29,593 nt of DNA. Source: a virus. Location of the stretch: the IMG/VR virus record IMGVR_UViG_3300036766_000170, positions 1 to 29,593 of that record. One strand, given 5' to 3'. The notes beneath the pieces were generated by a model that worked only from the letters and a program-made list of their open reading frames with translations, was not told the origin of the DNA and searched no databases. Each line of letters begins with the position of its first letter. Position 1 is the first letter of the stretch. Both the position numbers and the translations under genes were made by a program. This document shows, in pieces, positions 1-29,593 of the stretch.

Positions 1-1
1 C

Positions 2-187
2 GGATCATACGTTCACTCGAACGCCGATAGCGGCGGACTCGTTGGCGGTTCCGGCGGCGGGGCCTGTCTCACGGTACACGTTCACGTAGCGGGCTCGATC
101 ATTAGCGAGCGCGACGTTACACAGATCATCCGAGACGCAATCCAGCGCGGCGCCTTCCGGGGGATCATTCCAGGAGTGGCTACCTAG
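2..187 (+). CDS. Tail tape measure protein, C-terminal end (partial)
   Basis: The frame is open from the left edge to a TAG at 185-187 and gives 61 residues. A Gly/Ser-rich linker is followed by VHVAGSIISERDVTQIIRDA and then a short helix rich in Gly and Arg. This ending, V-x-V-x-GS-x-xSERDL followed by an amphipathic helix, is typical of tape measure proteins of siphoviruses of actinobacteria; I recognise it by pattern only. Such proteins set tail length and form the inner rod of the tail. The next gene starts 2 bases later and is a tail-hub protein, which fits the usual order of tape measure, then distal tail and hub, then fibres. Most of the gene lies outside the window. The opposite strand is also open here, but that frame has no recognisable content. 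Confidence 0.7.
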   Translation, partial: GSYVHSNADSGGLVGGSGGGACLTVHVHVAGSIISERDVTQIIRDAIQRGAFRGIIPGVAT

Positions 188-188
188 C

Positions 189-3100
189 ATGAAGCAAGCG
201 GAGCTAACAACTTCCGGCGGTCTCCAAACCGACGTATCCCGCGCGCTCGGCGTCCAGGGCGACGGCTACGCCGTACCCGATAGCTCATTCGGGATCTATG
301 AGGCATCAACAAACAAACTCATTAACGGCGGCTTCGAGACGAATACTACGGGATGGCTCGCGACGAGCACGAACACGATCGCAAGCTCGGCGGAACAAGC
401 AAAGTTCGGATCCAAATCGTGCAAGGTTGTTAGCAACAATACGGCGGTATTCGCTAACATCATGGAGCGCTCTACTACCGTCACGCACACGGCGACGAGT
501 TGGGTAGTGTCCGCCTGGATCTACATTCCTTCCAGTTGGAGCGGTACCGGCGTCTTTCGGATCCTGATCACGGGCCTTACTAGCGTCGTCACGGACGAGA
601 CCATAACCGCAAACATGGCGCTTCGCGATCAGTGGCAACGCATTTACACTCGGTATACGCCTAACGCCGGAGACCTAAGCGGCGCCGCGTTCCGGCTCTC
701 GTGTACCTCTAGCGCCGAGATGATCGCGGGCGAGTTCTTTTACCTAGACGGAATCCAGACAGAGAACACGACGGTTCCAACCCCCTACATTGAGACAGAC
801 GGCGCGGAAGCGTCGCGCGTTGTCGGCTCTATCGAGGCTCCTAGCGGACTCATTCACCGGGATCAGTTTTGGGTAGCGATGCGCCTTCGCATGGAGTGGG
901 ATAGCACAGTCCCGCCGTTCGATGGTTCGAGCGCTGATACCCTCTCGGGCTTGTTCTCTTGGGAAGATAGCAACACGAACCGCGTAACAATGGACTATAC
1001 CGCCGGGGCCTTTCGTATCTTCCGGCGTGACGGCGGCTCAACGGGCACGGCAAACAACATCGTAACGGGGTTCGACATAGGCGATTACGTGACTGTGATC
1101 GGTTACGTGACAGCGACACGGCAAGGGATCTCGGTCAACGGCTCCGCCTTTAACGACGTAGCAGCGACGGCGGCTAAAGTGATCGCGGCTAATACCTTCC
1201 GGTTCGGGGATATGCGGTTCACGAACGGCAAGGAACTAGACTCTTCGATCATGTGGGCGGCGGTTGGGCGCGGAACATGCATAGACACGGACGCCGCAAA
1301 GCTCTACGCGCTTGGTACGACGGATCCAACGCAAGCCGACTTCGCCGACACGATGGCGCTTACGATGCTATGGACGTGCGACGACGAGGACACGCTCGTA
1401 GGCGTCTACGGAGATAAGACGTACAAAGTTCTTGTTGATTGGGAAAACAACGGGGCCGAGGGCGGTAAGTCGGATTTCTCATTCGTCGGAGACGACATTA
1501 CCGGCGACGTGTTCCAATGCGAAATGACGCGGGGCCGTGACTACGCTTCGCAGATCGTCGGACGTTCGCAAGCGGGCTCGTTCTCGGCGAACCTGGACAA
1601 CCGCGATAGCAAATACAGCCCCTTTAACGCGGACTCTCCGCTGTACGGGTTGCTCTTACCGGGGCGCCCGTTGCAAGTGCGAGCGGGAGCGACCGAGCTA
1701 ATGAGCGCGGCAAAGTTCGTTGCGGCGTCCTCGCAATACTATCTAGCCGGAGACGTGGGGGCTACGCCGGATCTCGGGAATATCGCGTTCGATGCGGTCT
1801 ATTGGGTATTCCTTGACTCGCTACCGACGGCGGGTAACAACATGGGGCTTCTTTCCAAGCGAGACGGGAGCGGCAAGGGAATACTTCTCTACCTCAATAA
1901 CACGGCGGGAACGATTCGCTTTCACTGGAACGTACAGGACACGGCAGGGACAACAACGACCGACGTTACCGCTACAACGTTCGGCACGCCGGAAACCGAT
2001 ACGTGGTACATGATCCACGTCTACCACGATCCTACCGGCAATGTGATCGGGATCGCGGTCAACAACGGTACGGCGGACACGGCGGCTACAAGCGGCGGAC
2101 TCTTTGACGGAGCCGGAGAGCTTGTACTCGGGGCTGTCTATCAAGGCGGAGCGTCGGCGTTCCTGAACGGCAAGATCCAAGAGGTAGGAATCTGGACGCA
2201 CGCTACGACGTTGTTAACGGCGGACGAGCTTACATGGCTCTACAACGACGGCAACGGACGGCACGCGAGTACGATAGGGTTGGACGGAGACGACGGCGCC
2301 GGGCTCGTCGCTAACCTCTTCGATTGGTTCTCGTTCGAGTACAACGTTACCCCGTTGAATGGCAACCTTTCGGGGTTCAGCTTTAACGGGCTCCTAGCGC
2401 CGATCAATGCGCCTACTACGGACTTCGGTACGCCGACGTTGATCCTTCACATGCTATGGGCCGGAGTCCTCGCGGGCATACAGCCAACGGTACAGGCGGG
2501 GCCGTTCCTTACGGCGACGCTCAAGGCATCCGGGCCGCTCTCCTACCCTGTCCTCGCGGCCCATAACGTGACAGCGATCGCGGGGCCGACATACGATCCG
2601 ATCGTTGGCTTGCTAGAGGCGGCGCTCCCCGGATCGCCCGTGTCTATCGGTAACGTCTCCGAGGCCGATATCGTAGGCGATGCGTCGGCGTTCGACTCCG
2701 GGACGAACAAGGATCTTGAAGCGCTCCGGCAACTCGAAGATACCGAGGGCGGTTTTGTGCTGGAAGAGTACGACGCGGCGATCGGGTTCAAAGGCGGCGG
2801 CGGCTTCGTCTCTGTCCAGGGCCGCGTAGCGCGATTGCAAGGGGAGCGGTTGCTCTCTCAAGCGACGTTCAGCGATCAGACAAACCCGCCCTTCGGCTAT
2901 GTCGGGATCGTTGAGGGGGATCTCTTACAGTCGATCTTTAACTATGTCGCCGTCGGCGCCGGGCTCTCTCAAGATGCAACGTCGATCGCGAAGTATGGAC
3001 AGCGCAACCTAGACGTTGGAACAACGTTCTTTGCCAACGCCTTAGACGAACAAGCATTTTGCGATTACGTGATCTCGCTCTACAAGGATCCGATCCCGAT

Positions 3101-3368
3101 CCTCTCCGTCGATCTCGTCCCGAGCAAGGGCAACGGGCTTCTTACGCAAGCGCTCGTACGACAGTTGAGCGATCGGGTAACCGTCATTGCGGCGAACAAC
3201 ACGGGGCTTGGGATTAGTCAGGACTTCTACGTAGAGGCGATTAGGCATAAGCTCTCGCACGGAACCAAGCTCCATGAAACCTCGTTCGACTTGTCGCCCG
3301 CTCAATCGTACGTCTATTGGGTCTTGGACACGAGCATACTAGGGGAGACTACGCGCCCGTATTGGTGA
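189..3368 (+). CDS. Tail hub / minor tail protein with nested lectin-like domains
   Basis: A 1059-aa virion protein, probably at the tail tip. The ATG at 189 has AGGAG at 172-176, a rather long spacing, and follows the tape measure stop by 1 base. Residues about 45-205 look like a carbohydrate-binding jelly roll (NGGFET...W start). Residues about 215-365 look like a concanavalin/LamG-type domain. From about 412 the typical actinophage hub sequence begins (VLVDWENNG, then RGRDYASQIVGRS, LDNRDSKYSP and LLPGRPLQVRAG). A second LamG-like domain (about 505-690) interrupts this hub. The hub resumes near 711 (FDWFSFEYN) and runs to the C-terminus. In relatives the segment after PLxGNLLPGRPV normally passes straight into a short W-x-G-Y-L-type strand, so the lectin domain looks inserted. 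The likely role is hub assembly plus host-surface glycan binding. Domain limits are estimated by eye. Confidence 0.8.
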   Translation: MKQAELTTSGGLQTDVSRALGVQGDGYAVPDSSFGIYEASTNKLINGGFETNTTGWLATSTNTIASSAEQAKFGSKSCKVVSNNTAVFANIMERSTTVTHTATSWVVSAWIYIPSSWSGTGVFRILITGLTSVVTDETITANMALRDQWQRIYTRYTPNAGDLSGAAFRLSCTSSAEMIAGEFFYLDGIQTENTTVPTPYIETDGAEASRVVGSIEAPSGLIHRDQFWVAMRLRMEWDSTVPPFDGSSADTLSGLFSWEDSNTNRVTMDYTAGAFRIFRRDGGSTGTANNIVTGFDIGDYVTVIGYVTATRQGISVNGSAFNDVAATAAKVIAANTFRFGDMRFTNGKELDSSIMWAAVGRGTCIDTDAAKLYALGTTDPTQADFADTMALTMLWTCDDEDTLVGVYGDKTYKVLVDWENNGAEGGKSDFSFVGDDITGDVFQCEMTRGRDYASQIVGRSQAGSFSANLDNRDSKYSPFNADSPLYGLLLPGRPLQVRAGATELMSAAKFVAASSQYYLAGDVGATPDLGNIAFDAVYWVFLDSLPTAGNNMGLLSKRDGSGKGILLYLNNTAGTIRFHWNVQDTAGTTTTDVTATTFGTPETDTWYMIHVYHDPTGNVIGIAVNNGTADTAATSGGLFDGAGELVLGAVYQGGASAFLNGKIQEVGIWTHATTLLTADELTWLYNDGNGRHASTIGLDGDDGAGLVANLFDWFSFEYNVTPLNGNLSGFSFNGLLAPINAPTTDFGTPTLILHMLWAGVLAGIQPTVQAGPFLTATLKASGPLSYPVLAAHNVTAIAGPTYDPIVGLLEAALPGSPVSIGNVSEADIVGDASAFDSGTNKDLEALRQLEDTEGGFVLEEYDAAIGFKGGGGFVSVQGRVARLQGERLLSQATFSDQTNPPFGYVGIVEGDLLQSIFNYVAVGAGLSQDATSIAKYGQRNLDVGTTFFANALDEQAFCDYVISLYKDPIPILSVDLVPSKGNGLLTQALVRQLSDRVTVIAANNTGLGISQDFYVEAIRHKLSHGTKLHETSFDLSPAQSYVYWVLDTSILGETTRPYW

Positions 3369-3373
3369 TATGC

Positions 3374-3730
3374 ATGAAACGGACAGCGGAGCATAACGCA
3401 AAGATCAGCGCGGCCCTTATGGGGCACGTTCCTACATATCGTCCGGTAACTCATGGTATGACGGGAACGCCGACACACCGGGTATGGAAGCATTTACGCG
3501 AGCGGTGTAACAATCCGAACCGTAAGGATTGGGTGAACTATGGCGGACGCGGGATCCGTGTCTGTGAGCGATGGGAGACCTTCGCGAACTTCCTTGCCGA
3601 TATGGGCGAACGTTCAGCGCCGGGGCTCTCGATAGACAGAATTGACAACGACGGGGATTACGAGCCGGGTAATTGCCGATGGGCGACGCGGACGCAACAG
3701 AACAACAACACGCGCCGCAATCGGAAATGA
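3374..3730 (+). CDS. HNH-like (His-Me finger type) mobile endonuclease-like protein, copy 1
   Basis: 118 aa from the ATG at 3374. An upstream in-frame TTG lies inside the preceding gene and is less likely. The protein has the layout of a common free-standing phage family: HGMTGTPTHRVW near the middle of the N-terminal half, an R-C-N-N-P loop, YGGRGI, an [14 protein letters not shown] block, then IDRIDNDGDYEPGNCRWAT and a Gln/Asn/Arg-rich tail. The ID-x-DN-x-G-x-Y-x-P-x-N-x-RWAT block resembles the HiDGN...N..NL.WVT core of HNH endonucleases. A clear catalytic His is not visible at the usual place, so activity is uncertain. It sits between the hub and fibre genes like a homing gene. A 70-nt stretch (3538-3607) matches copy 3 at 13760-13829 with two differences. 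Confidence 0.7.
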   Translation: MKRTAEHNAKISAALMGHVPTYRPVTHGMTGTPTHRVWKHLRERCNNPNRKDWVNYGGRGIRVCERWETFANFLADMGERSAPGLSIDRIDNDGDYEPGNCRWATRTQQNNNTRRNRK

Positions 3731-3745
3731 GGTAGACTAAACGCT

Positions 3746-4141
3746 ATGGCAAGTGAGTATCAGCGATCGGCGGCATATCGAGTTAGGCAAAGCGTCGCCA
3801 TGCTCGGGAAGCGAAACGCTGTAGGCAATTGCGGGACGCCCGGTAATAGGAACGGGTTAGTTCACGGTATGCGCGGGACGCCGACCTATGACAGTTGGAG
3901 AGGCGCGCGGCAACGGTGTACGAATCCTCGTAATCCTAACTATCCGCGTTACGGCGGGCGGGGGATTACAATCGATCCGCGATGGGAGCGGTTTGAGAAC
4001 TTCTATGCCGATATGGGGGAGCGTCCCGAGGGGCTAACGCTTGAGAGGATTGACAACGCCGGGCCCTACTCGCCCGCTAATTGCCGTTGGGCGACTCGTA
4101 AGGAACAGGCGAACAATCGACGCCAGAAGGAGGCCGCGTAA
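3746..4141 (+). CDS. HNH-like mobile endonuclease-like protein, copy 2
   Basis: 131 aa from the ATG at 3746. It has the same architecture as the preceding gene, with [49 protein letters not shown] and [19 protein letters not shown], ending in a basic NRRQK tail. It is clearly diverged from copy 1 in DNA, so the tandem pair is not a very recent duplication. The TAA overlaps the next gene's ATG (TAATG at 4139-4143). The Shine-Dalgarno GAAGGAGG of the tail-fibre gene lies inside this gene's end, so the gene is fully embedded in the tail operon. The catalytic status is unclear for the same reason as copy 1. Confidence 0.7.
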
Positions 4142-5262
4142 TGGCGTACACAACTCCGAGAACGTGGGTTGTAGGGGAGATCGTTACCGCGTCCGAAATG
4201 AACGCGCACATACGGAATAACGTCGGCTTCCTACATGACGGCTTGATCGCTACCGACGGCTCGCCGTCCGTCGCCGTCCAAAACTACCTAATGAACTCGG
4301 GTTTTGATCTCTTCCAGCGACAAGCCCCCGGTACGCTAACGTCCGTCGCCGATGATGTGTACGGCCCGGATCGTTGGAACGTCCTTACGCAAACCGCCGC
4401 GATCCAAGTACAGCGTTCGACGGGTAGCCGGGCGATCAATGATGTTCTACTCAAGCAAAACCAAGTAGCCGCGCAACGGATGGGGATCGAACAGATCATA
4501 GAAGCCGCGCACTCGCAAGCGCTCCGATCGAAGAGCGTTGCCTTTCAGTTTGCTTGTAAGCCTTCAACGACAACGACGATCCGTTACGCGATCCTGGAAT
4601 GGACGGGGACGGCGGATACGGTTACGTCGGACGTTGTACTATCCTGGACGAGTAGCACCTACACGCCTAACAACTTCTTTCTTGCCGCAAGCCTCAACGT
4701 GATCGCCGTCGGTTCGCAATCCGTCGCGTCCGGCGGTTGGACAACGATTACGCCGCTTGTCGGGACGTTCGGCGCATCGCTTAACAATGTGATCGTATTC
4801 ATTTGGACGGAAGGCACGGCGGCACAGAACGTAACGATCGAGATCAGCGAAGCCGTACTCTCTCGCGCATCGGCGACGACGTGGTACCCGCGCTCGCTCC
4901 AACAGGAGATCGCCGACTGTGAGCGGTACTACGAAAAGTCCTACGACATAGATACGCTACCGGGGACGAACACGACGAACGGAGCGATCTACATTTCGTG
5001 TCCCGCTACCGCCGCCTCGGTCGAAATGCTTTCCTCGCACCATTACCGCGTCAACAAGCGCAGTGCGGGATACACGCACACGTACTACGACATAGCGGGC
5101 GCCTCAGGCAAGATTGCCACGCTCGCGGCGGCGGTTGTGACGAACAACGTAACGCCGTCGGCGGGAGTCGCCAAATATATCGGCGGATTTCGTAACGACC
5201 ATGACGACGGGGGCAACATCAACGGCGTTGCAATGCACTTTACGGCGGACGGGGAGTTATAA
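4141..5262 (+). CDS. Tail fibre / receptor-binding protein 1
   Basis: 373 aa. The start [20 protein letters not shown] followed by NAHIRNN is the hallmark of many phage tail-fibre proteins: a short N-terminal attachment segment ending in an N-x-H-(I/V)-R-D/N-N helix. Residues about 40-250 look like a β-rich jelly-roll core (YGPDRWNVLTQTAAIQ, EWTGTAD, VFIWTEGTAAQNVTIEISE). The sequence after about 255 begins with the common CERYYEKSYDIDTLPGTN motif and forms the variable C-terminal tip. The paralogue follows 3 bases downstream. The start is supported by GAAGGAGG about 9 bases upstream. The role, host recognition at the tail tip, is inferred from the family and from position next to the tail hub. 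Confidence 0.8.
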   Translation: MAYTTPRTWVVGEIVTASEMNAHIRNNVGFLHDGLIATDGSPSVAVQNYLMNSGFDLFQRQAPGTLTSVADDVYGPDRWNVLTQTAAIQVQRSTGSRAINDVLLKQNQVAAQRMGIEQIIEAAHSQALRSKSVAFQFACKPSTTTTIRYAILEWTGTADTVTSDVVLSWTSSTYTPNNFFLAASLNVIAVGSQSVASGGWTTITPLVGTFGASLNNVIVFIWTEGTAAQNVTIEISEAVLSRASATTWYPRSLQQEIADCERYYEKSYDIDTLPGTNTTNGAIYISCPATAASVEMLSSHHYRVNKRSAGYTHTYYDIAGASGKIATLAAAVVTNNVTPSAGVAKYIGGFRNDHDDGGNINGVAMHFTADGEL

Positions 5263-5265
5263 GGC

Positions 5266-6360
5266 ATGGCCTACGTTACTCCGCGTACCTGGACAGATGG
5301 CGAAGTGCCAACCGCCGCGATAATGAATCAGGACGTACGCGACAACATAGACATACACTCGGGGATCGTTTCGCCCGACGGCGCGGAAGTCGGCGCCCGG
5401 TTCCGCAACCTGTTACACAACTCCGGTTTTGGTATATGGCATCATACGAACGCCGATAGCCTCACGTCGATCGCTGACGACGTATACGGCCCCGATCGTT
5501 GGTACGGGCTCACACAGACAGCCGCGATCCAGATGCAGCGGAGTGCCGGTAATCGTGCCTTCCGCGATTGCCTGTTGAAACAGAGCCAAGCCGCCGCGCA
5601 ACGGATGGGCCTAGCGCAAATCGTAGAGGCGTGCGAGTCTAAGTGTTGCCGCTCTTCGGCGCTCTCGCTCAAGTTCGCGTGTAAGCCGTCCGTTACAACC
5701 ATCATGCGATACGCGATCCTGGAATGGACGGGTACCGCCGACGCCGTTACGTCCGATGTTGTTCTCGATTGGACGAGCGCGGTATACACGGCTAACGCTT
5801 TCTTTCTCGCGGCGAGCCTCACGGTTGCCGCCGTCGGATCTATCTCATGTGCGGCGGGAGCCTGGACGGACGTAACGACGCTCGCGGCGACGATCTCCGC
5901 CTCGTGTAATAACCTGATCGTGTTCGTATGGACAGAGGGAACCGCCGCCCAAAACGTGACGGTAGAGATCAGCGAACTGATCCTCTCGCGGGAGCAAGAG
6001 CCGGAATGGTACCCGCCGAACATGAGTGAGGACGTAACCAATTGCCAACGGTTCTACGAAGGCGGAATGGGCACGGACGGGACGCTGATTACGTATCACG
6101 TTTACCCCGCCGCCGCCGCGTCGATCGAAATGTTCTCACATTTGAAGTTCAAAACGCGGAAGCGCGCGATACCAACGATCACGCTCTACAGCGCCGGGGG
6201 CACGATCAACAAAATATCCGAGGTTGCGGGCTCCATCGTAGACGTAGTGCCGACAACGGGAGCAATGGCGATCGGGGATAGCGGATGCTCCGTCCAACAC
6301 AACGCGGCGGGGAGCATCAACGGGATCGGCTATCACTACGCGGCGACCGCGGATCTGTAA
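5266..6360 (+). CDS. Tail fibre / receptor-binding protein 2 (tandem paralogue)
   Basis: 364 aa, paralogous to the gene immediately upstream. Shared blocks include the N-terminus (MAYVTPRTWTDGEVPTA, NQDVRDN), YGPDRWYGLTQTAAIQMQRS, AQRMGLAQI, KFACKPS, YAILEWTGTAD, FFLAASL and VFVWTEGTAAQNVTVEISE. Similarity falls sharply after about residue 250. The YYEKSYDIDTLPG motif of copy 1 is replaced by CQRFYEGGMGTDGTL, and the C-terminal tip is different. The pattern is duplication with divergence of the receptor-binding tip, giving two fibre types or a heteromeric fibre. The TAA overlaps the ATG of the next gene (TAATG at 6358-6362). The spacing of 3 bases to the upstream stop leaves little doubt that the two are co-translated. 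Confidence 0.8.
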   Translation: MAYVTPRTWTDGEVPTAAIMNQDVRDNIDIHSGIVSPDGAEVGARFRNLLHNSGFGIWHHTNADSLTSIADDVYGPDRWYGLTQTAAIQMQRSAGNRAFRDCLLKQSQAAAQRMGLAQIVEACESKCCRSSALSLKFACKPSVTTIMRYAILEWTGTADAVTSDVVLDWTSAVYTANAFFLAASLTVAAVGSISCAAGAWTDVTTLAATISASCNNLIVFVWTEGTAAQNVTVEISELILSREQEPEWYPPNMSEDVTNCQRFYEGGMGTDGTLITYHVYPAAAASIEMFSHLKFKTRKRAIPTITLYSAGGTINKISEVAGSIVDVVPTTGAMAIGDSGCSVQHNAAGSINGIGYHYAATADL

Positions 6361-6626
6361 TGGATAAGGTAACGGCTCTCGCGCTTGTCAATTCCGAGCT
6401 AGACCGGGCGCAACAGGACTTCCCCCCGTTCGTTGACTATCACGAGGGCTACGCGAAGCTCTACGAAGAGGTAGACGAGCTATGGGAAGCCGTACGCGGT
6501 AAGAGTCTCGGCGATCCCCAAGAGCGGCGCGTAGCGATGGGCCTAGAGGCGATCCAGGTAGCAGCTATGGCGCTCCGGTTCCTGATCGACTTGATAGGCG
6601 ACGAGGGGACGGGGCCCAATGAGTAG
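6360..6626 (+). CDS. MazG-like nucleotide pyrophosphohydrolase-like protein
   Basis: 88 aa, all-helical. The ATG at 6360 overlaps the upstream TAA and is preferred over a longer frame inside the fibre gene. The segment EGYAKLYEEVDELWEAV gives the E-x-x-E metal-binding pattern of the all-alpha NTP pyrophosphohydrolase (MazG) superfamily. A second helix, EAIQVAAMALRFLIDL, corresponds to the usual second conserved helix, although the expected E-x-x-D pair is reduced to E-A-I-Q. Phage members hydrolyse (d)NTPs or alarmones, or clear modified nucleotides. Here the gene sits between tail-fibre and unknown genes rather than with replication genes, which is unusual. It overlaps the next gene by 8 bases. 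I am confident of the fold class, less of activity. Confidence 0.6.
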   Translation: MDKVTALALVNSELDRAQQDFPPFVDYHEGYAKLYEEVDELWEAVRGKSLGDPQERRVAMGLEAIQVAAMALRFLIDLIGDEGTGPNE

Positions 6627-6813
6627 AGCCTCGGTAATCATCCTTTCCAACGCTCGGCTATCTACGGCGCGCTCGGCGCTATGGAAGGCGGAAGAGTCGT
6701 TGCGGCACGGTAAGGACAAGGAAGCGAAGCAAGAAGCGGCCCAAGCACTCTACGAGATCGAGAGGGCGGCGGCGCAAATCAAGAAGGCGTTTCGCATAGA
6801 GGCGCCCGAGTAG
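6619..6813 (+). CDS. Small helical protein of unknown function
   Basis: 64 aa starting at the ATG at 6619, which overlaps the MazG-like gene's stop by 8 bases. The sequence is almost entirely amphipathic helix and highly charged (SLRHGKDKEAKQEAAQAL, then a second Ala/Glu/Lys helix). No metal-binding or membrane motif is visible. I do not recognise the family. Translational coupling suggests a protein made in similar amounts to its neighbours. Confidence 0.55.
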   Translation: MSRASVIILSNARLSTARSALWKAEESLRHGKDKEAKQEAAQALYEIERAAAQIKKAFRIEAPE

Positions 6814-6838
6814 CACACGAAAGGGAAGAGGCGACGTT

Positions 6839-7645
6839 ATGGGATTCCGAACGTACACGGTAGAGATCCAGAAGGAAGGCGTGATCCAATCGGATCAGCG
6901 CGCGACGTTGGCGATTGACGAGGGGACGGGAAAGGCGATCCTTGACTTCGCGGCGACGTTCCCGAATCACCGTGACATGCAAGCCGACTTCGGCGCCGGG
7001 CTCGATTTTTCCGGGCAAGTGCTACAAGCCGCGATGAACGTGATCCGTGGTATCAGCGTCAACCCGACGCGGGTATCAGGTTGGACGGCGTTTAGCGGCA
7101 CGGTTGACGATGCGCCCGCCCAGGTTTACACGGACTATCGGGAACTCCACACGACCGGCGCCGCCGAAGTTCTCGGGCCGGGCTCTTTCGCCTTTATGGA
7201 TTCCGGCGCCGCGTGTGTAAGCATGTTCGCCGGGCAAGATATCGCCGAGGCGGACGCGGGCTCTACCGTTCTCAGCGCGGGCGACGCGCCCGCCGTCGGC
7301 GTGTTCGCGCGATGGCTGAAAGTCCTACTGAACGGCGAGACGTTCACTCCCGGCGGCGTCGCGGCGGTACAGTTCTTGAGCTTTCAAGCGAACGTTACCG
7401 ACGTGCAAGCCGAAGATACCTCGATATGGAACGTCGAAGTTGCGAGCGGCGGGATCCGATCGCTCTTCCGCTTCCGTCACTCGGCGTCGGAGTTCGCGAC
7501 AAACTTCTTTGAGCTTGATTCGGAGATCGAGCCGATCGTAACGTGGGAGCCTACCATCGTCCCGCAAACGGACGCACCGTCAAAGGGGTTGCGCGTTAAG
7601 GTCGGTAGCGCGGTCTACAACATTCCCGCCTACCTGGTTCCGTAA
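6839..7645 (+). CDS. Putative virion protein of unknown function
   Basis: 268 aa with AAGGGAAGAGG at 6820-6830 as ribosome binding site. The protein is rich in β-strand-forming, Gly/Ala and aromatic residues, with no signal peptide, Cys pairs or enzymatic motifs. The first about 50 residues (FRTYTVEIQKEGVIQSDQ onward) look like a short strand-loop segment. The middle (EVLGPGSFAFMDSGAACVSM) and the end (RVKVGSAVYNIPAYLVP) read like a β-sandwich. Its place downstream of the fibres and upstream of a holin-like gene fits a minor tail or decoration protein. I cannot name the family. The TAA overlaps the next ATG (TAATG). Confidence 0.55.
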   Translation: MGFRTYTVEIQKEGVIQSDQRATLAIDEGTGKAILDFAATFPNHRDMQADFGAGLDFSGQVLQAAMNVIRGISVNPTRVSGWTAFSGTVDDAPAQVYTDYRELHTTGAAEVLGPGSFAFMDSGAACVSMFAGQDIAEADAGSTVLSAGDAPAVGVFARWLKVLLNGETFTPGGVAAVQFLSFQANVTDVQAEDTSIWNVEVASGGIRSLFRFRHSASEFATNFFELDSEIEPIVTWEPTIVPQTDAPSKGLRVKVGSAVYNIPAYLVP

Positions 7646-7836
7646 TGCCCGACATTACACGCGAACACCTAACAGCAAGGTTGGCGTACTACCAACGCGA
7701 AGCGGTTAAAGCGGCGTCGCTCGTTACAGCCAATCAAGCCGCAGCGGAAGCGATCGCGGAGTTGTTGCGGACAACTGACGAGCCCGCGACGAACCCGCAA
7801 GAGCCCGACGATAACCGGGCGCCACTAGGGGATTAA
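7645..7836 (+). CDS. Small helical protein of unknown function
   Basis: 63 aa. An N-terminal helix rich in Ala, Gln and Arg (about residues 5-43, likely coiled coil) is followed by an acidic, Pro/Asn-rich tail. The start codon overlaps the upstream stop, so it is translationally coupled to the putative virion protein. Small coiled-coil proteins at this position in phages are often structural accessories or lysis chaperones, but nothing in the sequence decides this. A short hairpin follows the stop directly. Confidence 0.5.
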   Translation: MPDITREHLTARLAYYQREAVKAASLVTANQAAAEAIAELLRTTDEPATNPQEPDDNRAPLGD

Positions 7837-7852
7837 CGCGGCACACGCCGCG
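7837..7852 (+). terminator. Short GC hairpin after 7645-7836 gene
   Basis: CGCGGC (7837-7842) pairs perfectly with GCCGCG (7847-7852) around an ACAC loop, directly after the TAA. No T-run follows, and the next gene's GAAAGGAAAGA ribosome site begins about 8 bases later. It may attenuate or stabilise mRNA rather than terminate it. Confidence 0.25.
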
Positions 7853-7875
7853 CTAGCAGTTGAAAGGAAAGACGC

Positions 7876-8184
7876 ATGAATACGGAAGCAATAGCGGCGG
7901 CACTCGTAGCCGTCCCGATCCTTGTCGGCATTATCCAGGCGATCAAAGCGCAGTTTGACGATCTCCCCGGCGGGCTGATCCCCCTCGTCGCCGTGGCGCT
8001 CGGGATCGCCTTCACTGTTGGCGGCGCCGCGTCCGAACCCGGTTCCGTCCAGGTGGGAGATCCTACGATGTTCGCGCAGATCGTCGCCGGGATCGTTCTC
8101 GGGCTCGCGTCCAGCGGGTTCTATGACGTGAGTTCTACCGGCGTCGGCACGGTTGCAGCCGTCGTCAAATCGGCGACGAGGTAG
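7876..8184 (+). CDS. Holin-like small membrane protein
   Basis: 102 aa with a good ribosome site (GAAAGGAAAGA). Three hydrophobic stretches are visible: about residues 5-23, 33-51 and 66-84, separated by short polar loops (QAIKAQFDDLPGG and ASEPGSVQVGDPT). The C-terminus is short with a few basic residues. Size, number of segments and location at the end of the tail module before a terminator fit a class I-like holin, which would make the membrane hole that releases the lysin. The lysin candidate, however, lies 13 kb away at 21638, and two other small membrane proteins (26135 and 27671) compete for the role. No experimentally diagnostic motif exists for holins. Confidence 0.5.
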   Translation: MNTEAIAAALVAVPILVGIIQAIKAQFDDLPGGLIPLVAVALGIAFTVGGAASEPGSVQVGDPTMFAQIVAGIVLGLASSGFYDVSSTGVGTVAAVVKSATR

Positions 8185-8206
8185 CTTCCGGCTCCGAGTA
8201 ACGCGA

Positions 8207-8237
8207 GAGAGCCCCTAGACGGCCCGTAGGGGCTCTC
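8207..8237 (+). terminator. Strong hairpin ending the tail/holin operon
   Basis: GAGAGCCCCTA (8207-8217) and TAGGGGCTCTC (8227-8237) form a perfect 11-bp stem with a 9-base loop, 23 bases after the holin-like gene's stop. There is no T-run downstream, which is common for terminators in GC-rich actinobacterial systems. It separates the late tail genes from the replication/nucleotide module, and its symmetry means it could act in both directions. Confidence 0.7.
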
Positions 8238-8272
8238 CGGCGCCATTCTGAGAGGGTTAGGAGTAATCGGGT

Positions 8273-8590
8273 ATGAGCGGTCAAGATGCCCCTAAGACGT
8301 GGGAAGAGGGCCTAGACGCGGCCCTAGCCATGATCCGCGAGACGATGATAGAGCGGCACACTAAGTACGGCCCCGGCAATATCGCCATGAGCGGCGAGCT
8401 AGGGGTAGCCGTGAGGACGGGCGACAAGGTAGCGCGCCTGTTGAACATGCACCAACACCCGGACGCTAAGGACTTCCAGGACGATAGCGTACTCGACGCC
8501 TATACGGATCTCGGCGGGTACGGGACGATCGGGATCATGCTCCGGCTCGGCTACTGGAAGCTCCCGGCTCATTGCCTCGGGGATGCGTAA
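8273..8590 (+). CDS. DUF1599 / nucleotide-modification-associated domain 1-like protein
   Basis: 105 aa with GGAG about 10 bases before the ATG. The pattern H-T-K-Y-G-P-x-N-I, then GVAVRTGDKVARLLNM, then DSVLDAYTDLGGYG and a final hydrophobic helix, matches what I know of DUF1599 (NMAD1), a helical family distantly related to MazG. It is often found beside phage replication or nucleotide-modification genes. The acidic and basic residues of the DKVARL and ED/DD-x-x-LD helices would form the active site. Its TAA overlaps the ATG of the DNA polymerase gene (TAATG at 8588-8592), so a role in nucleotide-pool handling during replication is a reasonable inference. Family assignment is by pattern memory only. 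Confidence 0.6.
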   Translation: MSGQDAPKTWEEGLDAALAMIRETMIERHTKYGPGNIAMSGELGVAVRTGDKVARLLNMHQHPDAKDFQDDSVLDAYTDLGGYGTIGIMLRLGYWKLPAHCLGDA

Positions 8591-10734
8591 TGACGGAGAC
8601 GATCGCGGTTGTAATGAAGGCTCCGCCACGCGGCGACGCGGACGCGCCTTACGTTACGCTCCGACGTTGGTTGAAAGAGACCGGGATAGATATCGCGTCC
8701 GTGCGCTTCGTCTATCTCCTGGACAAGTTCTCGTACGATAAGACGCCGGAAGCCGAGATCAAGAAGGGCCTTGCGAGCGCGCACGAAGAGCTAGGCGGTA
8801 TGCCCTATCTCGAAACCGTGATCGCCGTCGGCGCCGAGCCTACCCGCCTGGATACTGATCTATGGCGCGGCGGTATCCTCAAGTGTCACGGGCACGCCGG
8901 GGAAATGGGGATCCGTGATATGACGGCCCCCGATAATGACGTGTTCCGCCGGGCCCATGCCGTCGCGATCTATCATCCCTCGTTCTACCTACGGCAAAAG
9001 GAAACGCGCCGACGCACCGAGATAGAGGGCTCGTGTAAGCTCGCGCTCTCGCGCGTGTTTCACTTGAACGAAGCCGTTGTACTGCCTACGATCGACGTGA
9101 TACCGGGGCGCGCTCTCGTACGCGGCTTGATCGGGTTGGACACGGAGACGCTACAGGACAAGGATCTAAAGAAGAGAATTACGAAGGCGAAGGTAGACGC
9201 GCGCGCGTCGCGCCTAAAGATCCTCGGGCTCTCCGACGGTACCGTATCGTATGACGGCGCCGACTTCGCAGACGACGCGGAACCCATCGCGTATAACCTT
9301 CCCTTCGACGCGATCATAACCGGCAATTGGTCGGCGCGTTGGCACGATCCGAAGATGCTTGCTCACCTACTCGGCGAGACCGATAAGGAAATGAAGAGCC
9401 TTGCCCTTCGATGGTTAGGGCGCCCGCTTATGCACTACACCGAGGCGGAAGCCGCCGGTATCGAGACCGAAAGCGCATACTGTGTTGCCGACTCCCAAGC
9501 GCACCGCGATCTATTCCTTGAGGGTAAGCGCCGGGCGGAAGCCTCGGGGATCTATTCGCTCTATGAGAACATAGAACGGCCCATGTTCCGCCTGTACTCG
9601 CGTTGGACAATGGAAGGCGTGTTCACGATCGATCGGGACAAGGCGCAACAGATAGCCGCGATCCAAGAGGACGAACTCGCAACGCTCAAGTTCAACATAC
9701 GCGCCGCCACGGGCATAGAGAACCCGGACAGCCCGGAGCAAGTCGCCTCGTACGTGTTCGGTTGGGATAAGAGTACCGGCGCCCCCAAGCCTTCGACCGC
9801 TGAGAGCGTCCTAGCGGAACATCGCGACGTGCCCGGCGTCTCGGACATACTCGCATACCGCGAGCGCAAGAAGTCGTACTCTACGTACGTCGCCGCGTGG
9901 TTAAATTGGCCGTTCGATAAGCTCGGTACCATGTGGCGCCCTACGGGAGCCTGGACGGGGAGACCGTCTAGTAGGGCGGTCAACCTACAGAACGTCTCTA
10001 CCGGATGCAACCACTTTGATCCAGACGAGCTATACCGTTGTCGCCGTGACGGTTGCAATACCTGGAACCTTCGCGCGCTACTCGGGCCCGCGCCGGGCAA
10101 GGTGCTACGGGCCTTCGACAACTCACAGCTAGAGGTACGGGTAGCCGCGCACATATCGCAAGATCCCGCGCTGATCCGTATCTTCCGCGAGGGCATCGAT
10201 ATACACGATTGGGCTATGAAGGAAATGGGGGTTACAAACCGCACCTTCGGCAAGATCGGCGTATTCTCGACGCTCTACAAAGGCGGGGAAGGCGCGATCT
10301 TCTCACAAGCGGCGCGCTTCGGCGTGACAGCGGAAGAGATCAAGCCGCACGCGAGGACGATACACGCGGCAATGCCCCGCATGTTCCCGACGTTCTTTAG
10401 ATGGGCCGCGAGCGTTAGCCGTATGGGGCGGATCCCCGGTCTCTTCGGCGCTATCCTGATCCCGCCGCCGGGCCTAGACGAAGTGCATTTACAAGCCGAG
10501 CGCGTCAACGCGCCAATACAGCGCGGCGCCGTCGATATCGTTAAGGTGCAAACGCTCGCCGTTGAGCGCGCGGGCTTCCATACCGTGCATCAAATACACG
10601 ACGAGATCATAGTAGAGCTAGACGAAGCGGACGATACGCCGGAGACGACTAAGACGATCGTAGAGATCATGGAAAACGCCGTACGCCTGGACGTGCCGCT
10701 AGTCGTCAACTCTAAATTGTGGGGGCACGGTTGA
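8590..10734 (+). CDS. Family A DNA polymerase with uracil-glycosylase-like N-terminal domain
   Basis: 714 aa from the ATG at 8590. Residues about 1-160 resemble a family 4/5 uracil-DNA glycosylase fold: VIAVGAEPTRL, then WRGG...CHG, then VAIYHPSFYLRQ, with the HPS-type motif preserved. A 3'-5' exonuclease domain follows with Exo I D184-T-E186, an Exo II-like NLPFD and an Exo III YCVAD. The polymerase domain has motif A around D510 (FDNSQLEVRVAA), motif B R551-x3-K555-x3-F559-x3-Y563 and motif C H670-D671-E672. All three polymerase motifs are present, so it should be catalytically competent as the phage replicase. The glycosylase-like domain lacks an obvious GE(A/G)PG motif 1 (VMKAPPRGD instead), so it may recognise rather than excise uracil. 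The first GTG/TTG options upstream overlap the previous gene and are less likely. Confidence 0.92.
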   Translation: MTETIAVVMKAPPRGDADAPYVTLRRWLKETGIDIASVRFVYLLDKFSYDKTPEAEIKKGLASAHEELGGMPYLETVIAVGAEPTRLDTDLWRGGILKCHGHAGEMGIRDMTAPDNDVFRRAHAVAIYHPSFYLRQKETRRRTEIEGSCKLALSRVFHLNEAVVLPTIDVIPGRALVRGLIGLDTETLQDKDLKKRITKAKVDARASRLKILGLSDGTVSYDGADFADDAEPIAYNLPFDAIITGNWSARWHDPKMLAHLLGETDKEMKSLALRWLGRPLMHYTEAEAAGIETESAYCVADSQAHRDLFLEGKRRAEASGIYSLYENIERPMFRLYSRWTMEGVFTIDRDKAQQIAAIQEDELATLKFNIRAATGIENPDSPEQVASYVFGWDKSTGAPKPSTAESVLAEHRDVPGVSDILAYRERKKSYSTYVAAWLNWPFDKLGTMWRPTGAWTGRPSSRAVNLQNVSTGCNHFDPDELYRCRRDGCNTWNLRALLGPAPGKVLRAFDNSQLEVRVAAHISQDPALIRIFREGIDIHDWAMKEMGVTNRTFGKIGVFSTLYKGGEGAIFSQAARFGVTAEEIKPHARTIHAAMPRMFPTFFRWAASVSRMGRIPGLFGAILIPPPGLDEVHLQAERVNAPIQRGAVDIVKVQTLAVERAGFHTVHQIHDEIIVELDEADDTPETTKTIVEIMENAVRLDVPLVVNSKLWGHG

Positions 10735-10877
10735 ACACTTGCGATCACCATTGGGTAGAGAAGCTATCGCGCGGCGGGCACCAAACGCACACTTGCGCGC
10801 TTGCCCCGGAGCATAAGGAAAACCACCGTTGTAAGTGCGGCGAGTATCACACGCATAGCGAAAAGGAAGGGGCCTAG
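10731..10877 (+). CDS. Mini zinc-binding protein (48 aa)
   Basis: A TTG at 10731 overlaps the polymerase TGA (TTGA) and opens a 48-residue frame ending at the TAG at 10875-10877. The protein has Cys4, His6/His7, Cys22, His28, His32, Cys34, Cys36 and His40, with the segment HRCKCGEYH. The regular Cys/His spacing is not expected of chance frames and looks like a compact zinc knuckle. The next gene starts 3 bases after the stop. Function is unknown. The unusual start codon and small size are the main doubts. Confidence 0.55.
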   Translation: MNTCDHHWVEKLSRGGHQTHTCALAPEHKENHRCKCGEYHTHSEKEGA

Positions 10878-10879
10878 CC

Positions 10880-11563
10880 ATGACGCAAGCGACGCGGTTT
10901 ATCAACCAACGGCTAAACTCAACGACTCGCCAAGAGCGGGCGCCGGGGAGACAGATAGTAGAAGTCGCCTACGCGATCCAGGGGCACGGGTTCATAGCGG
11001 GCGGCGCCGCGCGAGCGCTGATCATGCCCGAGGCACCCGAGCCCGCCGATATCGATATCTTTTGCCTGTCCCCCGAACATTGCGATCCCGTCCGCGAGGC
11101 GGTCAAGGCGATCGGGTACGCCTTCGAGGGCGAGCAAGGTAGCGCGGAACTCTACCGCGCCGGGTTCGAGAACCTACCCGTTCAGATCGTCCCGGCGTCG
11201 CCGACGTTGAGCGGGCCGCGTCGCTACGGAACGCCGGTTGAAGTCCTCGGGGATTTCACGTTCATTACTGAAATGTTCGCCGTCTACGCCGTCGGCGCAA
11301 CGTCACCGCTCCAACAGGTCTACACGCAAGCGGCAAAGACGGATACGCGGTTGAAGAGGATCCGCTTTAACAAGCTCGTATCGCCGATCTATGCGACGTG
11401 GCGGATCAGTAAGTACAGCCGGAAGGGGTACCGGATCTCGTTGCGTGACGTACAAACGCTCTTCGAGGCGTGGCAAGAAATGACGACGGAGCGGCAAACC
11501 GCGATGTTGTCCGCGTCGGCAGAGGATCCGGCGGATCTGTACCGCGAGCTTGGGAGACTGTAG
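10880..11563 (+). CDS. Nucleotidyltransferase-fold protein (Pol β superfamily-like)
   Basis: 227 aa. The segment FIAGGAARAL (G41-G42) followed by D57-I-D59-I-F61 is the G-G/S...D-x-D signature of the nucleotidyltransferase superfamily, which includes CCA-adding enzymes, minimal nucleotidyltransferases and aminoglycoside nucleotidyltransferases. A helix (VREAVKAIGY) follows in the usual place. The third acidic residue may come from the VQIVP...FTFITEMF region. The C-terminal half is basic and helical (RISKYSRKGYRIS, DVQTLFEAW). Phage members are sometimes proposed to act on tRNA ends, but substrate cannot be deduced. It lies between two mini zinc proteins, and the neighbour follows after 3 bases. 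Confidence 0.65.
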   Translation: MTQATRFINQRLNSTTRQERAPGRQIVEVAYAIQGHGFIAGGAARALIMPEAPEPADIDIFCLSPEHCDPVREAVKAIGYAFEGEQGSAELYRAGFENLPVQIVPASPTLSGPRRYGTPVEVLGDFTFITEMFAVYAVGATSPLQQVYTQAAKTDTRLKRIRFNKLVSPIYATWRISKYSRKGYRISLRDVQTLFEAWQEMTTERQTAMLSASAEDPADLYRELGRL

Positions 11564-11566
11564 CCC

Positions 11567-11782
11567 ATGAGAAGCGGCGGACTAGAGCTAGGGATCCGAA
11601 CGTTGCGCGGTAAGTGTATGCGCCCGCTTGGGGAGCCGTGCCTATGCTTCCGTCCCGCCGGGCATGGCGGCTTCTGTGAGTGCCATTGCACGATCTACGG
11701 ACACGCTCACGGAGAGGACGCGGAGACCGTGCTAGACTTGACGTTACCGACGGACGGAGATTGGAAGTTAAGGGCCGAATGA
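11567..11782 (+). CDS. Cys/His-rich small protein
   Basis: 71 aa. Residues Cys17, Cys25, Cys27, His33, Cys37, Cys39, His40, Cys41, His46 and His48 form a dense cluster (CLCFRPAGHGGFCECHC), enough for one or two zinc sites. A β-like acidic tail (VLDLTLPTDGDWKL) follows. The TGA overlaps the next gene's ATG (ATGA at 11779-11782). Unknown family; the cluster resembles other small actinophage zinc-binding proteins. Confidence 0.6.
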   Translation: MRSGGLELGIRTLRGKCMRPLGEPCLCFRPAGHGGFCECHCTIYGHAHGEDAETVLDLTLPTDGDWKLRAE

Positions 11783-11895
11783 GACTACCGAGCTTCCTAC
11801 AGTGCCCGCGTTGCCCCGGCTTCCTGGACGGCGCGCATAGCGTATACTATGCCAACATGACGGGACACTATCGCTGTAGGGCTTGCGGCGAATAG
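11779..11895 (+). CDS. Mini zinc-ribbon protein (38 aa), ends at an amber codon with an open extension
   Basis: The ATG at 11779 overlaps the upstream stop. The 38-residue product has two clean knuckles, C9-P-R-C12 and C33-R-A-C36, spaced like a classic zinc ribbon and joined by a Tyr/His loop. It ends at TAG 11893-11895. The same frame then stays open for another 44 codons and encodes a further CRQC...H...H pattern (separate entry), so the ribbon may be the N-terminal half of a longer ancestral or readthrough protein. Confidence 0.55.
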   Translation: MRLPSFLQCPRCPGFLDGAHSVYYANMTGHYRCRACGE

Positions 11896-12030
11896 TGGCA
11901 CACGAAGCCGAAGGAAGGGCCCCGCCTTCGTCTTGAGGATCAGCGGGCATCGTGCCGCCAATGTTCGGGCGGGGTTACCAAGAACGAGGGGCACGTAGGC
12001 GCGCACATGCGGGCCGGTAAGGAAGTGTAA
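11896..12030 (+). pseudogene. In-frame continuation after the amber codon: possible zinc-finger remnant or readthrough domain
   Basis: Directly after TAG 11893-11895 the frame is open to TAA 12028-12030 and gives 44 residues. It contains ASCRQCSGGVTKNEGHVGAH followed by MRAGKEV, a C-x2-C...H-x3-H pattern like a MucR/Ros-type finger. The only start codon in this frame is the ATG at 12008, which would give a 7-residue peptide, so it is not an independent gene. Its TAA overlaps the next gene's ATG (TAATG), as expected for a true gene end in this genome. Either the amber is read through, or a nonsense change split a two-finger gene. Confidence 0.4.
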
Positions 12031-12617
12031 TGAGCATCTTAATCAACCTCTACGCCGGGCCCGGCGCGGGCAAGAGTACGATTGCCGCCGGTACCTTTCA
12101 CGCGCTCAAGCTCCGAGGCGTCAACGCCGAACTTGTCCAGGAGTATGCTAAGGACATTGTTTGGACGGACACGCAAGCGCTACTAGACTTCCCGATCCAT
12201 GTGTTCGCCGAACAGCACCAACGCATAGCGCGGCTATGGGGCAAGGTAGACATTATCGTAACCGACTCGCCGCTACCGCTCGCGGTCTACTACGCTCTCC
12301 TACGGCATCCGGGGTTGTACTCGGATCACTTCGCGCAACTCGTCGCCTTTGAACACGCACGCTTTACCCCGGCGCTCAACTTTTGGATCCTTCGAGACAA
12401 GCCCTACGAGCCGAAGGGCCGTCTACAGACAGAAGAGGAAGCGTTAGCCATTGACGGGCACTTACGCGGATGGCTCGCGGGAGTCGGGCCTACCCGTACC
12501 CGTGAGGGCGGTTGGTTGGAAGAGTTGATCGATATCAAGGGTAACGAGCAAGCGGCTACGGAGATCGCGTCACAAGCGATCGCGTTCCGGCGCCGTCAAC
12601 CGAGGGCGTTAGCGTAA
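12030..12617 (+). CDS. P-loop NTPase, nucleoside/nucleotide kinase-like
   Basis: 195 aa. The Walker A motif G10-P-G-A-G-K15-S16-T17 follows the first β-strand (ILINLYAGPGAGKST). Further along, IIVTDSPL with a following Y-Y-A-L helix resembles the D-S/R-P region of AAA_28/NadR-type and deoxynucleoside-kinase-like phage proteins. VQEYAKDIVW, where the E-Y-A/D pair would bind substrate, supports this group. The C-terminal part contains a lid-like basic stretch (RDKPYEPKGRLQTEEEA). A role in phosphorylating nucleosides, or nicotinamide riboside as in NadR, is possible; the substrate is unknown. It is coupled by TAATG on both sides. Confidence 0.7.
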   Translation: MSILINLYAGPGAGKSTIAAGTFHALKLRGVNAELVQEYAKDIVWTDTQALLDFPIHVFAEQHQRIARLWGKVDIIVTDSPLPLAVYYALLRHPGLYSDHFAQLVAFEHARFTPALNFWILRDKPYEPKGRLQTEEEALAIDGHLRGWLAGVGPTRTREGGWLEELIDIKGNEQAATEIASQAIAFRRRQPRALA

Positions 12618-12961
12618 TGGCAGCGGATAAGGTACCCGAGGGCGCGATCGTCATGTGGGCGGGATTGCTTAACGCGATCCCTAGCGGTTGGGCCCTATGT
12701 GACGTCGCCGGGGGCCGTCCCGACTTACGAGGACGGTTCGTTAAGGGCGCCGCGCCCGCTGCTAATCCAGGGGCTACCGGCGGCGCTACGACGCACACAC
12801 ACACGCAACACGATACGCACCAATGGGAAGATTCACACTATCACCCGATCCCGACAACCGCGAGCGGCAAGGCGGGAGTATCGATGCTCGGGCACACGCC
12901 GCACGATAGCCCGAACAGCGAGCCCCCGTATTACGCGCTCGCGTTCATCATTAAGACTTAG
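12617..12961 (+). CDS. Tail-collar domain protein with His-rich loop
   Basis: 114 aa. VPEGAIVMWAGLLNAIPSGW followed by ALCD, then RPDLRGRFVKGA, matches the phage tail collar domain (PF07484-type) found at the base of tail-fibre tips and in bacterial collar proteins. The loop after GATGGAT is strikingly His-rich (HTHTQHDTHQWEDSHYH) and probably coordinates metal ions along a trimer axis, as in known His-x-His fibre tips. The end NSEPPYYALAFIIKT is also the family norm. It is a complete small version of the domain with no fibre shaft, placed among replication and nucleotide genes rather than with the fibres at 4-6 kb. Confidence 0.75.
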   Translation: MAADKVPEGAIVMWAGLLNAIPSGWALCDVAGGRPDLRGRFVKGAAPAANPGATGGATTHTHTQHDTHQWEDSHYHPIPTTASGKAGVSMLGHTPHDSPNSEPPYYALAFIIKT

Positions 12962-12970
12962 GGGGAGCTA

Positions 12971-13261
12971 ATGGCGCGGAGCATGGATCCACCGGAACCG
13001 CCGGACAGCGGCGACGCGGGGCCTTGCGGCAAGTGCGGCGAGCCCTACGAGGATCACGTAAGTTGGACGGACGGACGCGCGACGTTGGACAGGTGGCAAG
13101 ATGGTATCGCGGGCGGGGTATCGCTCCGGCATCCTACGTACTACCTTCTCTGTCCCGGCGCGGTACCCGACAAGGACGCGGTATACGAAGAGCGGGACGA
13201 AGAGGAAGCCGCGCAAGATGCACGGCTCGACAGGTGGGAACGTGAACGGGACGAGCGCTAG
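12971..13261 (+). CDS. Small acidic protein with a zinc-knuckle-like N-terminus
   Basis: 96 aa with GGGGGAG 3-9 bases upstream of the ATG. A Pro/Gly-rich start leads to C19-G-K-C22-G and His29, then PTYYLLCPG, which may provide a fourth ligand. The C-terminal about 35 residues form a charged helix (EERDEEEAAQDARLDRWERE). Its TAG overlaps the convergent minus-strand gene by 4 bases (13258-13261). Function is unknown; the arrangement suggests a zinc knuckle plus coiled coil. Confidence 0.55.
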   Translation: MARSMDPPEPPDSGDAGPCGKCGEPYEDHVSWTDGRATLDRWQDGIAGGVSLRHPTYYLLCPGAVPDKDAVYEERDEEEAAQDARLDRWERERDER

Positions 13262-13443
13262 AGGGCTACCCCCTCAAGGTACGAGGCGCGCTTCGCGGCG
13301 TTGTCTCGTTCGATTGTGTCCAGGCGTTCGCACTCGGCGCGGACTTCGGCGATACGCTCGGCGAGCCATGCCTCACGGGAAGGCCAATCGCGGCGCTCCG
13401 GCTTGTCGTTACGCGGGGTTGAACGGCGGTCAAAGAGCTTCAT
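13258..13443 (-). CDS. Small charged coiled-coil protein, minus strand
   Basis: 61 aa on the minus strand, start ATG at 13443-13441, which overlaps the upstream minus-strand gene's TAA (TAATG). After a short basic start (KLFDRRSTPRNDKPERRDW) the rest is one amphipathic helix with heptad-like Ala/Leu/Glu spacing (WLAERIAEVRAECERLDTIE). The stop meets the + strand gene tail to tail with 4 bases shared. The tight stop/start coupling with a Cys-rich partner is the main support that these are real minus-strand genes. Function is unknown. Confidence 0.6.
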   Translation of the reverse strand: MKLFDRRSTPRNDKPERRDWPSREAWLAERIAEVRAECERLDTIERDNAAKRASYLEGVAL

Positions 13444-13586
13444 TACTTCGTCCCTCTCTCGCGCTGACAGGGCGCGCAAAGCGTCTTACCGGCGACGGCG
13501 GATCGGACGCACCAAGCATTGTTAAGGCGCCCGTAATCGCATCCCATACAGTCGGCGGAGCATTGGCAGCGGTTCTCGGTGTTCAT
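13443..13586 (-). CDS. Mini Cys-rich zinc-binding protein, minus strand (47 aa)
   Basis: Start ATG at 13586-13584 on the minus strand, with GAAGGGAA about 7 bases upstream. The 47 residues hold C7-Q-C9, C13-M-G-C16, C26 and C37-A-P-C40, seven Cys in a treble-clef-like arrangement, followed by a basic end. It overlaps the downstream gene by TAATG. These two are the only convincing minus-strand genes in the window. A promoter could be as far away as the left inverted-repeat arm (14041-14092), whose leftward reading carries a TATAAG box. The HNH-like gene at 13674 would then sit inside the leader. Confidence 0.6.
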   Translation of the reverse strand: MNTENRCQCSADCMGCDYGRLNNAWCVRSAVAGKTLCAPCQRERGTK

Positions 13587-13673
13587 GGTTCGTTCCCTTC
13601 ACCTACAGTATCGACGCACGGGGGCCGGATCTGAACACACACCGGGCGCCAACTTGACGGGGAATCGTAGATT

Positions 13674-14018
13674 ATGAGGGCTAGTAGAACTCCCGAATAC
13701 TCGGCGTGGCTGAATATGCGGTATCGTTGCCGTAACCCGCTCGTTCCCAATTTCCCGGACTATGGCGGACGCGGGATCCTTGTCTGTGAACGATGGGAGA
13801 CCTTCGCGAACTTCCTTGCCGATATGGGCTCGCGCCCGTCCCCCGCTCACTCCCTGGACAGGATCGACAATGACGGCAACTACGAGCCGGATAACTGCCG
13901 TTGGGCGACGCGATCAGAACAAGCGCTAAACCGGCGCCGACGCCGGAAGCAATACGAATCATACCTAGAGGAACTTGAAGCGCACGATCGGGAACAAAGG
14001 ATAAGGGGCATAACCTAA
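13674..14018 (+). CDS. HNH-like mobile endonuclease-like protein, copy 3
   Basis: 114 aa. It starts directly with [18 protein letters not shown], so it lacks the N-terminal about 30 residues found in copies 1 and 2. It then has [39 protein letters not shown] and a long basic/acidic helix at the C-terminus. 13760-13829 is 68/70 identical to 3538-3607 of copy 1, so part of the sequence was exchanged or copied recently even though the flanks differ. No clear ribosome site precedes the ATG. It lies between the minus-strand pair and the left inverted-repeat arm, on the opposite strand from the former. Confidence 0.7.
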
Positions 14019-14040
14019 TGCCTCTGGACACGGCCTACCT

Positions 14041-14092
14041 CAACTGTAAGACTTACCTTATAGAGAGTAGGGGTAAGAGACCGTTAACGGTT
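14041..14092 (+). repeat. Left arm of a ~50-bp inverted repeat (mate at 21551-21599)
   Basis: These 52 bases match the reverse complement of 21551-21599 without any substitution; the sole difference is a 3-base insertion (14076-14078). The arm contains an imperfect palindrome GTAAGACTTAC, a TATAAG box on the minus strand (14062-14057) and the palindrome ACCGTTAACGGT. Read leftward it resembles a promoter (TTAACG, then TATAAG), but the insertion stretches the spacer to 19 bases from 16 in the right arm. The arm lies in the gap between HNH copy 3 and the 14115 gene. Confidence 0.9.
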
Positions 14093-14099
14093 AACCGTT
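14080..14099. promoter_or_regulatory. Overlapping operator-like palindromes
   Basis: ACCGTTAACGGT (14080-14091) and AACGGTTAACCGTT (14086-14099) are perfect palindromes that overlap by six bases, giving a tandem site. The first is also present in the right repeat arm (21552-21563); the second is not. Such sites usually bind dimeric regulators. The winged-helix protein at 18880 is one candidate, by inference only. Confidence 0.5.
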
Positions 14100-14114
14100 A
14101 GAAAGGGTTATCAA

Positions 14115-14348
14115 TTGAACGCCGTACGTCGATTCCTAGCCTGGATCCTACGTAGACGCGATCAGGGCGCCTCGGTCAATGTGCCGTCACGCGCCGCCGC
14201 TCGCGCAAAGCTCCGCGAACAGGACAAGCGAGAGCGGGCCGCGATCATAGCCGCTAACCGTATCGTTCCCCTTACCCGGTACACGCGGCGCCATATCGAG
14301 AAGGAAGCCCGCCGTATCGCTCTCGGGAAGGGCAAGGGGAAGCGATGA
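14115..14348 (+). CDS. Small basic protein of unknown function
   Basis: 77 aa from a TTG at 14115 with GAAAGG about 8 bases upstream. The protein is strongly basic throughout (FLAWILRRRDQ at the start, KLREQDKRERAAIIAANR in the middle, ARRIALGKGKGKR at the end), so nucleic-acid binding is likely. The first 12 residues could form a short amphipathic membrane anchor. The TGA overlaps the next gene (ATGA). It is the first gene right of the left repeat arm. The family is unknown. Confidence 0.5.
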   Translation: MNAVRRFLAWILRRRDQGASVNVPSRAAARAKLREQDKRERAAIIAANRIVPLTRYTRRHIEKEARRIALGKGKGKR

Positions 14349-14497
14349 TCGTAGCGTGCGAGGGCTCGCTCACCTGTAGGGGTTGCGGGCACGAACTCCG
14401 GTTCCACTATCCGATCGGCGGTTGCGCGCGAGACCGGCGCGGGGGCCGTTGCGGTTGCTCATGGGAAGGCACAGACGACGAGGTAGGCGTAACGTGA
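14345..14497 (+). CDS. Mini zinc-binding protein (50 aa)
   Basis: The ATG at 14345 overlaps the upstream TGA. The 50 residues contain C5, C11-R-G-C14-G-H16, C27, C36-G-C38 and end acidic. The CRGCGHELRFHYPIGGC segment looks like a zinc ribbon. The final GTGA overlap hands over to a GTG-started gene at 14494. Both coupling points and the Cys pattern support it. Function is unknown. Confidence 0.55.
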   Translation: MIVACEGSLTCRGCGHELRFHYPIGGCARDRRGGRCGCSWEGTDDEVGVT

Positions 14498-14736
14498 CTA
14501 AGGCGACGATCAGGGCGCAAGGGCCGTTGCCGGGCTCCCCTACCGAAGAGCCGGTACCGCGAGGCTCCCCGCCTTGTACGGGCAACGAGGACGCGGCGAC
14601 GCACGCGATCAAGGCGTGCCGTAACCGTGCCCGTTGGATCTGCGGGGACAAGCCCGAAGGTATACCGCAACAGGGTTGCTTACGTCCTCTCTGCGATACG
14701 TGTTACTGCTATTGCTACAGTAGGGATCCAGCATGA
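14494..14736 (+). CDS. Cys-rich small protein (80 aa)
   Basis: GTG start at 14494 overlapping the upstream TGA (GTGA). A Pro-rich N-terminus is followed by Cys at 28, 42, 50, 62, 67, 70, 72 and 74, ending CDTCYCYCYSRDPA. The alternating C-Y-C-Y-C is unusual and could bind more than one metal or form a compact treble clef (C42...C50...C67-x2-C70). A longer frame exists upstream but would overlap the previous gene. Its TGA overlaps the next ATG. Confidence 0.5.
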   Translation: MTKATIRAQGPLPGSPTEEPVPRGSPPCTGNEDAATHAIKACRNRARWICGDKPEGIPQQGCLRPLCDTCYCYCYSRDPA

Positions 14737-14936
14737 AAGCGCTTGAGCGTTGCCCCCATTGCGGCGAGACGTACGCGATCAATCAGCACCGGGAAACCAC
14801 GTTCCAGGCTATCGCTACATGGGCGCATCTGTTGGGGGTAGTGTTCAACGTCGGCGCCGTCCTGTACCATGTGCGACGGTTCTACCGTTCAGCTAAGGGA
14901 GAGCCCCATCGTTGTAACCGTAGGGGGGTTGTTTGA
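14733..14936 (+). CDS. Small protein: zinc knuckle plus hydrophobic helix
   Basis: 67 aa. C7-P-H-C10-G near the N-terminus is a standard zinc knuckle half. Residues about 24-46 (TFQAIATWAHLLGVVFNVG onward) are hydrophobic enough for one membrane helix. A basic tail carries H59/C61. It is the last gene before a 700-bp gene-free gap, and a hairpin about 120 bases downstream may end the operon. Function is unknown. Confidence 0.5.
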   Translation: MKALERCPHCGETYAINQHRETTFQAIATWAHLLGVVFNVGAVLYHVRRFYRSAKGEPHRCNRRGVV

Positions 14937-15058
14937 AGGTACCGGGGGGTATAGGCGATCGTGAACTTCGGCAAGCGTGTACGTAATGACTGATCCGGGC
15001 GCCGTCGCGACAGTCCAGGGGGTAGGTAGGCGAAGGGGTAGGGGGTATCCAATGCTCC

Positions 15059-15087
15059 CACTCTGCGGGCCTACGGCCCTTCGAGTG
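15059..15087 (+). terminator. Symmetric two-part hairpin, probable terminator
   Basis: CACTC (15059-15063) pairs with GAGTG (15083-15087). Inside it GGGCC (15067-15071) pairs with GGCCC (15075-15079) around a TAC loop, with 3-base internal loops on both sides. It lies about 120 bases after the stop of the 14115-14936 operon. No T-run follows. Confidence 0.45.
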
Positions 15088-15175
15088 GCGGGATCGCGGG
15101 GGAAAAATAGCGAGCGCCAACCGCATACCGATTCGTCGGTGTCTGAGATTTTACAAACTGTTAACACAACTACCC

Positions 15176-15205
15176 TTGACTCGGACGCGAGGTATGGGGT
15201 ATGCA
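15176..15205 (+). promoter_or_regulatory. Possible promoter in the gene-free gap
   Basis: TTGACT (15176-15181), an 18-base spacer, then TATGCA (15200-15205), preceded by an AT-rich stretch that could act as an UP element. The -10 box is poor and no gene follows for about 440 bases, so it would drive a non-coding RNA or a long leader. Confidence 0.3.
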
Positions 15206-15615
15206 TCGGACGATCCCTCGTACACGATCCTTACCACGCCTACCCGATCTCGGTCTCCCTGTCAAGGCGTACACTACCAAGTAACGAACCCTCGTAGACT
15301 ACCACGCTAACGATCAATCGATGTTACGTAGCCTCATACGTAGGGGCCTACTTTCATCGCGAGCGTGCGGGGGCGGTGGGGTTCTACCAGGGGGCCCCAA
15401 TTTTAGCGCGCCCTACCCCCGGCGATTGGTTGCGGTAACCGCTCGTGCGGGCGTCGGCCGCGCGTCGGCGGGCCCCGGCAACCCCTGAACGCCGACGCCG
15501 GGACACCGACATACCGCAGAAGGGGCGCCGTTTCTCTCGCGAAGCGTAGGCGTTTGCTCGCTTATGAGGTTGATTGCGCCCGGTTGGGTAGCTAGACAAG
15601 CGCCGGTTTGGGGGG

Positions 15616-15644
15616 TTGACGGGGACGGGAGAACGTCGTACGAT
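15616..15644 (+). promoter_or_regulatory. Sigma70-type promoter for a leaderless mRNA
   Basis: TTGACG (15616-15621), 17-base spacer, TACGAT (15639-15644). The expected start of transcription, 6-7 bases past the -10 box, falls on the G of GTG at 15651. That GTG opens the downstream small gene with no room for a ribosome site, the leaderless arrangement common in actinobacteria. Confidence 0.7.
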
Positions 15645-15650
15645 CGTCAA

Positions 15651-15758
15651 GTGCCCTGGATACAGCTTACCGCCGCGCTCGTTATCTATGTTGGACTCGT
15701 CTACCTAACGCTGGACGCGCTCTACTATGGCGCCGGAGAGGATCCCGACAGTGACTAG
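15651..15758 (+). CDS. Tiny membrane protein from a leaderless transcript (35 aa)
   Basis: GTG at 15651 is the predicted first transcribed base of the promoter at 15616-15644. The product is one hydrophobic helix (about residues 3-23, WIQLTAALVIYVGLVYLTLD) followed by a short acidic tail. A longer frame starts at 15564 but would lie upstream of the promoter. The stop overlaps the next gene's GTG by 8 bases. The likely role is a small membrane regulator or lysis/exclusion peptide; the family is unknown. Confidence 0.5.
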   Translation: MPWIQLTAALVIYVGLVYLTLDALYYGAGEDPDSD

Positions 15759-16308
15759 CCGCCCATGCCGTACCCTATTCGGTCTCTGCCTCGTCCATTG
15801 GAAGGCGCCGACGGACGCCGACGCGATCCCCCCGTGCGTCGATAACCGGCTCCGGCGCCGCCTCGCGATCCTTCCCGACGGCCCCGGCGTTGACTGGAAG
15901 GGGGTAGCGCAAACCCTCGCGGCGGATCTCCGGGACGCTAGGGCCGAGACGATCGCCATTCGCGACGAGTGGCACCGGACGTACACGGCGGCGGTAGAGT
16001 CCAGGGACGCTACGATCGCCGTCCTACGGGGCTCACAGAGACCGGGAACGGCACACCGGCATGTGTACCGGGCCCCTGGATCGCGGGGGCAAGTGTGCCC
16101 GGACGCCTGGATCTCCGGCTTCCCCGAGACCGGCGACGGCCCGAGCGCGGGCAAGCACGGACACCGAGGCGACGCGCGCGTAAGTTGGTGGCTCGAACCG
16201 ACGGCGGACGGCCCCGATCACGTACACGATCTCGCATGGGGGACGGTCAAGCTACCCCCCTTCGACATACCCGACGCGCCCGTAAGCGTCTCGGAACTTG
16301 CTACGTAA
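15751..16308 (+). CDS. Protein of unknown function
   Basis: 185 aa from GTG 15751, preferred to the ATG at 15727 because GGAGAGGA lies about 11 bases before the GTG and the overlap with the upstream gene shrinks to 8 bases. The N-terminal part holds two Cys (about positions 6 and 13), a charged helix around residues 55-90 (WKGVAQTLAADLRDARAETI onward) and a His/Gly-rich C-terminal part (HRHVYRAPGSRGQVCP, then GKHGHRGDARVSWWLEP). The His/Cys content hints at metal binding. A competing frame (15969 onward) is open, but its product is Arg-rich in a way typical of shadow frames. Confidence 0.5.
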   Translation: MTSRPCRTLFGLCLVHWKAPTDADAIPPCVDNRLRRRLAILPDGPGVDWKGVAQTLAADLRDARAETIAIRDEWHRTYTAAVESRDATIAVLRGSQRPGTAHRHVYRAPGSRGQVCPDAWISGFPETGDGPSAGKHGHRGDARVSWWLEPTADGPDHVHDLAWGTVKLPPFDIPDAPVSVSELAT

Positions 16309-16330
16309 GGGCCCTACGGATCCTCTCGCT

Positions 16331-16350
16331 GCCGCCGATACTAATAGTGA
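16331..16350 (+). repeat. 20-bp motif, copy 1 (copy 2 at 17014-17033)
   Basis: GCCGCCGATACTAATAGTGA lies 17 bases before the ATG at 16368 and recurs with one change at 17014-17033. No -35 box fits it as a sigma70 promoter. It may be a regulator or start-associated site. It merges into the GAGAGAGGAAC ribosome site. Confidence 0.6.
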
Positions 16351-16367
16351 GAGAGGAACGGTACAGA

Positions 16368-16646
16368 ATGGACAAGCTCACAGTAACGAACGGAACAGTT
16401 GAGATCGCCGGGGGCTTCGGACGCCGGGCCGCTATCTTCCCGCTATCGGCAATCACCGAGTACCGCCCGCGCAACGGCTACCGCTCCCTCTACATTCAAG
16501 TCGGTTCAAAGACGCACACGGTACACGGATCGCCGGACGAGATCAGGGGCTACATACGGGCGATTATGGACGCCTTCGATCGCCGGATAGAGGCAACCTC
16601 TCGCGGCTTCGCTCGCGTTCCGTCAACGGGAGAGGAAGTAAAGTGA
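16368..16646 (+). CDS. Small β-rich protein, PH-like by appearance
   Basis: 92 aa from ATG 16368, with GAGAGAGGAAC about 9 bases upstream. An in-frame extension upstream is rejected because it crosses the repeat motif and the previous gene. Strands LTVTNGTVEI, AAIFPLSAITEYRP, SLYIQVGSKTHTVHG and a final helix (EIRGYIRAIMDAFDRR) give the seven-strands-plus-helix impression of bacterial PH-like domains. That is a guess from the order of predicted elements. The stop overlaps the next gene's GTG (GTGA). Confidence 0.5.
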   Translation: MDKLTVTNGTVEIAGGFGRRAAIFPLSAITEYRPRNGYRSLYIQVGSKTHTVHGSPDEIRGYIRAIMDAFDRRIEATSRGFARVPSTGEEVK

Positions 16647-16828
16647 ACGTCACGAACCCCCGCCTTAACGAACGCAAGAGCCGAACCCGCCGGGCCGTCG
16701 ATGCCCTGGACGAGTGCCTAAACCATCGCGAGAATTGGATCCTTGCGTGCGCGATTTGGGTAACGGTTTGGGGCGGCGCAATCTTGCTCGCGATGCCCTA
16801 CGTAGACGCCTACATGAGCGGGCGGTAA
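16643..16828 (+). CDS. Small single-span membrane protein
   Basis: 61 aa from GTG 16643 (GTGA overlap with the upstream TGA). Residues 1-30 are basic and helical (RLNERKSRTRRAVDALDECL). Residues about 33-53 (WILACAIWVTVWGGAILLAM) form a membrane helix, and a short polar end follows. Orientation by the positive-inside rule is N-in, C-out. Function is unknown. Confidence 0.55.
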   Translation: MNVTNPRLNERKSRTRRAVDALDECLNHRENWILACAIWVTVWGGAILLAMPYVDAYMSGR

Positions 16829-16834
16829 ACGACC

Positions 16835-17011
16835 ATGACGAACCTTGAACTTCGCGATCACATGAACGCCGAACACGGGTACACGATCCCAACCGACAAG
16901 GACGTATCCTGTTGGCTCTTCGTCCTCAAGAACGAACACCGAGACAAGCACGCCGCGCAATCGCCCGGGCACACACACGAGGGAGAGGGGGGCACACAAC
17001 AGGAACCGTAA
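16835..17011 (+). CDS. Small His-rich protein (58 aa)
   Basis: ATG at 16835, TAA at 17009-17011. The sequence LELRDHMNAEHGY, then CWLFVLKNEHRDKHAA and GHTHEGEGG contains seven His and one Cys, spaced so that H9/H14 and H36/H40 could bind metal. The start follows the previous stop by 6 bases with no strong ribosome site visible. It ends 2 bases before the second copy of the 20-bp motif. Unknown family. Confidence 0.45.
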   Translation: MTNLELRDHMNAEHGYTIPTDKDVSCWLFVLKNEHRDKHAAQSPGHTHEGEGGTQQEP

Positions 17012-17013
17012 CC

Positions 17014-17033
17014 GCCGCCGATACTAACAGTGA
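17014..17033 (+). repeat. 20-bp motif, copy 2
   Basis: GCCGCCGATACTAACAGTGA, identical to 16331-16350 except C for T at one position. It lies 31 bases before a GTG start with its own GGGAG site. Both copies lie between small genes in the same operon region. Confidence 0.6.
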
Positions 17034-17064
17034 AGCAATCCAGTTAGACACGGGAGTATGCGCA

Positions 17065-17172
17065 GTGGCAGCGAGCCCACAATTCAAAGTCTACAGCGAC
17101 GCCAGGGAATACCCGACGCTTGCGCGGGAGAGGAACGAGAGGCTATCCGATCATGGCAAAGAAAACGAGTAG
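17065..17172 (+). CDS. Possible tiny protein (35 aa)
   Basis: GTG at 17065 with GGGAG (17052-17056) 8 bases upstream. The 35 residues (AASPQFKVYSDAREYPTLAR and a charged tail) are not recognisable. The frame extends further upstream into the previous gene, but the ribosome site favours this start. It overlaps the next gene by 20 bases, more than usual here, so it may instead be a leader peptide or a chance frame. Confidence 0.35.
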   Translation: MAASPQFKVYSDAREYPTLARERNERLSDHGKENE

Positions 17173-17350
17173 CCCTACCCCGTGCTGTAAGGTGCGGGCG
17201 GCGTTCCATGACGGGGAACACCTATTCGATTGTCCGAAGTGCGGCAAGCGTTGGGCTACGTTCACGGCGCAAGGCTCGGTAACGTGGCGGGATCCTCACG
17301 CAAAGAAACCGGCGCCGACTCCGCCGGACAAGAAGAGGAAGGTACGGTAA
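17153..17350 (+). CDS. Mini zinc-binding protein with basic tail (65 aa)
   Basis: ATG 17153, chosen over an upstream in-frame GTG/ATG because GAGAGG lies about 12 bases upstream and the Cys core begins soon after. C11-C12, H19, H23 and C27-P-K-C30-G make a zinc ribbon, followed by a β-like strand and a Lys/Pro-rich C-terminus (KKPAPTPPDKKRKVR) suited to nucleic-acid binding. TAATG coupling to the next gene. Function is unknown. Confidence 0.55.
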   Translation: MAKKTSSPTPCCKVRAAFHDGEHLFDCPKCGKRWATFTAQGSVTWRDPHAKKPAPTPPDKKRKVR

Positions 17351-17535
17351 TGGCAAAGACATTCGCGCGCGTTGATTTCCCTTGTGACGACGGCTCAACG
17401 CAAACACTGTTGATCGACGTGACGGGTAAGAAGGTCGCCGCCGTCCTCGGGCATATCGACAAGGTAGCCAATTGGATCGACTTCCCCGATCATCCCTGGA
17501 AGTCATGGGCCTTACGGGATCTCGTAGAGCGATGA
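17350..17535 (+). CDS. Small α/β protein of unknown function
   Basis: 61 aa from the ATG at 17350, which overlaps the upstream TAA. Two short strands (FARVDFPCDD, QTLLIDVTGK) and a helix (VAAVLGHIDKVANWI) are followed by a Trp-containing end (HPWKSWALRDL). A longer upstream frame is in the shadow of the previous gene. ATGA coupling to the next gene. I do not recognise it. Confidence 0.5.
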   Translation: MAKTFARVDFPCDDGSTQTLLIDVTGKKVAAVLGHIDKVANWIDFPDHPWKSWALRDLVER

Positions 17536-17762
17536 TCGTTTCACGAGACCGAGCGAAGCGGCGTAGCCCCGGCGGGGGGATCGAAGTCGGCGTATGGTTC
17601 AGCGAAGCGGAAGCCCGCGCGCTCTTTAAGCTCGCCGATCATCTTGTCGGCGCCGACGCGAACGTAGACACGGCGCGACGAATAACCGGATCAACCCCTA
17701 CCCTCAAGGCGGCGCTTCGTGCGCTGATCAGGTTGAACGCCGCGATACAGGCGCCGCGATGA
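17532..17762 (+). CDS. Small helical protein, possible DNA-binding
   Basis: 76 aa from ATG 17532 (ATGA overlap). A basic start (RDRAKRRSPGGG) is followed by a short strand (IEVGVWFSEAEARALFKLAD) and a Thr-Pro-Thr-initiated helix (LKAALRALIRLNAAIQ). Strand, helix, helix is the order of ribbon-helix-helix proteins, but the strand is short and the match is weak. Coupled on both sides by overlaps. Confidence 0.5.
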   Translation: MIVSRDRAKRRSPGGGIEVGVWFSEAEARALFKLADHLVGADANVDTARRITGSTPTLKAALRALIRLNAAIQAPR

Positions 17763-17941
17763 TCATTACCGCAAGGCAAGCCGTCGAAGTGATCCCGCCG
17801 TCGCGCGTTCGCGTCACGCTCGATATCCGAAATTGTATGCGTCGGCAAACTCGGAAGCCTCACGCTTCGCACACATGGCACCAACGGCCCGGTATGGGTA
17901 ACTGTGTTTACTGTCCGGGTTGGGGAGCGGGCGCGCGATGA
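17759..17941 (+). CDS. Mini zinc-binding protein (60 aa)
   Basis: The ATG at 17759 overlaps the upstream TGA. The C-terminal half has H35-x2-H38-T-W, then N-C49-V-Y-C52-P-G-W. The H-x-W...C-x-x-C-P-G-(W/F) arrangement is a recurring small zinc-binding module in actinophages, known to me as uncharacterised. A β-hairpin-like N-terminus (VEVIPPSRVRVTLDIR) precedes it. ATGA coupling to the next gene. Confidence 0.55.
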   Translation: MIITARQAVEVIPPSRVRVTLDIRNCMRRQTRKPHASHTWHQRPGMGNCVYCPGWGAGAR

Positions 17942-18150
17942 TCGATCAACGTTTCTCTATGTTGCCCGGCGGAAGGTTGCACGCGCTGTACCAACAGCGA
18001 CGCGCCGCGCGTGAGTGTCAACGATTGAACGACACGATCGTAGAAACGTGGGAGACGTTAGCCGCCGCGCTCCGTCCCGCAATCGATCAGATCATCGCGG
18101 CACTTCAACCGCTCGCCGCTATCGCCGCGTCCCTGGATCTCGAACAATGA
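17938..18150 (+). CDS. Small helical protein of unknown function
   Basis: 70 aa from ATG 17938 (ATGA overlap). It is predicted almost wholly helical: QRRAARECQRLNDTIVETWE, then LAAALRPAIDQIIAALQPLA, with hydrophobic spacing of a coiled coil rather than a membrane helix. No motif. It overlaps the DUF4326 gene by 4 bases. Confidence 0.5.
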   Translation: MIDQRFSMLPGGRLHALYQQRRAARECQRLNDTIVETWETLAAALRPAIDQIIAALQPLAAIAASLDLEQ

Positions 18151-18515
18151 TCACGGTACTTAGTCGGCGCGGGGATCCAGACTGGACACCGGGCGAGAGA
18201 GACGGCGTACTAAGCGTGTACGTCGGTAGACCGGAAGCGCTCGGCAATCCCTTTCGTCTCGTCCGTACGCACTCGTCCATAGAGGCGAACCGGCGTAAGA
18301 TCGTCGGACGCTATGAGGCGTGGCTAATGCGCGCGGTACTGTTAGATCCCGTCGTCTCCCATGAGTTCAAGAAGATCGAAGCGGCGGCGCTCGCCGGTCT
18401 CGATATCGAACTCGTTTGTTGGTGCGCGCCGAAGGCGTGTCACGCGGACGTGATCAGGAAGTTTCTTGAGGCGTCACTCGCTCGCCGGGATCGCGATCTC
18501 GCAGATTCAAACTAG
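18147..18515 (+). CDS. DUF4326-like protein
   Basis: 122 aa from ATG 18147. VLSVYVGRPEALGNPFRLV near the start, RRKIVGRYEAWL in the middle and LELVCWC-type ending (ELVCWCAPKACHADVI) match the DUF4326 family: V-Y-I-G-R...GNPF, Y..WL, and CWC-P-x-x-CHAD. The family is common in phages and plasmids; its biochemical role is not established to my knowledge, although an ADP-ribose/NAD-related fold has been proposed for neighbours of this type. The three Cys and His of the terminal motif may bind zinc. It ends the small-gene run before a new promoter at 18546. Confidence 0.75.
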   Translation: MITVLSRRGDPDWTPGERDGVLSVYVGRPEALGNPFRLVRTHSSIEANRRKIVGRYEAWLMRAVLLDPVVSHEFKKIEAAALAGLDIELVCWCAPKACHADVIRKFLEASLARRDRDLADSN

Positions 18516-18545
18516 CTTCAAAACTCATACGGTTTTGCCCGAGCC

Positions 18546-18574
18546 TTGACCTACTCCCGCGCCCGCTCTATCGT
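18546..18574 (+). promoter_or_regulatory. Sigma70-type promoter, nearly leaderless
   Basis: TTGACC (18546-18551), 17-base spacer, TATCGT (18569-18574). The ATG of the next gene is at 18584, 9 bases past the -10 box, so the message would start 0-3 bases before or at the ATG. No ribosome site is present between them. It probably drives the replication operon 18584-21470. Confidence 0.7.
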
Positions 18575-18583
18575 ATCCAGGCA

Positions 18584-18883
18584 ATGAGCAACGAACCGAC
18601 GCGGGCCCCGGCAGACTACGAAGCGGATCTCTTCGCGCACAATCCAGCGCTAGACCGCGAGCGGGATCACCCTGTAGCGTCACGGCTCGCGCGCCTCTAC
18701 TTCATGCTCGATCAACTGGAAGGGATCTCGATCACGTCGAAGGCGATCGATCTGGATCTCTTTACCAAGCTCGCAACGCTCGCGCTCCGTCACGAGGAAG
18801 CGCTCGGTATCTCCGCAAAGAAAGCGGCCCCCGCCGGGGAAGAGAAACCGAAGCCTGTACGCCGTCCGGTTGCGTCGCAATGA
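18584..18883 (+). CDS. Protein of unknown function at the head of the replication operon
   Basis: 99 aa, first gene after the promoter at 18546-18574 and probably leaderless. The core (ASRLARLYFMLDQLEGISIT, then IDLDLFTKLATLALRHEEAL) is two helices. The C-terminus is Lys/Pro/Ala-rich and flexible. It overlaps the winged-helix gene (ATGA). Being first in the operon with a leaderless start suggests an early protein. No family recognised. Confidence 0.6.
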   Translation: MSNEPTRAPADYEADLFAHNPALDRERDHPVASRLARLYFMLDQLEGISITSKAIDLDLFTKLATLALRHEEALGISAKKAAPAGEEKPKPVRRPVASQ

Positions 18884-19170
18884 ATGAGAAAGAGATCGCG
18901 ACGTTGGGCTACACGATCGCGTACGGCGGGCGCGTTGGTACGCGCGAGGTTAGCGAAGCGCTCTCGGTCTCTTCATTCGCAGCGGGCCGCGTCCTCGTCT
19001 CACTTGAGAAGCGCGGCTATCTTTCACGCGCGCACGTTGGGCGCGGTAGGTATTGGGAAGTTACGGGAGCGGGATACGTCACACTCGCGAAGATCCATGA
19101 CGTGATCGCAACCGCCTTCAAGGTCTCTTGTAACGGGTTAGCGGGACGGACAACAACCGGAAAGGGGTAA
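18880..19170 (+). CDS. Winged-helix DNA-binding protein
   Basis: 96 aa. REVSEALSVSSFAAGRVLVS reads as helix-turn-helix, then LEKRGYLSRAH and a wing (GRGRYWEVTGAGYVTLAK). This is the layout of small MarR/ArsR-like or replication-associated winged helices. A short tail follows (SCNGLAGRTTTGKG). It could regulate the phage's own promoters, possibly the operator palindromes in the inverted repeat, or help load the helicase. Neither is shown by sequence. It sits 4 bases before the next start. Confidence 0.7.
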   Translation: MNEKEIATLGYTIAYGGRVGTREVSEALSVSSFAAGRVLVSLEKRGYLSRAHVGRGRYWEVTGAGYVTLAKIHDVIATAFKVSCNGLAGRTTTGKG

Positions 19171-19174
19171 CACA

Positions 19175-19633
19175 ATGGCAGACGAACCAATGGAAGCGGG
19201 GCACCCGGCGTACACCGGGGAAGCGGCGGGTATCGATGATTTCGATCCGGTTGGCGGCGGTCTCTTCGGAGACTTCGGCGAATCGGTTACGTTCGATTCG
19301 TTGCTCGGCGTCCCGATCCTGATCCATGATGCCGTACTCAAGGACAGCACGATCGATCCGACGAAACAATACGTTGTGATCGCCGGGGAACTTCTCAAGA
19401 AAAAGAACCTTGTTCCGAAGAGCGAAGGCTCCGCGCTCGGCGAAAGCACTTGCCAACCGGGACAGCGGTTCTCGTCCTCAACGTCGGCGGCGCGTTGCGT
19501 CGGTACGGCCCGACAGATGATCGAACGTTCACAGCGCAACGAAGAGGGACACTTCGCGGTACCGTTCCGCGTCATGGTCTCGAAGGTCGAAGGCGCCAAC
19601 CCGAACGCAAGGCAGTTCGTCTCGGCGTCCTAA
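19175..19633 (+). CDS. Acidic replication-associated protein, possible ssDNA-binding-like
   Basis: 152 aa. The acidic N-terminus (GIDDFDPVGGGLFGDFGESV) is followed by LLGVPILIHDAVL, QYVVIAGELL, then RFSSSTSA, RQMIERSQRNEEGHFAVPF and FRVMVSKVEGANPNARQFVS. Strand, long linker, helix, strand resembles a compact OB-like or DUF family that commonly precedes actinophage primase genes. I know the layout but not a name. A second frame is open over the 3' half and continues toward the primase gene. I chose the first because it ends in a sensible strand. About 100 bases separate it from the primase. Confidence 0.55.
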   Translation: MADEPMEAGHPAYTGEAAGIDDFDPVGGGLFGDFGESVTFDSLLGVPILIHDAVLKDSTIDPTKQYVVIAGELLKKKNLVPKSEGSALGESTCQPGQRFSSSTSAARCVGTARQMIERSQRNEEGHFAVPFRVMVSKVEGANPNARQFVSAS

Positions 19634-19731
19634 CGTCGCCAACCCTAACCCGGCCCGGCGACGGCGGGCGCGTAATCGATTTCCTCCCGGTTGCGCGTCC
19701 CGCCGCCGCTACAAGCAAGAGAGTTCCTAAC

Positions 19732-20202
19732 GTGGCTCGTGATATGTTAGCCGCCGCCCTGGAATACTTCGAGCAAGGCTATTCGCCGTGGCCGATCGTG
19801 CCCGGTCAAAAGATGCCGATCCGAGTACCCGCCGGGCCGAACGGTCGAACATGGGGCGGGCACGCTCACGTACCCCTAACCGCCGAAGAGATACACGAGG
19901 TATGGGGAACCGCCAACCCGCCCGATATCGCCGTCGTTGTCCTTGAGGGGCATTTAGTCTTAGACCTAGATCCCAAAAACAACAAGCAAGTAGCGAGCAT
20001 GTACGAGGAATTGATCGCGCTCACGCGATGCGAGCGCACGCCGAGCGGCGGGCTTCATGCCTACTTCCGTTGCGAAGGCAAGGCGCGCACGGAGCATCCG
20101 GCGCTAGGGATCGATATGCAAGGCTACGGTACCCTCGTTGTTTGCGCGCCGTCGCGCGGCTACGTCCGGCTCTCGGACAGCGGAGAGGCGGAAGCGCCAT
20201 GA
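19732..20202 (+). CDS. Bifunctional primase/polymerase (Prim-Pol, AEP) domain protein
   Basis: 156 aa from GTG 19732, which has AAGAGAG 8 bases upstream; ATG 19744 is the alternative. AALEYFEQGYSPWPIVPGQK, then W-x-x-AHVPLTAEEIHEVW, DIAVVVLEGHLVLDLD with D78-L-D80, and TPSGGLHAYFR with S105-G-G-L-H109 are the standard motifs of the archaeo-eukaryotic primase-like Prim-Pol domain (PF09250-type). D78/D80 bind metal and H109 the nucleotide. It synthesises primers for phage replication. The helicase part normally fused in one polypeptide is here a separate gene joined by ATGA. Confidence 0.85.
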   Translation: MARDMLAAALEYFEQGYSPWPIVPGQKMPIRVPAGPNGRTWGGHAHVPLTAEEIHEVWGTANPPDIAVVVLEGHLVLDLDPKNNKQVASMYEELIALTRCERTPSGGLHAYFRCEGKARTEHPALGIDMQGYGTLVVCAPSRGYVRLSDSGEAEAP

Positions 20203-21470
20203 GGGAAGAGAAGTTCTACCCCGACGTTAACGGATGGGCGCGCACGTTCCTTACCCGCCACGGCATAGATCCGCGCGCGCCGGTTAACTACATGGGCGAC
20301 GATGATCGGATCATCCCCGACGGGGCCCGAGACGTAACGCTATCGTCAATCGCTGGACTGTTGCGTAAAGTCGGCTTCGCTCCGAACTTCATACGCGAGA
20401 CCATCCGCGCGCTAGGCACGTCGCCGGATACGTGCGAGTCGCCGCTAGAAGAGCGCGACATAGAGAAGATCGCAGCGCACATGAACGAGCGGGGATCCCA
20501 ACCGTTCGATATGGGCGAAACCTACACGATCACTACGATCAACAGCGACGGCCCCGAACCGCCGCCGCTCCAATGGTTGATCCCCGGCGTCGTACCCGAC
20601 GAGGGTATAACGATCGTCTACGGTCTCCCGGCGCAAGGTAAATCCTGGACGGCGCTAGACTTCGCGCGCGTCGTAACGTCCGGGGTTGATTGGTTGGACA
20701 AAGGCAAAGCGGGTAAGCGCAAGGTTCTATACATCGATTGGGAGCGCCGGGGAAAGATGTTCACGCGCCGGTTACATCAACTCGCGAAGGCGCAAGGGAT
20801 CATCGTTGATTACATGGAAGCTAAGAAGGGCCTTATTGAAATGGTGCCCTACATTAGCGAGATCGTACACGCGCGCGGCTACGGGTTCGTGATTATGGAC
20901 TCGCTTACGATCGCGCTAATGTCCGCCGATGCGATGCTCGCTAACCAAGTGATCCCCGCGATGTTCTCGCTACACGAGATCGGCGTACCGATCCTCGCAC
21001 TCGATCACCAAAAGAAAACGCAATCAAACGAGAACCCCGCCAACGCGGGCGCGTACGGATCGATCTTCAAGGAAGCCGTAGCGTCGATGGTTTGGCAAGC
21101 GATCAAGATCGACTATCAGCGGTTCACAGACGGGTACATGGATTACCGCTTGCACCATAAGAAAAACAACTTTGATCAGTCGCCTCACGATATCAACATG
21201 CGGCTTTCGTTCCATGAGGACGGCACGGTAACGATCGATAGCAAGGCGTCGTTTGATACCGAGGATCAAATCATGGCAACACTCGGCGAGTACGACGAAC
21301 CCGTATCGCTTTCGACACTCGTAGCAACCACGGGCAAGACGGCGGATAACCTCAAGCTCCGGTACCTGGACAAGCTGATCAAGCTCGGCAAGGTGCGACA
21401 GGTACACCGAGGCGGCAAGGGACGCGGCGACGAATCGACGTACGAGACGGTAGCGGGAGACGATGATTAA
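20199..21470 (+). CDS. Replicative helicase: PriCT plus RecA-fold (RepA/DnaB-like) ATPase
   Basis: 423 aa from ATG 20199. Residues about 30-95 (PDGARDVTLSSIAGLLRKVG, then IEKIAAHM) are a primase C-terminal (PriCT-like) domain. The ATPase has Walker A G142-L-P-A-Q-G147-K148-S149, a VLYIDWER strand, Walker B VIMDSL and ILALDHQKK with a His/Gln sensor, typical of RepA-type helicases and AAA_25. The C-terminal about 70 residues look like a winged helix (LSTLVATTGKTADNLKLRYL). With the upstream Prim-Pol it makes a complete two-gene primase-helicase. The TAA lies inside a 12-bp palindrome (21469-21480). Confidence 0.9.
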   Translation: MREEKFYPDVNGWARTFLTRHGIDPRAPVNYMGDDDRIIPDGARDVTLSSIAGLLRKVGFAPNFIRETIRALGTSPDTCESPLEERDIEKIAAHMNERGSQPFDMGETYTITTINSDGPEPPPLQWLIPGVVPDEGITIVYGLPAQGKSWTALDFARVVTSGVDWLDKGKAGKRKVLYIDWERRGKMFTRRLHQLAKAQGIIVDYMEAKKGLIEMVPYISEIVHARGYGFVIMDSLTIALMSADAMLANQVIPAMFSLHEIGVPILALDHQKKTQSNENPANAGAYGSIFKEAVASMVWQAIKIDYQRFTDGYMDYRLHHKKNNFDQSPHDINMRLSFHEDGTVTIDSKASFDTEDQIMATLGEYDEPVSLSTLVATTGKTADNLKLRYLDKLIKLGKVRQVHRGGKGRGDESTYETVAGDDD

Positions 21471-21480
21471 ATGATCATTT
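21469..21480. promoter_or_regulatory. 12-bp perfect palindrome over the helicase stop codon
   Basis: AAATGATCATTT is a perfect palindrome overlapping the TAA of 20199-21470. It may be a regulator site, or simply chance in an AT-rich patch, and it contains one GATC. Confidence 0.3.
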
Positions 21481-21550
21481 GTATATACCCGAGCAACCAT
21501 CGCGCGGACGTTGGCGCCCGGCTCATAATTCAAAGACACAGATCCAAATC

Positions 21551-21599
21551 AACCGTTAACGGTCTACCCCTACTCTCTATAAGGTAAGTCTTACAGTTG
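21551..21599 (-). repeat. Right arm of the ~50-bp inverted repeat (mate at 14041-14092)
   Basis: The reverse complement is identical to 14041-14092 apart from a 3-base insertion in the left arm. It contains ACCGTTAACGGT (21552-21563), the TATAAG box and the GTAAGTCTTAC near-palindrome. It lies 38 bases before the lysin gene, so both arms border gene blocks, and the spacer difference affects only the putative promoter spacing. Confidence 0.9.
21556..21583 (+). promoter_or_regulatory. Putative late promoter in the right repeat arm
   Basis: TTAACG (21556-21561), 16-base spacer, TATAAG (21578-21583). The -10 box matches 5 of 6 bases, the -35 box 4 of 6. The expected start near 21590 leaves about 48 bases of leader before the lysin ATG at 21638. 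The palindrome ACCGTTAACGGT overlaps the -35 box, so a bound protein could block or activate it. It would drive the lysin, methyltransferase, terminase and portal operon. Confidence 0.5.
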
Positions 21600-21637
21600 G
21601 ACTAAAGCCGGGGCTATAGCAGCGATAGGCGGAACCA

Positions 21638-22546
21638 ATGACAACGGCAATCTACGGGAAGCGCGGGGCATGGCTCAACCAATACGCGGAGCCGTCGGCG
21701 TCGGCGTTCCAGGCGCGCGCCCGGCAAGTCGATTACGTGATCATCAAATACGGACAGGAGACCGGGCCCGACGGCAAGGCGTTTTACGAAGCCCTATGCC
21801 GCAGCGCCGGGGTTCCGTGGCTCGCTGAGAAGATGCCCGAGCGCGGGCCCGCCTACGCGGTAGAGGACGGACGCCTACTCGGGGAGCAAGCGATACAACC
21901 GGGATGCATCGGCGCCGTGGCGAATCTCGAAGAGGCGGACGGCAATTGGCACACTGACGACGGCTCACGCACACGGGCGCTAATCGCCGCGTTCCGCGTT
22001 ACCGCGCCCGGCGTACCGCTCTTCGCATCGATCGACACGCGGGGCAACCGTCCCGAGCTTCCGTATCAGCGCGTCCTCGCGGAGTTGACCGAAGGCGTAA
22101 TGCCGATGGTCTACCCGCTTGCGTTCTACCCGTCAAAGCCGCCGGGCTTTGTCGATCAAAGTTTCAACGACTGTATTACGGGGCTCGTGTTCGCGCGCTG
22201 GATCGGGAAAGAGATTCACCCAACGATCCAGACGTACGGAGCGCTTACGAGTACGGAAGTTGTAGACGAAGCGTTACAGGCTCAAGAGCTATTCAACCGC
22301 CGGAGCGTACACGGAATGAACGTCTACACGCTCGGGCACGCGACGCCGGAGCAATGGGCGGCGGCAATGATGTTCAAGGGAACCGCGCCCGCGCTACCGC
22401 CGCCGCCGAACGTTGATCTTCAAGCCGCGTTGATCGCGCTCGCGAAGGCTTGGGTTTCGCAATGGAGCGCGATAGCGGCGAAGGGCACGGTACAGGAAGC
22501 CGTATCACTCGCGGCGTATTGGCAAAGGCTTACGGCCCCCAAATGA
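21638..22546 (+). CDS. TIM-barrel glycoside-hydrolase-like protein, lysin candidate
   Basis: 302 aa. The N-terminal about 225 residues alternate strands and helices like a GH-type barrel: GAWLNQYAEPSASAFQAR, VDYVIIKYGQ, GVPWLAEKMP, IGAVANLEEADGNW, VPLFASIDTRGN, GVMPMVYPLAFYP. Acidic residues at strand ends (E in NLEEADG, D in SIDTRGN) could be catalytic. A Pro-rich linker (PALPPPP) precedes a helical C-terminus (LAKAWVSQWSAIAAKGTVQ) that could bind the cell wall. It follows the putative late promoter directly, and no other lysin candidate is visible, so peptidoglycan or cell-envelope glycan cleavage is the best guess. A virion or exopolysaccharide glycosidase is possible. Confidence 0.55.
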   Translation: MTTAIYGKRGAWLNQYAEPSASAFQARARQVDYVIIKYGQETGPDGKAFYEALCRSAGVPWLAEKMPERGPAYAVEDGRLLGEQAIQPGCIGAVANLEEADGNWHTDDGSRTRALIAAFRVTAPGVPLFASIDTRGNRPELPYQRVLAELTEGVMPMVYPLAFYPSKPPGFVDQSFNDCITGLVFARWIGKEIHPTIQTYGALTSTEVVDEALQAQELFNRRSVHGMNVYTLGHATPEQWAAAMMFKGTAPALPPPPNVDLQAALIALAKAWVSQWSAIAAKGTVQEAVSLAAYWQRLTAPK

Positions 22547-22974
22547 GTAGACGGATCAACCCGTGGCGAACGAAGCCGTTAGCGCAACGGGTACCGCCCG
22601 TGTTGCGGGAATTGCTCGCGGTATGGCAACCGCGCTTAGGGCTCACGCATTGGGGAGACATACCGCTATACGTCCGCAACTTCAAGGACACAACCGCCGC
22701 CGAGATCCGTTGGACGAAGGGGTACAAAGGCGCGGCGGTCTCGTTCTCTAAGAAGTGGATCGAGGCGCCGGAGCGAACGTACGCGGACTTCGAGACGACG
22801 CTAGTACACGAGTTGATACATTTGATCTTCGCAGAGTTTGACGACGCGATCGAAACGGGGCTCGGCTTCGGCTCCGTGTACGATTCATACTGTGAGAAGC
22901 GCGAGGGTCTTTGCGATGTGTTCGCGTCCCTCTTCATTGCGCGGTACGCTAGAGCTAAGAAGGTAAAACGGTAA
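22543..22974 (+). CDS. SprT-like zinc metallopeptidase
   Basis: 143 aa from ATG 22543 (ATGA overlap). TTLVHELIHLIFAEFDD carries the zinc motif H89-E90-L-I-H93, preceded by the usual E/D-T helix, and the N-terminal part (PRLGLTHWGDIPLYV, RWTKGYKGAAVSFSKKW) matches the strand-rich substrate platform of SprT/Wss1-type proteins. The third ligand is probably in the downstream helix (YDSYCEKREGLCDV). Family members cut DNA-bound or cell-wall-linked proteins. Next to a lysin, a role at lysis or in degrading host proteins is possible. It is coupled to the methyltransferase gene by TAATG. Confidence 0.7.
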   Translation: MSRRINPWRTKPLAQRVPPVLRELLAVWQPRLGLTHWGDIPLYVRNFKDTTAAEIRWTKGYKGAAVSFSKKWIEAPERTYADFETTLVHELIHLIFAEFDDAIETGLGFGSVYDSYCEKREGLCDVFASLFIARYARAKKVKR

Positions 22975-23810
22975 TGATCAACGCTTTTCCGTGGTATGGT
23001 GGGAAAAGTTTACACCTGAAACATATCCTTCCGTTGTTGGATATCTCGGGGGTGAGGCATTATATTGAGCCGTTTGCGGGATCCGCTGCCGTTTTGTTGA
23101 ATCGGCCTTCGTCGCCAATCGAAACACTCAATGATATCGACGGGGAGATCGTTAATTTCTTTCGGGTGTTGCGAATGCAAGAGGCCGATTTTCTTAAAGC
23201 GCTCACGCTTACGCCTTACTCCCGAGCCGAGTTCGAGGCTTGTTTGGTTGTACCAAAGGATCTCGAACTACTAGAGCGGGCTCGCCGCTTTTACGTGCGT
23301 ACGATTTGTGCGCGTGGGGGATCGCCGCGTCCGACTCTTGGACAGTGGATGGGCGCCCCCATGAGCACGTATCGCGGTAGGGTGCGCGGAGTCCGGCGCG
23401 ATGTTCACGCTAGGATTAGTCAATGGTTTGGGCATATCGAATCGCTCCCGGAGATCGTGACGCGGCTTTTGTTTGTTGAGTTCGAGAATCGTGACGCGAT
23501 TGACGTGATCAAAAAGTACGACGCGCCGGACGTTCTCTACTACGTCGATCCTCCATACTTTCCGCGCGATCGCGTCGCTCCAAAAATGTACTATTACGAG
23601 GCCGGCGCGGAATACCACGAAAGGCTTTCGGACACGCTGCGGGGTTGCGCCGGAAGGGTGGCAATATCAGGTTACGCGGGCGAGTACGATCGTTTATATT
23701 CCGGCTGGCGAGTTGTGCGCTGGCCGGTAACGGCGCTGGCATCCGTAACACGAGCGAAGCGTGAAGAGTCCGTATGGTTAAACTACAGCATTAACGGGGA
23801 GCGGATCTAA
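22974..23810 (+). CDS. DNA adenine methyltransferase, D12 class (Dam-like)
   Basis: 278 aa. FPWYGGKS at the N-terminus, YIEPFAGSAAVLL (SAM-binding motif I) and D192-P-P-Y195 (catalytic) give the alpha-class N6-adenine methyltransferase of PF02086. The region between (SRAEFEACLVVPKDLELLER, FYVRTICARGG) is the target recognition part. The last segment (ALASVTRAKREESVWLNYS) closes the fold. A hand count of the first 120 bases gives about 48% GC against about 63% in the preceding gene, and codons such as TTG, GTT and CGT dominate, so the gene was probably acquired recently. It is followed by a second, unrelated adenine methyltransferase. Confidence 0.88.
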   Translation: MINAFPWYGGKSLHLKHILPLLDISGVRHYIEPFAGSAAVLLNRPSSPIETLNDIDGEIVNFFRVLRMQEADFLKALTLTPYSRAEFEACLVVPKDLELLERARRFYVRTICARGGSPRPTLGQWMGAPMSTYRGRVRGVRRDVHARISQWFGHIESLPEIVTRLLFVEFENRDAIDVIKKYDAPDVLYYVDPPYFPRDRVAPKMYYYEAGAEYHERLSDTLRGCAGRVAISGYAGEYDRLYSGWRVVRWPVTALASVTRAKREESVWLNYSINGERI

Positions 23811-24541
23811 TGCCCCCGAAGGCGCGTACCTCAAGCAATACGTACGAGCATCCGACGCCGGATAAGCTCTTCGTTGATCTCTCGCGGGAGTTCGGCCCGT
23901 TCGACTATGATCCCGCCACGCGCGCGGAGTTCTTTACCGCGAAGCATGTAGGAGCGTTCTCTACACTGGAAGGGACGTACGTTAGCGGCGGCTTCCCGCT
24001 TGAGTGCGCGCATGGTCTCCCCGGCGAATGGAGCGGGTACCACGTCGGCGACGAGCGGGACGGACTCTCGTTCCCCTGGACGGGCCGCGTATTCTGTAAT
24101 CCCCCGTATGGGCGGCTTATGTGGCAATGGGTTAAACGCGGTTACGACGCCGTACGCAAGGGAGACGCGGAGCTAGTCTGTATGCTCTTGCCGGTACGAT
24201 CCGATCTTCGATGGTGGCATAAGTACGTACTATCCGAAGTCCGGCGCGCGAAGATGGCAGCGGTAACAAAACGGTTCCAGGTACCCGGCGCGCTCTCCGA
24301 CGTGTTCCGCGTCACCGCGCAAGGACACGAGCCCGCCGACGTTGTACGGTACTTGCCGGGCCGCGTGCGTTACTACGAGTACGTTTGCGTTGAGTGCGGA
24401 CACGAACACTTACATAGCAATTGCGAGACGATCGTAAGCCCGCTCGTTGAGTGCGGTTGCACGTCGCGCGAGCATGAGGTTAACGCGGACACGAACGCGG
24501 CGCCGTTCCCGAGCGTCGTTGTAGTTTGGCGGAAACCATGA
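23810..24541 (+). CDS. Phage-type DNA N6-adenine methyltransferase with zinc-ribbon insertion
   Basis: 243 aa. EHPTPDKLFVDLSREFGPFD followed by DPA, then VFCNPPYGRLMWQWVKRG with N97-P-P-Y100, LLPVRSDLRWWHKYV and a final PFPSVVVVWR strand match the PF05869-type phage Dam family. Between GRVRYYEY and NAAPFPS, where relatives have a short loop, lies a Cys/His-rich segment: C193-V-E-C196-G-H, C205, C215-G-C217, enough for a zinc ribbon. GC content returns to the genome norm, unlike the upstream methyltransferase. The target site is not readable from sequence; GATC is one possibility. It overlaps terL by ATGA. Confidence 0.82.
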   Translation: MPPKARTSSNTYEHPTPDKLFVDLSREFGPFDYDPATRAEFFTAKHVGAFSTLEGTYVSGGFPLECAHGLPGEWSGYHVGDERDGLSFPWTGRVFCNPPYGRLMWQWVKRGYDAVRKGDAELVCMLLPVRSDLRWWHKYVLSEVRRAKMAAVTKRFQVPGALSDVFRVTAQGHEPADVVRYLPGRVRYYEYVCVECGHEHLHSNCETIVSPLVECGCTSREHEVNADTNAAPFPSVVVVWRKP

Positions 24542-26148
24542 GCGGGTTTGCGGAACGATGGGCTAAGAACGGGGACAAGTACCCAAACGATATCGTTCTC
24601 TTTGCCGAGAGCCAATGGGTACTAAGGAACGTGCCGCGCAACACGCGCACGGGCCCCGATGGTTGTATCGTCCTAATGGATCACCAAAAGATCATACTCC
24701 GCGAAATGACGCGGCGTAACCCGGATGGTACCTTCGTCTATGACGTTTGGATCTACAGCACGATCAAGAAGTCCGGTAAGACCGAGATCGAGGGAATCGT
24801 AGGCGCATGGCTCGCGATGGTAGAGCCGGGGCTCCCCGAGATTTACACGATCGCTAACGACAAAGAGCAAGCGCGAACCCGAGCGTTCGAGGCTATCGCG
24901 CAACAGATCATCCCGGTACGCGCAACAGGACAGCCGCGTAACCCGGTACTTGCATCGCTCTTCGGGACGCCGCGCAAGGACACGATCCCGATCGGGGATG
25001 GCGGCTTCCTAAAGACAGTCGCGACAGACTACGCCGGAGAGTCCGGCGCCAACCCTACCGCGTCCCTATGGGATGAGCTTTGGGGAGTAGAGCGCGAAAC
25101 ACAACAACGGTTATGGGATGAGTTCACGCCGGTTCCAACGAGGCTCAACTCGATCCGGTTCGTCGCCACGTACGCGGGCTTCCGTAACGAGTCGTTGCTA
25201 TTGTGGGATCTCTATCAGCGAATCGTGATCAACGGGCGACGGCTTACGCGCGCGGAGCTTAACGTACCGGCGTCGTACATGGGATCGATCCCGCCGATCT
25301 ATGTTTCGCAAGAGGGAAGCGAGATCGCATATTGGGATACCGGCGAAGAAGCGCGGCGTATGCCGTGGCAAACACCCGCGTACTACAAGGCAGAGAAGGC
25401 GCGGCTACGGCCCGAGGCGTACGCGCGGCTACACGAGAACATATGGCAAGATAACGTACAGGCGTTCATTAGCGCCGAAGCAATCGACGCACTCCCGCGC
25501 TACGCCCGGCGTCCAGGCTTCGAGAACGAGGACGGGTACCCGGTATACATCGGCGTAGACGCGGCGCATAAGCGAGACTCTACGACCGTCGCCGCAATTG
25601 AGTACGTGCCCGAGGGATTCAACCAAGATACGGGGCTCGTACTCGAACCGCGCTTCCGCTTAGTCGATCATCAAATATGGTTGCCGACGCCGGGTAACGT
25701 CGTCATACCGGAAGAGACCGCGTTACCCTGGATCCGTTCGCGCGTTGAGCGGGGTTGGAATGTGCGGGGCATCGGCTACGATCCCGCGCACTTCGAGACC
25801 GCCGCCGCCATGATGCGCCGAGAACAGATCATCCCCGAGGATCGAATACGCGAGATCACACCTAGCGACGCGCACCTAACCGCGCTCGGTTCCGCGCTAT
25901 ACGACACGATCCTATACGGGCGCCTGGACTTAGACGAGGACTCGGAAGCGATTTGCCAACACATACGTAACGCGATGGCCGTAAGGACGGCGCGCGGTTG
26001 GCGACTCTCGAAGGGGAAAGAGGCGAACAAGATCGATGGCGCGGTAGCTTGCGGGATTTGCTTACTACTCGCGATCGCGTTCGGGCATGACGACGCCGAA
26101 TCACATTCCCCTATATATTTCGTAGGTGTTGACGATGACGATTTCTAA
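24538..26148 (+). CDS. terL: Terminase large subunit
   Basis: 536 aa from ATG 24538 (ATGA overlap); the TTG 12 bases upstream is less likely. The ATPase has a phage-type Walker A, S74-T-I-K-K-S-G80-K81-T82, then DKEQARTRAFEAI, and Walker B ending in L-W-D179-E180-L-W. The nuclease domain starts near 335 with VYIGVDAAHKRD (D341) and continues through YDPAHFETAAAMM and the D/E-rich end (SKGKEANKIDGAVA, ending DDDDF). All essential parts are present. No small terminase gene is obvious directly upstream, where the methyltransferases sit. The C-terminus overlaps the next gene by 14 bases. It packages DNA into the prohead and works with the portal, whose gene begins near 29323. Confidence 0.93.
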   Translation: MSGFAERWAKNGDKYPNDIVLFAESQWVLRNVPRNTRTGPDGCIVLMDHQKIILREMTRRNPDGTFVYDVWIYSTIKKSGKTEIEGIVGAWLAMVEPGLPEIYTIANDKEQARTRAFEAIAQQIIPVRATGQPRNPVLASLFGTPRKDTIPIGDGGFLKTVATDYAGESGANPTASLWDELWGVERETQQRLWDEFTPVPTRLNSIRFVATYAGFRNESLLLWDLYQRIVINGRRLTRAELNVPASYMGSIPPIYVSQEGSEIAYWDTGEEARRMPWQTPAYYKAEKARLRPEAYARLHENIWQDNVQAFISAEAIDALPRYARRPGFENEDGYPVYIGVDAAHKRDSTTVAAIEYVPEGFNQDTGLVLEPRFRLVDHQIWLPTPGNVVIPEETALPWIRSRVERGWNVRGIGYDPAHFETAAAMMRREQIIPEDRIREITPSDAHLTALGSALYDTILYGRLDLDEDSEAICQHIRNAMAVRTARGWRLSKGKEANKIDGAVACGICLLLAIAFGHDDAESHSPIYFVGVDDDDF

Positions 26149-26494
26149 GGATAAGGTTCAGGAGCCGGACGAAGAGGCGGCGGACGAATCGCTAGAGTCG
26201 CAAGCGTTCAAGGACGCGCTTCTAAATGGAGACGAGAAACTAAACCGGCTCGTTAAGCTCGTAGATGTTCGGTTCGAGTCGCAAGCGCGACGCACGAACA
26301 AGGCGCGTAGGGAAGCGAAAGAAGCGACGGACACACTACGTAGGGATCTCGCGCCACTGATCGAGTTGGCGCAAAGCTGGAAGGGGATATCGAAGGCGGC
26401 TAGTTACGCGCTGATCATCGTCGGCGCTTGCGCTACCGTCTCCGGTGCAATCGTAAGCGTGTTGTACGCGCTTCAACAGTTGGGGATCATATGA
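26135..26494 (+). CDS. Coiled-coil protein with C-terminal membrane span
   Basis: 119 aa from ATG 26135, inside the terL end. The acidic N-terminus (QEPDEEAADESLESQAFKDA) leads to a charged helix with heptad spacing (about residues 35-80) and a C-terminal membrane helix (about 89-111, ASYALIIVGACATVSGAIVS). The layout resembles some holin-associated or XhlA-type lysis proteins, which carry a cytoplasmic coil and one anchor at the C-terminus. It is one of three small membrane proteins in the window. Its place among packaging genes leaves the role open. Confidence 0.6.
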   Translation: MTISKDKVQEPDEEAADESLESQAFKDALLNGDEKLNRLVKLVDVRFESQARRTNKARREAKEATDTLRRDLAPLIELAQSWKGISKAASYALIIVGACATVSGAIVSVLYALQQLGII

Positions 26495-27312
26495 AAGTCA
26501 TAGTTACCGAGAGTCACGAACGGCGAGAGGATATCTTCGAGCGCTTGCGCTCCGAGCGCAACCGTAGCGGTTGGGCCCATCAACACGAGCTATGGCCTTG
26601 CGTTCGTAAGGGCGCCGCCGAGCGATGGCTCGAACAACAGGGAACGATCCTCAAGCCCGGCAAGCAATCCGCCCTATACTTCATGCGCGGCAACATGGCG
26701 GAAGGGCACACCGAGAACAAGAACTATCCGAAGATCCTTGTTGTGTACCGAGGCGTTGCCGCCACGCCGGATCAATGGACAGGCGATCCGCTTCGGCCCT
26801 TCGAGGAATTGAAGTCTACGAACTTCTCTTCGTTCAATTGGTTTAAGATAGTGCGCGACGGCGGGATCGATATGTCCCCCGGAAACAATTTCCCGATGCG
26901 TAACTACCTTGAGCAATGCGCGATCTACTGTATCGCGTTGCGCGCGACTTCCTGCTACCTAACGATCTTCTTTCTACACGGAGACTACGCCGATCGTCGG
27001 AAGGCTTGCCCCGCGTGCGGCGGCACGCTCGGCGATTGGGTAGAGGACTTCTACAAGCCGTGCGGTGATTGCGGGTACAAGGCTAAGAAGTCGGATCTTT
27101 GGACGTATCAACTAGACTTCCCGCCGGACTATCTCGCGCAACTGGAAGCCGACGTATACGGCTACCGCGCGCCCGCGTTCTACGAAGCGATCCAGGCGGA
27201 TACCGAGGCGCAACTCTTGGAACTCGCCCCGCCAACACAGAACTTCTATTGTCAGACGTGCAAGCCCGGCGAGCTTGTAGGTTGTGAGAACGCGGGACGC
27301 GAGTTCAAATGA
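26491..27312 (+). CDS. Cas4-like PD-(D/E)XK nuclease with Fe-S-type Cys and an extra zinc ribbon
   Basis: 273 aa from ATG 26491 (ATGA overlap). Nuclease signs: WPCVRKGAAERWLE at the start, PFEELKST with E106-L-K108, and MRNYLEQCAIYCIAL with the Q-x3-Y motif of RecB/Cas4-type enzymes. One Cys near the N-terminus (C37) and three near the C-terminus (C254-x2-C257-x7-C265) match the four-Cys Fe-S arrangement of Cas4/AddB nucleases. Between them lies a separate C173-P-A-C176...C191-G-D-C194 zinc ribbon, not part of the usual fold. The likely role is 5'-3' or end-processing exonuclease in recombination-based replication or host DNA breakdown. There is no CRISPR array or other cas gene here. Confidence 0.75.
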   Translation: MKVIVTESHERREDIFERLRSERNRSGWAHQHELWPCVRKGAAERWLEQQGTILKPGKQSALYFMRGNMAEGHTENKNYPKILVVYRGVAATPDQWTGDPLRPFEELKSTNFSSFNWFKIVRDGGIDMSPGNNFPMRNYLEQCAIYCIALRATSCYLTIFFLHGDYADRRKACPACGGTLGDWVEDFYKPCGDCGYKAKKSDLWTYQLDFPPDYLAQLEADVYGYRAPAFYEAIQADTEAQLLELAPPTQNFYCQTCKPGELVGCENAGREFK

Positions 27313-27671
27313 ACAACAAGCACGGTATGGTAGGTACGCGGGTTTATCGTTCTTGGACAATGATGATCCAGCGCGTGACGAATCCAAACTTTCCGAAGTT
27401 CGTTTCGTATGGCGGACGCGGGATTACGGTTTGCGATCGTTGGCGATCTTTCGAGAACTTCTACGCTGACATGGGAGACCGCCCCGAGGGGCTAACCCTT
27501 GACCGTATCGATAACGATGGCAACTACGAGCCGGGTAATTGCCGATGGGCAACCCTCATAGAGCAAGCACAGAATAAAAGGCCCCGCGTATTGCTTGGGC
27601 CGTGGCCTTCTACTCGGGCGGGACGCGCCGAAAGAAGCGCGGAATATCGTAAGCGTAAGGTAGTTCGGTAA
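27309..27671 (+). CDS. HNH-like mobile endonuclease-like protein, copy 4
   Basis: 120 aa. The ATG overlaps the upstream TGA, and the TAA overlaps the next ATG, so it fits the operon without scarring. HGMVGTRVYRSWTMMIQRVT, then [40 protein letters not shown] and a basic tail show the same family as 3374, 3746 and 13674. The DNA differs more from copies 1 and 3 and is richer in T, hinting at a different source. A 26-nt stretch near 27523 is shared with copy 1. Confidence 0.7.
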   Translation: MNNKHGMVGTRVYRSWTMMIQRVTNPNFPKFVSYGGRGITVCDRWRSFENFYADMGDRPEGLTLDRIDNDGNYEPGNCRWATLIEQAQNKRPRVLLGPWPSTRAGRAERSAEYRKRKVVR

Positions 27672-27934
27672 TGCTCGTACTCGCGCTCTCCGTTGTCGTC
27701 TCGCTGATCTCGTTTGCGTCGTTATGGTGCGTCGGCTCGCCATTCGCACGCACGCGGGTTATCGGGTTCCTGATCGGGATCGGCGGTCAATTCGTGTTCG
27801 CTTTCCTGGACATTATCACCGGAGCGTACGGGCTCCTGTTGCTCTTCGTGGTCTACGTGCCTCTCTACATACGGGCTATCGGCAATCAGTCGGAGAGTAT
27901 GGACGAGTCGGTAAGGCGGCGCCGTGGCGGATAA
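27671..27934 (+). CDS. Small three-span membrane protein
   Basis: 87 aa. Membrane helices at about residues 3-22 (LVLALSVVVSLISFASLWCV), 30-50 (VIGFLIGIGGQFVFAFLDI) and 53-71 (AYGLLLLFVVYVPLYIRA), followed by a charged, basic tail (SMDESVRRRRGG). It has the size and helix count of a holin or of a superinfection-exclusion protein. It overlaps the next gene by 11 bases (GTG at 27924). Together with 7876 it is one of two three-span candidates for the holin. Confidence 0.6.
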   Translation: MLVLALSVVVSLISFASLWCVGSPFARTRVIGFLIGIGGQFVFAFLDIITGAYGLLLLFVVYVPLYIRAIGNQSESMDESVRRRRGG

Positions 27935-28283
27935 GGCTTGGAAGGCGGTTGAGCGACGCATAGCGGAACGGCTACGTATGATGCGTACCCCGCTCTCGGG
28001 ACGCGGCGGCGGCGCCGGTACCTCGGGGGATTGCTACGCGGCGGTTGGCGCTTCCCGCTCCAAGCTGTACGTAGAGGTTAAGCACTATGCGCGCGCGTTT
28101 ATCTTCTCTCTCTTCAAGGACACGGAGACGAAGGCGGCGCGCGAACGTCGAACGCCGATCGTCGTCATGCATGAGAAGGGGACACAGCGGTACGTAGCGG
28201 CGATCGATCTTGAATTGCTTTGCTACCTACTCGATAAAGTAGACGGCGACGGGACAGGCTCGCTATTCGGAGAGAAAGGTTAG
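27924..28283 (+). CDS. Holliday-junction-resolvase-like PD-(D/E)XK nuclease
   Basis: 119 aa from GTG 27924, overlapping the membrane protein by 11 bases. AWKAVERRIAERL, then PLSGRGGGAGTSGDC with D36, and LYVEVKHYARAFIFSLF with E51-V-K53, give the D...E-x-K triad of small archaeal-Hjc-like phage nucleases. The later strand (TPIVVMHEKGTQRYVAAID) is also typical. It probably resolves branched replication intermediates before packaging, which suits its place among packaging genes. The start codon GTG and strong motifs make the frame secure. Confidence 0.75.
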   Translation: MADKAWKAVERRIAERLRMMRTPLSGRGGGAGTSGDCYAAVGASRSKLYVEVKHYARAFIFSLFKDTETKAARERRTPIVVMHEKGTQRYVAAIDLELLCYLLDKVDGDGTGSLFGEKG

Positions 28284-28288
28284 AAGCT

Positions 28289-29287
28289 ATGGAGCGGCGT
28301 TGGACGGACGAACAGGACACGCGGCTACGGTATCACTTGGATCTAGGGCTCACGCACGAAGAGATCGCCGAGTGTCTACGCGACGAGTCGATCGACGCGA
28401 CGCCGCAATCGGTACGCGGGCGCCTTCGTCGTCTCGGGCTCAAGAGCGTTCGCGGCGCCCCGGCGTCCTCGCGCGCGCTCGTCACTGTGAGTAAAGACGA
28501 CTTCCCGCCCGGCGTGCCCGCGTCCAGGTTCAAGCGGGTACAGGTTCCGGTACGTTCCGGCGATCGCTGGATCGTGCTGAACGATACGCAATTCCCCTTC
28601 CATGACGTGCCGACGCTCCAAGCGGTAACGCGCTTCCTGGACGATTTCGAGCCTCACGTTATCGTGTTGAATGGGGATATCTTCGACTTCTACGAAATGT
28701 CCGACTTCGACAAGAACCCGCGCCGGGCCTTCACCCTACAGGACGAGATCGATATCGGGCGCAAAGTGATCGACCGATGGGCGGACAGGCACAACCGCGC
28801 GAAGCGGATCCTTATCGCGGGCAACCACGAGGATCGGCTCCGGCGTCAACTATGGAAAAATCCGAGGTTCGCTTCGCTTCGGGATCTTGACCTACAGCAT
28901 TTGCTTTCCCCGGACGATGCTTGGGAAGTGCTACCCTACGGATCACAAGCGCAGATTTCACACATGCTTGTAGAGCATGGGGATCGCGCCACGTCGAAGA
29001 GCGCTTACTCCGCGTGGGGAATGTTCCTCAAGCGCGGCATGAGCGGGATCATGGGGCACACTCACCGCATGGCGCGGATCGAACACACGGACGATCGGGC
29101 AAATCATCGGCTCTTCTACATTGAGAACGGTTGCCTTTGCTCACTCGAACCCGAGTACGCGCCGTACCCGAATTGGCAACACGGGTTTACGTACGGGTTC
29201 ATTAACAACGGGAGCGTACACGCGAACACGGTTGACGTTCTCGAAGATGGGTTCCGCGAAGAGGGCCGTTGGTACCGGCGCGGATAG
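28289..29287 (+). CDS. Metallophosphoesterase with N-terminal helix-turn-helix
   Basis: 332 aa, 5 bases after the previous stop; GAAAGG lies about 10 bases upstream. Residues about 3-60 (RWTDEQDTRLRYHLDLGLT, EEIAECL, SVRGRLRRLGL) form a Myb/HTH-like DNA-binding domain. The phosphoesterase has D99-T-Q101 in place of D-x-H in motif I, then G129-D130 (LNGDIFDFY), G-N179-H180-E181 and G256-H257-T-H259. The Q101 for His change is one metal ligand short. Enzymes of this type act as phosphodiesterases or phosphatases. Fusion with an HTH suggests it works on DNA. It sits just before the portal gene. Confidence 0.85.
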   Translation: MERRWTDEQDTRLRYHLDLGLTHEEIAECLRDESIDATPQSVRGRLRRLGLKSVRGAPASSRALVTVSKDDFPPGVPASRFKRVQVPVRSGDRWIVLNDTQFPFHDVPTLQAVTRFLDDFEPHVIVLNGDIFDFYEMSDFDKNPRRAFTLQDEIDIGRKVIDRWADRHNRAKRILIAGNHEDRLRRQLWKNPRFASLRDLDLQHLLSPDDAWEVLPYGSQAQISHMLVEHGDRATSKSAYSAWGMFLKRGMSGIMGHTHRMARIEHTDDRANHRLFYIENGCLCSLEPEYAPYPNWQHGFTYGFINNGSVHANTVDVLEDGFREEGRWYRRG

Positions 29288-29322
29288 ACGCCTAACAGAG
29301 ACGCGAGCGCGAGGTAAGAGCT

Positions 29323-29593
29323 ATGAACTTTCTTCCGAGTTTCCTACGGCGAGAGCGCCGGGAAATACAATTCGACCGGGGGATCATGTTGTCCGACGAA
29401 ACGGAAACGATACCCGGTACGATTGCCCGATCTCGTCGCTCGCTTAACACGTACTGGAAACACTACCGGGATAACCCGATCGTACATGCGGCGTGCGTTG
29501 AGGTCGTTAACGCGCTGATCGGGATCCCGTTCATCCCGGAACAGTACGACGCGGAATCGAATACATGGAGCCCGCTACCGGCAACGGACAGGC
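29323..29593 (+). CDS. Probable portal protein, N-terminal part (runs off the window)
   Basis: ATG 29323 with GAGGTAAGAG a few bases upstream; open for 90 codons to the window end. The sequence has TIARSRRSLNTYWKHYRDNP, then IVHAACVEVVNALIGIPF, the W-x-x-Y...NP-x-V-x-A...N-x-(I/V) pattern that begins HK97-type portal proteins. Position after terL, nuclease and phosphoesterase genes agrees with the usual order terminase, portal, capsid. Too little is visible to be certain. No stop is seen inside the window. Confidence 0.6.
   Translation, partial: MNFLPSFLRRERREIQFDRGIMLSDETETIPGTIARSRRSLNTYWKHYRDNPIVHAACVEVVNALIGIPFIPEQYDAESNTWSPLPATDR

Follow-up and report, generated by a model that had tools for sequence, protein, structure and literature searches.

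Nucleases of the RecB/Cas4 type are the described proteins closest to the gene studied here. Among the Cas4 proteins of CRISPR systems (e.g., Pcal_0546 and SSO0001; DUF83/PF01930), metal-dependent cutting of single strands was reported in a study that also proposed the conserved His94 of Pcal_0546 as a metal ligand (PMC4176176), and cleavage of flaps and splayed arms has been reported for one CRISPR Cas4 (PMC12538437). The functions of Cas4 homologs encoded by viruses and mobile elements are described as unknown in one account (PMC5704561). According to a further source, T4 endonuclease VII prepares replicated DNA for packaging by debranching it, and the portal protein is the site to which this enzyme is targeted (PMC3485210).

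Two sets of phage proteins served as references. The first (A4) comprises eight pfam12705-type exonucleases of the RecB family, found from gp40 of Stenotrophomonas phage AXL3 and picked for spread from 60 matching records; they originate from phages of Stenotrophomonas, Campylobacter, Acinetobacter, Pseudomonas, Vibrio, and Xanthomonas. The second (A5) comprises ten actinophage 'Cas4 family exonucleases' (Adephagia gp61, TM4 gp59, and proteins of Gordonia and Arthrobacter phages), found from Adephagia gp61 and picked from 371 matching records; close homologs of Adephagia gp61 are annotated as Cas4 family nucleases. The A4 and A5 profiles recognise each other (P 1e-4).

The window, i.e., the whole stretch of DNA analyzed here, is a virus record of one contig (29,593 bases, GC content about 0.58-0.62), in which no tRNA gene was found. 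An intact open reading frame on its plus strand, from the ATG at 26491 to the TGA ending at 27312, encodes a protein of 273 aa, whereas the opposite strand of this interval is interrupted by stops. We tentatively read this protein as a divergent RecB/Cas4-type PD-(D/E)XK nuclease with an Fe-S staple and an inserted ribbon, which would trim or debranch DNA for packaging. The reading builds on the gene, its motifs, their conservation and spacing, and the synteny of the locus, from which the fold, the metals, the nuclease activity, and the packaging role are predicted.

The candidate gene and its relatives

The gene remains unnamed by the family libraries searched, as no model of Pfam, PHROGs, NCBIfam, or PADLOC matches the candidate protein as a nuclease. 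PDB sequences gave no match, and no relative was found by tblastn against phages and plasmids, by automatic pattern scans built from the single candidate protein, or by single-sequence scans with TerL and the DNA polymerase. A weak match in Lacusarx (E 1) runs antisense to an annotated gene and was rejected, as was, upon examination, the weak plasmid match H33.

Relatives were obtained with a hand-made pattern (E-x-K-S, Y-x2-Q-x3-Y, and G-D-Y at the observed spacing), which was derived from the window protein itself and occurs once in the window and in none of 100 shuffles. Three loci of the viral collection carry this pattern, one of them a true relative. In viral contigs, a scan with the resulting two-sequence alignment recovered the locus already found and a new one, which provided the third member of the family; the same scan of genome contigs found no locus. 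The second member is encoded in contig IMGVR_UViG_3300043256_000241 (37.6 kb; loci L012 and L015) and the third in contig IMGVR_UViG_3300037247_000497 (9.6 kb; locus L014). Both are 43-44% identical to the window protein and 77% identical to each other. Between these two closer relatives, dN and dS are 0.173 and 1.330 for the nuclease gene, and 0.145 and 1.480 for TerL. Two other uncultivated phages carry this gene at the same position, which indicates that it is real.

Two further patterns added no member: the combination of GDY and a ribbon gave six loci, all by chance, and HGDYxxxRxxCP gave eight stretches, namely the two known relatives and six chance matches. One chance pattern match (L009, 1739-1845, minus strand) is a ribonucleotide reductase-like protein, in which GDY is followed by a four-Cys ribbon at the C-terminal end.

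Genomic context and the proposed role in packaging

The candidate gene shares the plus strand with its TerL, small-protein, HNH, resolvase-like, and metallophosphoesterase neighbours. Upstream of it are two adenine methyltransferase genes, the terminase large subunit TerL (24526-26148; phrog_9, E 1.9e-32), and a small protein (26126-26494) that occupies the same place in the relatives and is 34% identical to its L014 counterpart (E 4e-7). Downstream are an HNH endonuclease (27309-27671; phrog_374, E 5e-43), a small hydrophobic ORF, a small resolvase-like PD-(D/E)XK protein (27924-28283; phrog_244, E 2.4e-7; 42-50% identity to the proteins of the relatives), and a metallophosphoesterase (28289-29287; PF00149 above the cut-off; phrog_221, E 1e-41), after which the record ends. 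The methyltransferase genes (22974-23810 and 23810-24541; D12 class and Dam-like) are adjacent to each other. The small protein directly after TerL has a hydrophobic C-terminus and no family match above the cut-off.

In both relatives (L014 and L015), the order is TerL, the small protein, the nuclease gene, the resolvase-like protein, a phosphoesterase-like gene, and the portal protein, which in L014 matches PF04860 (E 1.4e-33). By eye, the ORFs past the portal look protease- and capsid-like, and L015 has additional ORFs between TerL and the nuclease gene, one of them kinase-like. Homologs of TerL, of the small protein, and of the resolvase-like protein occur in all three contigs, whereas the phosphoesterases occupy the same place (28289-29287 in the window, 3094-4005 in L014) with no BLAST match of the window's phosphoesterase to those of L014 and L015 and with different PHROGs. 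The position between packaging genes claimed by the sequence-only reading was thus borne out with the help of the relatives: the window shows TerL upstream only, ending at 29593, and the relatives place the portal downstream. Neither relative shows the HNH gene at this position, and therefore it may be a mobile insertion. It shares its best PHROGs (phrog_374, phrog_3377, and phrog_8790) with another HNH gene of the window (13674-14018).

The wider distribution of the gene was assessed by a TerL scan, which gave 19 loci, i.e., two carriers and 17 others spread over 16 records (TerL identity 25-37%). A search of the 16 whole non-carrier records, which may be fragments, with the profile of the three family members (A3) found no nuclease, so that 2/18 records have it when the carriers are counted. 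Since 16 other records with a related TerL lack the gene, the nuclease is no general packaging factor. Among the non-carrier TerL loci, a portal-like ORF (by eye, stop to stop) starts no more than 171 bases from the TerL match in 9/11 cases, and, together with the lack of the nuclease in these 16 records, this indicates that insertion of the block is lineage-specific within the records covered. In a distant relative (L019), the portal-like ORF that follows TerL (5722-8343; 874 aa) contains a stretch resembling an intein by eye.

We propose that in this TerL-portal block, which also encodes the resolvase-like protein and the metallophosphoesterase, the nuclease would trim or debranch replicated phage DNA for packaging. 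The activities of T4 endonuclease VII and Cas4, taken with the location of the nuclease beside a resolvase-like protein between TerL and the portal, make cleaning or trimming of DNA around packaging the most likely role. The one observation that points to packaging as such is the position of the gene. Processing of DNA ends, a function suggested for the protein from its sequence, is plausible. A nuclease fixed between terminase and portal would tie this type of enzyme to packaging in a concrete way that can be tested.

The same kind of nuclease might alternatively act in recombination or replication, e.g., by making single-strand tails or recycling host DNA, and lie next to the packaging genes by chance. 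Cas4-like exonucleases of phages are usually found in replication and recombination regions (by DNA polymerase I in AXL3, by a RecA-like gene in Amigo, and by a helicase in Salgado), and genes for DNA polymerase and primase/helicase are likewise present in the window. On the other hand, the placement between TerL and the portal is kept in relatives at 43% identity, and models of the annealing proteins RecT and ERF matched nothing in the three records, which may be fragments. We consider this alternative a serious but somewhat unlikely one. It is doubtful that the three proteins represent a separate nuclease family of phage packaging modules, with a single Fe-S staple and a single inserted zinc ribbon, in which the ribbon would tether the enzyme to TerL, the portal, or the neighbouring small protein and thus physically couple trimming or debranching to packaging.

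Cysteines, catalytic motifs, and the ribbon insert

The candidate protein contains 11 Cys residues, at positions 37, 143, 147, 155, 173, 176, 191, 194, 254, 257, and 265. The eight Cys named from the sequence at the outset are all where they had been placed; C143, C147, and C155, which were absent from that list, are likewise invariant in all three family members. In the three-way alignment A3, 10 of the 11 Cys are invariant compared with 110 of the 273 residues overall (hypergeometric P about 6e-4), and thus Cys is enriched among the invariant residues. L014 retains the eleventh, C194, for which the protein P0003 has a shifted counterpart, so that the P0003 insert also contains four Cys. The spacing of the Cys is by itself within chance, as 20,000 shuffles of the candidate protein produced Fe-S-like spacing 1374 times and ribbon-like spacing 685 times. 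The signal is raised above chance by conservation, both of the Cys and in the dN and dS of the two closer relatives.

The layout of an iron staple, in which the core is preceded by one Cys and followed by three, is present in all three members: C37 (26599-26601, plus strand, as for all features below) and C254-x2-C257-x7-C265 (27250-27285) are invariant, and the latter pairs with the CxxC of the references. C37 would hold, together with C254, C257, and C265, an Fe-S 'staple' linking both ends of the chain. Between them, motifs II and III of a PD-(D/E)XK core (D ... [D/E]-x-K) are found as D94, E106, and K108 (26770-26814), followed by QxxxY as Q142-x3-Y146 (26914-26928), which profile comparison pairs with the reference QxxxY. 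The spacing of these motifs is as in the references, with the D94-to-E106 distance being 12 in the candidate vs. 11 in 10/10 A5 proteins. In the alignment, the position of RecB motif I is taken by G67-x3-E71 (26689-26703), with G-x3-E in all three family members and G-x3-H in 18/18 references. E71, D94, E106, K108, Q142, and Y146 are invariant in A3. Glu71 probably takes the place of the motif I His and would form a metal-dependent active site with D94, E106, and K108, and Q142 and Y146 would act as the QxxxY motif.

The whole ordered signature (N-terminal C, Gxxx[HE], D, [DE]xK[ST], QxxxY, CxxC..C), which was composed post hoc with the sequences already known, occurred in 1 of 20,000 shuffles. 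Among 285 ORFs of 200-400 aa, a set that includes overlapping copies of loci, it was found in nine copies of the new family and three A4 proteins, and in nothing else. The signature is insensitive, being carried by 3/8 A4 and 1/10 A5 proteins.

A four-Cys segment directly follows HGDY166 and ends before the conserved D202; its length is 35, 38, and 48 residues in the three proteins. In the window protein, this insert spans residues 167-201 (26989-27093) and holds C173, C176, C191, and C194. Two C-x2-4-C pairs within a short segment are the arrangement taken here to define a zinc ribbon, and the insert, with four Cys in 3/3 proteins, agrees with it; matches to zinc-ribbon models of the family library are weak and below the cut-off (DZR, E 0.25). 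Judged from this Cys arrangement, the ribbon probably binds zinc. Placed in the loop that follows the QxxxY helix, it may be an additional finger for binding DNA or a partner. The distance from Q142 to C254 minus the insert is 77 in all three members, and the corresponding distance in the references is 67-74 in A4 (8 proteins) and 74-80 in A5 (10 proteins, in two of which Asp replaces the first Cys). Since the insert-subtracted spacing fits the references, the ribbon behaves as a clean loop insertion in an otherwise Cas4-like C-terminal half. None of the 18 A4 and A5 proteins has such an insert, and this survey upholds the sequence-only reading in calling the ribbon an extra not usual for the family. 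Literature searches among open-licence papers yielded none whose title or abstract opening describes a ribbon-bearing phage Cas4-like nuclease, a scope that does not prove absence. That three divergent phages retain a second metal module suggests that a ribbon can be inserted into the RecB/Cas4 scaffold without altering the spacing of the core motifs.

The metal sites might also be misassigned, with C143, C147, and C155 joining a metal site and the terminal Cys binding zinc or nothing. These three Cys, whose codons (26917-26919, 26929-26931, and 26953-26955) adjoin QxxxY, are as invariant as the other Cys, and the frequency of Fe-S-like spacing in shuffles leaves room for such an assignment. 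It is nonetheless quite unlikely, considering that the terminal triad aligns with the triad of the phage Cas4-like proteins and that its distance from QxxxY fits the references once the ribbon is removed.

Family assignment and comparison with known systems

The curated models did not assign the protein to a family. The Cas4 model PF01930 had no match in the window's own record at E up to 10, with 9 of 14 control genomes matching, and PF12705 had none in 12 records including the three carriers at the same threshold; the reference AXL3 gp40 does match PF12705 (E 1.2e-15). No match to the DUF2800 and DUF3799 models was found in the three carrier records. Because the curated models do not match and motif I lacks its His, the candidate was not filed in the Cas4 or PDDEXK_1 families.

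Profile comparison of A3 with A4 gave a weak local match at the terminal Cys (P 0.014, or 0.0074 with the ribbon columns removed), whereas no similarity to A5 was detected (P 0.71). The ribbon-less A3 matched the merged A4 and A5 profile over 83 columns (P 0.017), with Q142/Y146 placed on QxxxY and C254/C257 on CxxC. Column shuffles reached the local score in 1/60 and 0/150 cases for full A3 vs. A4, in 0/60 and 0/150 cases for ribbon-less A3 vs. A4, and in 1/60 and 0/150 cases for ribbon-less A3 vs. the merged profile. For A5, the score was reached by 57/60 (full) and 22/60 (ribbon-less) shuffles. The ribbon-less family scored 24.9 and 22.2, above the 14.7 and 12.9 obtained with a TerL alignment as the negative control. 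The global alignment score of A3 vs. A4 was reached by 54/60 shuffles, and that of A3 vs. A5 by 1/60 in an alignment that is out of register and hence meaningless. AlphaFold2 models from the single sequence and from three sequences (mean pLDDT 34.9 and 36.6) were too poor to read, and a Foldseek search of PDB and BFVD with these low-pLDDT models returned nothing at E 0.001 or better.

The description of the protein as a Cas4-like nuclease therefore stands in part: the ordered motifs, their spacing and conservation, and the weak match to the pfam12705-type profile speak for it, while no curated model recognises the protein and the motif I His is replaced by Glu. The best reading is a divergent, ribbon-bearing variant that would work like the iron-staple nucleases of the RecB/Cas4 type, the fold and the nuclease activity being predicted from sequence.

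A recombination exonuclease of the lambda-exonuclease/YqaJ kind with incidental terminal Cys is a highly unlikely alternative. The G-x3-E of motif I and an 'SPD' in two members resemble features of YqaJ proteins. Against it, the YqaJ model PF09588 matched none of the three carrier records at E up to 10, and the conserved C37 and C-terminal triad are, to our knowledge, unexpected in that family.

The absence of a CRISPR context, noted in the sequence-only reading, was confirmed within the scope searched, with no Cas1 model match in the three carrier records, no PF01930 match, and no array-like direct repeat in the window within 120 bases. It is extremely improbable that the protein acts on the host as an anti-CRISPR or in spacer acquisition, as reported for the Cas4-like proteins of Campylobacter phages (a report summarised in PMC5704561): this role is favoured by family resemblance only, the Campylobacter phage protein belonging to A4, to which the similarity is weak, and the missing Cas1 and array leave the earlier suggestion of an action on host CRISPR adaptation with no evidence found in its favour.

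The preferred reading, a RecB/Cas4-type nuclease with a ribbon in a packaging block, can be set against four known systems. With T4 endonuclease VII the candidate shares an analogy of the proposed packaging role only (PMC3485210), and no homology is claimed. It differs from CRISPR Cas4 by the ribbon and the motif I Glu, by its occurrence without cas genes, and by the failure of PF01930 to match the window record. The A5 proteins share the order and spacing of C ... G-x3-[H/E] ... D-x(10/11)-[D/E]-x-K ... QxxxY, but lack the ribbon (10/10) and show no profile similarity (57/60 shuffles higher). The A4 exonucleases also differ, by the lack of a ribbon (8/8), by a motif I His (8/8) where the candidate has Glu, and by DxK in place of ExK, and the profile match to them is weak and local; they share with the candidate the motif order, one N-terminal and three C-terminal Cys, QxxxY, and the ribbon-subtracted spacing from Q to the triad.
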